Shown here: one piece after another, positions 1 through 49,058 of the stretch
Numbering within the stretch: the first letter of the stretch is position 1
How the letters are laid out: each line of letters starts with the position of its first letter
Source: Spirochaetes bacterium ADurb.Bin133
GTDB lineage: Bacteria > Spirochaetota > GWE2-31-10 > MWDO01
Direction: 5' to 3'
NCBI GenBank assembly: GCA_002070605.1
Contig: MWDO01000020.1
Coordinates: 1 to 49,058, forward strand
Length of the DNA: 49,058 bases
The notes under the pieces: model-generated
What the model was told of the DNA's origin: nothing
The model's input: the letters and a program-made list of their open reading frames with translations, nothing else
The model's database searches: none
Position numbers and translations under genes: made by a program

Positions 1-68
1 TTTTCTAATAATTTAAGGTTTGGTTCTAATTCGTCAAACTTTCTTCTGTAATAATATGCTTTTGCCAT
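1..68 (-). CDS. N-terminus of an unknown protein (cut by window edge)
   Basis: Reading leftwards from an ATG at 68 there is an open frame of 22 codons that begins MAKAYYYRRKFDELEP and runs off the left edge. A G-rich tract (eight G on the reverse strand) lies two bases before the ATG and could serve as an unusually close ribosome binding site. The fragment is lysine- and tyrosine-rich and too short to assign to a family. An inverted repeat (AATGATA at 98-104, TATCATT at 114-120) lies upstream and could be an operator or hairpin. Confidence 0.45.
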   Translation of the reverse strand, partial: MAKAYYYRRKFDELEPNLKLLE

Positions 69-144
69 TACCCCCCCCTTGTTGTTAATTTCCCGCCAAT
101 GATACAATATTTTTATCATTATGGCAACCTTTTTTTTCGCTTGG

Positions 145-181
145 AAGGAAGTATGCGTCATTCCCCAAAAAAACTGACGGG
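145..181. repeat. Right-end fragment of the CCCGTCGG/CATATG element family
   Basis: The end sequence CCCCAAAAAAACTGACGGG lies at 163-181, preceded by the half-site TATGCGTCATT. This matches the right end of the complete elements at 41888-42052 and 1585-2286 with one or two changes. No left end is visible, so this is a degraded copy. It lies just downstream of pgk on pgk's strand. Confidence 0.6.
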
Positions 182-225
182 CTATTAACCGGAATAATAA
201 TCGGTCGCTTTTTTTGAAAATCTAA

Positions 226-1494
226 CTATTTATCGCTGAGAGCGGCGATTCCCGGTAGAATTTTTCCTTCCACAAGCTCCATAGAGGCGCCGCCGCCCGT
301 AGATATGTGCGTCATCTTATCGGCGACGCCGGCTTTATTTACGGCAGATACGGAGTCGCCGCCGCCTATAACCGTGATCGCCCCTTTCAAATTGGCGAGC
401 GTATTGGCTATCTCGATGGTTCCTTTCGCGTAATTTGACATCTCAAATACTCCGACAGGTCCGTTCCAGAATACGGTTTTAGCGCCGGCGAGAGCTTTTT
501 TAAACAGATCGATGGATTTCGGTCCGATATCGAGCCCCATCATGTCGTCGGGAATATGATCGACGTCGACGGTCTTAAATTCGGCGTCGTTTGAGAACGC
601 TTTTGCAACGATAGCGTCGGTTTGAAGGATAAATTCTACCCCTTTATTTTTCGCCGCGGCTAACGTGTTTTTTGCAACGTCGAGTTGATCGTCTTCGCAA
701 AGAGACGTCCCAACTTTTTTCCCCATAGCTTTAAAGAATGTAAAAGCCATTCCGCCGCCGATTATTATTTTATCGACTTTTTCGAGCAGTTTTTCGATAA
801 CAGTTATTTTTGAAGAGACTTTCGCGCCTCCGATGATCGCTACAAACGGCTTAGCGGGATTTTTAACAATTTTGTCTTCGAGAAATTCCAGCTCTTTTTC
901 CATCAAGAAGCCCGCGACTGCCGGAAGATGACGGGCGATGGTCTCGGTCGACGCGTGAGCCCTGTGAGCCGTTCCAAAAGCGTCGTTAACGTAAATATCG
1001 CCGTATTTTGCAAGTTCGATTGCCATTTTTTCTCTATCCGCTTCTTCTTTAGCGGTCTCTTCTTTATGGAATCTGGTATTTTCAAGTAGCAGAATCTCGC
1101 CGGCGCCGAGAGCGTCTACCATTTTTTTGGTCTCGTCGCCCATACAAGCCGGAGCTTGTTTTACCGTTTTACCGAGAAGTTTTGATAAATGCGCGGCAAT
1201 CGGAGCCATTTTATGTTGTCCCTCGATATAAGCCGTTTCGTCGAACGCCGCGCCGGATTTTTGAGCCTTTTCTTTCGCTTTCTCCATATCTTTTTTAGGA
1301 TCGCCGAGATGCGACATCAACACGATTGATTTCGCTTTTTTGTCGAGCAGATACTTGATCGTCGGAAGAGCCGCTTGAATTCGGGTGTCGTCCTGAATAA
1401 CTTTATCCTTGATCGGAACGTTAAAATCGACCCTCATAATAACTCTTTTTCCGGAAATATCGATATCCTTAACCGTCTTCTTTGTTATAGCCAT
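226..1494 (-). CDS. pgk: Phosphoglycerate kinase
   Basis: Cytoplasmic glycolytic enzyme that transfers phosphate between 1,3-bisphosphoglycerate and ADP to give 3-phosphoglycerate and ATP. The 422 residues cover the family: RVDFNVP at 21-27, SHLGDPKKD at 61-69, ENTRFHKEE at 138-146, GGAKVSSKI at 222-230, NGPVGVFE at 344-351, GGGDS at 377-381 and [10 protein letters not shown] at 398-407. An insert of about 25 residues after SHLG makes it longer than the usual 390-400, and SHLG is followed by D rather than the common R; from memory both features occur in treponemal enzymes. The ATG has an AAGGGG ribosome site. It runs divergently from the element at 1585, separate from gap, the enzyme of the preceding glycolytic step. 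Confidence 0.97.
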
Positions 1495-1584
1495 AACTTT
1501 ATACCCCTTATTAATAATTTTTTTAAAATTATATTCTATTTTAAATTTAAAATTTATGCAAGAAAAATTGTTTGATAAAAAGCT

Positions 1585-2286
1585 CCCGTCGGTTTTTTGG
1601 GCAAAAGAAAAATCTACGCATATGTGTCATTTTTTTTTAATCAGTAAAATATTTGTCATTTATTAAAAATTATCCAAATTTTTGTAAAGAGTTTTCTACT
1701 TTTAGTTGTTATATATAAAAGAAAAAGGAGAAAATTTTATGAGAAACAAAAAACATCTATTTCACTTTATAGTGTCAGAATCTATGAATACCAATGTCAT
1801 AGATTTTTTACTAAAAGAGTTTAAAATTAATACGTTTAGCAAACTGTTTGAGACTATGTTTCGCCTCATTGACAAAAAAATCTCAAAAATGAAGAGAGTA
1901 ATCGGAAATCATCGCTCCGAATACGCCGTTATAGATAATACCAACGATAAAAGGCTGGATAAATACCTCAGAATCAGCGAAGCAGACTATCTTCAAATAA
2001 AAAGATGGCATTCTTTGTATAACGAATTCGGTATGGCTTCGACGGTTCGAGATATTATACTGTTTTTTTATAACGGCGCTATGAAATACGGACTAGAAGG
2101 ATTTCTTGAGCTTATTGGTAAGAAGTTGAAGATCGATAAATTAAAAAACGACTTTTTGGATAGAATGACACAACTGTTAAATATAACCGCTCGAAAACAG
2201 CTATTATACGCGTTTGTAATTGAAAATTTTCCCGAATACATCCGCTCTACCTAAAATTAATTCTTATCTCCCCAAAAAACCGGCGG
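1585..2286 (+). mobile_element. TIR-bounded element carrying a tandem-RHH gene (copy 1)
   Basis: The left end CCCGTCGGTTTTTTGGG (1585-1601) and right end CCCCAAAAAACCGGCGG (2270-2286) are inverted copies of each other. Inside the left end is one CATATG site (1619-1624) with GTGTCAT on its right arm. An AT-rich leader of about 100 bases follows, almost the same as in the two other gene-bearing copies, then one gene (1739-2254) that fills the rest. No transposase is present and I see no convincing target duplication. This is the cleanest gene-bearing copy in the window. Confidence 0.65.
1739..2254 (+). CDS. Tandem ribbon-helix-helix-like protein, paralogue 1
   Basis: A 171-residue protein of a three-member family in this window, about 85% identical to the copy at 37695. 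I do not recognise a named family. Residues 73-117 (strand around KYLRIS, helix EADYLQIKRWHSLYNEFG, turn, helix STVRDIILFFYNG) have the strand-helix-helix layout of ribbon-helix-helix DNA-binding proteins. Residues 5-47 (strand LFHFIVS, helix from ESMN to FKI, helix NTFSKLFETMFRLIDKK) show the same order, so the protein may be a fused RHH pair. The C-terminal 50 residues are helical and basic. The start at 1739 rather than 1706 is set by AAAAAGGAG eight bases upstream. The gene lies inside inverted end repeats, so its own repeats are a candidate target. Function unknown; the fold is inferred from sequence pattern. Confidence 0.8.
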   Translation: MRNKKHLFHFIVSESMNTNVIDFLLKEFKINTFSKLFETMFRLIDKKISKMKRVIGNHRSEYAVIDNTNDKRLDKYLRISEADYLQIKRWHSLYNEFGMASTVRDIILFFYNGAMKYGLEGFLELIGKKLKIDKLKNDFLDRMTQLLNITARKQLLYAFVIENFPEYIRST

Positions 2287-2324
2287 AATACCGGTAAATA
2301 AATTTACATAGTTTAAAAAAGATA

Positions 2325-3454
<1,130 letters not shown>

Positions 3455-3472
3455 GAGTTATTCTTATTCTAT

Positions 3473-3500
3473 AAAGCCGCTCTTCGAGGCGGCTTTTTTT
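3473..3500 (+). terminator. Rho-independent terminator of gap
   Basis: An eight-base-pair stem AAAGCCGC / GCGGCTTT encloses a loop with TTCG and is followed by a run of T. It stands 18 bases after the gap stop codon. Confidence 0.9.
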
Positions 3501-3537
3501 ACTTTTTATTTTTAAATTAAAAATTATAACTTTTAGG

Positions 3538-3567
3538 TTGACTTTTCGATAATTATATAAATAATAA
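3538..3567 (+). promoter_or_regulatory. Probable promoter of the 799-residue gene
   Basis: TTGACT (3538-3543) is followed after 18 bases by TAATAA (3562-3567) in a very AT-rich stretch. It lies between the gap terminator and the TTG start at 3588. The -10 box is not unique because several AT-rich hexamers fit. Confidence 0.45.
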
Positions 3568-3587
3568 TATCTTAAGAGGATACTGAT

Positions 3588-5987
3588 TTGGCTCAACAAT
3601 TTTTATCAGAAAAAAAATCTTACTCTAAAGATTCGGTAGTAATACTTCAAGGCAGCGATCAAAAAGAGATCAATTTATTAACCGAAGGAGTTATTGAAAT
3701 AAAAAGAAGCCGCGACAACGTCGCAGGATTAGACGAGGAGAAGATCGTAAAAAAAAGCAGGCGAATTCAGTTGATTCAAGCGCCTACGATTTTTGGAGTA
3801 GAAAATTTGATTTCAGGCGATCTCCAGCAAAATTCTTATATAGCTCTTACCGATTGCAAAATAACAAAGTACGGCATAGAGTCCAACGACTATTCCGTCT
3901 TTTTTAGGGCAAATTGCTCAATAGCGCTGAACGTTTTATCTACGCTGAAAGATTACGCTCTCAGGGGAATCAATCAGATAAAGAAATTCGTCAAAATGAC
4001 GGGCAATATTGGCAAAATTAATGATAACTTTGAATTGTTGTATTGCTTCATAAACAAAGATGAAAATAACAATTTATATAAAAAATTTATAGAAAACGGC
4101 GGCGTGTTTCCGTCCGTATTTGAGCCAAATTTTCTATTAGAAGATTTTTCTACAATTTTAGAAGTTGGATACGAAGATCCGGAGTACGATCCAAACGCTA
4201 TATTCGACGTAACGAAACTGGAATTTTATCACAACTTACTAAAGTCGAAGCCGGAGGCTTTTACGGCGTTAATAAACGCTAATCAAAATATTTTCAATTA
4301 TATATACGGCGATTTGTCATTAATTAATAATATGATTAATATTGAACTGGAAAACAAATCTTTTCAACTTGAAGAGACGGCCGACGACTTTTTTAAAAAA
4401 AAGGACTCGCCTTTAAACAGACTCGTCGATATAGCCGAGAAAATCAAACAAAACGAAAACGCCGGACCGAAGATTACTATGGCGATAGCGTCGCTTTGTA
4501 AGAACGTAGAAAATAACATAAAAACCCTCGTCGGCGTCGTATATCCAGATAATTCAAGGAAATATGAGATATTAACAAAATATTCTTCTCAAAGCGGCGG
4601 TAATGAAGGAAAAGTCGTTCCGCCCGCCGAAGAGAAATATAAAAAATTATTAAAAGATTCCGCAAAAAAGATTGTGGGATTTTCTACGCTTTCAAACGAA
4701 CGAAAAGAGACGATCCTCAAAAATATCTCCGATATGAAAAAAATAAATATGAACGATCCGACGACTAAAGAGTCGAGACAGATAATCAGGAAACTTCAAG
4801 ACGATTTCTTCGAGCTGTATGCTTCGATATTCATTAAACTTATGGAGAAACACAGAGGAGAAATTCCGATAGAGATAAAGTTGTTTATCTATTTTGCATT
4901 TATAGACGAAAAACTTGTTACGGAAGATCAAGCCGAGTTTTTGTATAATTCTACTACGTACTTTACCAAACCTTTTAAAAGCGAATTCCCTATAATATCG
5001 TTTTTTGACTATCTCAAACTAATTTACGAAGGGACGGAGGCTCCGTCAATGACGGAAGTCGGCGAACTTTTTAGTAAAATTGTGAAAAAAGCTTTTACTA
5101 AAAATGAAAAAGTTATAAAAGATACGCCGGCCGGAAGAGCCGAGTTTGAAATTAACAATATGGCGAGGAGCGCTTTCAGGATAACTTCGGACAATCTCAG
5201 GGCGTATATTCCTTATATAAATCAAAATTCTTTCAAAGGCCCGTTTAGCAGAATATTCTTAAATCCGAAGAAACTCGAGCAATATATAGAAAAAATAAGG
5301 CATGTTAATTATACGTTGTTTTTTAGAGAAACGACGTGGAAAATCCCCGGAAAAAGCGAGCTTATAAAAAAAGAGGTTTTACCCTATCTTATTTTAGTTC
5401 CGAATTCCGGTCAAAGAGTGCAAATGTGGCAGGAGGTTATCAATAATATAAGAGCCTCTAGGGGGAGATTTATCGTTCCCGTATTTTTTAACGGCGACCT
5501 AAACAAGTCTTTGATTATGGCGTGCGCGCATTTCACTTGGGAGTTGTGCAAAACCGTAGTCGGTTCAAACTGGATGGATCCGACCGAGGGGGGGCTAGTC
5601 GGAGCTTACTACGATTATTCGCAATTTTACGATAAGTATAAAGATTTGTCTATTGAAGCGAAGGAGTTGATTAAAGCTCAATTTATGAGAGTCAAAATTG
5701 ATAGAGACAGGTTCGCGTACGACTTTTACGAATGGTTAGAATTTGAGAGAAAAGGGGTGCCGAAACTAAATAAGATTGTTAGAGGCATTTTTTACAGATA
5801 TATACCGTTTCCTAAAGAGATCAGAGAAAATCTTGCAAATTTGCCTCTTTATAGCGAATTGGACAATAAATTCAACAATATAAGAAATAGAGAATTTCGC
5901 TCGCTTGAATCAAGATATCATAAATATATGAACAAAGGCGAACTTCCCGAAGATTTGCGGCTATATCTTGAGATGATGCAAAAATAA
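3588..5987 (+). CDS. Large protein with cyclic-nucleotide-binding-like N-terminus
   Basis: A 799-residue protein starting at TTG, chosen because AAGAGGA lies seven bases upstream and no in-frame ATG fits. Residues 1-115 read as the beta-roll of a cyclic-nucleotide-binding domain (SVVILQGSDQKEINLLTEG resembles the start of such domains), but I cannot find the usual phosphate-binding cassette, so ligand binding is doubtful. The remaining 680 residues are soluble, mainly helical and charged, without membrane segments; a region rich in W, Y and F lies near 590-730. I do not recognise it. The downstream epimerase-like gene starts eight bases after the stop. A role as a signalling scaffold is only a guess from the N-terminal domain. 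Confidence 0.85.
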   Translation: MAQQFLSEKKSYSKDSVVILQGSDQKEINLLTEGVIEIKRSRDNVAGLDEEKIVKKSRRIQLIQAPTIFGVENLISGDLQQNSYIALTDCKITKYGIESNDYSVFFRANCSIALNVLSTLKDYALRGINQIKKFVKMTGNIGKINDNFELLYCFINKDENNNLYKKFIENGGVFPSVFEPNFLLEDFSTILEVGYEDPEYDPNAIFDVTKLEFYHNLLKSKPEAFTALINANQNIFNYIYGDLSLINNMINIELENKSFQLEETADDFFKKKDSPLNRLVDIAEKIKQNENAGPKITMAIASLCKNVENNIKTLVGVVYPDNSRKYEILTKYSSQSGGNEGKVVPPAEEKYKKLLKDSAKKIVGFSTLSNERKETILKNISDMKKINMNDPTTKESRQIIRKLQDDFFELYASIFIKLMEKHRGEIPIEIKLFIYFAFIDEKLVTEDQAEFLYNSTTYFTKPFKSEFPIISFFDYLKLIYEGTEAPSMTEVGELFSKIVKKAFTKNEKVIKDTPAGRAEFEINNMARSAFRITSDNLRAYIPYINQNSFKGPFSRIFLNPKKLEQYIEKIRHVNYTLFFRETTWKIPGKSELIKKEVLPYLILVPNSGQRVQMWQEVINNIRASRGRFIVPVFFNGDLNKSLIMACAHFTWELCKTVVGSNWMDPTEGGLVGAYYDYSQFYDKYKDLSIEAKELIKAQFMRVKIDRDRFAYDFYEWLEFERKGVPKLNKIVRGIFYRYIPFPKEIRENLANLPLYSELDNKFNNIRNREFRSLESRYHKYMNKGELPEDLRLYLEMMQK

Positions 5988-5995
5988 TTATTATT

Positions 5996-6982
5996 ATGAA
6001 AAAATCTGACGTAGAATATATATTGCTGACCGGGGCGGCGGGTTTTATCGGAGCCAAAACCGCCGAACGTCTGCTTGAACTCGGCTATAAGGTCGTCGGC
6101 GTAGATAATATGAACGACTATTACGACGTCTCGATAAAAGAGCGGCGTCTAAAAACGCTAATCGGCGACGATAATTTTGTATTTCACAAAGCCGACATTG
6201 AAGATTACCAATATATGAAGTCGCTTTTTGAAGAAAACAAATTCTCCGCAGTAATTAATCTCGCCGCCCGAGCGGGAGTAAGATACAGCGAGGAGAATCC
6301 TCATGTCTACATGTCGACAAACGCGCAAGGGACTCTCAATTTGTTGGAGTTGATGAGGAAGTTTAACGTCCGAAAATTCGTATTGGCTTCGACGTCGTCG
6401 CTATACGCCGGACAACAAATTCCTTTCGTAGAAACCTTGCCTGTGAATACTCCGATATCGCAATACGCCGCGACAAAAAAAGCCGCCGAGGTTACGACGT
6501 ATACTTATCATTATCTATACGGAATCGACGCGACTATTTGCAGATACTTTACCGTTTACGGTCCGGCGGGGAGACCCGATATGAGCCCCTATCGATTTGT
6601 AAAGTGGGTTTTAGAAGGAACGCCGATTACTCTCTTTGGCGACGGGACGCAGAGTAGAGATTTTACCTATGTGGACGATATAGCGATAGGAACCGTCGCC
6701 GCGTTAAAAAACGTCGGTTACGAAATAGTAAATCTCGGCGGCGGACAAAAGCCGATAACTCTAAACGAGATGATAAAACTAATCGAGGAGTATTCCGGGG
6801 CGGAGGCTAAGATAAATTATCAGCCTGTCCAAAAGACCGATATGGTTGAAACTATGGCGGATATCAAAAAAGCCAAAACCTTACTAAACTGGTCGCCCAT
6901 TGTATCTTTTGAAGAGGGAATCAAGAAAACGGTCGAATGGTATCTGGCAAATAGAGAGTGGCTCAAAAACGTACCGGTATAA
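5996..6982 (+). CDS. NAD-dependent sugar epimerase, UDP-glucuronate 4-epimerase-like
   Basis: Extended short-chain dehydrogenase of 328 residues acting on a nucleotide sugar. The NAD-binding motif TGAAGFIG is at 12-19. The catalytic pair is Tyr157 and Lys161 in QYAATKKAAE, with the Ser/Thr-rich STSSLY at 132-137 before it. The sequence VDNMNDYYDVSIKE at 36-49 is typical of UDP-glucuronate 4-epimerases, which supply UDP-galacturonate for surface glycans. GDGTQSRDFTYVDD is the usual substrate-side motif. It starts eight bases after the preceding stop with no clear ribosome site, suggesting translational coupling. Substrate is not proven; UDP-glucose 4-epimerase is the alternative. Confidence 0.88.
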   Translation: MKKSDVEYILLTGAAGFIGAKTAERLLELGYKVVGVDNMNDYYDVSIKERRLKTLIGDDNFVFHKADIEDYQYMKSLFEENKFSAVINLAARAGVRYSEENPHVYMSTNAQGTLNLLELMRKFNVRKFVLASTSSLYAGQQIPFVETLPVNTPISQYAATKKAAEVTTYTYHYLYGIDATICRYFTVYGPAGRPDMSPYRFVKWVLEGTPITLFGDGTQSRDFTYVDDIAIGTVAALKNVGYEIVNLGGGQKPITLNEMIKLIEEYSGAEAKINYQPVQKTDMVETMADIKKAKTLLNWSPIVSFEEGIKKTVEWYLANREWLKNVPV

Positions 6983-7003
6983 GCAACCATTTTTTCTACG
7001 CGC

Positions 7004-7710
7004 CTCGCCGGTTTTTTGGGGCGGGGAAAATTGACACATATGATGTTAAGGATAAAAATCGACGCATATGTGTCAATTTTTTTTTAATTAGTAAATTAAT
7101 TGTTATTTATTAAAAATTTATGCAAATTTTTGTACAACGTTTTCTACTTTTAGTTGTTATATATATAAAAGAAAAAGGAGAAAACTTTATGAAAAACAAA
7201 AAACATTTATTTCATTTTATAGTGTCTGAATCTATGAATAATAACGTTATAGATTTTCTACTGAAAGAGTTCAAAATTAATACATTCAGTAAACTGTTTG
7301 AAACTATGTTTCGCCTTGTTAATAAAAAAATACCAAAAATGAAGAGGATAATCGGGAATCATTGTTCAGAATACGCCGTTATAGACAATACCGACGATAA
7401 AAGGCTGGATAAATACCTCAGAATCAGCGAAACGGATTATCTTCAAATAAAAAGATGGCATTCCTTGTATAACGAATTCGGTATGGCTTCGACGGTTCGA
7501 GATATTATCTTGTTTTTCTATAACGGCGTCGCGCAATACGGGTTGGAAGGATTTCTTGAGATTGTTAGTAAGAAATTGAAGATTGATAAATTGAAAAACG
7601 ACTTTTTGGGTAAAATGACACAACTGTTAAATGTTACCAATCGAAAACAGCTATTATACTCGCTCTTAATCGAAAATTATCCCAAATACGTCTATTCTAC
7701 GTAAAAATAT
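7004..7710 (+). mobile_element. Element carrying a tandem-RHH gene, right end lost (copy 2)
   Basis: The left end CTCGCCGGTTTTTTGGGG (7004-7021) is followed by GCGGGGAAAATTGACACATATG and a second CATATG at 7065-7070, then the AT-rich leader (about 7078-7188) and gene 7189-7704. The other gene-bearing copies end with ACCGGCGG shortly after the gene; here the homology stops after GTAAAAA and continues into an AT-rich stretch ending TTGACCGG. I read this as a damaged right end, so the right boundary is approximate. Confidence 0.55.
7189..7704 (+). CDS. Tandem ribbon-helix-helix-like protein, paralogue 2
   Basis: 171 residues, intact, clearly the same family as 1739-2254 and 37695-38210. The two strand-helix-helix units fall at the same positions (5-47 and 73-117), and the middle block LRISETDYLQIKRWHSLYNE is almost unchanged. 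Differences concentrate in the linker at 48-62 and the last 25 residues. The start at 7189 follows AAAAAGGAG with eight bases spacing; an in-frame ATG at 7120 lies inside the conserved non-coding leader and is rejected. It stands alone between a sugar epimerase and a fucose synthase gene. Function unknown; DNA binding is inferred. Confidence 0.8.
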   Translation: MKNKKHLFHFIVSESMNNNVIDFLLKEFKINTFSKLFETMFRLVNKKIPKMKRIIGNHCSEYAVIDNTDDKRLDKYLRISETDYLQIKRWHSLYNEFGMASTVRDIILFFYNGVAQYGLEGFLEIVSKKLKIDKLKNDFLGKMTQLLNVTNRKQLLYSLLIENYPKYVYST

Positions 7711-7734
7711 TTTATTTTTTTGACCGGTTATAAC

Positions 7735-7762
7735 TTGATATAATTATTAGTTTTGATATAAT
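7735..7762 (+). promoter_or_regulatory. Promoter of the fucose-synthase gene
   Basis: TTGATA (7735-7740), a 16-base spacer and a perfect TATAAT (7757-7762) precede the start codon by 29 bases. An earlier TTGACC/TATAAT pair overlaps but has only 13 bases between boxes. Confidence 0.6.
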
Positions 7763-7791
7763 GAAGGCTATATTTTGTTAGAGAGAGCGGT

Positions 7792-8721
7792 ATGGATTTA
7801 AATTCAAAAATATTTGTCGCGGGGCATAGAGGGTTGGTCGGCTCTTCGATTGTAAGAAAGTTACAGAGAGACGGTTATAAAAAGATTATAACGAGAACCA
7901 GAGAAGAGGTAAATTTACTTGATTTTTCTTCGGTAAGAAATTTCTTTGAAAAAGAGAGACCGGAATATGCGTTTCTTGCGGCGGCTAAAGTCGGCGGGAT
8001 TTTGGCTAATAGTTCGCAAAAAGGGGATTTTATATATCAAAATTTGCAAATACAAAATAACGTCATTCATAACGCATATTTATCCGGGGTAAAGAAGCTT
8101 CTGTTTTTAGGAAGTTCTTGTATTTACCCTAAAAATTGCCCTCAACCGATTAAGGAGGAGTATCTCCTTTCGGGATATTTAGAAGAGACGAACGACGCTT
8201 ACGCTATAGCTAAAATTGCCGGATTAGTTATGTGCCGTTCTTATAACAATCAATACAAGACCAATTTTATCAGCGCAATGCCGACGAATTTATACGGATA
8301 TAACGATAACTTCAATTTGCAAACGTCGCACGTATTGCCGGCGCTTATGAAGAAGTTTCACGACGCAAAGATTTACGATCAAAAAGCCGTAACGGTATGG
8401 GGAACGGGCGCTCCTTTGAGGGAGTTTTTGTTTGTCGAAGATCTTGCCGAGGCGCTTGTTTTTCTTATGAATAACTATAATGAAGATACTCATATAAACG
8501 TCGGGACGGGACGGGATATTTCAATAAAGGATCTTGCTTATCTGATAAAGGATATTGTCGGTTTTAAAGGGGAGGTCGTATTTGATCCGACCAAACCGGA
8601 CGGGACGCCTCGCAAGCTTTTAGACGTTTCTAAACTTGAAAAAGCGGGGTGGAAAGCGCAGACCTCTTTGGAAGACGGAATAAAAGCGACTTACCAATGG
8701 TTTTTGGATAATCAAAAATAG
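7792..8721 (+). CDS. fcl: GDP-L-fucose synthase
   Basis: NADPH-dependent epimerase/reductase that turns GDP-4-keto-6-deoxy-mannose into GDP-L-fucose for surface polysaccharide. 309 residues, close to the family's 310-325. The cofactor motif GHRGLVGSSIVR is at 11-22, close to the family's standard form. The catalytic Tyr137 and Lys141 sit in DAYAIAKIAG, with LGSSCIYPKNCPQPI at 106-120 before them. The partner GDP-mannose dehydratase (gmd) is not in the window. The M48 protease follows after seven bases. The ribosome site is weak (GAGAG). Confidence 0.93.
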   Translation: MDLNSKIFVAGHRGLVGSSIVRKLQRDGYKKIITRTREEVNLLDFSSVRNFFEKERPEYAFLAAAKVGGILANSSQKGDFIYQNLQIQNNVIHNAYLSGVKKLLFLGSSCIYPKNCPQPIKEEYLLSGYLEETNDAYAIAKIAGLVMCRSYNNQYKTNFISAMPTNLYGYNDNFNLQTSHVLPALMKKFHDAKIYDQKAVTVWGTGAPLREFLFVEDLAEALVFLMNNYNEDTHINVGTGRDISIKDLAYLIKDIVGFKGEVVFDPTKPDGTPRKLLDVSKLEKAGWKAQTSLEDGIKATYQWFLDNQK

Positions 8722-8728
8722 ACGGTTT

Positions 8729-9976
8729 ATGAATTTAAATAATCCCATCTCTATCATTTTTTTGTCCCTTTTTGCTCTCTCGGTTGCCGTTAAGATTGCG
8801 TTGGATATTATAAATTATAGACATAGGGAAAAATACGGCGGCGAGATTCCGGACGGACTTGAAGATTTTGTAGACCGCGAGAAACTTGTAAAAATTAATG
8901 ACTATTCCAACTCAAAATTAAAGTTTGGCGAGATCGAATATATTGTTAATAAAGCCGTACTTATCGCTTTATTATTATCGGGGGCTTTTCCTTTATACTA
9001 CGCTTTCATAGGGTCTTTTGTTTCAAATAAGTATCTGATTTGCTTGGCGTTTTTTGGGGGCTTCTCTCTGCTAAATTTGCTGATTGATATCCCTTTCGAT
9101 CTATACTCCAACTTTGTCCTTGAGAAAAGGTTTAATTTTAGTAAAATAACTCTCAAGTTATGGATTAGCGATCTGTTTAAACAGATTATAATATCCGCTA
9201 TATTGGGGGTAATAATTTTGATTCCTCTAACATTTTTTGTATACAATTTGGGCAATTTATGGCCGTTTGCCGTATGGGCGTTTTTGGTAGTTTTTTCGTT
9301 TCTGATGCAGATTATATTTCCTACGGTTATTGCGCCGCTATTCAATAAATTTACTTTGTTGGCGGACGAAGAGTTAAATGCGAAGATACGCGAATTATTT
9401 AAAAAAATGGATATTAATATTTCGCAGATTTTTTCTGCGGACGAGTCCAAACGAACTACTCATTCAAACGCCTATTTTACCGGAATTGGTAAAACAAAAA
9501 GGATAGTACTTTTTGATAGTCTTATAGAGAATCATACCAATAACGAAATACTCGCTATATTATCTCACGAAGCGGGGCACTATAAAAAGGGGCATATCGT
9601 TAAAAACATTATCTTTTCGGCGCTCGTATCTCTTACCGGACTTTTAATTGCAAACTTATTAATAAATTACGACGGTTTATATGGAGCGTTTGGATTTGAA
9701 ACAAACGATAAAATTATAGGACTGTTTTTATTTTCGATTTTTATCAGACCTTTATCGTATTTTATCAAACCGATTTCGTCGTATATATCGCGAAAGTACG
9801 AGTATCAAGCGGACGACTTTTCAAAAAAAATAATGGGCGAGTCCGGATCGCTTGCAGACGCGTTGAAAAAACTTTCCGTTCACAACCTGGGCGAACTAAA
9901 TCCCGCAAAAATTTACAGCTCGTTTTATTACTCTCATCCGCCGATATTAGATAGATTGCGAAATTTGGAAAAATAA
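8729..9976 (+). CDS. M48 family (Ste24-like) membrane metalloprotease
   Basis: A 415-residue integral membrane zinc protease of the Ste24/CAAX-protease type. The zinc motif is H280-E281-x2-H284 in ILSHEAGHYKKGH, and a third ligand is the Glu of RKYEYQADDFS near 355. FSADESKRTTHSNAYFTG at 235-252 is the conserved strand of this subfamily. At least five hydrophobic segments lie between residues 5 and 205, plus one or two after the active site. In eukaryotes Ste24 trims prenylated proteins; bacterial homologues are usually linked to membrane-protein quality control, and the substrate here is unknown. It is probably co-transcribed with fcl. Confidence 0.9.
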   Translation: MNLNNPISIIFLSLFALSVAVKIALDIINYRHREKYGGEIPDGLEDFVDREKLVKINDYSNSKLKFGEIEYIVNKAVLIALLLSGAFPLYYAFIGSFVSNKYLICLAFFGGFSLLNLLIDIPFDLYSNFVLEKRFNFSKITLKLWISDLFKQIIISAILGVIILIPLTFFVYNLGNLWPFAVWAFLVVFSFLMQIIFPTVIAPLFNKFTLLADEELNAKIRELFKKMDINISQIFSADESKRTTHSNAYFTGIGKTKRIVLFDSLIENHTNNEILAILSHEAGHYKKGHIVKNIIFSALVSLTGLLIANLLINYDGLYGAFGFETNDKIIGLFLFSIFIRPLSYFIKPISSYISRKYEYQADDFSKKIMGESGSLADALKKLSVHNLGELNPAKIYSSFYYSHPPILDRLRNLEK

Positions 9977-10036
9977 ATTAATTTATAAAATAATTTAGTC
10001 CGAATAATAATATTGTAATAAATTTTATAATATTAT

Positions 10037-10066
10037 TTGCTTTTTTTAGATTAAATATACTATAAT
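10037..10066 (+). promoter_or_regulatory. Probable promoter of the 2047-residue gene
   Basis: TTGCTT (10037-10042) and a perfect TATAAT (10061-10066) are separated by 18 bases. Transcription from here would give a 5' leader of about 105 bases that contains the hairpin at 10091-10134. Confidence 0.5.
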
Positions 10067-10090
10067 TAGCAAGGGTAAAGCTTATTAATT

Positions 10091-10134
10091 ATAATTGGCG
10101 GTTGTCTCTATAAGAAGCGCCAATTATTTTTTTT
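10091..10134 (+). terminator. Hairpin with T-tract: terminator or attenuator
   Basis: A perfect ten-base-pair stem ATAATTGGCG / CGCCAATTAT (10091-10100 and 10119-10128) with an 18-base loop runs into a stretch of T. It could end transcription from the fcl-protease operon, 115 bases after the protease stop. Because the best promoter for the next gene lies upstream of it, it could instead act as an attenuator in that leader. Confidence 0.6.
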
Positions 10135-10177
10135 GCTTGGAGTATTAGTTGATTTTTCAAATATTTAGGAGGAGATA

Positions 10178-13100
10178 ATGTTTGTTTTCAAGAATTTTGC
10201 GAGGCTATTAGTTTTAATACTCTTAACGGCGGCTCAATTTTCTTTATACGCTCAGAAAGACGTTACCGCCGACGTCAAGTCTTTTAAGAAAGAAGCCGAA
10301 GCGGAGAAGAAAAAAGTTGCCGAGATGGAGTTAAAAAAACGAAATAAGGCAAAGAGCGAAGAGGCGATTAAAGCGAAAGCTAAAAAGGATAAGATAAAAA
10401 AACTTCAGGACGACTTAAAAAAGATTAACGCAGAGATAAAAAAGCAAAATCTTGATATTAAAAGCGCCAATAAGAATATAGCTAAAATTAATGTAGATAT
10501 GATTAATCAGAATAAAAAAGAAGAACTTGATAAACTCTCTGAAAAAAAAGATCGCGAAGCAAAGAAGATTATAACGTGCAATGAAAGAATTAAAGATTTG
10601 CGGATTGATGCAAAAAGGATTAATACCGAACTTGAAAGCGTTAAAGACGTCTATGAGATAGCCGAAGGGACTCTTAATTGGAGTAAAGATTATAATATTT
10701 CAAATAAAAGCAAATACGTTAACGGCAAATGGAGCGTTCACGTTAAGGCGCGGGACGATAGGGATAATTACAGTCCTGAAGTCGGCGTCAATATTATTAT
10801 CGACCCTAAGTCTGACATACCGCTAGTAAACGTTATTAACCCGTTGCCTAACGCCAAAGTTCTGGGAAATCTAAAAATAGTCGGAACGGCGTACGACGAC
10901 GACGCGGTCGATCGGGTTGAAATTATAGTCGATAACGAAAAAGAGAAAAGAGCCGCCGAGGGAACGGATTTCTGGTCGTATGATCTTGATACTTCGATGA
11001 TGAAAGACGGGGAGCATTTTTTTAGGGTAAAGGTTTACGATATAAACGGTATTCTTAGTAAAGAGGTACAGGTGCCGTTTCAACTCAACAGGAGGACGCC
11101 TTTTATAGAGATTAACACTATTAAATCGGGATCCGTCGTGTCCGGGAAAATGAACGTCGGGGGTATAGCGAGCGACGATAACGGGATTGTTAGCGTAGAA
11201 TACTCCGTAGACGACAGAGAAACTTTTACAAGAATTGGGATGATAAAGAACTTAGCTAAGAATCGGGTAAAAGTTCAATGGAGCATCGGAATTGATTCGG
11301 GCCTTCTTGCCGACGGAACTCAGACCGTTTGGATAAGGGCCGCCGATAAAGCCGGCTCTGTCGGTTATTCTCCTTTAACCGTTATCGTCGATCATAAAAA
11401 GCCGGAGATATGGTTTGATTTTCCAAGGGATAGAGATAAGGTAGACGGTAAGTTTACGGCGTTTGGATACGCCTACGATAACGTAGACGTAAAAGGGGTT
11501 GAAATAACGATAACCGGAGCCGGAATGGACGGCAAGCCTATGCCGGTTACGCTTTTGCCGGGTAATCCGCTTTGGAGTTATCCCGTAGATTTGTCAAAAG
11601 GGAAATCGGGATTTTATAAGTTAACCGCCGCGGTAACTGACGTATCCGGTAATAAAACGGTTAGCAGCGTAACGGTGTCTTTAGACGAAGATCTCGATAA
11701 ACCCAAATTAATTTTGAAGAGTATTGCAAACGACGATAGAATATCGAATTCTTTGCCTCTTTTTGGAGACGTATCGGACGACGACGGGATGAAAGAGGTA
11801 ATAGTTACAATAACGAAAGATCAAGCAAAAACGCCGGTATTCCAGAAGAATATAGCCGCGAAGTATAGCTTTTCATTCGACGTAGACGCGTCGGATACCT
11901 CTAAATTTACCGACGGGAAATATAAAGTCGAGCTTGTTCCGGTAGATATTAATAACACAAAAGGGGATTTGGTATCGGTAGACTTCTGGATAGACAGAAG
12001 CTATCCTGAATTTGATAACGAGTTTATCAATAAGAATATCGCCGGCAAATATTTTAAGAAAGTAATTGAAGTCGCAAATATTCAGGTTAAAAAGAGCGGC
12101 GCTCTTAAATCGGTTAAATATAGCATAAGCGATTTGGCGAACGATCAGATTTTAGTAAAAAGTAAGGAACTTAAATTTACCCCTTCTAAAAAGAATGGAT
12201 ATTACGACGTCGAGGCGATTAAAGAGGATTTTACAAAAGACGCAAAGTTTGCCGATAAATTAGTCGCTATCAATCTAACCGCGACGGACTTTGTTAATCG
12301 TTCTTCAAACTTGTCGATTCCTGTAATAGTAGATATGAAGGAACCGGAAATAAAATCGCCGGTTATAGACTCTAAAAAAGGGATGATGAAAGACGAGAGT
12401 ATTGTAGTTAGCGACAACGTATTGCTAAAAACGGTGAAAATTGATATTTCTTCATCGGATAAGACCTTTAAGCCGATAACCGGAGCTTCCTTGGCCGTCG
12501 GCGAGGATAAAGAGTATGTTCTTAAAGTAAAAACCGCCGACGGCGGTATGGCCGAATATTCTTTTACTATAACGGCTACGGACGTCTCGGGTTTTGAGAC
12601 GAAATTGTCGAATTTTAAAGTATCTTTTAAAGAAACCAAATCGGCTTCGTTAAAGTTAACGGTAAGCGTAAAAAAGAAAGATACGTTAATAACTTACTCC
12701 AATCCTAAATTACTAATAGCGCGGGAGACAGTCGGTTATGATGAAATTAATAGATCTATTTACGGATTAATTCCGGAGGGGTATTCCAATTTAAATCTTT
12801 CAGGCGGGTCTTTAAATGTGAGCGGAACTTTGCTCAACTCGGATTTTGGAATTTATAATTTTGATATTGGAGGCGACGCTAATAGAGCCAGTTTAGCGCC
12901 GGGTATCAATAATATCTCTATAAACGGTACGAGGGATGGAGGCTCAAGCTCTTTGGCAAGTCTTAATATTGTGAACGATAACTCCGATCCGAAGGGTTTA
13001 ACTATATGGCCCCCTTCATATATGTCTTTTAACGAGAATATTTCTATATTCGGAGTTGCAAGCGACGATACCGGCGAAGTAAAGGTTCAGTATAGCGTAA

Positions 13101-16100
13101 ATTCGGAAGACGCTTACAACGACGTATCCCTTGAATCCATTTCCAATTTGAAGAATTATAAAGTTCCGGAACTCGATCCTTTAAAGAGAACTCAGAGTAT
13201 AAGATTAAGCGATTACGTCGCAGATAATAACTTGCCGATCGATCAGTTAAACGATAAATTATTTAAGATTGATTTGCCTATGCTCGATCTCAATATGAAA
13301 GAGGGGGAGCATACCGTTCGTATAAAAATTACCGATAACGCAGGTAAAACTACCATAAAAAAGGTTGTAACTATATTTGATAAAACTCCTCCAAGTCTTA
13401 GAGTGTGGAGTCAAGCCCCCAAAAAGGTAGAAGTTAACGATTTTAAAAATAATATTCTAAAAAATATAAAAAACGCAAAGGATAAAGAGTTTTTTGAGAA
13501 ATTTTATAAAATTAATAGTTCGAATACCTTTTATATTCTTGAAGAGAGGTTGACCGACGACCAAAGATTTAGAATTTTGGACATACTAGGCAAAACGGGA
13601 TATAATTGCGTAGAGACGGCAAACGGTCAGATAACTTTAAGAGGAGATTCGTCGGACAATAATAGTCTTACAAACGTAGTCGTTATGCATAACGGCGTGG
13701 AGAATATAGCCAAAGGGAGGTATCTATGGGAGGCTCTTTACGACCTAAACGAACTGGAAGGGGTAAATTTTGATTCCGTCGAATCTATTCCTCATACAAT
13801 AGATATTTTTGCCATCGATAAGGCGGGCAATAAAAAATTTGCCTCAAAAGACGTATTAATTGACACTTCGACAGACATTCCTGAAATATTTATTAACAGT
13901 CCCGCCGTCGACGGACAGAGGTTTACCGACTTTGTAGAAATTGGCGGTATAGCGTTAGACGACGACGGAATCGATTACGTGCAATTTCGTATTGATTTTG
14001 GCGATCCGGGTAGCGTCTTAGATACTGTGAAAAAAGAGGAAGTGAAATGGGAAAGGATAGATATGACCAAGGGTAATCCTAATTGGTTTAAAAAAATTCC
14101 TAAAGATTCTATATCGCCCGGAAAGCATGTTCTCGAAGCGCAGGCGGTCGATATGTATGGAGCGCTAAGTAAAATCAAATCTGTTACCTTTCACATTGAT
14201 AATGAAAATCCTGTTATAAGAATATTAAGTCCAATCAACGGAGAGTATTTGAGGGGCGAAACCGTTATAAACGGAAGAGCGTCGGATCCTAACGATATTG
14301 ATATAGTAGAGATAAGCACAAATTACGGTTGGACTTTTTCCAGAGCGGAAGGTACGACAAGTTGGAAATATTACTTTGATTTCAGATCCGTACCCGACGG
14401 ACCGTTAAGAACTCTTATTAAGGTTAGAGATCAGGCTGGCAGCGAATCTTTAACATTTGCGTTATATAACATAGACAACACCCCTCCGGAGATAGATATT
14501 CTTATGCCTAAAGACGGTATGACTTTAAATAACAAATACAGAATAGTAGGACGAGCTAAGGATAATATAAAGATAGATTCGGTCAAGCTTTATGTCGACG
14601 GTAACGTTGGAAGTAAAAACGTTATATATGGAACTGAAATCGAGGGAGAGGACGAAGGATATTTTGAAACAGAAGGGGATAATAAGGCTTGGTATTTTGA
14701 TCTGGATACTAGATATTTGACGCCTAAAGATAAATACCAACTGATTGCCAGAGTTAGAGACCTTGCCGGAAACGTTTCAGAGAAGTCTTTAAACTTTACG
14801 GTCGATCCCGCTTCAGATCTTCCCAAATTAGTTCTGGATCAGCCCCAGCCCGGACAACATTTGACGGGACAAACGATAGATTTTTTTGGCACGGCTTGGG
14901 ACGACGACGGCATAGACAAGGTTTTAGTCAAAATTGACGACGGCGATTTTGTGGAAGCGAGAGGATCGGAATTGTGGAATTTTTCGTTATCTACCGTTGG
15001 ATTGACTCCGGGAGAACACAAAATATTTGTCGTCGCTTATGAGAAAACCACGGCTGAGAATGAAAAACAAAAAACAATATCTTTGTCCAGGCAGTTCTAT
15101 TTTGACGAGTTTGGACCTGTAATTGAGGTGAAAAGCCATATAAACGGAGCTCCTATGGAGCACAGACCGTGGCTTATGGGTAAATCTTATTTCTACGACG
15201 CTAACGTCGATATGAAATTGAAAAAACAGATACAATACGCTAAATTTAAAGCGTTGAAAAAGAAATTTAGAAGGGACGAAGAAAAAGTAAAAAAACTTGA
15301 GGAAACTATCGATCAGATTGAAGTTAAACCTTACGAAGTAGCCGCGCTGAAAAATAAATATATGGAGAAAAACAAAGTCGAATCAATATATCTGAGTTTG
15401 GATAACGGTAAAACGTTTACAAAACATATAGGATTTCCTTCAGATTGGCAAATCCGCGTTCAAACTCAATATCTGATAGACGGACAACATGTGCTTCAAA
15501 TAAAGTCTGTTACAAAGAGCGGCTTGGAGTCTTTGAGGTATTTTAGAGTGGCTATTAATAGAAAAGCTCCCGAAGTTATTATCGATAGCCCCGTAGACAG
15601 CGATAGGATTAACGATAAAATAATGGTAAGAGGATCCGCTAACGACGACGGCGAGGTTGACGAGGTAAAAATAATGTTGCGAAGATTTGACAAAAATCTG
15701 GGTAAAGTGCCTCAATTCGTACAAGGAATATATCTTTGGGCGCAAATATTCGGCGGACCTTACGTCTCAGGAGGATTTGGGTTAAGTTTCTTCGACGACG
15801 TCGTTAGAGTAGAAGGAATGTTTAGCTGGATACCTACTAAGGAAAACATGGAGGATATGGGAATCAGTCAATACGATCAGTCTAGATTCAATCCTCAAAC
15901 CGGTTGGCCTAATTACAGATACGAACCGAGATTTTACGGCTTCTGTACCGGCGGTAAACTTCTTGCAAAAATTATCGATATACCGTTTGAGTTCTTTTTC
16001 GGCGAAGACGCCAAAAACTTTTCTATAAGCGTAGAGATTGGTTGCGGATTTTATTGGTTTAGCGGGTATGGCGGGGGATCAACCGAAAAATATAATTTAG

Positions 16101-16321
16101 TTACAGATAAAAATTCCATAGAGTACAAAGATTCGGCTTATAAAAAAGGAAAAGTTATCGCCGGATTTATGTATCAGATCGATTTGTTCAAGGTTGAAAG
16201 ATGGAGTTTCTTGAGAAAGTTCGCTATATACTTTGAGAACATTTTCTACTTTATAGCTTCCGAAGTAGAAGGAGGATTGACGCCTCAAATAGGATTTGGA
16301 ATACGAAATGCGTTTTTCTAA
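10178..16321 (+). CDS. Giant secreted Ig-repeat protein with coiled coil
   Basis: A 2047-residue envelope protein. Residues 1-25 form a signal peptide ending FSLYA before QKD. Residues 26-155 are a Lys/Glu-rich coiled coil. From about 160 to 1860 there are roughly fifteen bacterial Ig-like domains of 90-110 residues, recognised by the recurring pattern 'inspxxg..v.G.A.DDDGIdxVe...D', a W..d turn, a '.DG.h' turn and a closing 'D.aGN' strand; good examples begin near 220, 320, 1245, 1340, 1430 and 1535. One late domain (about 1640-1790) holds a second charged helical insert. The last 200 residues are rich in Gly and aromatics (GGPYVSGGFGLSFF) and end in Phe, like an outer-membrane beta-barrel. 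AGGAGG gives a strong ribosome site, and a strong terminator follows. It is probably a surface or periplasm-spanning structural protein; ligand unknown. Confidence 0.9.
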   Translation: MFVFKNFARLLVLILLTAAQFSLYAQKDVTADVKSFKKEAEAEKKKVAEMELKKRNKAKSEEAIKAKAKKDKIKKLQDDLKKINAEIKKQNLDIKSANKNIAKINVDMINQNKKEELDKLSEKKDREAKKIITCNERIKDLRIDAKRINTELESVKDVYEIAEGTLNWSKDYNISNKSKYVNGKWSVHVKARDDRDNYSPEVGVNIIIDPKSDIPLVNVINPLPNAKVLGNLKIVGTAYDDDAVDRVEIIVDNEKEKRAAEGTDFWSYDLDTSMMKDGEHFFRVKVYDINGILSKEVQVPFQLNRRTPFIEINTIKSGSVVSGKMNVGGIASDDNGIVSVEYSVDDRETFTRIGMIKNLAKNRVKVQWSIGIDSGLLADGTQTVWIRAADKAGSVGYSPLTVIVDHKKPEIWFDFPRDRDKVDGKFTAFGYAYDNVDVKGVEITITGAGMDGKPMPVTLLPGNPLWSYPVDLSKGKSGFYKLTAAVTDVSGNKTVSSVTVSLDEDLDKPKLILKSIANDDRISNSLPLFGDVSDDDGMKEVIVTITKDQAKTPVFQKNIAAKYSFSFDVDASDTSKFTDGKYKVELVPVDINNTKGDLVSVDFWIDRSYPEFDNEFINKNIAGKYFKKVIEVANIQVKKSGALKSVKYSISDLANDQILVKSKELKFTPSKKNGYYDVEAIKEDFTKDAKFADKLVAINLTATDFVNRSSNLSIPVIVDMKEPEIKSPVIDSKKGMMKDESIVVSDNVLLKTVKIDISSSDKTFKPITGASLAVGEDKEYVLKVKTADGGMAEYSFTITATDVSGFETKLSNFKVSFKETKSASLKLTVSVKKKDTLITYSNPKLLIARETVGYDEINRSIYGLIPEGYSNLNLSGGSLNVSGTLLNSDFGIYNFDIGGDANRASLAPGINNISINGTRDGGSSSLASLNIVNDNSDPKGLTIWPPSYMSFNENISIFGVASDDTGEVKVQYSVNSEDAYNDVSLESISNLKNYKVPELDPLKRTQSIRLSDYVADNNLPIDQLNDKLFKIDLPMLDLNMKEGEHTVRIKITDNAGKTTIKKVVTIFDKTPPSLRVWSQAPKKVEVNDFKNNILKNIKNAKDKEFFEKFYKINSSNTFYILEERLTDDQRFRILDILGKTGYNCVETANGQITLRGDSSDNNSLTNVVVMHNGVENIAKGRYLWEALYDLNELEGVNFDSVESIPHTIDIFAIDKAGNKKFASKDVLIDTSTDIPEIFINSPAVDGQRFTDFVEIGGIALDDDGIDYVQFRIDFGDPGSVLDTVKKEEVKWERIDMTKGNPNWFKKIPKDSISPGKHVLEAQAVDMYGALSKIKSVTFHIDNENPVIRILSPINGEYLRGETVINGRASDPNDIDIVEISTNYGWTFSRAEGTTSWKYYFDFRSVPDGPLRTLIKVRDQAGSESLTFALYNIDNTPPEIDILMPKDGMTLNNKYRIVGRAKDNIKIDSVKLYVDGNVGSKNVIYGTEIEGEDEGYFETEGDNKAWYFDLDTRYLTPKDKYQLIARVRDLAGNVSEKSLNFTVDPASDLPKLVLDQPQPGQHLTGQTIDFFGTAWDDDGIDKVLVKIDDGDFVEARGSELWNFSLSTVGLTPGEHKIFVVAYEKTTAENEKQKTISLSRQFYFDEFGPVIEVKSHINGAPMEHRPWLMGKSYFYDANVDMKLKKQIQYAKFKALKKKFRRDEEKVKKLEETIDQIEVKPYEVAALKNKYMEKNKVESIYLSLDNGKTFTKHIGFPSDWQIRVQTQYLIDGQHVLQIKSVTKSGLESLRYFRVAINRKAPEVIIDSPVDSDRINDKIMVRGSANDDGEVDEVKIMLRRFDKNLGKVPQFVQGIYLWAQIFGGPYVSGGFGLSFFDDVVRVEGMFSWIPTKENMEDMGISQYDQSRFNPQTGWPNYRYEPRFYGFCTGGKLLAKIIDIPFEFFFGEDAKNFSISVEIGCGFYWFSGYGGGSTEKYNLVTDKNSIEYKDSAYKKGKVIAGFMYQIDLFKVERWSFLRKFAIYFENIFYFIASEVEGGLTPQIGFGIRNAFF

Positions 16322-16342
16322 TAGCGCAAGTCGCAAGTAATA

Positions 16343-16377
16343 AAAAAAGACCGCCTTTTTATCGGCGGTCTTTTTTT
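16343..16377 (+). terminator. Strong terminator after the Ig-repeat gene
   Basis: A stem AAAAAAAGACCGCC / GGCGGTCTTTTTTT of 14 base pairs encloses a short T-rich loop. The flanking A and T runs make it able to work in both directions. It stands 20 bases after the stop codon and marks the left boundary of the repeat array. Confidence 0.93.
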
Positions 16378-16379
16378 GG

Positions 16380-16762
16380 TATGACGGGCGTAGGCGAACA
16401 ACGCATATGCATGCGTTAGGGCGTCGGGTTCTTAAAATGACACATATGTGTCAAAAAAAATGGACGCGTAATCTTCGATTTTTTTTGATTATGAGAATAT
16501 AAAAATATTCAAAACGGGAATTCCCGCTTTTATTAGGAAGCGCGGCGGCGGTTATACAGCTCCATATGTGTCATTTTTTATCGCAGGGCAGTTTGACACA
16601 TATGCGTCGAATTTCTATCGAGGAGCGGCGCGGCGTATAGCTCCATATGTGTCGATTTATTTTCGGTATCATATGTGTCATTTAATTTCAACGCGATAAT
16701 TGCCGCCGCGCTTTAGGCGCATATGCGTCCATTTTTCTCCCACTCCCAAAAAACCGCCGGGG
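16380..16762. repeat. CATATG palindrome mosaic array (7 sites)
   Basis: This gene-free stretch between two convergent genes holds seven CATATG cores at 16404, 16443, 16563, 16599, 16644, 16670 and 16720. Their arms are mostly GTGTC or GCGTC on the right, or GACAC on the left. The site at 16438-16453 is the perfect palindrome TGACACATATGTGTCA. The right end CCCAAAAAACCGCCGGGG (16745-16762) matches the element family; the left end is unclear. Other modules are CGGGAATTCCCG (about 16514-16525) and ATCGAGGAGCGGCG (16617-16630), both with relatives in the array at 48375. I see no coding sequence here. Confidence 0.75.
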
Positions 16763-16782
16763 TACGCGAGATGCCATAAATT

Positions 16783-18177
16783 CTAGTATGCGTATTTTTT
16801 TACTTGTTTGCCAAAAGCCGTTAGGAAAACAATTTTTAAGTCAAAGAAAAGCGACCAATTTTCGATATATTCGATATCGTAACGAACCCGGATTCCTATA
16901 TCGGAATCCCCCCGCCAGCCGTTTACTTGCGCCCAACCGGTTAGTCCGGGTTTGACCCAATGCCGCACCAGATATTTATCATATTTCTGATAAAACTCCT
17001 CGGTATGCGCCAACATATGAGGTCTGGGACCCACGATCGACATTTCCCCTTTAAGGATATTAATGATTTGAGGAAGTTCGTCGAGGTTATATTTGCGTAA
17101 AAAATCGCCGAATTTGGTCTTTCTCGGATCGTCTTTTGTCGCTTGCTTCGTATCCGCTTCGTCGTTTATAAGCATCGTCCTGAATTTGATAATCTCAAAA
17201 TCTTTTTGCTTAAAACCGGTTCTTTTTTGTTTAAAGAAAACGGGTCCTTTTGAAGTAAGTTTTATCCCTATAGTAATAATCAAGAATACGGGGGATAAAA
17301 CTATAAGCGCGGCTCCGCTCAGTATTATATCGCAAAGCCGTTTTACAAAACGGTTATACATATTTTCAAGCGGAATATTTCTGATGCCTATGAGAGGATA
17401 ACCTTTTATCTGACGTATAGAAGGATTTGCCGTTATTATTTTGAAATAGTCCGGTATCAATTCGGCTTTTACTCCGTATTTCTCGCACAAATTAGTTATA
17501 TTAACAATCTTCTGTTCGGCGTACATAGGCAAAGCAAGCACTACGTTGTCGAGAGCCATAGTTTTTAAAATTGTCTCAATCTTGTCGGTTTTACCGAGAA
17601 GCAGTCCTTTAATTGCGTCGGTGTATTCCGGATCGTCCGTATTTAAAAACTCCTCGTTGTCGTCGAGAAATCCTACTATACGTATCCCCAATTCGTTAGA
17701 GGAGACTACTTTTCTGTAAAAATTAAGACCAACTTGTCCCGCTCCGACTATCAGATAGTTTCGGAAATTAAATCCTTTTTTACGAAGTATCGTAAGCGCT
17801 AATTTAATAAACATTCTTTCGATAAAAACGAAAGATAATACCAGCGTAATATAGCAGAGAACAAATTTGTTTTCAAACTTAAAAATATCAAATAGTATTA
17901 AAAGATAAAAGGAAGAAATCATATATACAAGAAGTCTGAAAATATTTTTTAAAATAACGCGAAAAGGTTTAAATCTATATGTGTGAGAAAATTCGGCTCT
18001 CTCCAAAGCGATAAAAAAAACAAATACCAGAATTAAGATAATAATAGTTTCTTTAAAGCTAAAAGTAAAAATATTACGCGTTACGATAAAATTTGAAATA
18101 TAAAACGAGGCAAGAAGAACTAAAAGGTCTACAAGAGACAATAAACCTAAAATAAAGCTGCTGTTTTGCTTTAACAT
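16783..18177 (-). CDS. Undecaprenyl-phosphate sugar phosphotransferase (WcaJ/WbaP-like)
   Basis: 464-residue inner-membrane enzyme that starts glycan assembly by moving a hexose-1-phosphate onto undecaprenyl phosphate. The first 120 residues carry four hydrophobic segments. A Rossmann-like middle domain starts at NYLIVGAGQVGLNFY (about 140-154). The C-terminal 190 residues are the catalytic bacterial sugar transferase domain, with a further membrane helix (IILSGAALIVLSPVFLI) and the motifs GPVFFKQKRTG, FEIIKFRTM, LRKYNLDELPQ, MSIVGPRP and KPGLTGWAQVNG. The start has a GGGAG ribosome site. With the epimerase, fucose synthase and the glycosyltransferases at 32-35 kb it supports surface polysaccharide synthesis. 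Which sugar it uses cannot be told. Confidence 0.93.
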   Translation of the reverse strand: MLKQNSSFILGLLSLVDLLVLLASFYISNFIVTRNIFTFSFKETIIILILVFVFFIALERAEFSHTYRFKPFRVILKNIFRLLVYMISSFYLLILFDIFKFENKFVLCYITLVLSFVFIERMFIKLALTILRKKGFNFRNYLIVGAGQVGLNFYRKVVSSNELGIRIVGFLDDNEEFLNTDDPEYTDAIKGLLLGKTDKIETILKTMALDNVVLALPMYAEQKIVNITNLCEKYGVKAELIPDYFKIITANPSIRQIKGYPLIGIRNIPLENMYNRFVKRLCDIILSGAALIVLSPVFLIITIGIKLTSKGPVFFKQKRTGFKQKDFEIIKFRTMLINDEADTKQATKDDPRKTKFGDFLRKYNLDELPQIINILKGEMSIVGPRPHMLAHTEEFYQKYDKYLVRHWVKPGLTGWAQVNGWRGDSDIGIRVRYDIEYIENWSLFFDLKIVFLTAFGKQVKKYAY

Positions 18178-18249
18178 ATACTCCCTAACGCGATAAAATT
18201 TTAATCAATCAAAATAAACGTCCATAAATTACCGATTAAAAACATTTGT

Positions 18250-18320
18250 TTCATATGTGTCAATTTTATCTTTAATTTCATATGCGTCAATTTCTCCGCT
18301 CCAAAAAACCGACGGGCGCG
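18250..18320. repeat. Partial CATATG element between two reverse genes
   Basis: Two CATATG sites (18252-18257 with GTGTCAATTT, 18279-18284 with GCGTCAATTT) lead into the right end CCAAAAAACCGACGGGCGCG (18301-18320). No matching left end is seen in the 72 bases before it. It sits in the 181-base gap between murB and the sugar phosphotransferase gene and would be transcribed if murB reads through. Confidence 0.6.
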
Positions 18321-18358
18321 TTCATAAACAAGACTCCGTCTTGCGTTTCGACCGATAA

Positions 18359-19237
18359 TTATTCAAATCCTATTATTCTTAACTCCCTCTCCAGTTTGAC
18401 GCCTTTTTTCTCCAGAACCTCGTCCTCAATAAATTTTATCAGTTTCATAACGTCGGCGGCTTTTGCGTCGCCGTTGTTGATTAAAAAATTCGCGTGTTTT
18501 TCGGACACTTTAGCACCGCCGACAACGCGCCCTTTAAGACCGGCTTCCTCTATTATTTTACCGGACGAGACGCCGATTTGATAGTTATTCTTAAATACGC
18601 AGCCCGCCGAAGGGTAGTCAAATTGACCTTTAGACTTTCTATCGTTAAAATTTTTCAAATAAATTTCTTTTATAACGGAAGGATCGCCTTTTTTTAGCTC
18701 GAGTTTGACGTCGTAAATAAAATAATTCAAATCCATCAAGGCGGAATATTTGTAAGAATAATTTAGGAAGGTTTTATCGACGACGCTTGCCGTCCCAAAC
18801 TCGTCTACTACGGTCGCCTCCTTAACGACGTCGGCGAACTCCCCGTTATACGATCTGGCGTTCATATAGCAAGCGCCTCCTATAGAACCGGGAAGTCCGC
18901 CGCTGAATTCCAATCCCGACAGCGAACGGCTTAGAGCTAAATCGTTTAGACTTTTTACCGTCAAGCCCGATTCGACCGTTAGTATAGCGCCGTCGATTTT
19001 GGATTTATTAAGCGCGGCGGTATGTATAACCGCTCCTTCTACGCCGTCGTCGGATATGAGCAAATTTGAGCCGCCGCCGATTATTATAACTTCCAGCCCT
19101 TTATCTTTAGCAAAATTAAGGGAATATTTAACCTCCTCAATATCTTTCGGAGCGGAATAGTACTCGGCTTTACCTCCAATTTTGAAGGTCGTAAACTGTT
19201 TCAAATCTATATTTTTTTGTATTAAATCTCTTCTCAT
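18359..19237 (-). CDS. murB: UDP-N-acetylenolpyruvoylglucosamine reductase
   Basis: FAD/NADPH enzyme of peptidoglycan precursor synthesis that reduces the enolpyruvyl group to make UDP-MurNAc. 292 residues, with FKIGG at 18-22, the FAD-binding GGGSNLLISDDG at 54-65, and SGLEFSGGLPGSIGGACYMN at 107-126. In the proton-donor loop PSAGCVFKN (209-217) a cysteine (Cys213) stands where E. coli MurB has serine, a variation seen in part of the family. The C-terminal catalytic Glu is in LEREL (282-286). It starts two bases after the stop of the preceding gene without its own ribosome site, so it depends on coupling within the operon 21117 to 18359. Confidence 0.95.
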   Translation of the reverse strand: MRRDLIQKNIDLKQFTTFKIGGKAEYYSAPKDIEEVKYSLNFAKDKGLEVIIIGGGSNLLISDDGVEGAVIHTAALNKSKIDGAILTVESGLTVKSLNDLALSRSLSGLEFSGGLPGSIGGACYMNARSYNGEFADVVKEATVVDEFGTASVVDKTFLNYSYKYSALMDLNYFIYDVKLELKKGDPSVIKEIYLKNFNDRKSKGQFDYPSAGCVFKNNYQIGVSSGKIIEEAGLKGRVVGGAKVSEKHANFLINNGDAKAADVMKLIKFIEDEVLEKKGVKLERELRIIGFE

Positions 19238-19239
19238 AG

Positions 19240-20352
19240 TTATAATACCGGTATTTTTAATATAATTTTTCGTTTTATATCGGCGTCTTTTGCGTATATC
19301 GTTTCGATCTCCCCTTTAATAGTCTCTAAATAGTTCCTTACGTCGCGTATAGAAAAAACTTCGTTGTCGTATTTTTTTATCCCGTCCTCTTTTTTTTCAA
19401 TACGATCGATTTTATCGCCGCAGTTATCCTCAAACGTAATAACGATATACTCCTTTTTATCGTATCCCTCAACCATCTCAGTATGAATACCGACGTCTTT
19501 AGCGCCGCCTTCAATATTTTTTGACGAATTTATCAATTCCGTCAAAAAATAGAAAATTGTTTGAATTATTTTTGAGGGATCAATTTTAGTTTTTTTAATA
19601 TCTCCTAGAAACAGTTTGATTTCGGTAATTTTTTTATCATATATATACGTCATAACCTTTCTAATATCTTCCAATATTTCGTTTATATCGGTTTCTTTAT
19701 CCGAGCCGGTTTGTTCAAGAAGCGTCCCATTAATTTGAATTACTTCCTCAAGGTTCAGTATTTTATCAGCGATAACGGATACAAAATCTCTAATCCCGTT
19801 AGTTAAATTTAAATTTTCTTTGTTTTCCAAAATAATTTTATCTTTCCACAGATATAAGTCGGCAAGAATCTGATCGATATAGCTGTCTACTTTGTTTAAT
19901 AGAGAAGAGGTTATGTTTAAAGCGCCGGCTTTAAATGATTTGTCCATAAGAATATTCTGATAAGAGAGGTTTTTTTTATGAAGGTTATAATTGTCTATAG
20001 TTCGGAAAATTCTTCTTTGAAAATCTTCAAAATTAACGATAGGAATTACGATTATGTCGTAAACTTTGCTATAAATATTCTCAATAAATTTATCGTTAAA
20101 CATATCTTTGGTCATAAGAGCCAATCTTGGTATATCGCTATGATCGCGGCAGTAAATATCGAGCAACTCGTAGGGAGTCGTACTGCTATCCGTCATATCA
20201 ACGACTATTAGCGACGTGGATTGATTCACCTCTCTAATGGCCGTCTCTCTATCGAGCGCGACGGCTAAATTCATACCGACTTTACTCGCCAAAATCGAAA
20301 AAATAGTCGGCAACTCTCTATCTTTATTGACCAGAAGAATAGATTTTTGCAT
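19240..20352 (-). CDS. Receiver-like protein with degenerate kinase-type C-terminus
   Basis: 370 residues from the ATG at 20352; a TTG fifteen bases earlier (20367) is also possible and neither has a strong ribosome site. Residues 1-125 look like a response-regulator receiver: SILLVNKDRE start, LIVVDMTDS with the likely phospho-acceptor Asp, and ALMTKD at the Lys strand. Residues 130-235 are helical. The last 130 residues resemble a histidine-kinase ATPase domain (an 'iqTIFYFLTELINSSKN' helix like an N box, then EDNCGDKI), but the glycine-rich ATP-lid motifs are not recognisable, so kinase activity is doubtful. It lies between an unknown gene and murB in one operon. Confidence 0.75.
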   Translation of the reverse strand: MQKSILLVNKDRELPTIFSILASKVGMNLAVALDRETAIREVNQSTSLIVVDMTDSSTTPYELLDIYCRDHSDIPRLALMTKDMFNDKFIENIYSKVYDIIVIPIVNFEDFQRRIFRTIDNYNLHKKNLSYQNILMDKSFKAGALNITSSLLNKVDSYIDQILADLYLWKDKIILENKENLNLTNGIRDFVSVIADKILNLEEVIQINGTLLEQTGSDKETDINEILEDIRKVMTYIYDKKITEIKLFLGDIKKTKIDPSKIIQTIFYFLTELINSSKNIEGGAKDVGIHTEMVEGYDKKEYIVITFEDNCGDKIDRIEKKEDGIKKYDNEVFSIRDVRNYLETIKGEIETIYAKDADIKRKIILKIPVL

Positions 20353-20370
20353 AATAAATAATTCCAAATA

Positions 20371-21117
20371 TTAATATAATGCGCTTTTAAATTTCCTTAC
20401 GATGAAAATTTCTACCAAATTTTTCAGGTAAAGATACTCTTCATTATTAAGTTTTTTCTCCTTTTTGTCAACTTTTAAATAGCTGTTATCTATCATAGCG
20501 ATAAAATATTTTATATAATTATTCATACTCCATTCCGTCGCGCCCGCAGTTTTGTTTTTCATATATTCCGCTATACTTTTTTCTAAAACGGGGGTTATAG
20601 AGTCGAGCGTATCGCGCAACAATTTGTCCTTTACCTCTTTTATTTTTCTTCCATACTCTCTAAATTCGTGACTAACGATATTTCCGACCAACTCTTCAAT
20701 CTTAGTTTTAATTTTATCCTCTATATCGTCGCCAAAAAAAGTTTTGATCATATCGTCGACTATAGATTTATTCAAATTAATTATGTCTTTTTGAAATAAA
20801 CTTAAATTAATATTTCTTATTATAAACAAAACTTTTTCTTCAATTTTCTCCAAAATATCTATAGTCAATTTATCGAATTTGATCTCCTCTATCTCTTCGA
20901 TCTCAAGTTCCTCGATTATTTCGGGGGCGTCGTTTTGTATAACGTTTAGGCGCTCCTCTTTTTTTTGCTTGAAAGCCTGTTTTATCTCCTCCTCAAACTC
21001 CATGAAACTTACATCTTTTACGGTAAAAGAGGGGGCGTCTATATCAAACTTGTCCCCTGATTTTTTTAACTCTATATGTTTTTTTATTCTGTTTCTTAAA
21101 ATGTCGATCGAGTTCAT
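20371..21117 (-). CDS. Unknown acidic/charged helical protein
   Basis: 248 residues, no signal peptide and no membrane segment. It has a Glu/Ile-rich stretch around residues 62-80 (EIIEELEIEEIEEIKF) and long amphipathic helices through 85-200, with a basic C-terminus. I do not recognise a family. The ribosome site GGAG stands before the ATG. It is the first gene of the run 20371, 19240, murB: the next ORF starts about 18 bases after its stop. A role with the receiver-like partner is possible from position only. Confidence 0.8.
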   Translation of the reverse strand: MNSIDILRNRIKKHIELKKSGDKFDIDAPSFTVKDVSFMEFEEEIKQAFKQKKEERLNVIQNDAPEIIEELEIEEIEEIKFDKLTIDILEKIEEKVLFIIRNINLSLFQKDIINLNKSIVDDMIKTFFGDDIEDKIKTKIEELVGNIVSHEFREYGRKIKEVKDKLLRDTLDSITPVLEKSIAEYMKNKTAGATEWSMNNYIKYFIAMIDNSYLKVDKKEKKLNNEEYLYLKNLVEIFIVRKFKSALY

Positions 21118-21315
21118 TTTTTATCTCCAATCGCTCTCGTTAAAAATAAAGAAGCGATACTTGCGCGCGCGTCTTTTTTTATATTTCATGGAAGCGAGCG
21201 CTTGCTTTTATTATCGAAATGTTATAGTAATTAACCTAAATTTTTTTAAAATATAGTTAAATGAAATTAAAAACAACCGATAATAAAGAAAAATCTTTTT
21301 TTAACGAGGGGTTAT

Positions 21316-22086
21316 ATGAGAAGATTGAGAGAAAAGTTGAGCGCTTTAAAAAACGACAATAGTCTAATCGGCATCAAGGGCGGAACGGAGATCGAAGCGA
21401 TGAGTTTTGAAGAAATTTACATTATGAAAGAGATCAGCGACGGAATCGTTCCTATGACGGTAAAAGTCGGCGGTCCCGAAGCCCGCAACGACATTGAATA
21501 TATGCTTTCCATAGGGGTCGATAAAATTCTTGCCCCGATGGTCGAGTCTCCATATAGTCTCAGAAATTTTGTTGAGACTATGGAAGAAATTGATAAAAAT
21601 CATACCGTTAAACTCGCAATTAATATCGAAACAATTTTCTCTTATCAAAATCTTAAAAATATATTTCAATCCCCTTTTTTTTGGCATATCGATCACGTAA
21701 CGGTAGGCAGAACGGATCTGGCCGGCTCGATGAATAGAGCCCCCGACGATCCCGAGGTTATTAAAATAACTCAAGATATAGTCAACCTAGCCCATTTTTA
21801 TGGAAAAACAACCTCCGTCGGCGGTAAAATTAATACGAACAACTCCCAAAAGATTCAATCTGAGGTATATTCCAATTCGCTAAATACGAGACACATGGTA
21901 GTATCCTGCGCCTCTCGAAATATCGCGCGGGACGTAAACAAAGCGCTAAAATGGGAGAGCGACTTTTACCTTATGTTAAGGGAGAAATTCCCGTTAAGAG
22001 TAGAGTTCTATAACAAAAGAATCGCCGATCTATCCGAAAGAATGGCGATACTGTCAAAACGGGAAGCCGACAAAGTATGTATCTAA
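21316..22086 (+). CDS. HpcH/HpaI aldolase / citrate-lyase-beta-like protein
   Basis: 256 residues with the layout of the HpcH/HpaI-CitE TIM-barrel family, which makes or breaks C-C bonds using metal-bound pyruvate or acyl-CoA-type substrates. Recognisable parts are IGIKGGTEIEAM at 18-29, ILAPMVESPYS near 72-82, LAINIET near 99-105 (the metal-binding Glu region) and VGRTDLAGSMN near 129-139. It lacks an arginine-containing segment that I could match with confidence to classical HpaI, so the substrate is open. GAGGGG gives a ribosome site. It runs divergently from the operon at 21117; the U32 gene follows 46 bases later. Confidence 0.75.
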   Translation: MRRLREKLSALKNDNSLIGIKGGTEIEAMSFEEIYIMKEISDGIVPMTVKVGGPEARNDIEYMLSIGVDKILAPMVESPYSLRNFVETMEEIDKNHTVKLAINIETIFSYQNLKNIFQSPFFWHIDHVTVGRTDLAGSMNRAPDDPEVIKITQDIVNLAHFYGKTTSVGGKINTNNSQKIQSEVYSNSLNTRHMVVSCASRNIARDVNKALKWESDFYLMLREKFPLRVEFYNKRIADLSERMAILSKREADKVCI

Positions 22087-22132
22087 ATCGAGCGCTGTTG
22101 TATCGTAATCCGCATAATATCGTCCGATACTT

Positions 22133-24187
22133 ATGAAACCCGAACTGATGTCTCCGGCCGGAGGAGTTAATAGTTTTATAGCCGCGCTCGACGGCGGCGC
22201 CGATTCGGTCTATTTGGGTTTGAGAAAATTCAACGCGAGGCGACCGGCAAAAAATTTTGATAATTTTCTACTGAAAAAGTGCGTACGTTACGCTCATGAC
22301 AAAAACGTTAAAGTTTTTGTTACTCTGAATATCGATTTGAAATCAAGCGAAGTAGCCGAAGCGTTTCAGATATTAAATTTTTTGGCGGATATCAATGTAG
22401 ACGCCGTAATCGTTAAAGACCCGGCGCTTATATATTATTTGACTAAATATCTTAAAAATAAAATCGATATACATATATCTACTCAAGGCGCCGTTACTTC
22501 CTCCCTGGGGGTAACCCTCCTTAGAGACTTGGCTGTAAACAGAGTAGTACTCGCCAGAGAGCTCAAATTGCCTGAAATTCAAAAATGCGCCTCCATACAA
22601 GGAATAGAAATAGAGGTCTTTACCGAAGGCTCGATGTGTTTTGGCGTTTCGGGCAGATGCCTTGCCTCTTCGTTTATCGGCGGGCATAGCGGCAATAGAG
22701 GGGCGTGCGCCGCTTGTTGCCGGATCGCATGGGAAGACGAGAGATCAAAATCAAAAAAAACTTTTTTTTCAATGAAAGACTTATCTCTATCGGAATATAT
22801 AAAAACTTTAGAGAAATACGGAGTCGCCGCTCTTAAAATAGAGGGGAGACTAAAAAACGCAAATTGGGTAAAAAATATAACTTCGATTTACAGGCAAATT
22901 TTAGACGGAGCTATCGACGAAAAAGAGCAAGCAGAATTAAAAAATGAACTGAAAAAATATTCCGCAAGAGAGATTCATTCGGGACATATTGTCGGAGGCA
23001 AAAACCTCGTCGGCGAAAACGCGCGCTGGGACGACTATATAAAAACTTCGGACGACTACGCGATCCCGGAAATTTTTATGGAAGCGATTAAGGTAAAGAT
23101 AGAGATAAACGATAAAACCGTCGTATCGCTCCGTTTTAAGGATCAAGAATCGTCGTTTGAGTTTAAAACTCCGGCTCCGCCAAAAAAAGCCAGACCCGTC
23201 CGGTTATTTGAGATTATTGAGAAAATAAAAGAAATTTATAAAGATATTGAAACCGTCGTTGAACTATCCGATAACGAAGCGATATGTTCGCCGTCCTATT
23301 TAAACGAATTAACGGATAAAATCAGAACTGAATTGATCAATCTTGAAAAAAAATCCGAAAAATATCCCGATTTAGACGGCGAACTAAACAAAATATTATA
23401 CCCCGATAAAACAGAAATTCAAAGAGCGGCGCTGTTTGGAAGTTTTCCCGATAAATTAATTATAAGGTCTGATCAAATATCTTTTTTTAACTGCAATAAA
23501 ATCGATTTTATCAAAACGTTGGTTATCTATTTATACAAAGAGCTAAATTATGCGGTAATTTCTGAAATATCAAAAAAATATGAATTAATCTTCGCTATAC
23601 CGGACGTAATATTTGAGAAAGATATAGACTTTATTACTAACGCCATCGATAAACTCTATAAAGCCGGCTTTAAGAAATTCCAGTCAAATTCGTTCGACGG
23701 AATGGAGGCCTTAAAAAAATATAATTGCGAAAAAAGCGCCGGACTTGGATTGGCGGTAATGAACCATATAGCTCCCAAATTTTATCAAGAATTCGGCTAT
23801 AGCTCGTTCTACGTTCCGGTTGAAAGCGACTTATCGGTTTTAAAATCGCTCGGCTCTTTCTCGGATCAAAAGATCGAGTGTTGCGTCTACGGAAAAATTC
23901 CGCTGTTTATATCGAGAGTCGAAGAGGATTGTTACGAGAATAACAAATTCAGAGATAAATACATTGAGCTTGAGACGTATAAAATTAATGATCTGTATTA
24001 CTTTGTAACTTCCAAACCGCTCTGTTTTATCGGCGAGGTCTTTAGAAAGGAAAATATCAAATTTGACTCCCTTACCGCCGATATGAGGTTTTTTGATAAT
24101 CCATATTTAACGGGCAAAGAGATAAAAAATAACAGACTTCAATTTGACAAAGATTATAGCTTCAACTATTTCCGTAAATTAGTTTAA
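22133..24187 (+). CDS. U32 peptidase-family protein with 4-Cys cluster site
   Basis: 684 residues. The N-terminal 330 residues form the U32 domain: ELMSPAGGVNSFIAALDGGADSVYLG at the start (residues 4-29), STQGAV at 116-121, and the Cys pattern C169-x6-C176-x15-C192-x3-C196 in GSMCFGVSGRC ... GACAACCR, which fits the iron-sulfur site of RlhA/UbiU/TrhP-type members. These proteins mostly serve tRNA/rRNA hydroxylation or ubiquinone hydroxylation rather than proteolysis. The C-terminal 350 residues are an extended domain typical of the longer members. The start lacks a clear ribosome site. It converges with the DUF4954 gene, the stops being 19 bases apart. An RNA-modification role is inferred from the family. 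Confidence 0.88.
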   Translation: MKPELMSPAGGVNSFIAALDGGADSVYLGLRKFNARRPAKNFDNFLLKKCVRYAHDKNVKVFVTLNIDLKSSEVAEAFQILNFLADINVDAVIVKDPALIYYLTKYLKNKIDIHISTQGAVTSSLGVTLLRDLAVNRVVLARELKLPEIQKCASIQGIEIEVFTEGSMCFGVSGRCLASSFIGGHSGNRGACAACCRIAWEDERSKSKKTFFSMKDLSLSEYIKTLEKYGVAALKIEGRLKNANWVKNITSIYRQILDGAIDEKEQAELKNELKKYSAREIHSGHIVGGKNLVGENARWDDYIKTSDDYAIPEIFMEAIKVKIEINDKTVVSLRFKDQESSFEFKTPAPPKKARPVRLFEIIEKIKEIYKDIETVVELSDNEAICSPSYLNELTDKIRTELINLEKKSEKYPDLDGELNKILYPDKTEIQRAALFGSFPDKLIIRSDQISFFNCNKIDFIKTLVIYLYKELNYAVISEISKKYELIFAIPDVIFEKDIDFITNAIDKLYKAGFKKFQSNSFDGMEALKKYNCEKSAGLGLAVMNHIAPKFYQEFGYSSFYVPVESDLSVLKSLGSFSDQKIECCVYGKIPLFISRVEEDCYENNKFRDKYIELETYKINDLYYFVTSKPLCFIGEVFRKENIKFDSLTADMRFFDNPYLTGKEIKNNRLQFDKDYSFNYFRKLV

Positions 24188-24206
24188 AAAACCGCTTTTA
24201 TTGCTT

Positions 24207-26402
24207 TTATTCTCTGTTTATAAAGTTTTTAACGGCGTTCTCAAATTCTCCCGTCTCTTTTTCAAGATATATAAGGAAATCGTTATCTTTTATGTCGCCG
24301 ATAACGGCGATCATCTCCTCTTCGTTATCGTAGAGCATTTTTCTATACGAATCGGCATAATCTTTTTTCTTAACGTCGTAACAAGCGGAATAGATAAATT
24401 TCTTTATCAAAACGGCGTCTTCGAAAAGTTTTTTCAAATCCTCTTCGGTAAATAAATCAACGTTCTTATCTAAAATAGTTTCAAACGCGTAGATAGAAAA
24501 ACGCAGTTTGTCCTTCGGATATTTCTTCCACAAATCGTTATATCTCTCGTGAATTTCGTCCCAATTTGTCAATTTGTCGTTTTTTATATCTTTTTTTATA
24601 TCTTCCAAATCCTCTTGCGATACGATTTGACCTCCCAGATTTATCCAATTAAGATACAATTTGGTCTTTTTTAGACTCTTTAGCTCTTCCAGAACTTCTT
24701 TTAGGCGTATTGTCGCAATATCGTAGATATTCACAATATTTTTTACTAAAAAATAAAGAATCATTTTTTCAAAATAACATACCGCTTTTACGGGTCTCAA
24801 TATCTTAGCGCCGTATTTCTTCATACACTCTTTATCCTTAAGTTCTATATCCTTATTTTCGAGCGCTAAATTACGGATATACTCCTTGCCGATTTTCAAA
24901 TATTCGTCTTGAGTCAAATTATCCGTTTTATTTATCGATTCGCCGGCTAGAACGTATATTCTATCGATAGATTTGATTATCTCCGATACCGTGTCGGGAG
25001 CAAGATATTCGCTCTCAATATTTTGAATTTTGATTTTCCGTTTATCTCTGTTTGCAAATTTATACAAATTTCTTTCGATCGCATACATATTATAAATAAA
25101 CCAATACGCCGGTATTATTTGTATCGCCTCGTCGGATTTATTCTGGAATACCAGCGAAAAAGGATAAGTTACGTTCATTTCATAGGCGTAAGACCCTTTT
25201 GATATCAAAACAAACGAAGCAAACTTACTGTTATGTTTAAAATCGCTCGATAGCCCCGGCCAAAATCCTCTTCCCGCTAAAACCTCGCCGTCGGCCGATC
25301 TCGAATTATGATTCGACCCGATTGTCGCCCCCGCGGCTATGTTTGATTGTCCTAAAACCGTCGCCGCTATCAAAAACGAGGTGTTGTGATGTTGCTCGTG
25401 AAAAGGAAATATAAGGTTATTGAGCAACTCGCAACACGATACCGTCGAATTGTCCCCCAATATCGAGTTTAAAAGGCGGGCGCCGTATTTTACCTGCGTA
25501 TTTCTTCCGGTAACAAACCTTACCGCTTTGCATCCGTAAAAAATTTTAGCGCTAAATCCTATAATTCCGTTTACTAATTCCACCCCCTCGCCGATTTGAG
25601 TCGGTTCAAGTTTGCTGGAGTTTATAGTTAGATTTTTTAGCTTATTTGCGCCTTTTATGTAGCAATATTCGCCAATATTAACGTCTTTTATGATCCTGCA
25701 GTGCTTGATAACCGAATTAGAGCCGACTAAGCCGTAATAGCCCCTTTTTTTACTATATCCGTTATTTGTAATTTCGGCTAATTTAGCTAACAACTCCTTG
25801 TCGTCCCGATATTTTGACCAGATATAAGCGTCGGCGGTAATAATTTTATCAAAGGGAAGAATTTTTCTTCCGCCGTTTTCATTGCCTACCTCTATCCAAA
25901 TTCTAACCTCTTCCTCTTCGCCTTCCTTTAATATTCCGTTTCCAAACTTTGATCTGTCGGAAGTAATCATCTCGTCGATATTAAAAAGGATACAGTTGTT
26001 TCCTACTATGTAATGCGAAAGGTAGTTCGCATTTCTAATGGAAACGTTGTCCCCTATCTCGCAGGATATGATAGTAGAGTTGTATATGCCGACGGGAAGT
26101 TTGAGGTCGTTATATTCCAGATAATTTTCAGATAATTTACCTATTAATACTTTTCCAAAAAACTCGTTATTAATTACGCAGTTTGCGTTAAATTCTTTTG
26201 AAACAAAAATTTCGTTCCAATTTTCGGCAAAATTATTGTTTTTTACCAGCGTTTCTATCTCAGACGCCTCCAGGTTTCTGAAGAATTTATGCCCCGCGTT
26301 AGGATTTCTATAATAATATTTGGACTCTCCGGCGGGAATAGCGCTTTCATTAACAAAATTTATAGAGAACTGCTCTATCGGATACATTTTTACGTCGCTC
26401 AT
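24207..26402 (-). CDS. DUF4954 protein (left-handed beta-helix, acyltransferase-like)
   Basis: 731 residues. Residues 90-400 contain the hexapeptide-type repeats of a left-handed beta-helix (for example IGDNVSIRNANYLSHYIVGNNC, and later GQSNIAAGATIGSNHNSRS), as in sugar acyl- and nucleotidyl-transferases. The NHNSRSADGEVLAGRGFWPG block is characteristic of DUF4954, a family I know from spirochaetes and Bacteroidetes with no proven function. The C-terminal 280 residues are helical. It overlaps the GGDEF gene by ATGA, so the two are translationally coupled, and GGA precedes its start. A nucleotide-sugar or acyl transfer role is inferred from the fold. Confidence 0.88.
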   Translation of the reverse strand: MSDVKMYPIEQFSINFVNESAIPAGESKYYYRNPNAGHKFFRNLEASEIETLVKNNNFAENWNEIFVSKEFNANCVINNEFFGKVLIGKLSENYLEYNDLKLPVGIYNSTIISCEIGDNVSIRNANYLSHYIVGNNCILFNIDEMITSDRSKFGNGILKEGEEEEVRIWIEVGNENGGRKILPFDKIITADAYIWSKYRDDKELLAKLAEITNNGYSKKRGYYGLVGSNSVIKHCRIIKDVNIGEYCYIKGANKLKNLTINSSKLEPTQIGEGVELVNGIIGFSAKIFYGCKAVRFVTGRNTQVKYGARLLNSILGDNSTVSCCELLNNLIFPFHEQHHNTSFLIAATVLGQSNIAAGATIGSNHNSRSADGEVLAGRGFWPGLSSDFKHNSKFASFVLISKGSYAYEMNVTYPFSLVFQNKSDEAIQIIPAYWFIYNMYAIERNLYKFANRDKRKIKIQNIESEYLAPDTVSEIIKSIDRIYVLAGESINKTDNLTQDEYLKIGKEYIRNLALENKDIELKDKECMKKYGAKILRPVKAVCYFEKMILYFLVKNIVNIYDIATIRLKEVLEELKSLKKTKLYLNWINLGGQIVSQEDLEDIKKDIKNDKLTNWDEIHERYNDLWKKYPKDKLRFSIYAFETILDKNVDLFTEEDLKKLFEDAVLIKKFIYSACYDVKKKDYADSYRKMLYDNEEEMIAVIGDIKDNDFLIYLEKETGEFENAVKNFINRE

Positions 26403-27550
26403 TTTTTTTCCTTTTTGTAAATTTCTTCGTAGATTATCACCCGATCTCTTCCGTTTTCTTTAGCGTAATAAAGCGCTTCGTCCGCCCGTTTTATCAAATC
26501 TTCGTTGGATTTATCGTATATAGAGAATTCGGATATACCTACGCTAATTGTAATATTAAACTTAACTTTTTTTTCGTCGAAAAAATCAATCTGTTTAATA
26601 AACTTTCTTAATCTCTCCGCGGGAACAAACGCGTGTTCCGAATTAGTTTCGGGTAAAATAACGACAAATTCTTCCCCGCCGTATCTGGCGACAATATCGT
26701 TTTCGCGAAAAATAGTTTTTGAAGTCAAAACTTCCCCGATTTTTTTTAACACCTCGTCCCCGATCAAGTGTCCGCGAGTATCGTTTATTTTTTTAAAAAA
26801 ATCTATATCCAGCAATATGCAGGCAAATCTCCCAACATGATCTTCTATTTTGCCTTCAAGTTTATGATGAAAATCAAGACTTTCGTCTATAGCGATCCCT
26901 TTTTCGTTTTGAAGTCTTACAAAATTTCTAATGGAGCGTTTTTTTTCGGCTTCTAGAGCCTCAAAAAAAGCCCTTCTATTTAGAACGTTAGTCAAATAAT
27001 CAATTTTGCTTATCTCAATTATCTCTTTGTTGAGGGTTTCGATCTTTGCTTTCTGGATATTAACTAAAGTCGAGTCCACAATTGTTTGAAAAGAGTCTAC
27101 AATGTAGTAATTTAGCCTCTCCGTAGTTATTAAATTCTTGAAAATCAGATTTACGTAAGAAAGAAAATAGTTTCTTAAACTATTGTAATCGCTCTTATAT
27201 AGTATTTTACTTATCAGAAAAAAATAGTTGCCCCCTTTGTCAATCGTCTCTTTATCATTTTGCGAAATATCTTCGTCGTCAATATAAAGTATATACGGTA
27301 AGGTAAATTTATATCCGTCTGAAAAAAAATCGAGTATCTTTATCAAATTTTCGTCCGTCAAAACGGACTTTTTTATTATTAGAAGCAATTGTTCGCGAGA
27401 CGTCTCTTTGCTAATTTTCTTAACTTCAAATTTTAGAGAGTCGAGAGATCCGATTTGGTAGTTATATCCTATATTTTCTATTTGAAATATTTTTTCATAT
27501 TGCTCTAAAGAATCGTTGACAACGTAAACTAATCTCTCATACTTTTTCAT
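26399..27550 (-). CDS. Diguanylate cyclase (GGDEF) with intact I-site
   Basis: 383 residues that make cyclic di-GMP from two GTP. The GGDEF domain spans about 180-375: DYLTNVLNRRAFFE at 184-197, the metal Asp in LLDIDFFKKIND, and the signature GGEEF at 291-295. The inhibitory I-site RxxD is REND at 282-285, exactly five residues before the signature, so product feedback should work. The N-terminal 175 residues look like a worn receiver-type domain (LPYILYIDDED) followed by a helix linker; the phosphorylation site is not convincing. The start has no ribosome site but a near-consensus promoter ends seven bases before it, suggesting a leaderless mRNA. It overlaps the DUF4954 gene by four bases. 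Confidence 0.93.
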   Translation of the reverse strand: MKKYERLVYVVNDSLEQYEKIFQIENIGYNYQIGSLDSLKFEVKKISKETSREQLLLIIKKSVLTDENLIKILDFFSDGYKFTLPYILYIDDEDISQNDKETIDKGGNYFFLISKILYKSDYNSLRNYFLSYVNLIFKNLITTERLNYYIVDSFQTIVDSTLVNIQKAKIETLNKEIIEISKIDYLTNVLNRRAFFEALEAEKKRSIRNFVRLQNEKGIAIDESLDFHHKLEGKIEDHVGRFACILLDIDFFKKINDTRGHLIGDEVLKKIGEVLTSKTIFRENDIVARYGGEEFVVILPETNSEHAFVPAERLRKFIKQIDFFDEKKVKFNITISVGISEFSIYDKSNEDLIKRADEALYYAKENGRDRVIIYEEIYKKEKK

Positions 27551-27556
27551 GGCTAA

Positions 27557-27585
27557 AATATAAAATTTGAATTACATTTTGTCAA
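27557..27585 (-). promoter_or_regulatory. Promoter of the GGDEF gene (leaderless arrangement)
   Basis: On the reverse strand TTGACA (27585-27580), 17 bases, and TATATT (27562-27557). The ATG begins at 27550, seven bases past the -10 box, which is where transcription normally starts. No Shine-Dalgarno sequence is present between them. Confidence 0.7.
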
Positions 27586-27655
27586 TTAAGAATGTATAAT
27601 TATTTCTTTATTTACCGCTAAAAAAAAATAAAAAAAATAAATTTGAAGATTTTTA

Positions 27656-27683
27656 TTGAATTGTCGTTCTTTTTTTATATAAT
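27656..27683 (+). promoter_or_regulatory. Promoter of the M23 lipoprotein gene
   Basis: TTGAAT (27656-27661), a 16-base spacer and a perfect TATAAT (27678-27683). Transcription would begin near 27690, giving a leader of about 170 bases before the ATG at 27860. Confidence 0.6.
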
Positions 27684-27689
27684 AATAAA

Positions 27690-27859
27690 TATCGTAGCGT
27701 TTCTATATGTTTTTGATAAACATAAATTTATTGCTACAAAGGAGGGGGCGTTTTAGAACAATCTTTTTTATAATATAAGAGCGTCGGTATTATTAAAAGG
27801 ATTGTTTTTTCAATTTTATTATAATCGACGCTGAAATTATTAAAAAAGGGGGAATCGCA
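27690..27859 (+). promoter_or_regulatory. Structured 5' leader with interleaved stems
   Basis: Three pairings are visible. First, GTAGC (27694-27698) with GCTAC (27733-27737), enclosing the perfect hairpin TATGTTT / AAACATA (27706-27712, 27718-27724). Second, AACAATC (27757-27763) with GATTGTT (27800-27806), followed by TTTT like a terminator. Third, AGCGTCG (27780-27786) with CGACGCT (27826-27832). The second and third cross, so both can form only as a pseudoknot or as alternatives. A GGAGGGGG run at 27741-27748 has no start codon. I cannot match this to a known riboswitch. It fills most of the 309-base gap. Confidence 0.5.
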
Positions 27860-28945
27860 ATGATAAAAAAGGGTAATTTTATCATTTATTTTGTTTTGGT
27901 ATTCTTATTAATAACGTCCTGTTCAAATTCATCTTTTTTGACTTCGGACGTATCGTCAAACTCGCCTGTAATTGAAGACGTCGTTGCCGTAGAAAATGCG
28001 GTTAGCGACGCCGTTTCTTGGCCTCTCGTCGCATACGGTCAAAGTTCTTTAAGCGTAAAAGCCGTGCAGTATTTTCTAAAGCAAAAAGGATATTCTATAT
28101 CAATTGACGGAGATTTTGGATCAGGAACGTTAACGGCGGTAAAAAATTTTCAAAAAGCCAACGGATTAACGGCGGACGGCAAAGTCGGTTCGGCGACATG
28201 GTCGAAATTAATAATTACCGTTAAACGCGGTAATTCGGGATATGCCGTTAGAGCGGTCCAGGATTTATTAAAAAATAAATTCGGATACTCTCTATCAACC
28301 GACGGAGATTTTGGATCAGGAACTCAGAACGCCGTTAAATCCTTTCAAACTAAAAAGAAATTGAGTTCGGACGGTATCGTAGGCGCGACTACATGGCTCT
28401 ATATTATCGGAAGCTCGGGAACTACCTCCGGCTCGACGACGGACTTTTGGGGTTCGAGAATTTCTTCTTGGACGTTTCCGGTAAAGGGCGGCTATCTTGA
28501 TCCGAAAACAGGGGCGAGGTATTTTGGAGCGCCAAGAAACGGCGGGACTAGAGCCCACGCGGGAATAGATATCGTTCCCAATAGCGGACCGGGAACCTTA
28601 GTGTACGCCATGACTAACGGAACCGTTACGGGATACTATCATTTTTACGCAGGTACGTACGCTCTGGAAGTTGAAAACGACGACGGAACGGTGGCTAGAT
28701 ATACGGAAATTACTTCTACAAAACAAATCAACGCTCGGATAAAAAAAGGCGAAGCTATCGGAAAGATTATCCGCAATAATAGCGGAGGTTCTTATATGCT
28801 TCATCTGGAAGTATATATGGGCGATTCTACGGGAGCTTTGACAAATAGCGCAAATACCAGCTACAAATATGTGTCATGGAAAAAATATAATCGAAGATCG
28901 GATTTGGTTGATCCAATGGGCGTTACGAGATTGCCATTGCCCTAA
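27860..28945 (+). CDS. Lipoprotein: two PG-binding domains plus altered M23 domain
   Basis: 361 residues. A lipoprotein signal ends in LLITSC with the lipidated Cys21. Two peptidoglycan-binding type 1 domains follow (about 58-118 and 121-183), each with the DGDFGSGT turn and a FQ...L..DG.VG..TW core. The M23/LytM domain covers about 205-345. Compared with active M23 peptidases, HAGID (His233, Asp237) and the last His (His315 in MLHLEVY) keep the zinc ligands, but the two catalytic histidines are replaced by Glu283 (YTEI for YAHL) and Met313 (MLH for HLH). It may therefore bind rather than cut the cell wall, or belong to a variant subfamily with this pattern. GGGGGAA gives the ribosome site; the leader is structured. 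Confidence 0.92.
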   Translation: MIKKGNFIIYFVLVFLLITSCSNSSFLTSDVSSNSPVIEDVVAVENAVSDAVSWPLVAYGQSSLSVKAVQYFLKQKGYSISIDGDFGSGTLTAVKNFQKANGLTADGKVGSATWSKLIITVKRGNSGYAVRAVQDLLKNKFGYSLSTDGDFGSGTQNAVKSFQTKKKLSSDGIVGATTWLYIIGSSGTTSGSTTDFWGSRISSWTFPVKGGYLDPKTGARYFGAPRNGGTRAHAGIDIVPNSGPGTLVYAMTNGTVTGYYHFYAGTYALEVENDDGTVARYTEITSTKQINARIKKGEAIGKIIRNNSGGSYMLHLEVYMGDSTGALTNSANTSYKYVSWKKYNRRSDLVDPMGVTRLPLP

Positions 28946-28962
28946 TAATTTGCTTATTCCGA

Positions 28963-29003
28963 AGGGGGGCTTCAAAAAAAATGAAGCTTCCCCATTTTTT
29001 TTA
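28963..29003 (+). terminator. Terminator after the M23 lipoprotein gene
   Basis: GGGGGGCTTCA pairs with TGAAGCTTCCCC around a loop of A, followed by ATTTTTTTT. It begins about 20 bases after the stop and isolates the lipoprotein gene from folP. Confidence 0.9.
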
Positions 29004-29048
29004 CGAGTCTTTTTTATAAAAAAATTTAATTGCCGTTAAATTTATTTC

Positions 29049-29079
29049 TTGACAATATTTTTAATTTGTTGTCTATTAT
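29049..29079 (+). promoter_or_regulatory. Promoter of folP-cdaA-ybbR
   Basis: A perfect -35 TTGACA at 29049-29054. The -10 box is either TCTATT at 29072-29077 (17-base spacer) or TATTAT at 29074-29079 (19-base spacer). The GTG start follows at 29098. Confidence 0.5.
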
Positions 29080-29097
29080 TACAGTCGGGGGTGAGGC

Positions 29098-30297
29098 GTG
29101 GCCGTATATCAAAGCGCTTATAAAGCGCATATTCTGAGACTTGATAACGAGTTTGAGATAAGGCGCGAGTTGGCAAATATTGGGGTAGATAAAAAAGCGT
29201 TTGATATACTAACTCAAAAAATGTCGTATCTCCACATAAAGGTCGAGAAGGTCGATACCAGAGCCGCTAATCTTATAAAACAATATCTTAGCGCGATCGG
29301 CGGAGAAGCCGCGATATCGCAAAGCGCGTACGCATATACCGAAAGAACTACCGATATGATTATATCGGCTTCGAGAAAGAATATATTTCTTTTAATTAAA
29401 AAGATTCAAGAGGATAGATACGGTCTCTCTGAAATTGCAAAAGAGATAGAAAAAAGTCTTTTTTCTTCAGTCGGAGCGATAAAACTTGGAAATAATATTT
29501 TAGATTTCAATAAGTCGACTTATATTATGGGGACTATCAGCCTTTTTAAGTCATCGTCTTTAGAACCCGCCTCCGAAAAATCGGTTTTAAAAAAAGTAGA
29601 CGGTTTTGTAAAAGCGGGAGCTAATATTATTGATATTTGCGACGAGTGTTTTTATAAAGAAAATTCTGAAGATAAGGACGCTAACGAATTATTGCCTAGA
29701 GTCGTTTCTATTGTAAAACAGATAAAGGAGCGATTTCCCGGCGTAATTCTTTCAATAGATACGGTAAAGATAAACGTCGCTAAAGAGTGCCTCGACGCCG
29801 GTATCGATATAATCAACAACTCTATCCCTTTAAAATATAATGAAGAACTGATCAACTTAATCGCTAAAGTAAAATGTCCGATGATTATGATATTTAACCC
29901 CACTTTGATTACCGATCAACCCAAACCGCTAATATCTATTTCCGACGTTATTCGCGAGATACAGTCTAACGTCTCTTACGCTCTAGGAAAGGGAGTGGAT
30001 AAAGATAAAATAATCATTGATCCCGGTATAGGCTTTGGCAGAAGCGATAGGGATAACTTTCTGATTCTTAAACAACTATCCGGCTTTAAATATTTTAATA
30101 TGCCTATTTTAGTCGGATTATCGAGAAAAAGTTTTTTAAGAGAGGCGTTAAAAGGAAAGATGGGGAGTTGCAGACTTAGCGCTTTGGCGGCAAATACGAT
30201 GGCTATAATTAACGGAGCGAATATCGTTAGAACTCACAGCTCCGGAGAGGCTTTAACTATGAGAAACGTTATAGAGTCAATTAAAAAAACTGACTAA
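29098..30297 (+). CDS. folP: Dihydropteroate synthase-like protein with altered loops
   Basis: 399 residues from GTG, chosen because GGGGGTGAGG immediately precedes it. Dihydropteroate synthase joins pterin pyrophosphate to p-aminobenzoate in folate synthesis. Residues 140-395 are the TIM barrel: SIDT (219-222), IIN (238-240), IDPGIGFGR (307-315) with Asp309, LSRKSF (341-346) with Lys344, and RTH (378-380). These are the pterin-site residues and are intact. The two flexible loops are not: MGTISLFKSS (144-153) replaces the usual NVTPDSF, and DICDECF (179-185) replaces GGESTRPG. The 130-residue N-terminal extension (GVDKKAF..., ANLIKQYLSAIGGEAA) is known from some other bacterial enzymes. It is either a divergent synthase or a pterin-dependent protein of another use. 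It leads the operon into cdaA. Confidence 0.85.
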   Translation: MAVYQSAYKAHILRLDNEFEIRRELANIGVDKKAFDILTQKMSYLHIKVEKVDTRAANLIKQYLSAIGGEAAISQSAYAYTERTTDMIISASRKNIFLLIKKIQEDRYGLSEIAKEIEKSLFSSVGAIKLGNNILDFNKSTYIMGTISLFKSSSLEPASEKSVLKKVDGFVKAGANIIDICDECFYKENSEDKDANELLPRVVSIVKQIKERFPGVILSIDTVKINVAKECLDAGIDIINNSIPLKYNEELINLIAKVKCPMIMIFNPTLITDQPKPLISISDVIREIQSNVSYALGKGVDKDKIIIDPGIGFGRSDRDNFLILKQLSGFKYFNMPILVGLSRKSFLREALKGKMGSCRLSALAANTMAIINGANIVRTHSSGEALTMRNVIESIKKTD

Positions 30298-30320
30298 CAA
30301 TAAAAATTTGCAGGATACAA

Positions 30321-31130
30321 ATGTTACTATTTAAACTACCGATTTGGATAATTTCGCTAAATATTGTTTTTGTTCTGATTGATATTTTCATCGTTTTTCT
30401 ACTTTTTTACGCTATATATTTGCTATTCGCTCAAACTAAGGCAGTCCAAGTAATCAAAGGACTCTCTTTCTTTGTTATTCTTTATGTTATATCAAGAATC
30501 GGCAAGCTACAAACATTTTCATGGTTGCTGGATCAAATCGCAAGCGTTATGGCTATAGCTGTAATCGTATTATTCCAGCCTGAACTGAGAAGAGTTTTGA
30601 CAAAAATCGGACAATCGGACTGGTTAAATAGAATAATAAAGAAGAACCCCAAAGATTTGTTGCAAATTCTAAACGCTATTCAAAATTTTCATATTTTACA
30701 AATCGGCGCTTTGATTGTATTTGAAAGGAGCGTCGGCTTAAAGAACATTATCGAAAGCGGCACTACCTTAAACGCAAAAATATCCACTCAACTGCTAATA
30801 ACCTTATTTACATATAAGACTCCGCTTCACGACGGAGCGGTTATCATAAAAAACGATCAGATAGTCGCGGCGGGATGTTTTTTGCCTTTATCAGACTCCA
30901 CAATGATTAATAAAGATCTCGGCACAAGACATAGAGCCGCTTTGGGGCTAGCCGAAGAATCCGACGCGATAGTAATCGTCGTTTCGGAAGAGACCGGCAG
31001 GATTAGTTTGGCTTACGACGGAAGATTATATACAAATTACGATATTGGTCTGTTAAAAAAAGAGTTATGCTCTTTGATTGGGTATGAAGAAGAAGAACTT
31101 GGAGAAATTATCAATGAAGAAGAAGACTAG
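30321..31130 (+). CDS. cdaA: Diadenylate cyclase, membrane CdaA type
   Basis: 269-residue membrane enzyme that makes cyclic di-AMP from two ATP. Three hydrophobic segments occupy residues 8-36, 47-58 and 70-85. The DisA_N catalytic domain follows with LHDGAVII (DGA at 171-173) and GTRHRAA (201-207), both complete. The Glu-rich tail (EEEELGEIINEEED) is encoded where the next gene begins. It starts 23 bases after folP with an AGGA ribosome site and overlaps ybbR by 17 bases. Cyclic di-AMP usually controls potassium and osmolyte balance and wall integrity; no receptor is obvious in the window. Confidence 0.96.
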   Translation: MLLFKLPIWIISLNIVFVLIDIFIVFLLFYAIYLLFAQTKAVQVIKGLSFFVILYVISRIGKLQTFSWLLDQIASVMAIAVIVLFQPELRRVLTKIGQSDWLNRIIKKNPKDLLQILNAIQNFHILQIGALIVFERSVGLKNIIESGTTLNAKISTQLLITLFTYKTPLHDGAVIIKNDQIVAAGCFLPLSDSTMINKDLGTRHRAALGLAEESDAIVIVVSEETGRISLAYDGRLYTNYDIGLLKKELCSLIGYEEEELGEIINEEED

Positions 31131-32085
31131 TTCTACCGAAAAACGAAAAATCAGTATTTTAAATAATTTCAATATAAAAATTATTTGCTTTGGACTTGCC
31201 GTCGCTCTGTATTCGTTTGTTTCTTACATTCAAAGCGTCGAAAAAGCTTTTCCTTGTCAACTAAAAGTGATAGGATTAAATGAAAGTTTTATTATTTCCA
31301 ACAATATACCTTCAAACGTTAAAATTACGGTAAAAAACAAATCAAATATTATTGATAAAATAACTGAAAATGATTTTAATTTACGCTTAGACCTTTCAAA
31401 TATAGATAGTCCAAACGAGTACCAACTAAAACTGTTATACGACATTCCAAAAGCTATGTATACTTTTTCGAATTCAAATATTTTTAGTTCTATTATATTA
31501 GAGCCTGAAAAAGTAAACGTTGTCGTCGAAAATCTTGTTGAGAAAAACATACCAATTATCTTAGATTATTACGGAGAAGTCGAAAAAGGGTATACCGTCA
31601 GGAAAAGAACTTTGGATTCGTATTACGTCAGAGCTCAGGGACCTGAAAGAATAATCAACGAAGTCAAATTTATTAAAACCGAAAAAATAAACTTGGAAGG
31701 AGAAACGGAAACTTTTAAAAGGACGGTAAATCTCGAAGCCGGCAATCCTCTGATTAAATTAATCGGAAAAACCAAAGTCGAAGTTACTTTTGAAATAGTA
31801 AAATTGATAGAGTCCATCCGGCTCTCTTTTACCGACTTATCGGTGCACAATCTTAAAAATAATCTTAAAACCAAAATTGAAGATATAAACGTAATTGTTC
31901 AGGTTAGCGGTTCGAGAGATGAAATTCTAAAATTAAATAAAGAAAACATTATTCTAAGCGTCGATTTTTCGAAAGTCAACTACCCGGGAGAATACTCCTT
32001 AAGAATCGACGTCGGTTTGCCAAAAAACATAACGTTAAATCAAATTAAACCTGAAGTAATTAAAGTCAAAGTGGAGCAAAAATAA
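31114..32085 (+). CDS. ybbR: YbbR-domain protein (CdaA regulator type)
   Basis: 323 residues from the ATG at 31114. A TTG at 31078 and an ATG at 31084 lie in frame upstream, but GGAG stands nine bases before 31114. A single N-terminal membrane helix (about 20-36: IKIICFGLAVALYSFV) anchors an extracytoplasmic part made of about three YbbR repeats; good examples start near LKVIGLNES, IPIILDYYGEVEKGY and LSFTDLSVHNL. In Firmicutes the YbbR partner (CdaR) binds and tunes CdaA, and the 17-base overlap here supports the same pairing. A terminator follows. Confidence 0.93.
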   Translation: MKKKTSSTEKRKISILNNFNIKIICFGLAVALYSFVSYIQSVEKAFPCQLKVIGLNESFIISNNIPSNVKITVKNKSNIIDKITENDFNLRLDLSNIDSPNEYQLKLLYDIPKAMYTFSNSNIFSSIILEPEKVNVVVENLVEKNIPIILDYYGEVEKGYTVRKRTLDSYYVRAQGPERIINEVKFIKTEKINLEGETETFKRTVNLEAGNPLIKLIGKTKVEVTFEIVKLIESIRLSFTDLSVHNLKNNLKTKIEDINVIVQVSGSRDEILKLNKENIILSVDFSKVNYPGEYSLRIDVGLPKNITLNQIKPEVIKVKVEQK

Positions 32086-32131
32086 GATTACTCTCCGCCA
32101 AACAGCGCCATCCCAAAAGCCGTTATTCGTC

Positions 32132-32150
32132 AAGGGGCGATAGCCCTTTT
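32132..32150 (+). terminator. Short terminator after ybbR
   Basis: The stem GGGC / GCCC around GATA, extended by AAG / TTT with one G-T pair, is followed by TTTT. It lies between the converging ybbR and glycosyltransferase genes. Confidence 0.6.
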
Positions 32151-32160
32151 GCTTTATATT

Positions 32161-33258
32161 TTACGCTATTTCGTCTATTAATCTTATAAGATCCGCGACG
32201 CTGCGCTCGGAACTAAATTCTTTAGAGTAGATCAGGTTGTTTTCTGCGATTGGTCGAAGAGAGGCGGCGTCTTTTACGCAAGAGTTTAGGGCGAGCTCAA
32301 TAGCCGAAACCGATCTTTTTTCTATCAATTTTCCGTTTACGCCGTCTTTAAAGACGTCGCATATCCCCCCTTGATCGGTCGTTATGACGTAAAGCCCCGA
32401 CGCGTACGCTTCAAGTATTGAAATAGGCTGTCCCTCGATATGATAGAAAGTTGGTAAGATAAATATATGCGATTTATGCAACAGGTTTTTCTTTTCTTCG
32501 CTTTTAACGACTCCGAGATAAGATATGTTTTTTATGGTTTTAATTTTATTAAAAAAAATGTTTTTTACATCTTCAGATTCAAAATCTCCGGCAAAATCAA
32601 GCAAAATTTGTTCTTTTATATTATTATCCAGTTTTTTATAAGCTTCTATCAGTTCATTATAACCTTTTTGCGTCATAATATTTGATAAATATAGAACCCG
32701 AATTATCGTTAAATTATCCCATTTTTCATTAAATTTATCGTATGATATTTTGAGATAATCTTGATAAAAATTATTTATCGTTTTAATTTTATTTTCGTTA
32801 ATAACCGGTTCTAAACATTTTTTTAGAGAATTGCCCAAAACAATTCCAAATGCGACGTTTTTAAATAACTTTTTATTGAGATATTTAACAAGATTGGGAG
32901 ATTTATAATATAACTTGTCAAAATATCCTCCGTGAAGATGTACTATGGTTTTTTTTAGTAATTTTCTTCCTAAAACTGCTAGAAAAAGAATATCTTTCAA
33001 ATTACCAAAGCGGGACTGAGTAATAGTAAAATATACCGCGTTTATCGATTTTTTATGATATAGTATTTTAAAAGCCATTTTTAATACTGAAAATATCCAT
33101 TTTAACGATGGTTTTGATCTATTTAGAGCATTTTTTCTTGAAAAATTAATTACAGTTATATTATATTTATCTTTTATGCCTTCAAATAAAGCTTGAGAAG
33201 CCAACGACTGGCCTGTTATTGGAGGCGGCAACGGCGCTATGAATAGTAGATTTTTCAT
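32161..33258 (-). CDS. Glycosyltransferase, GT4-like (GT-B fold)
   Basis: 365 residues. The start FIAPLPPPITGQSLAS is the donor-side loop of GT4 enzymes. The C-terminal half carries RVLYLSNIMTQKGYNELIEA (about 188-207) and the nucleotide-sugar motif EGQPISILEAYASG with its E-x7-E pair (about 287-300), followed by TTDQGG and DGVNG. It probably adds a sugar to a lipid-linked glycan at the inner face of the membrane; donor and acceptor are unknown. It overlaps the methyltransferase by ATGA and is last in the run from gyrB. Confidence 0.92.
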   Translation of the reverse strand: MKNLLFIAPLPPPITGQSLASQALFEGIKDKYNITVINFSRKNALNRSKPSLKWIFSVLKMAFKILYHKKSINAVYFTITQSRFGNLKDILFLAVLGRKLLKKTIVHLHGGYFDKLYYKSPNLVKYLNKKLFKNVAFGIVLGNSLKKCLEPVINENKIKTINNFYQDYLKISYDKFNEKWDNLTIIRVLYLSNIMTQKGYNELIEAYKKLDNNIKEQILLDFAGDFESEDVKNIFFNKIKTIKNISYLGVVKSEEKKNLLHKSHIFILPTFYHIEGQPISILEAYASGLYVITTDQGGICDVFKDGVNGKLIEKRSVSAIELALNSCVKDAASLRPIAENNLIYSKEFSSERSVADLIRLIDEIA

Positions 33259-33878
33259 TTTATCCCTACTACCGCGCAGGAGGGAGATAATAAAGAGGGG
33301 AGTATGTTATGCGCTCTGCCAAATCTTCCAAAACCGTATCGTTTGATATTGGCAATACCGTATCTTTCATAAAGTTTCTCTAGCGCCGAAAATGTAAAAT
33401 AATGTACATGGCCTCCGTCGAAAATTTCAGTTCCGTCGTTAAAACCAAATCCCTCGTCCGAAGCGGAAGTTGAAGGAAATTTTCCAAATAGCAGAGTCAA
33501 GCGTCTGCGAATATCGGCGATATTCGGCGTAATTACGATTAGTTTGCCGCCCTTCTTCAAAATACGGGCCATTTCTTTAAAAGCGCTAAAAACGTCGATT
33601 ATGTGTTCTATCACGTCTGAAGAGACGACGACGTCGAAATATTCGTCGGGGAAATTTGCGCTTTCGACGGTAGTCTCTATTATCTCAAAGTTATTATCTT
33701 TTAATAGTTCTTTCGCTTTTTCGACTCTAGTTTTATTAATTTCTACGCCGTATAGTTTATCAAAACTGTCCTTCAACTTATATAGCAGATTGCCGTAGCC
33801 GCAACCGACGTCGAGAACAGTCTCACCCGTTCCCGCAAGGTAATAAGCCGCTTCAATTCTATTTTTTGGATATTTCAT
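33255..33878 (-). CDS. SAM-dependent class I methyltransferase
   Basis: 207 residues starting MKYPKN at 33878. An upstream ATG at 33908 would add ten residues, but GGAG lies seven bases before 33878 and that ATG forms an ATGA overlap with the preceding stop, so the shorter start is preferred. The SAM-binding motif VLDVGCGYGN comes near residue 21, the acidic strand end GVEINK near 44-49, and VVSSDVIEHI near 88-97. The target is unknown; position between two glycosyltransferases suggests a sugar or glycan-lipid. Confidence 0.92.
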   Translation of the reverse strand: MKYPKNRIEAAYYLAGTGETVLDVGCGYGNLLYKLKDSFDKLYGVEINKTRVEKAKELLKDNNFEIIETTVESANFPDEYFDVVVSSDVIEHIIDVFSAFKEMARILKKGGKLIVITPNIADIRRRLTLLFGKFPSTSASDEGFGFNDGTEIFDGGHVHYFTFSALEKLYERYGIANIKRYGFGRFGRAHNILPSLLSPSCAVVGIK

Positions 33879-34873
33879 TTGCCGCTCCGTTTTTTCATTC
33901 TTCCACATTCCTGTGAATTTGTCAAACGCCTTTTTTTTATACGAGAAATTTTTCTTAGAATTTTTCTTATTGCTAGATAAAAAGGTCTTATATATTTTAT
34001 CTTTATCGCAATCTTTTTTAATTTTCCCAGAAGATTTAATTTATATAACTTTGAACATTCAATCATAATTTTTTCGTTAATCTTCGTTTCTTCAGGAAAT
34101 TTAGTAAAATCAATCTTTTTATCGGATAAATCGGGCATATTTATTCTAAACGACTTGCAATGTTCTCCCGATCCGTCAAATCCTATATTTTTCACTAGCG
34201 GCGCGACGGGATTGATACAAATTCCGTCGTTCAGCGCTATGCTTATAGACCAAAATACCGCCCACGAATTTAACAGATTTTTTTTCTGTAATTCAAGCAT
34301 CAATATCAAATCCTCGCCGCAAAGATTGATTTTTTCTTTTAAATCCGAGTTTTTTTTTATTTCATCTAAAATTGAGATATCGTCTTTATAATATTTCCAC
34401 TTTTCCTTCCAAGTCCCCCATCCCCAGCACGAAGACCTTTGACAAAAGTAGATGTCGTATTTATAATCTTCAGGCAGCGTTATGGGCAAACTGTAGCCGG
34501 ATACGCTCATAACGTTTGTATTTTGATACTTATCAAAGCATTTTTCCATAAAAACAAAGAAATCTTCCCTCGCTATGCAGTCGTCTTCAATTACTATAAC
34601 TCTTTCATGATCTTTAAACGCTCGATTAATCCCGGATACTAACGACTTCGCCAATCCTCTGTTTTCATTATTTTCAAAAATAAAAGTCTTGGTCCAATCG
34701 ATAGATTTTATCAAAAATCTCGTTTCTTGAACTTTATCGACGTCGTTAATATCTTTAGGTCCGTCGCAAAAAATGTAGAGGCTATCGATTTTACTTTTTT
34801 TTAGCGATTCAAGAACTTTTAAAGTATGAAACGGTCTGTTGTAAACAAAAAGAGCGATCGCGGTTTTATTCAT
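33875..34873 (-). CDS. Glycosyltransferase (GT-A, GNT-I-like/GT2-like)
   Basis: 332 residues. The start IALFVYNRPFHTLKVLESL is the first strand-helix of GT-A enzymes. The metal-binding acidic motif is VIEDDCIARED near 94-104, resembling the GNT-I-like branch rather than the classical DxD of GT2. SCWGWGTWKEKW near 148-159 is typical of this group. The tail is strongly basic and could touch membrane lipids. GAGGA gives a good ribosome site; it starts 19 bases after apt and overlaps the methyltransferase by four. Confidence 0.9.
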   Translation of the reverse strand: MNKTAIALFVYNRPFHTLKVLESLKKSKIDSLYIFCDGPKDINDVDKVQETRFLIKSIDWTKTFIFENNENRGLAKSLVSGINRAFKDHERVIVIEDDCIAREDFFVFMEKCFDKYQNTNVMSVSGYSLPITLPEDYKYDIYFCQRSSCWGWGTWKEKWKYYKDDISILDEIKKNSDLKEKINLCGEDLILMLELQKKNLLNSWAVFWSISIALNDGICINPVAPLVKNIGFDGSGEHCKSFRINMPDLSDKKIDFTKFPEETKINEKIMIECSKLYKLNLLGKLKKIAIKIKYIRPFYLAIRKILRKISRIKKRRLTNSQECGRMKKRSGK

Positions 34874-34892
34874 AAAGGTTTCCTCTAAACGC

Positions 34893-35432
34893 CTATTCGG
34901 AATCGTAATTAATTAGCGAGGTAATTTCATAATCTTTTAAAACGTCGGCGTATTTTAAAAAAGGCAGTCCTATTACGCCGAAAATACCGGCGACGACCGC
35001 GCCAAGTTTTTCAACCATATTAGCGCAAGCCTTGAGAGTTCCTCCGGTCGCTATCAGATCGTCTATTATCAATACGCGAGAGCCCTTTTTTATATCTTCT
35101 ATATGAACTTCAAGCGTCGCTACGCCGTATTCCAATTTATAACTCTCTTGTATCGTTTCGCCGGGGAGTTTGCCGGCTTTTCTGGCGAGCGCCAAAGGGA
35201 CGCCAAGATTATACGAAATTGGCGCGGCAAAAAGGAAGCCTCTGGATTCTACCGCCAGAATCGAGTCTATTTTTTTATCTTTGTAAATCTGCGTCGCTTT
35301 ATCGACGACCCGCTTAAAAACTACGGGATTAGTAAAAATACCGGTTACGTCGTAAAACAATATCCCCTTTTTAGGAAAATCTTTTACTTTTCTAACGGCT
35401 TTGTCTAAATCAAAATCTATTTGGCTATTCAT
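34893..35432 (-). CDS. apt: Adenine phosphoribosyltransferase
   Basis: Salvages adenine to AMP using phosphoribosyl pyrophosphate, in the cytoplasm. 179 residues, the family's normal length. DFPKKGILFYDVT near 18-30 is the typical Apt N-terminus, AVESRGFLFAAPI holds the purine-side residues, and VLIIDDLIATGGTLKA near 120-135 is the PRPP-binding loop. It lies 29 bases after gyrB and 19 before the glycosyltransferase, probably in one transcript. Confidence 0.95.
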   Translation of the reverse strand: MNSQIDFDLDKAVRKVKDFPKKGILFYDVTGIFTNPVVFKRVVDKATQIYKDKKIDSILAVESRGFLFAAPISYNLGVPLALARKAGKLPGETIQESYKLEYGVATLEVHIEDIKKGSRVLIIDDLIATGGTLKACANMVEKLGAVVAGIFGVIGLPFLKYADVLKDYEITSLINYDSE

Positions 35433-35461
35433 TAATATTATCCCGCAAAAAAAGATTTTTT

Positions 35462-37447
<1,986 letters not shown>

Positions 37448-37469
37448 GAAAAGAAACGATTCTTTAAGA

Positions 37470-38220
37470 CCCTTCGGTTTTTGGGGGTGGAGAAATTCGA
37501 CGCATATGCGTTGTCATGTTTTATCTTAATTTTTTGACACATATGATGTTAAGAAGAAAATTGACACATATGGGCAAATATTTTTAATTAGCAAAATATT
37601 TGTCATTTTCTAAAAATTTATGCAAATTTTTGTATAACGTTTTCTACTTTTAGTTGTTATATATATATATACAAAGGAAAAAGGAGAAAATTTTATGAAA
37701 AACAAAAAACATTTATTCCATTTTATAGTATCAGAATCTATGAATACCAATGTCATAGATTTTTTACTAAAAGAATTTAAAATTAATACGTTTAGCAAAC
37801 TGTTTGAAACGATGTTTCGCCTTATTGACAAAAAAGTCCCAAAAATGAAGAGAATAATTGGGAATTGCCGCTCCGAATACGCCGTTATAGACAATACAGA
37901 CGATAAAAGGCTGGATAAATACCTTAGAATCAGCGAAGCTGACTATCTTCAAATAAAAAGATGGCATTCTTTGTATAACGAATTCGGTATGGCTTCGACG
38001 GTTCGCGATATTATACTGTTTTTTTATAACGGCGTTATGAAATATGGGTTGGAAGGATTTCTTGAGATCGTTGGTAAGGAATTAAGGATCAATAAATTAA
38101 AAAACGACTTTTTGGATAAAATGACACAACTGTTAAATATCGCCGCTCAAAAACAGCTACTACACGCCCTCGTAATCGAAAATTATCCCAAATACGTCTA
38201 CTATACGTAAAAACCGGCGG
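37470..38220 (+). mobile_element. TIR-bounded element carrying a tandem-RHH gene (copy 3)
   Basis: Left end CCCTTCGGTTTTTGGGG (from 37470) and right end AAAAACCGGCGG (38209-38220) are inverted. The right end overlaps the stop codon of the gene. Three CATATG sites lie inside the left part (37503, 37540, 37567), the last two joined by GATGTTAAGAAGAAAATTG, a module also found at 7040-7064 and, related, at 41951-41985. The AT-rich leader of the gene follows (about 37588-37694). The element fills the gap between gyrB and pepA. Confidence 0.62.
37695..38210 (+). CDS. Tandem ribbon-helix-helix-like protein, paralogue 3
   Basis: 171 residues, intact. Around 24 differences from the copy at 1739, mostly conservative, which suggests the protein is kept under selection. 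It has the same two strand-helix-helix units (5-47, 73-117) and the same AAAAAGGAG ribosome site. The linker residues near 48-60 (VPKMKRIIGNCRS) and the C-terminal 20 residues vary most. The stop codon lies within the right end repeat of its element, so gene and element boundaries are shared. Function unknown. Confidence 0.8.
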   Translation: MKNKKHLFHFIVSESMNTNVIDFLLKEFKINTFSKLFETMFRLIDKKVPKMKRIIGNCRSEYAVIDNTDDKRLDKYLRISEADYLQIKRWHSLYNEFGMASTVRDIILFFYNGVMKYGLEGFLEIVGKELRINKLKNDFLDKMTQLLNIAAQKQLLHALVIENYPKYVYYT

Positions 38221-38246
38221 AGTTAAAAACTTCCATATATCAAGAA

Positions 38247-38273
38247 TTGACTTTCGTTGCAATTAATTATAAT
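38247..38273 (+). promoter_or_regulatory. Probable promoter of pepA
   Basis: TTGACT (38247-38252) and TATAAT (38268-38273) are 15 bases apart; TAATAT two bases further on gives a 17-base spacer. It lies just beyond the right end of the element at 37470. Confidence 0.5.
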
Positions 38274-38323
38274 ATTTACGCTCGTAAAAAAATATTTAAA
38301 AATCGTTAAATAAGGATTAATCA

Positions 38324-39790
38324 ATGAAATTCTATTATTCAAATCAATCTAAAAACAGACTTGTCGTAATTCCTTTTTGCGAAGACTGGGAACTTGAAGA
38401 TTTTCAAATAATTAATAACTACTTGCCGATCGACGACGAGGCGTATAGATCTATTTATCAAATAAGAGAGTTTATCTCTTCTTTTGGTTCGGTAAAAAAA
38501 ATATTTCTAAATTCAAACGAGTATGTTTTTATTAATATTGGCAAGAAAGAGGATATAAATATTGAAACTCTGAGAAAATACGCTTCGCTAGCCTTAGGAC
38601 TGGCAAAGTCTTCGTTTAACTCAGATTTTGACGTTGTTCTGATATGCAAAGAATTTAGTATCGACTTAAACGACGCCGTATACTCTGTTATCGAGTCTTT
38701 ATATTTATCAGATTATACCTTCGAGCAATTCAAATCCAAAAATAACCGTTTTAAGATAAATTCCGTTTCAATTATATCCAATCAAAATATAGACAACTTC
38801 CGGAAAATTGTAGATAAAGCTAAGATTGTATCGGATTCTATATATTTAGCGCGGGACCTTATTAATTCTCCGGCAAATGTCGTTACAATCGACTATATTG
38901 AGAAGATAGCTAAGGAATTAGCGCAAAGCAACTCTTTGGAAATAAAAGTTTTTGATAATTCAAGTCTTTTGGAGAATGGTATGAATCTGATCGCCGCCGT
39001 CGGCTCCGGAGGTCCAAAACCGCCTAGATTGATAGAATTAATTTACAATCCTCCAAAATTCTCTAAAACGGTATGTCTCGTCGGCAAGGGGATCGTTTTT
39101 GATACCGGCGGCGTCAATCTTAAACCCGGAAATTTTATGGACGATATGAAGTCGGATATGGCCGGAGCCGCGACGACGCTTGCGATTATCGATTCGGCGT
39201 CCAAAGCTCGGCTTCCCGTGAGGATAATCGGGCTGATTCCGTTAGCAGAAAACAGCGTCGACGCAAATTCTTACAGAACCTCCGATATAATAAAAAGTTA
39301 TAAAGGCAAATATGTCGAAATAAAAAATACGGACGCCGAAGGCAGGTTAATATTAGCCGACGCGCTGTCCTATTCTGACACCAAAAATCCCGACGTAACT
39401 ATCGACTTTGCAACGCTGACCGGAGCGGCCGTCGTCGCGTTGGGTTCAAAAATGGTAGCGGGATTTTTTGGAGACGAGGAGCTTAAGAAAGAGCTTCTTT
39501 CGGCGGCGCGTTTTACAAACGAGACTATTTGGGAACTTCCGCTGTTTGAAGACTATAAGGAGTATCTTAAAAGCGACGTCGCGGACTTGGCTAATATAGG
39601 TAATCCCGCTAAGGAAGCGGGTAGTATAATCGGCGCTTTATTTTTACAAAATTTTATCGATAATAAAAAATGGGCGCATTTAGATATTGCCGGGCCGGCG
39701 TATATTGCAAAAGACGATTTTTATTTTACAAAAGGAGCGACCGGAGTAATGATAAGAACCGTCCTAAAATATTTAGAAAATTTACGTTAA
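38324..39790 (+). CDS. pepA: Leucyl aminopeptidase (M17)
   Basis: Cytoplasmic two-metal aminopeptidase of 488 residues. The catalytic half has VGKGIVFDTGGVNLKP at 253-268 with Lys255, Asp260 and Lys267, DMKSDMAGAA at 274-283 with Asp278, and the family signature NTDAEGRL at 335-342. The N-terminal 165 residues are the less conserved hexamer-building domain. In E. coli PepA is also a DNA-binding factor in Xer recombination; nothing here shows whether this one is. AAGGA precedes the ATG, and the regulator gene follows after eight bases. Confidence 0.95.
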   Translation: MKFYYSNQSKNRLVVIPFCEDWELEDFQIINNYLPIDDEAYRSIYQIREFISSFGSVKKIFLNSNEYVFINIGKKEDINIETLRKYASLALGLAKSSFNSDFDVVLICKEFSIDLNDAVYSVIESLYLSDYTFEQFKSKNNRFKINSVSIISNQNIDNFRKIVDKAKIVSDSIYLARDLINSPANVVTIDYIEKIAKELAQSNSLEIKVFDNSSLLENGMNLIAAVGSGGPKPPRLIELIYNPPKFSKTVCLVGKGIVFDTGGVNLKPGNFMDDMKSDMAGAATTLAIIDSASKARLPVRIIGLIPLAENSVDANSYRTSDIIKSYKGKYVEIKNTDAEGRLILADALSYSDTKNPDVTIDFATLTGAAVVALGSKMVAGFFGDEELKKELLSAARFTNETIWELPLFEDYKEYLKSDVADLANIGNPAKEAGSIIGALFLQNFIDNKKWAHLDIAGPAYIAKDDFYFTKGATGVMIRTVLKYLENLR

Positions 39791-39798
39791 GGACTTGT

Positions 39799-40977
39799 AT
39801 GAGAGTTGAAACGAAAAAATATTCTCAAAACGCATTTATTTACCTTGAAGGGAAATTCAATCTTAAAGAATTCTATATAGTTAAATCCGGTAAAATAAAA
39901 ATAACCAAAACCAACGATATTACCGGCGTTTCCGAAGATTTTCGGGAAGACGGTTTTATTTTTGGGATTATTCAATGTATAACGGGCGTTTCAGACAACG
40001 AAACCGTTCAAGCTCTGACGGATTGCGAAATTCTGGTTATTCCTAAAGAGAAAATCGAGGAGTTATACAACGAACATCCCAAAATAATACTAAAAATTTT
40101 ATCGGAATACTCTGAAATATTGAGGAAGCTGGATAAAGATTTGGTTAAAATCGATTTTTTTTCTTCAACAGACAAAAGAGAAGACAGAGTATTTGAAATA
40201 GCGCAAAAGTATGTTTCTATAAAGGAGTATAAAAAAGCGGCTTCCCTTCTCAAAAGTTATTCTTTTGAAATCAAGGATAACGAAAAGGGGTTGGCAAAGA
40301 CAAACGCTATTTTACAAAAACTCCCCGGCGTCGACATTGTCGACGTTATAGAAACAGATCAACTTATATCATACAAAACGTTGCAACCAAACAGCGTAGT
40401 CTTTACAGAATACGAGCTCGCCGATAATTTTTTTATAATAAAAAGCGGAAAAGTAAAAATAACAAAGCTTAAAGGGGACGAGGAGACGCTTCTTGCCATA
40501 CTCGGCGAGGGGGACATCTTCGGCGAAATGGCGATACTTAACGATAAACCGAGAAACGCGACCGCGTCGGTAGAAGAAGAGACTACTCTCATGATAGTCG
40601 ACAAAAGAGGGATAAACAAACTTCCGCCCTCGTTATTCGTAAAAATTCTTTTTTATTTGACCAGAAGAATATGGATGGTTCAGCAACAAATAATTTGCTC
40701 AAACATTTACAACGCCGCGGGGCAGATATACTATCTTCTTACTTCAAAATTAAAACTCGCCGGCGTTGATCAAAAAAGAGACTCTGAAAAATCTTTCACT
40801 TTTAATTTTCCGTTAAGAGAGCTTTATCAGATGTTAGATATCAATCCCCAAAAAAAAGCGGAAGAACTAAGCGATTTTCTGAAAGATAATAATCTTGAAT
40901 TTTTCGAAGACTGCATAAAAATAAGAAAAATAGGCGCGCTTTATGGGAAAAACTCCTTTTATTTAACCAGAGGATAA
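39799..40977 (+). CDS. Double cyclic-nucleotide-binding regulator with winged-helix-like end
   Basis: 392 residues from the ATG at 39799, preceded by AAGGA; an in-frame upstream extension to 39670 lies inside pepA and is rejected. Domain 1 (about 1-115) is a worn cNMP-binding roll without a full phosphate cassette. A helical linker follows (120-185). Domain 2 (about 190-310) has a good cassette, GEGDIFGEMAILNDKPRNAT, so it should bind a cyclic nucleotide. The last 70 residues (FPLRELYQMLDINPQKKAEELSDFL) resemble a Crp-type winged helix but are divergent. It is probably a transcription factor of the Crp/Fnr group, co-transcribed with pepA. Confidence 0.88.
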   Translation: MRVETKKYSQNAFIYLEGKFNLKEFYIVKSGKIKITKTNDITGVSEDFREDGFIFGIIQCITGVSDNETVQALTDCEILVIPKEKIEELYNEHPKIILKILSEYSEILRKLDKDLVKIDFFSSTDKREDRVFEIAQKYVSIKEYKKAASLLKSYSFEIKDNEKGLAKTNAILQKLPGVDIVDVIETDQLISYKTLQPNSVVFTEYELADNFFIIKSGKVKITKLKGDEETLLAILGEGDIFGEMAILNDKPRNATASVEEETTLMIVDKRGINKLPPSLFVKILFYLTRRIWMVQQQIICSNIYNAAGQIYYLLTSKLKLAGVDQKRDSEKSFTFNFPLRELYQMLDINPQKKAEELSDFLKDNNLEFFEDCIKIRKIGALYGKNSFYLTRG

Positions 40978-41036
40978 CGATTTTTACCAAACGATAAAGA
41001 GCGACTCTAATAAAAAAAATTCTTCCTTATCGGAAA

Positions 41037-41780
41037 TTATAAAATTTTCGCCTCAATTTTTTGATATATCTCCCTTAGCGCCAGAGCGGCTTTTGATCTT
41101 TTAGCAAAAAGCTCGATCGGTTGCAAGCGAAGATATATCTCCTCCATTTTACTGCAAGACGGTATGAAAACGTCCATATATAGCGCGCTATAATTTTTCT
41201 TTAACTCTTCTATCGATTCTTGATGAACCTTTTTTCTAAGATCGGTCATATTCGGAATAATTCCCGCTATTTTTCTTCCGGCTTTACAGCTTTGTATAAA
41301 ACTTATATTGTCGTCAATTAACTTCATATTAACCGAATTAGGGATTACCGGCATATAGATATAATCGCTTGCTTTGATAATATTCTCAATCAACAAAGAT
41401 TTGGTCGCCTGAGGGTCTATTATCATAACGTCGAAATCGTCGGATAATTTTTTAGCTATATCTCCGGCGACTTTTCCGGACTTTTTAAAGTCAAAAAGCG
41501 AAACTCCGAGATCGTTTAGATCTTCGCCGGCCGGAATAACAAATAAATTATCCCATTTTGTTAAAAAAGTTCGCTTTCTGATTCGTCCTTTCTTTTTAAA
41601 TATCTTATCGTAATCGTTAAATTTGTCGCGAGGACTTTGCGAAACCATCGAGAGAGCGCCTTGAGTATCAAGGTCCCACATTACCGTCCTGTATTTCAGC
41701 GAAAAAAGATAAGCGATATTAAAAGTCAACGAAGTTTTACCTACTCCGCCTTTCTGATTGTAAAAAGTTATGATTTTCAT
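41037..41780 (-). CDS. Orphan ParA/MinD-type ATPase
   Basis: 247 residues. The deviant Walker A motif KGGVGKTS is at 10-17 with the signature Lys10, then DLDTQGAL (usually DLDPQGNL) near 37-44 and the Walker B strand DVMIIDPQAT near 113. This places it with the ParA/Soj group. No ParB, parS or plasmid gene is near, and neighbours are chromosomal. It lies tail to tail with the double-cNMP gene. It may position an envelope or chemosensory structure rather than segregate DNA. The start lacks a ribosome site but is preceded by a strong promoter, indicating a leaderless mRNA. Confidence 0.9.
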   Translation of the reverse strand: MKIITFYNQKGGVGKTSLTFNIAYLFSLKYRTVMWDLDTQGALSMVSQSPRDKFNDYDKIFKKKGRIRKRTFLTKWDNLFVIPAGEDLNDLGVSLFDFKKSGKVAGDIAKKLSDDFDVMIIDPQATKSLLIENIIKASDYIYMPVIPNSVNMKLIDDNISFIQSCKAGRKIAGIIPNMTDLRKKVHQESIEELKKNYSALYMDVFIPSCSKMEEIYLRLQPIELFAKRSKAALALREIYQKIEAKIL

Positions 41781-41786
41781 AAAAAC

Positions 41787-41814
41787 AGTATATTCCGTTA
41801 AACGTTTTTGTCAA
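41787..41814 (-). promoter_or_regulatory. Promoter of the ParA gene (leaderless arrangement)
   Basis: On the reverse strand TTGACA (41814-41809), 16 bases, and TATACT (41792-41787). The ATG begins at 41780, seven bases after the -10 box, so transcription should start at or next to the A of the start codon. Confidence 0.7.
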
Positions 41815-41887
41815 GAGTTATTGTTAAAACGCATAGAATAATTTGATTCTTATCAAGAAATAAAGTATAATCTTAACGATCGAAGCG

Positions 41888-42052
41888 CCCGTCGGTTTTT
41901 TTTTTGGGGCGGGGAAATTGACACATATGAAGCATAGAATTCTTGGGGAAATTAACGCATACGACGTTAAGAATAAAAATTGACACATATGGAGCATTTT
42001 TATTGACGCGGGAATATTAGCGCATATGGGCGTTTCCAAAAAAACCGACGGG
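41888..42052. mobile_element. MITE-like element, both ends present, no gene (165 bp)
   Basis: Left end CCCGTCGG with ten T and GGGG (41888-41909) and right end CCAAAAAAACCGACGGG (42036-42052) form inverted termini. Three CATATG sites (41924, 41986, 42023) lie between them. The middle contains GACGTTAAGAATAAAAATTGACACATATG-like sequence, which recurs in the leaders of the gene-bearing copies at 7004 and 37470, so this looks like a shortened derivative of those. It lies 28 bases before the ATG of the DUF4097 lipoprotein gene, in a position to affect it. Confidence 0.7.
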
Positions 42053-42080
42053 AGCATAATCAAATATAAAAGGACTTTAT

Positions 42081-42911
42081 ATGTTAAAAAAACTACTTTT
42101 TAGCGCGGTTTCGGCGTTGATATTAATAGGATGTTCGCAACCTAAAACATACAAATATTCCGAGACTATTTACCGGACTTTTCCGACCGACGTTACCGTA
42201 GATAATATTGACGATATCTCCGTCGAGAACGCCGCCGGAGATATTGAAATTAAGGGTTGGGATAATACTAACGTAGAAATTGCCATAGAAAAAAAGACAG
42301 ATATGTTCGAAGATGAATTATTAAAAGTTAAAGGAGAGATAACTATTGAAGGCCATACTCTCAAAATAAAGACCGTATATTTTAAAACGCTCGGCGAGCC
42401 GAAAGTTTCCGTTAAGTATGTTATAAAAGCCCCAAAAAATATAGCCGTTAGAAGAGCCGAAGTTTTTACGGGAAATATTTTAATTGAAGACATATCGGTC
42501 GATTTGATCAAATCGGAAGCCGGCTTTATAACGCTAAACAGAGTCGGTTACGTTAATTCAATATCGGGAACTACCAACGTTATTAATATAAATACGGCTG
42601 AGCGCGTTAAAAGCGTTTCAAATGTAAACGGATCTGTCTCCTTAAAAGGGGTAAAACGATTTGGAACTATAAAAAATGCAAGCGGAAATATCGAAGCGGA
42701 GATTCTCGACGACGCGATTTGCAAAAATATCGACTCCTTAACGGGTAACGTCGATCTAAAGATAAAAGACGGGCTCAGTCTCAATTTAAATTTAAAGACC
42801 TCTACGGGTATAATAGATAACGAGTTTAATAGTAATATTATCGGAAGCGGAGCTGCGGGATTATGCGTAGAAGTTACGGCCGGAGGCGCTATTTCCATAC
42901 GTAAGATTTAA
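42081..42911 (+). CDS. DUF4097-like lipoprotein
   Basis: 276 residues. A lipoprotein signal ends LILIGC with the lipidated Cys about residue 19. The rest is a repetitive beta structure with short strands such as ISVENAAGDIEIKGWD, RAEVFTGNILIEDI and KNASGNIEAEIL, the pattern of the DUF4097 'putative adhesin' beta-solenoid family. No catalytic residues are apparent. It is anchored in the envelope, role unknown. AAAGGAC gives a ribosome site, and the next envelope gene starts 11 bases after its stop, so the two are probably one operon. Confidence 0.85.
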   Translation: MLKKLLFSAVSALILIGCSQPKTYKYSETIYRTFPTDVTVDNIDDISVENAAGDIEIKGWDNTNVEIAIEKKTDMFEDELLKVKGEITIEGHTLKIKTVYFKTLGEPKVSVKYVIKAPKNIAVRRAEVFTGNILIEDISVDLIKSEAGFITLNRVGYVNSISGTTNVININTAERVKSVSNVNGSVSLKGVKRFGTIKNASGNIEAEILDDAICKNIDSLTGNVDLKIKDGLSLNLNLKTSTGIIDNEFNSNIIGSGAAGLCVEVTAGGAISIRKI

Positions 42912-42922
42912 TCGGGGGAAGA

Positions 42923-44500
42923 ATGAAAAAGTTAGTAATAGTTATAATAGTTTTTGCAACATTGGCGGCGGTATCCGCTTTTGACGACGATAAGAAATTA
43001 AAGATATATATTTCGGATTTTGTCTCGGAAAATATTGACGATAAAGAGTTGAAACTAATTGCCGAAAGCGTAAAATATTATTTTGATCAGTATAACGTCT
43101 ACGATATAGTCGATAAAGACGAGTTGTTTAATGACTCCGGAGAAATATCCGACTTTACCCAAGAAAATGTCCTAAAAACTGCCGAATTATCCGGTATTCA
43201 AGTCGTAATAAACGGAAGCGTCGTAAAATCGGGCAAAAAATACGTAATAAAACTTTGGGCGGTCGACTCAAAAAGCGGCGTCGTCAAACAATCGGTCGAA
43301 AGCTCCACCGCGAATAAAAATAAATTGAAGAGCGTCGTTAAGAAAATTTGTTTCGATCTAAGTCCTATAGAAGAGATGTTTGAAAAAAAAGTTTTGGCGT
43401 TGAGTTTAAACGGCGCTTTTAAAAAAAACAATTTTAAAATTAGAATATCGGATTTTATTTCGGATTATCAATACGATACGTCTACGGGGGAAGGGAGATC
43501 GTTTCTAAACGGCTATCTTAAGAAGAAAATCCCAGCCGACTATATATACTGCTCGTACGATTCGTCCAAACTTTCAAATATATATCTTATATTTCATAAA
43601 AATAACGCATATAAAAACGCTTTTGCCAATTACGAGTCGCTATTGATAAAATATCTGGGAGCAAATTTTACCAAAGAAGAGGGCGCTAGTTATTGGAAAA
43701 CCGATAAGAATACGGCGGAATTAATTACAGCTCGACTAGGCGACGCCGATTATATCGTAATTCATTATTACGTTAACGATAACGAACTTGATTTCGACGA
43801 CTTTACCTCGTCGTTTCTTGCCGTTAAAGAAAAATTGGCTTATAAAAAGAATTTGGAATTTCAAATAGGCGGAGGTTACGGCAATAACAGCGCTTATAAG
43901 TTCTTAAGTTTTAAAAAGAATTTTTACAACAACAATATACTAGAGAAAGTAGAATACGGTAAAATATCGTCTATTTATCAGTATCAAGGCGTATCTTTTG
44001 ATATTCCGTTTTCTTTCTCTTACTCGATAAACTCGGCAAATTCGTTAGGATTTTCTCTTATTCCTTCGTATATTATCTCTTTTAGTACGTTGGGCAATAA
44101 TTTTTACGATAATAATATTATGTTTAATCTATTGTTGAAGTATAAATACGGAGAATATAGACAAAAAAGCAAATTCTTGCTTGAATTTGGAGCCAACCTT
44201 AATTACGAATACTTTTGCGATCTGAAAAGCGGCAGTTTTGAATTTGTCAATTACAACGCCGATTACGATAAAATAAATTTGTATATCCCTAGAATGTATT
44301 TGGCTTTCGGTCCCTCTTTGCTGGTCGGCGCCGAATATAACAACAAGAGTTTCTATATGGCTTTTGCAAGTTTTATATACGCCTCTTTTGGATTTGGTTC
44401 ATACGACGGCGCAAATCTTGAGCCCGAGAGTCTGAATATAAATATCAGCCTTGGGGCGCGCTTCAGGATTGGCTATAGGGGCTTGGTATTTGTTAAATAA
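42923..44500 (+). CDS. Secreted protein: CsgG/TolB-N-like domain plus probable beta-barrel
   Basis: 525 residues. A signal peptide ends VSA before FDDD (about residue 19). Residues 25-155 match the layout of TolB-N/CsgG/LpoB-type domains (KLKIYISDFVSE, YNVYDIVDKDEL, AELSGIQVVINGSVVKSGKKYVIKLWAVD). Residues 155-310 are a second mixed domain. From about 315 the sequence alternates in amphipathic strands rich in Tyr, Phe, Asn and Gly (IGGGYGNNSAYKF, FSFSYSINSANSLGFSLIPSY) to a C-terminal LGARFRIGYRGLVFVK, like an outer-membrane barrel. Function unknown; fusion of a periplasmic sensor-like domain to a barrel is notable. GGGGGAAGA precedes the start. Confidence 0.82.
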   Translation: MKKLVIVIIVFATLAAVSAFDDDKKLKIYISDFVSENIDDKELKLIAESVKYYFDQYNVYDIVDKDELFNDSGEISDFTQENVLKTAELSGIQVVINGSVVKSGKKYVIKLWAVDSKSGVVKQSVESSTANKNKLKSVVKKICFDLSPIEEMFEKKVLALSLNGAFKKNNFKIRISDFISDYQYDTSTGEGRSFLNGYLKKKIPADYIYCSYDSSKLSNIYLIFHKNNAYKNAFANYESLLIKYLGANFTKEEGASYWKTDKNTAELITARLGDADYIVIHYYVNDNELDFDDFTSSFLAVKEKLAYKKNLEFQIGGGYGNNSAYKFLSFKKNFYNNNILEKVEYGKISSIYQYQGVSFDIPFSFSYSINSANSLGFSLIPSYIISFSTLGNNFYDNNIMFNLLLKYKYGEYRQKSKFLLEFGANLNYEYFCDLKSGSFEFVNYNADYDKINLYIPRMYLAFGPSLLVGAEYNNKSFYMAFASFIYASFGFGSYDGANLEPESLNINISLGARFRIGYRGLVFVK

Positions 44501-44509
44501 CGCTAAAAA

Positions 44510-44783
44510 GTTTTTTGGGGAATAAAAAATATTTGTTCCATATGCGTCATTTTTTTTATGCGACAATTGTCGCGCGTTATCGACGCGACGCATATGTGTC
44601 ATTTTCTTCCTTAAAGCCATATGCGTCGATTTTTGTCGGGGAGCGGCCGCGGCGGCTATGTAGCATATGTGTCAATTTCTATCGAGGAACGCAGCGCTGC
44701 ATATGTGTCAATTTTAAGAGTCGATCCAACCCGCCGCATATACGTCCAATTTATTTCCTCGCCCAAAAAATATACGACGCGCC
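44510..44783. repeat. CATATG palindrome mosaic array (5 sites) before trpB
   Basis: A left end-like GTTTTTTGGGG (44510-44520) and right end-like GCCCAAAAAATATACGACG (from 44761) bound five CATATG cores (44539, 44591, 44618, 44664, 44700), plus a worn CATATA near 44737. The palindrome GCGACAATTGTCGC lies at about 44561-44574. The spacers share ATCGAGGA and CGGGGAGCGG-like blocks with the arrays at 16380 and 48375. Open frames across it are not genes: they follow the repeats. It fills most of the 358-base gap. Confidence 0.72.
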
Positions 44784-44802
44784 TTCGTTAAAAACAAAAT
44801 CG

Positions 44803-44831
44803 TTGCCTTTTTTTAATTATTGATATAAAAT
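44803..44831 (+). promoter_or_regulatory. Possible promoter of trpBA
   Basis: TTGCCT (44803-44808), a 17-base spacer and TAAAAT (44826-44831) stand 28 bases before the trpB start, just outside the repeat array. I see no Trp-rich leader peptide and no clear operator. Confidence 0.4.
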
Positions 44832-44858
44832 AGCTTAATTCCAATAGAGGAGCGGCAG

Positions 44859-46091
44859 ATGAAAAGCGATATAGAAGGTTTTTTTGGAAAGTACGGCGGA
44901 AGATATATCGCAGAGGCGCTACGCCCTTCGCTTATCGAACTCGACGAGGGGTTCAAGAGATATATAAATGATCCCGAATTCTTAAAGGAATTCAATTACA
45001 TACTAAAAAACTTTGTAGGACGACCGACTCCGCTATTATATGCCGAAAACGCTTCTAAAGAACTCGGCGGAGCTGATATTTACCTTAAACTCGAAGGGCT
45101 CGCCAACACCGGCGCCCATAAGATAAACAACGCTATCGGTCAGGCGCTTTTGGCAAAGCGGCTGGGCAAAACCCGCATAATTGCCGAAACCGGCGCCGGG
45201 CAACACGGAGTGGCGACGGCTTGCGCTTGCGCCCGGGTGGGATTAGAATGCGCCGTATTTATGGGAGAGGTAGATATCGCCCGTCAACGTCCTAACGTAT
45301 TCTGGATGGAAATGTTCGGCGCAAAAGTCGTACCGGTAACAAGCGGAACAAAAACTTTAAAAGACGCCGTGAACGCCGCGCTACGGGAGTGGTCGGAAAG
45401 AAGCGTAGATACGCACTATCTTCTGGGAAGCGCTCTCGGTCCCTCCCCATTTCCGGATATGGTTAGAGAGTTTCAATCCGTAATCGGCAAAGAGGTCCGC
45501 AAACAATTTGCGGAGTATCGTAACGGCAACCCGGATTATATGGTCGCTTGCGTCGGCGGCGGCTCAAACGCGATCGGTTTTTTCAACGAATTTTTGGGAG
45601 ATAGAAATATACGAATGATAGGAGCGGAAGCCGGCGGTATAAGCGACGCTCCCGGCAAGAACGCCTGCAGAATAGCCGGTTCTATCGGCAAACTCGGCAT
45701 CGTTCAAGGATATAAATCGATATTTTTACAGGACGACGACGGGCAACTCCTATCGACTCATTCGATCAGCGCCGGGCTCGACTACGCGGGAATAGGTCCG
45801 CAATTGGCGTATCTTGCCGAAATAGGAAGGATAGAATTCCGCTCCATAAGAGATAACGACGTTTTAGGCGCGCTAAAATTTTTCGCTCGGACGGAGGGGG
45901 TTATCGCCGCCTTAGAATCTGCGCACGCTCTCGCCGCGGCTATGAAATTGGCAAAAGAGATCGGCAGAGGAAAGACAATTGTCGTAAACGTTTCGGGGCG
46001 CGGCGATAAAGATATATTTATTACGGCCGGAGCTATGAAAGATCCAAACTGGATCGAGTTCTTAAAAACGGAGAGCAAAAGATATGAATAA
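44859..46091 (+). CDS. trpB: Tryptophan synthase beta chain
   Basis: PLP enzyme joining indole and serine to make tryptophan. 410 residues. The PLP lysine is Lys88 in NTGAHKINNA, the catalytic acid Glu110 in AETGAGQHGVATA, and the phosphate loop is GGGSNAIG. HSISAGLDYAGIGPQ and SGRGDKD are intact. One oddity is LKLEGLANTGAHK where most enzymes have LKREDLNHTGAHK, changing charged residues next to the PLP lysine. GAGGAG precedes the start. It overlaps trpA by eight bases. Only trpB and trpA are here; trpE, D, C and F are not in the window. Confidence 0.96.
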   Translation: MKSDIEGFFGKYGGRYIAEALRPSLIELDEGFKRYINDPEFLKEFNYILKNFVGRPTPLLYAENASKELGGADIYLKLEGLANTGAHKINNAIGQALLAKRLGKTRIIAETGAGQHGVATACACARVGLECAVFMGEVDIARQRPNVFWMEMFGAKVVPVTSGTKTLKDAVNAALREWSERSVDTHYLLGSALGPSPFPDMVREFQSVIGKEVRKQFAEYRNGNPDYMVACVGGGSNAIGFFNEFLGDRNIRMIGAEAGGISDAPGKNACRIAGSIGKLGIVQGYKSIFLQDDDGQLLSTHSISAGLDYAGIGPQLAYLAEIGRIEFRSIRDNDVLGALKFFARTEGVIAALESAHALAAAMKLAKEIGRGKTIVVNVSGRGDKDIFITAGAMKDPNWIEFLKTESKRYE

Positions 46092-46872
46092 AATAGATGA
46101 AAAAATTAATGCGCTTAAAAAATCAAATAAATTTGGTTTTATGGGGCACTTTATCGCCGGATTTCCCGATATTCCGACTTCAATAAAAGCGGCGAAGGGG
46201 ATATGCCGCGCGGGAATAGAGTTTTTAGAAGTTCAATTTCCGTTTTCAGACCCGACGGCGGACGGTCCTACGATCGAGGGAGCGTGTTACAAATCGCTGG
46301 AGAATGGATTTACCGTCGCGAAGGGGTTTGAGATCGCCCGCGAACTTGCTTCGACTACCGATACGGCGATTATAGTTATGACTTACGCCAATATCGTTTT
46401 TAGATACGGAACTAATCTTTTTATATCTAAAGTTAAAGAGGTAGGGGCAAGCGGGATAATAATCGCCGATATGCCCCCCGAATACGACGAAGGGATAATC
46501 GAGCTTTGCAAGCAAAATGATTTGAGAATAATACTTATCTGCGCCCCGGGAGCCTCTTCGGAGAGAATACGGCAATTGTCCGAGAAAGGGAGCGGTTTTT
46601 TATATACCGCCATGCGTAGGGGTATAACCGGTAGAAAAACGGATATTTCAGAAGAAACCGCCGAATGGCTAAAAAAAGTTCGATCTAACTCGATATTACC
46701 TATAGCCGCCGCTTTCGGTATTCGATCAAAAGAACAGATAGATTTATTAAGAGATATGTCCGATATAGCCGTATGCGGAAGTTATTTTGTAAAAAAAATA
46801 GAAGAGGCGGTTCAAAACGGATTGGACGTCGAAGAAACTCTTTATAAAACGGTTAAAGAGTTGATAGGATAA
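46084..46872 (+). CDS. trpA: Tryptophan synthase alpha chain
   Basis: Cleaves indole-3-glycerol phosphate to indole, which passes through a tunnel to TrpB. 262 residues. The catalytic Glu49 (FLEVQFPFSDP) and Asp60 (DPTADGP) fall at the same numbers as in Salmonella TrpA. YTAMRRGITGRK near 176 stands where the phosphate-binding loop is usually YLLSRAGVTG. The overlap with trpB indicates coupled translation, as expected for subunits made in equal amounts. Confidence 0.96.
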   Translation: MNKIDEKINALKKSNKFGFMGHFIAGFPDIPTSIKAAKGICRAGIEFLEVQFPFSDPTADGPTIEGACYKSLENGFTVAKGFEIARELASTTDTAIIVMTYANIVFRYGTNLFISKVKEVGASGIIIADMPPEYDEGIIELCKQNDLRIILICAPGASSERIRQLSEKGSGFLYTAMRRGITGRKTDISEETAEWLKKVRSNSILPIAAAFGIRSKEQIDLLRDMSDIAVCGSYFVKKIEEAVQNGLDVEETLYKTVKELIG

Positions 46873-46897
46873 TTTTTTATATTTTAGGAGGAGTAAA

Positions 46898-47443
46898 ATG
46901 AAATGTAAACTATTTTTAGCGGAGGGGTTTGAAGAGCTTGAAGCGGTAACTCTTATCAATCTTTTACGGAGAGCGGAATTTCAAGTCGATACCGTGTCGA
47001 TTAGCGACAAGCGCGAAGTCGCCGGCAGCAAAGGGATAACAATTGTCGCAGACCGAGTATTCGCCAAAGAAAATTTTTCGGATACCGACTTTATTCTTCT
47101 TCCCGGCGGTATGCCCGGAGTAAAAAATTTGAGCGAAAAAAAAGAGCTGTTGTCGTTGATTAAAGATTTTAACGACAAAAAGAAACATATCGGAGCGATA
47201 TGCGCCGCTCCTTACGTTCTGGAATGCGCCGGTATCTTAAAAGGGAGGAAAGCTACTTCGTATCCCGGTTGGAAAGAAAAAATGCCTTCGGCGTCGTACT
47301 CGGAAGACGCGGTCGTCGTCGACGGCAATATAATCACAAGCCGCGGCGTCGGAACGGCTATAGATATGGCGCTGAAAATTGTCGATATTGTCAAAGGGGC
47401 GGAAAGTAAAGAAAAATTAAAAAAAGAGATAGTATATAAATAA
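46898..47443 (+). CDS. DJ-1/PfpI family protein (DJ-1/YajL branch)
   Basis: 181 residues, one domain. The nucleophile elbow is Cys102 in GAICAAPYVL, with the conserved acid Glu15 in EGFEELE and the TSRG strand near 150. Members act as glyoxalase III-like or chaperone/protein-repair proteins, but the exact activity is disputed in the field. AGGAGG gives a strong ribosome site 25 bases after trpA, so it is likely in the trp transcript, with no obvious functional tie. Confidence 0.93.
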   Translation: MKCKLFLAEGFEELEAVTLINLLRRAEFQVDTVSISDKREVAGSKGITIVADRVFAKENFSDTDFILLPGGMPGVKNLSEKKELLSLIKDFNDKKKHIGAICAAPYVLECAGILKGRKATSYPGWKEKMPSASYSEDAVVVDGNIITSRGVGTAIDMALKIVDIVKGAESKEKLKKEIVYK

Positions 47444-47469
47444 ACGAATTCGATTAGGGAGATCAAAAT

Positions 47470-48345
47470 ATGCAAGAATTCAAACCGATGGGATTTGGCG
47501 ACGTTATAGATAAAACGTTTCGTTTAGCGCTGAAAAATTTTAAAAATTATCTTAAAATTTTCGCAGTTTTTTACGTAACTCTATTTCTCATTATAGGTTT
47601 GATAGCTCTAAAAGCTTATTTTATATACAATAACGCCAAAAATCTTGAATATTCGCTGTTTTTTAATGAAAACCTATACATACTGATAATTCTTGGAGTA
47701 ATTGGAACTTTTTCAGCGATAATATTATCAATATTCGGCGCCGGCGTAACGACGGATCTTTTTTCCAAGTCCTTTTTAGGAGAATATTGGGATTTTAGAA
47801 GTTCGTTTTTATATGTCAAAAATAAGTTTTGGTCTATATTTGCATCTTCGTTTCTTAGCGCGTTAGTCGTATTATGCGGAGCTCTCCTTTTTATTATAGG
47901 AATGTATCCGGCGGCGGTTTTGGTCTCCTGCGTTATCCCGGCGTTGATAAACGAAGACCTAACGGGAAGCGGCTCGATAAAACGATCGTTTGAACTGACA
48001 AAAAATAAATTTTGGAGTTTATTCGGCAGTTTTATTCTGTTTTCCCTGTTTACGTCGACGCTGGGATTTGTTTATCAGTTTTTTGTCTCTATATTTACAT
48101 TTGCCGCCGCCGCCCCTCTCAAGTTTATCGCTTTTAGCGGAACGCATATTTCAATAATAACTATAGCAATTTATCTGATTCTTTTTATAGCGACAGTTTT
48201 ATATATATGCCTAGTGGGAGCGTTGTCGACGGCTTACTACGTCGTCCAATATTTTAACCAACGAATTAAATTTGAGAATTTTGTCGCAAACCCAAACCTT
48301 CAATATTCTATCGAAAGCAACGATAATCTCTACTCGAATAATTAA
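47470..48345 (+). CDS. Polytopic membrane protein (YciC/GDPD-membrane-domain-like)
   Basis: 291 residues with about six hydrophobic segments (near 29-48, 70-92, 118-143, 145-158, 190-215 and 228-260). The start FKPMGFGDVIDKTFRLALKNFKNY, and the middle block IPALINEDLTGSGSIKRSFELTKNKFW, are the typical layout of membrane proteins annotated as YciC-like or glycerophosphodiester phosphodiesterase membrane domain. No enzymatic motif is visible. GGGAG precedes the ATG, 27 bases after the DJ-1 gene. It is the last gene before a repeat array. Confidence 0.85.
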   Translation: MQEFKPMGFGDVIDKTFRLALKNFKNYLKIFAVFYVTLFLIIGLIALKAYFIYNNAKNLEYSLFFNENLYILIILGVIGTFSAIILSIFGAGVTTDLFSKSFLGEYWDFRSSFLYVKNKFWSIFASSFLSALVVLCGALLFIIGMYPAAVLVSCVIPALINEDLTGSGSIKRSFELTKNKFWSLFGSFILFSLFTSTLGFVYQFFVSIFTFAAAAPLKFIAFSGTHISIITIAIYLILFIATVLYICLVGALSTAYYVVQYFNQRIKFENFVANPNLQYSIESNDNLYSNN

Positions 48346-48374
48346 ATGAGAAATAATCTACTTATAAAAAATAC

Positions 48375-48690
48375 TTATCCCATATGCGTCAATTTGCTCA
48401 TCGAGGAGCGGCGGGGCGTATATGTATATCATATGTGTCAATTTATTCATCGCGGAATATTGCGTTGCATATGTGTCAAAATTTCTACGACAATTGTCGC
48501 GCGCTATCGACCCGCCGCGCCCCTATAAAAATGTGAATTCCCGTTTTGAATATACTAAAATACTAAACACAGTTCATGCCGCGACTTTATCGGAGCTTGC
48601 GACGCTAAGAATAAAACGCCCATATGTGTCAATTTTATCTTTAGCGCCATATGTGTCATTTTTCTTTTCCCCAAAAAAACGATAGGGATA
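48375..48690. repeat. CATATG palindrome mosaic array (5 sites) at the right end
   Basis: Five CATATG cores (48381, 48430, 48468, 48621, 48648) lie in 316 bases, ending in CCCCAAAAAAACGATAGGG (48669-48687). It shares three modules with other arrays: ATCGAGGAGCGGCG (also at 16617), GACAATTGTCGCGCG (also at 44563), and GAATTCCCGTTTTGAATAT, which occurs inverted at 16500-16525. The longest core-free part (48474-48620) holds the last two. Short frames crossing it are repeat-derived and not genes. Confidence 0.72.
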
Positions 48691-48742
48691 CGGCGGGGAA
48701 AATGTTTTAAAAAATTTATTAATTTTTTAAAATAAAAAAATA

Positions 48743-48820
48743 TTAATGTCGTTCAACTTTGAGACTTGACGCATATTTCAAAAAATGAGACTTTACGCTT
48801 TGAAACAATTCTTTTATCAT
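48743..48820 (-). CDS. Very short ORF after the broken gene (doubtful)
   Basis: A 25-codon frame MIKELFQSVKSHFLKYASSL... starts with an ATGA overlap on the stop of the frameshifted gene at 48817. It could be the start of a gene truncated when the nearby repeat array arose, or chance. It contains the direct repeats at 48760-48800. Confidence 0.25.
   Translation of the reverse strand: MIKELFQSVKSHFLKYASSLKVERH
48760..48800. repeat. Two direct repeats of TGAGACTTKACGC
   Basis: TGAGACTTGACGCAT (48760-48774) and TGAGACTTTACGCTT (48786-48800) are spaced 26 bases apart. The first contains TGACGCATAT, nearly half of the CATATG palindrome. Two copies are too few to call an array. Confidence 0.45.
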
Positions 48821-49058
48821 ACTATATCTCCAATATCATATTTAGTCAATATATTATCTTTATAGAAAATCTTGATCCATTTATTTGGATTTTCTCTAAC
48901 TTCAACTTCGTAATTTGAAAGAGAACAATTTTTATATTTTGGAATTAGAAAACATTTATTCTTATAACTAATTTCATTTACTTTTTTAAAGCCGTTATGT
49001 GATTTTCAAGATTATCGCTAGTTACAAACTTTGCATATAGAATGTATCGCGATTTATC
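48817..49058 (-). pseudogene. Frameshifted 3' end of an unknown gene (cut by window edge)
   Basis: The reverse strand entering from the right edge reads DKSRYILYAKFVTSDNLENH and then stops at 48978 in that frame. From about 49000 a second frame continues with NGFKKVNEISYKN and runs to a TGA at 48817 (ending KYDIGDIV). The second frame has no start codon and an upstream TGA, while joining the two near 48993-49003 gives one continuous protein-like sequence. A one- or two-base indel is the simplest explanation. It is AT-richer than its neighbours. The family is not recognised. Confidence 0.5.

Follow-up and report, generated by a model that had tools for sequence, protein, structure and literature searches.

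A probable mobile insertion cassette with IS66-type ends and a predicted tandem ribbon-helix-helix gene in a spirochaete genome

INTRODUCTION

Mobile insertion cassettes (MICs) consist of inverted repeats around a gene, have no transposase, and usually show a target duplication (PMC3913671); MIC231 of Bacillus cereus and the qnr-bearing mic elements are examples (PMC3913671). The locus described here, from Spirochaetes bacterium ADurb.Bin133, shares with MICs a passenger gene inside insertion-sequence ends, the absence of a transposase, target duplications, and presumed mobilization in trans. The ends of MIC231 are of the IS231 type, whereas those found here are of the IS66 type. Known MICs carry useful cargo and exist in few copies. 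In contrast, the cargo here is a predicted tandem ribbon-helix-helix (RHH) protein accompanied by a putative binding site of its own, and the cassette comes in dozens of diverged intact copies accompanied by hundreds of gene-less relatives and modular arrays. BOX of Streptococcus pneumoniae and Correia of Neisseria are short intergenic elements with hundreds of copies, BOX being modular; unlike these, the present family has a coding member and a palindromic box tied to that member's gene.

A preliminary description of this DNA held that the element matched no insertion sequence, toxin-antitoxin cassette, or integron known to its author. The kind does have precedents: the ends are IS66-like with an 8-bp duplication, and gene cassettes that lie between insertion-sequence ends and lack a transposase are known as MICs. 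We consider it probable that the feature is a mobile insertion cassette composed of IS66-type ends, a TTGACACATATGTGTCAA box, a leader with a promoter, and an RHH gene, and that it is moved in trans. An MIC or MITE of the IS66 type is thus not new in itself. The novelty lies in what is carried and on what scale, in the link of the gene to a box, and in modular arrays that recombine: a putative regulator is the long-term cargo of a MIC, and it is scattered along with its putative site, the latter in many hundreds of copies, in modular arrays that have been shuffled. The family offers a testable bacterial case of transposons by which a regulator may be spread along with its operators. Its cargo, a predicted DNA-binding regulator with a probable site, has stayed intact across dozens of diverged copies and is linked to MITEs that occupy over a third of the sampled intergenic gaps; the protein represents a family not found in Pfam, NCBIfam, or PDB.

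RESULTS AND DISCUSSION

Anatomy of the element and its relatives in the window

The window, which is the whole 49,058-nucleotide stretch analyzed, is contig C20 of a 2.99-Mb MAG of 103 contigs (G000, the own genome). The inverted ends originally placed at 1585-1601 and 2270-2286 are real; they align best as 1586-1601 and 2271-2286, with 15 of 16 positions complementary. Target-duplication offsets extended the ends to about 22 bp, and the 8-bp duplications beside them, like this extension, were not in the preliminary description. As had been described, the ends enclose one CATATG (1619-1624), a conserved leader, and an intact 171-residue open reading frame (ORF). This is the only gene inside the element; a transposase gene is absent. 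The features are as follows.

1574..1581, no strand: candidate left target-site duplication, GATAAAAA (partner at 2293-2300, GGTAAATA, 6/8 identical)
1582..1602, + strand: left terminal inverted repeat of the GCTCCCGTCGGTTTTTTGGG type, 22-bp full extent deduced from target-duplication offsets
1613..1632, no strand: CATATG palindromic box (TACGCATATGTGTCA), putative binding site, with CATATG at 1619-1624, 114 bp before the ATG
1633..1738, + strand: conserved leader with promoter-like TTTTTGTAAAGAGTTTTCTACTTTTAGTTGTTATATATA and ribosome-binding site AAGGAG (49 copies aligned by eye)
1739..2254, + strand: gene for the predicted tandem RHH protein, 171 aa
2270..2291, - strand: right terminal inverted repeat, CCCCAAAAAACCGGCGGAATAC
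2293..2300, no strand: candidate right target-site duplication, weak

The target-site duplication of this copy is weak (6/8); across the whole family the duplication is significant (see below). The leader with its promoter-like TTTTTGTAAAGAGTTTTCTACTTTTAGTTGTTATATATA is common to nearly all gene copies, and may indicate use of an unusual sigma factor.

The preliminary description had seen no match to a toxin-antitoxin cassette or an integron, and anatomy rejects both. Every inspected copy has a single gene, not an adjacent toxin and antitoxin. An integron cassette would go with an integrase, attC, and no target duplication; there are 8-bp duplications and two inverted ends instead.

The window also contains the following elements. 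Most of them are gene-less, which the preliminary description had missed.

7001..7704, + strand: second gene-bearing copy, with left end, two boxes, and gene at 7189-7704; right end lost
16400..16764, - strand: gene-less modular element with at least 8 boxes and one end at 16745-16760
18229..18320, - strand: gene-less element with TCCATAAA/TTCATAAA on its flanks; site empty in the sister genome G001
37467..38222, + strand: third gene-bearing copy, with left end, three boxes, gene at 37695-38210, and shortened right end
41885..42055, + strand: gene-less element with both ends and two GACACATATG boxes
44539..44760, - strand: gene-less modular array
48381..48690, - strand: gene-less modular array with one end at 48670-48685

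At 7004 the left end is present and the gene intact, but the right end is missing, as had been noted. The recurrence reported at 37470-38220 held for the left end and the intact gene; its right end, however, is cut to AAACCGGCGG directly after the stop codon. At ≤3 mismatches the window has 10 ends versus 0.5 expected, and at ≤1 mismatch it has 39 boxes versus 2.1 expected, both far more than chance would give.

Copy numbers in the genome

Searching the whole genome for the end sequence and the protein gave many copies of both, making the phenomenon much larger than the preliminary description suggested. There are 83 protein matches in the 2.99-Mb MAG, 55 of them near full length with 83 to 100% identity and all with open frames. 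The others are three paralogues at 37 to 42% identity and about two dozen pieces; the pieces lie mostly at contig ends, a sign that the assembly breaks at the gene repeat, and pairing them suggests roughly 60 to 75 gene copies in the genome. The 17-base end (≤3 mismatches) occurs about 570 times (reversed control, 3), and the exact 12-base box TTGACACATATG occurs 791 times (reversed control, 0). Of the 20 relatives searched, G001, with 39 boxes, is the only one to have more than a single box.

Statistics on the elements were drawn from a 785-kb sample of the genome, which contains 232 ends, 486 boxes (GACRCATATG, both strands), and 29 gene hits. These fall into 199 clusters, most of which lack the gene. 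Thus, the gene is one part of a larger modular family whose members are mostly gene-less. The protein does not occur mostly apart from the end repeats, since a left end accompanies 41 of 55 copies and a right end 33 to 43 of 61; the corresponding reversed controls gave 0 for the left end and 0 to 4 for the right end.

Target-site duplications and empty sites

In the 785-kb sample, 64 clusters have both ends. Their flanking 8-mers match each other with a z value of 8.9 relative to permuted flanks, and their 9-mers with a z value of 9.2. The target-site duplication that the preliminary description proposed looking for is therefore present at the family level and is 8 bp long (z about 9). Flank identity of at least 7/8 was found for 6 of 21 gene-bearing elements (z 3.4) and for 17 of 52 gene-less elements (z 7.1), with 5% expected in each case. 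The ends of many copies are decayed or missing, and a clear duplication is lacking in most copies with the gene. Perfect 8-bp duplications flank a near-uniform 102-bp gene-less type (C18:13118, C18:36392, C21:34870, C8:47124, and C14:41467 in G000), which is probably the most recently active subfamily.

Empty sites, also proposed as a check, were found in G001. This genome, from a sister species in the same genus, has 85 to 89% DNA identity with the own genome and an orthologous dS of 0.63. Elements are absent from it at five sites: window position 18229, C21:23194 (an element with the gene), C21:29419, C21:34870, and C21:39435. Because of local rearrangement at three of the five, the duplication is directly visible only at 18229 and at C21:34870, where the element has GTAGTTTTA on both sides.

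Three diverged G000 paralogues occupy sites orthologous to those of G001 copies (L041/L083, L044/L085, and L045/L086); these are old, vertically inherited members. In G001 the expanded subfamily has a single copy (L047 versus L022). The DNA beside it is homologous, in the opposite orientation, to one flank of a G000 copy, and the other flank has no match.

The ends resemble those of IS66 elements

No IS66 transposase was found in the elements, in the own genome, or in G001. IS66 transposases (PF03050) are present in G003, G004, and G005. In G003, which is of the same family, an IS66-type element at L218:1319-2824 encodes a 459-aa transposase (PF03050, E 4.7e-40) and has GAAAATAT repeats on both flanks. 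Its ends, GTAATCCCTTAGTTTTTGGTGG, differ from the GTAATCCGTCAGTTTTTTGGGG of the present family at 4 of 22 positions at both ends (0.0003 such matches expected per locus). A transposase sharing the ends, which the preliminary description had suggested seeking, was thus not found in the own genome; G003 has one, whose element agrees at 18 of 22 positions at each end. GTAA-type ends (GTAATAGGTCAGCTTT, GTAACTACTCAGCTCTT, and GTAACTATTCAGCT), mostly with TCAG further in, are also seen in other IS66-type elements of the phylum. The ends of the present family are also GTAA-type with an 8-bp duplication, and GCGC-type variants occur too. An 8-bp duplication is given by the IS66 elements ISPpa5a and ISPpa7 (PMC3281130).

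The ends, the 8-bp duplication, and the match to the G003 element lead us to classify the family as IS66-derived MITEs, and as MICs where the gene is present. Single-gene IS66 elements such as that of G003 likewise have ends of about 22 bp starting with GTAA and an 8-bp duplication; the difference is that here boxes, alone or together with the RHH gene, take the place of the transposase gene. The cassette belongs to a family of several hundred elements, mostly gene-less MITEs built of box-bounded modules. Given that the own genome and G001 yielded no IS66 transposase, the mobilizing enzyme is deduced from the similarity of the ends: an IS66-family transposase would move the cassette in trans, and its gene either would have been lost from the genome or would lie in the unassembled part.

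An IS256-type transposase was rejected as the source; only two dead fragments exist (C3:99831-99959 and C36:17665-17832), with no matching ends nearby. No autonomous elements with the same ends were found in the 785-kb sample, and long pairs of ends enclosed ordinary genes or HicAB-like ORFs. At C8:6113-6546 in G000, two adjacent small ORFs, HicA/HicB-like by eye, have a near-identical gene-less element on either side and may form a composite with them.

The protein and its putative binding site

AlphaFold2, given 18 homologues, predicted two beta-alpha-alpha units (E5-13 H14-28 H33-55 and E72-80 H81-93 H99-117) with a pTM of 0.80 and a mean pLDDT of 82. The 171-aa protein is therefore predicted to be a tandem RHH protein. 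On this model the original proposal, a non-autonomous element carrying its own regulator, appears largely right: the gene is of a DNA-binding type and the element has no transposase. The best Foldseek matches are F-plasmid relaxosome chains (probability ≤0.93, TM score by target length ≤0.62, E ≥0.33), which we take to be TraY. Like TraY and other tandem RHH proteins, the protein has two predicted RHH units per chain; it differs in having extra C-terminal helices, in being encoded outside a transfer region, and in having no credible sequence match in Pfam, NCBIfam, or PDB. A credible family match was likewise absent from PHROG. In a profile search with the 18 homologues, one hit Pfam RHH_1 (E 0.044) and one a RelB antitoxin model (0.028), and the profiles gave no further support. 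In the expanded family, variation is lowest in strand 1, predicted to contact DNA (mean minor frequency, 0.6%), and highest in helix 33-55 and toward the C terminus.

The box is present in 55 of 55 copies with enough upstream sequence, and in 54 of the 55 the last CATATG lies 94 to 145 bp before the ATG. The paralogues in G000 and G001, at 37 to 45% identity, keep an upstream CATATG box, nearly always as GAC(A/G)CATATG, and some of their boxes are full palindromes (e.g., TTGACGCATATGTGTCAA). Binding of the protein to the box is the most economical reading of these circumstantial patterns. Because the position of the box is conserved and diverged paralogues have kept it, autoregulation of the gene through the putative box is its most likely first role. 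The protein would bind the palindromic TTGACACATATGTGTCAA box and from there regulate its own leader, and binding at dispersed boxes may have further effects.

The protein could instead be an accessory transposition or recombination factor that, like TraY, coats box arrays and joins element ends, the gene being kept because the element depends on it. The fold matches to relaxosome chains, the boxes inside most elements including gene-less ones, the association of gene and boxes since the 40%-identity split, and the strong constraint on the gene (omega, 0.126) all accord with such a role. However, the fold matches score weakly, most RHH proteins are repressors, and the G003 IS66 element has a single gene and no GACACATATG box, so the G003 transposase does not need the box. 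We judge an accessory role unlikely.

Selection, recombination, and modules

Across 53 full copies, mean dS is 0.43, dN is 0.054, and omega is 0.126, indicating purifying selection. None of the 53 has a premature stop, versus 61% per copy in a neutral simulation. Linkage between variable sites is at background beyond about 10 bases, although short-read assembly may make mosaics at longer range. The variants shared at intermediate frequency include replacements and transversions. Since variants are shared in this way and yet unlinked, the gene copies act like a population that recombines. Gene conversion is itself able to maintain intact copies; hence the lack of broken ones is no proof that every copy is needed in place. 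A star-like burst with recurrent mutation is disfavored as the cause of the missing linkage because K35E, T68S, I125L, and others are common to many copies, yet unlinked.

The stretches between boxes are also shared: 134 of 198 oriented modules fall into families of at least four, and these recur in varied order and in both orientations. The 36 adjacent pairs of large module families represent 29 distinct combinations. Such shuffling may arise by recombination at the boxes. Shuffled modules and free recombination among gene copies would also be expected had the elements spread by ectopic homologous recombination and segmental duplication instead of transposition, their ends being terminator-like hairpins; but the clean empty sites, the end homology to a real IS66 element, and the 8-bp target duplications argue against this, and we consider it highly improbable.

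Distribution among genes

Although 88% of the sample is coding, 143 of 156 box clusters lie outside predicted ORFs. An element is found in 127 of the 336 intergenic gaps of ≥30 bp in the sample (∼38%). Occupancy is 56% for convergent, 43% for divergent, and 31% for codirectional gaps (P = 0.003), a pattern that fits purging from genes and operons. Targeted insertion at promoters is disfavored by the excess between convergent genes.

Such high occupancy, together with intact, constrained copies and diverged copies at orthologous sites in G000 and G001, might mean that the protein and boxes are a domesticated host regulatory or nucleoid-organizing network in which the elements are old and their mobility incidental. 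But occupancy is greater between convergent genes than upstream of divergent genes, where promoter targeting would give the reverse; in the sister species the tested sites are empty; and G001 has only 39 boxes. Domestication therefore seems unlikely, and the mobile cassette remains our preferred reading. An extension of it, which we put forward tentatively and regard as doubtful, is a self-spreading regulon: the regulator gene (∼60 to 75 copies) and many hundreds of operator boxes, carried by a transposon family in recombining modular arrays, would spread and evolve as one recombining intragenomic population and would jointly set the expression or organization of a large share of the intergenic regions.

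Occurrence beyond the genus

A protein match was found in 6 of 393 genomes of the phylum, 5 of the 6 in the same order. A phage or plasmid origin was rejected, as the protein had no match in 50,697 phage records, 72,556 plasmid records, or viral contigs. The bare 18-bp palindrome is present in two viral contigs, probably by chance. G005, from another family of the order, has at least nine diverged RHH-like matches. Seven inspected paralogues (L192, L196, L200, L204, L207, L210, and L213) have a common leader (AAAGAAT...TTTTGGATATTAATA) but neither a CATATG box near the gene nor visible IS66-type ends; they are a related dispersed multicopy gene family.

Follow-up and report, generated by a model that had tools for sequence, protein, structure and literature searches.

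Correia elements are bacterial MITEs with an internal site for IHF (reviewed in PMC10969869). The repeats described here resemble Correia-type MITEs in being short, in carrying no transposase gene, in having terminal inverted repeats (TIRs) and target duplications, and in occurring in hundreds of intergenic copies; like the Correia elements with their IHF site, they also hold an internal site for a DNA-binding protein, which in our case is presumed. They differ in that the duplications are 9 bp long, each element has one to six copies of the site, and the TIR matched no named family. In addition, the gene of the protein presumed to bind the site is part of the long form, with more than 50 intact copies.

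In the REP/RAYT system, each member of a protein family has a cognate palindrome, which flanks its gene and is dispersed genome-wide (PMC2817692). Palindrome and protein coevolve, and copy number follows the presence of the gene; RAYTs are IS200/IS605-like tyrosine transposases, usually encoded by one or a few genes per genome, and REPs have a GTAG head (PMC2817692). Here too, the genes of two subfamilies (alpha and beta) have a cognate palindrome upstream, which is also dispersed through the genome. Unlike a RAYT, however, our protein matches no transposase model and looks like a ribbon-helix-helix (RHH) protein, its gene is present in more than 50 copies, and the elements are bounded by TIRs.

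With the autoregulated RHH proteins (Arc, CopG, ParR/omega, antitoxins) it shares its small size, a strand-helix-helix pattern and (pseudo)palindromic sites that occur in arrays, and the location of the site fits autoregulation. It departs from them in having two RHH-like units per chain plus a C-terminal part, in scoring below all curated cut-offs, in that the element encodes neither a partner toxin nor a partition ATPase, and in the dispersal of its site about a thousand times.

In a limited literature search, we found no MITE-like element described that has, in its long form and in so many copies, the gene of the regulator presumed to bind its site, nor any regulator family of this kind in which each subfamily has a palindrome to itself. 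A protein-DNA recognition code could be read directly from such a natural series of paralogues, each with its own palindrome. Similarly, a transposable element multiplying regulator and operator together would be an extreme case, and it makes testable how genomes put up with, or make use of, a binding site that is present a thousand times. The more than 50 intact, selected copies of a regulator gene in a 3-Mb genome need explaining.

The window (the whole stretch of DNA analysed, 49,058 nucleotides) is contig 20 of the fragmented 2.98-Mb assembly of Spirochaetes bacterium ADurb.Bin133, which consists of 103 contigs. Its features are collected in Table 1. From the comparisons below we propose, with a probability of about three in four, that an autoregulated DNA-binding family is present in which the site and gene of one member were captured and multiplied by MITE-like elements.

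Table 1. Site-bearing elements, arrays and RHH-like gene copies of the window (G002 is a congeneric genome)
Feature	Position	Strand	Remarks
Long gene-bearing element, both TIRs, one site (1619)	1581..2291	+	
RHH-like gene copy, 171 aa	1739..2254	+	
Gene-bearing element, two sites (7037, 7065)	7000..7720	+	Right TIR not clear, end approximate
RHH-like gene copy, 171 aa	7189..7704	+	
Intergenic array, 7 CATATG sites, right TIR CCCAAAAAACCGCCGGGGTAC at end	16404..16765	none	G002 synteny breaks here
Two-armed site TGACACATATGTGTCA	16438..16453	none	Exact palindrome
Beta-subfamily leader palindrome CGGGAATTCCCG inside array	16515..16526	none	Intact copy
Short element, two sites	18229..18318	none	10-bp near-duplicate flanks CGTCCATAAA / CGTTCATAAA; absent in G002
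Gene-bearing element, three sites (37503, 37540, 37567) upstream of gene	37467..38223	+	Ends approximate; flanks on different contigs in G002
RHH-like gene copy P0003, 171 aa	37695..38210	+	Query of all searches
Short element, both TIRs, three sites	41885..42055	none	9-bp target duplication ACGATCGAA / ATAATCAAA, diverged; absent in G002
Array, five CATATG sites, all same direction	44509..44782	none	G002 synteny break
Array, five CATATG sites, right-TIR-like end	48381..48690	none	Half-degenerate beta palindrome near 48535

Sites in the Window and in the Genome

The initial annotation had reported a perfect 16-bp palindrome, and both the exact sequence and the perfect self-complementarity of this 16-mer were borne out. 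It had also counted 28 CATATG in intergenic elements and noticed none in genes. The window holds 29, where dinucleotide shuffles predict 5.1 (sd 2.4) and none of 100 shuffles reached 29 or more. The intergenic count of 28 stands; one further CATATG had escaped notice at 17014-17019, within a sugar-transferase gene (16783-18177), and it has no GACRC/GYGTC arm.

A genome motif scan relative to genes gave the same picture. In an 849-kb sample, with genes called by a simple ORF-based scorer, CATATG is not equally common in genes, its intergenic density being 40 times the genic one; for GACACATATG the factor is 114, and for the control palindromes GTATAC, GATATC and CAATTG only 0.4-2.6. Over the whole 2.98 Mb, GACACATATG occurs 573 + 477 = 1050 times, and the reversed-pattern control not once.

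Such strong intergenic enrichment would suit a conventional regulator with a large regulon, in which many host genes would be controlled through operators supplied by the elements, and several elements do end just 5' of promoter-like sequences. The orientation of the surrounding genes argues otherwise. Sites have a density per kb of 5.8 in convergent, 3.4 in tandem and 4.5 in divergent intergenic regions of the 849-kb sample, and 31% of the convergent regions vs 20% of the tandem ones hold sites. As sites are no less frequent in convergent regions than in the others, most sites are probably not operators of neighbouring genes, and we rejected such operators as a general explanation. Element positions also differ between congeners, and we regard a large regulon of this kind as quite improbable.

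Architecture of the Site

Both arms are present in 71 of the 384 sites of the 849-kb sample that have at least one arm (18%). The oriented consensus, AAATTGAC(A/G)CATATGnGnC, has one strong and one weak side; being one-armed, it marks the site as asymmetric and the perfect palindrome as its minority form. The palindrome had been put forward as the core of the repeat family, and in its two-armed form it is this only for that minority. Among the sites of the same sample, the site is kept where the spacers vary.

Neighbouring sites show spacing peaks near 26-27, 36-39 and 45-51 bp, but the spacings are partly copies of one another, and the periodicity is thus not independent evidence. The sample contains 145 clusters of armed sites, with 1 to 9 sites each, which scales to about 510 clusters in the genome. 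As a separate observation, the congener has a tandem array (G002:C6 95-192, L090) in which the site recurs every 22 bp, five times. This spacing is close to two helical turns and unlike the three found here.

ParR or omega proteins coat plasmid centromeres, and a nucleoid or segregation system could be imagined along similar lines, with RHH-like proteins coating the roughly one thousand dispersed sites and organising the chromosome. The high copy number of the site over the sampled contigs is what one would look for in such a system, as are the arrays of up to nine sites and the spacing peaks. At the loci compared, however, the positions are not conserved between congeners; moreover, two genomes of the same family do without the system, and the element includes no partner ATPase. 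We give this idea very little credence.

The Mobile Elements

Most site clusters sit in short TIR-bounded mobile elements, and it is because these elements carry the site that its number is so high. This changes how the repeated site is to be read: the initial annotation had taken a two-fold symmetric site of this frequency as what a dimeric regulator would read, whereas the number is due to mobile elements, and most sites are one-armed and probably not operators of their neighbours.

The element ends are GYRYCCGTCRGTTTTTTGGGG and its complement, arranged as terminal inverted repeats. A strict TIR scan of the 849-kb sample found 36 elements with both ends, and in the same sample a TIR-like end lies at most 130 bp from 98 of the 145 site clusters, about one third of the clusters having no such end nearby. 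When the flanks of the paired elements are compared five bases outside the CCGTC motif, a 9-bp target duplication appears (mean 4.19 of 9 matches vs 2.75 in shuffled flanks, z 6.2); perfect duplications include AACTATAAA and TTGTACTTT. The two short elements of Table 1 have empty sites in G002, where the orthologous places hold one copy of the sequence that here flanks the insertion on both sides. No transposase is found inside the elements, the short forms being geneless and the long forms carrying only the RHH-like gene. Structured-RNA or terminator repeats were also considered and rejected, as the window gave no match in Rfam and 70-800 bp separate the TIRs.

The long element, of about 700-820 bp, consists of the 5' TIR, one to four sites, a conserved leader, the 171-codon gene and the 3' TIR. 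The latter follows directly after the stop codon, and in most copies viewed the element ends about 40 bp or less from it. The copies viewed contain no second gene, and thus no toxin gene of a type II toxin-antitoxin system. The short elements look like internal deletions, in which the left part of the leader has been fused to the right end (e.g., C2:99434).

A transposase from elsewhere would presumably move the elements. Searches for two transposase families gave none with these TIRs: DDE_Tnp_1 was absent, and Transposase_mut was represented by two fragments. These (G000:C3:99831-99959, L256; G000:C36:17665-17832, L257; G000 is the present genome) are mutator-type, IS256-like, and no TIR of the element family lies near either. 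Mutator-type (IS256-like) transposases make 8-9-bp target duplications.

It is worth asking whether the protein could itself belong to the mobility machinery, with internal sites that help to build or control the transposition complex and are required in cis, and with the transposase encoded elsewhere. Every one of the 36 paired elements holds at least one CATATG (one to six), and the shortest, at 73-110 bp, are essentially TIR, site and TIR; likewise, the gene is the sole one in the long element and stays intact. A selective sweep of one ancestral element would, however, also leave the site in every derivative, and the paralogues discussed below weigh further against this account.

In a comparison with the fragmented G002 genome, synteny breaks at 6972/7727, 16377/16775, 37461/38209 and 44508/44783, as if the elements or arrays at these four places promote rearrangement.

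Pairing of Leaders and Subfamilies

The initial annotation had named the RHH-like paralogues as candidates to bind the site. Protein and site do occur together: there are 83 protein matches and 1050 sites here and 12 and 106 in the congener, and the family's other two genomes have neither close relatives of the protein nor sites.

Divergent alpha paralogues, 34-44% identical to P0003, are found in both species outside TIR elements. All 12 of these non-element alpha leaders have TTGACACATATG upstream of the start (10 as an exact GACRCATATG, 2 with one change), and all the alpha leader sites read towards the gene. In the sister (beta) subfamily, of 184-191 aa, AAACGGGAATTCCCGTTT occupies the same place in the leaders of 11 of 13 members, again in both species. 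The alpha site is present in 12/12 alpha vs 1/13 beta leaders (Fisher p 2.7e-6), and the beta palindrome in 11/13 beta vs 0/12 alpha leaders (Fisher p 2.0e-5). When near-identical or orthologous members are collapsed, p is ~1e-4 for the alpha site and ~3e-4 for the beta palindrome; a set of 13 alpha genes, including one inside a TIR element, gave the same p. The leaders of two smaller subfamilies contain GCGCATATGCGC and TTAGCGCTAA. The beta palindrome is itself dispersed, with 85 copies here, 32 in G002 and 0-1 in the seven other genomes of our nine-genome sample of the order.

This covariation of leaders is the strongest evidence for the family proteins as probable readers of these palindromes, and it lends the proposed role of the RHH-like paralogues strong, if indirect, support. 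In addition, since TIR-less paralogues outside the elements keep both site and gene, the pairing is older than the element. The same point lowers the standing of the protein as a mobility factor, which we consider unlikely.

One could also see the elements as purely selfish MITEs, with site and gene as mere passengers, CATATG common simply by repetition, and no protein binding it. The TIRs, target duplications and empty sites do speak of transposon-like spread, and convergent intergenic regions are as dense in sites as any others. Passengers, on the other hand, would hardly be expected to keep their leaders conserved in divergent TIR-less paralogues of two species, to swap the palindrome in the sister subfamily, to retain the site despite differing spacers, or to have a gene under purifying selection. 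We would assign this explanation a very low probability.

A TTTTGTAAA...TTGTTATATATAA-like promoter region is common to many leaders, also between subfamilies whose palindromes differ; a loose pattern finds it in 27 of 60 (e.g., at 37600-37690 and in loci L119-L191). This region may mark a particular sigma factor or common ancestry.

The Protein

By eye, a strand-helix-helix pattern can be seen in two stretches of the protein. Against a profile of Arc, Mnt, CopG, NikR and AmrZ, the N-terminal unit scored P 1.8e-4 in strand-helix-helix register, and the C-terminal unit only P 0.02 against the RHH profile. The two units resemble each other (P 2.4e-5), which indicates an internal duplication. If both are RHH domains, they could work in tandem as a pseudo-dimer, which would go well with a one-armed, pseudo-palindromic site.

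No curated cut-off was reached in Pfam or NCBIfam, and the protein therefore matches no curated RHH family in either. RHH_1 was found only sub-threshold and for distant relatives (best E 0.004). Other weak matches of the N-terminal half are mainly of RHH type (NikA-like, HicB-like antitoxin, DUF6290), and weak PHROG matches include "transcriptional regulator" and "Arc-like repressor." An AlphaFold model of three near-identical window sequences was too poor to use, with a mean pLDDT of 47 and no predicted strands, and a PDB sequence search with the family profiles gave no meaningful match. A RAYT-type transposase was rejected, as there is no Y1_Tnp or other transposase match in Pfam and no HUH among the invariant residues.

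The Gene Copies

At least 54 of the 83 matches to the 171-aa protein in the genome are full length. The partial ones are mostly at contig ends (e.g., C9:3-167, C21:48554-48904, C58:1-312 and C81:1-360 of G000), and few are broken internally. Since many contigs end within gene copies, the assembly is limited by the repeat, and there may be more copies than were counted.

Among 51 copies, selected for length, the median nucleotide identity is 89%, with dN 0.057, dS 0.46 and dN/dS 0.12; changes found in a single copy have a dN/dS of 0.31 and common changes one of 0.11. Linkage between variable positions drops to its floor (1/n) within 10-30 bp. With low dN/dS and short-range linkage, the copies behave like members of one pool that recombines and is subject to purifying selection. 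Gene conversion would account for the mosaic copies, although part of the mosaic pattern may stem from short-read assembly. For a 3-Mb genome, a regulator gene with more than 50 copies that are intact, selected and apparently recombining is unusual.

Decaying transposon genes were rejected as an explanation in view of the intact frames and dN/dS. An origin from phage or plasmid was likewise rejected, there being no relative in IMG/VR or in phage and plasmid collections. Planctomycetota matches of the contig search were treated as chance, as they are absent among the family-profile matches.

A Proposed Course of Events

Under the reading that we prefer, namely an autoregulated family with one member spread by MITE-like elements, each subfamily would bind a palindrome of its own, situated about 95-190 bp 5' of the gene, and would thereby control itself. 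Weighing against this reading are the scores of the protein below every curated cut-off, the P of 0.02 for its C-terminal unit, the poor AlphaFold model, the transposase searches that gave no enzyme tied to the TIRs, and the third of site clusters with no TIR-like end nearby. That the protein binds the site, we infer from the comparisons of leaders; from the position and conservation of the site it would act as a repressor of its own gene. In the lineage of this genome, one gene with its site would have become enclosed by TIRs that some transposase recognises. The resulting non-autonomous element and its gene-less deletion derivatives would then have multiplied to roughly 500 clusters of sites and over 50 intact copies of the gene.

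About a thousand sites would now compete for the pool of protein, a titration to which the large number of autoregulated gene copies may be the counterpart, multiplied sites and genes presumably titrating one another. Titration by competing sites would explain why the gene copies stay intact, although we offer this as a proposal. In a variant, regulator and operator would form a self-propagating system: the protein would be needed for the spread of its own site, as a mobility factor unlike known transposase partners, selection would keep a recombining population of copies functional within the genome, and the other subfamilies, with other palindromes, would be parallel lineages. We consider this variant unlikely.

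Other Features

A third intergenic palindrome, CGACAATTGTCG, occurs 22 times in intergenic and 3 times in genic DNA of the 849-kb sample, an enrichment of about 33-fold. It is placed between CATATG sites, and in the window it is seen in the arrays around 44560-44590 and 48475-48490. No cognate family gene could be pinned to it; leader L189 has a TGTCAATTG stretch. Elsewhere in the window, positions 10178-16321 encode a 2047-aa protein that consists largely of bacterial Ig-like domains (Big_7, Big_13) and is probably surface-located or secreted.
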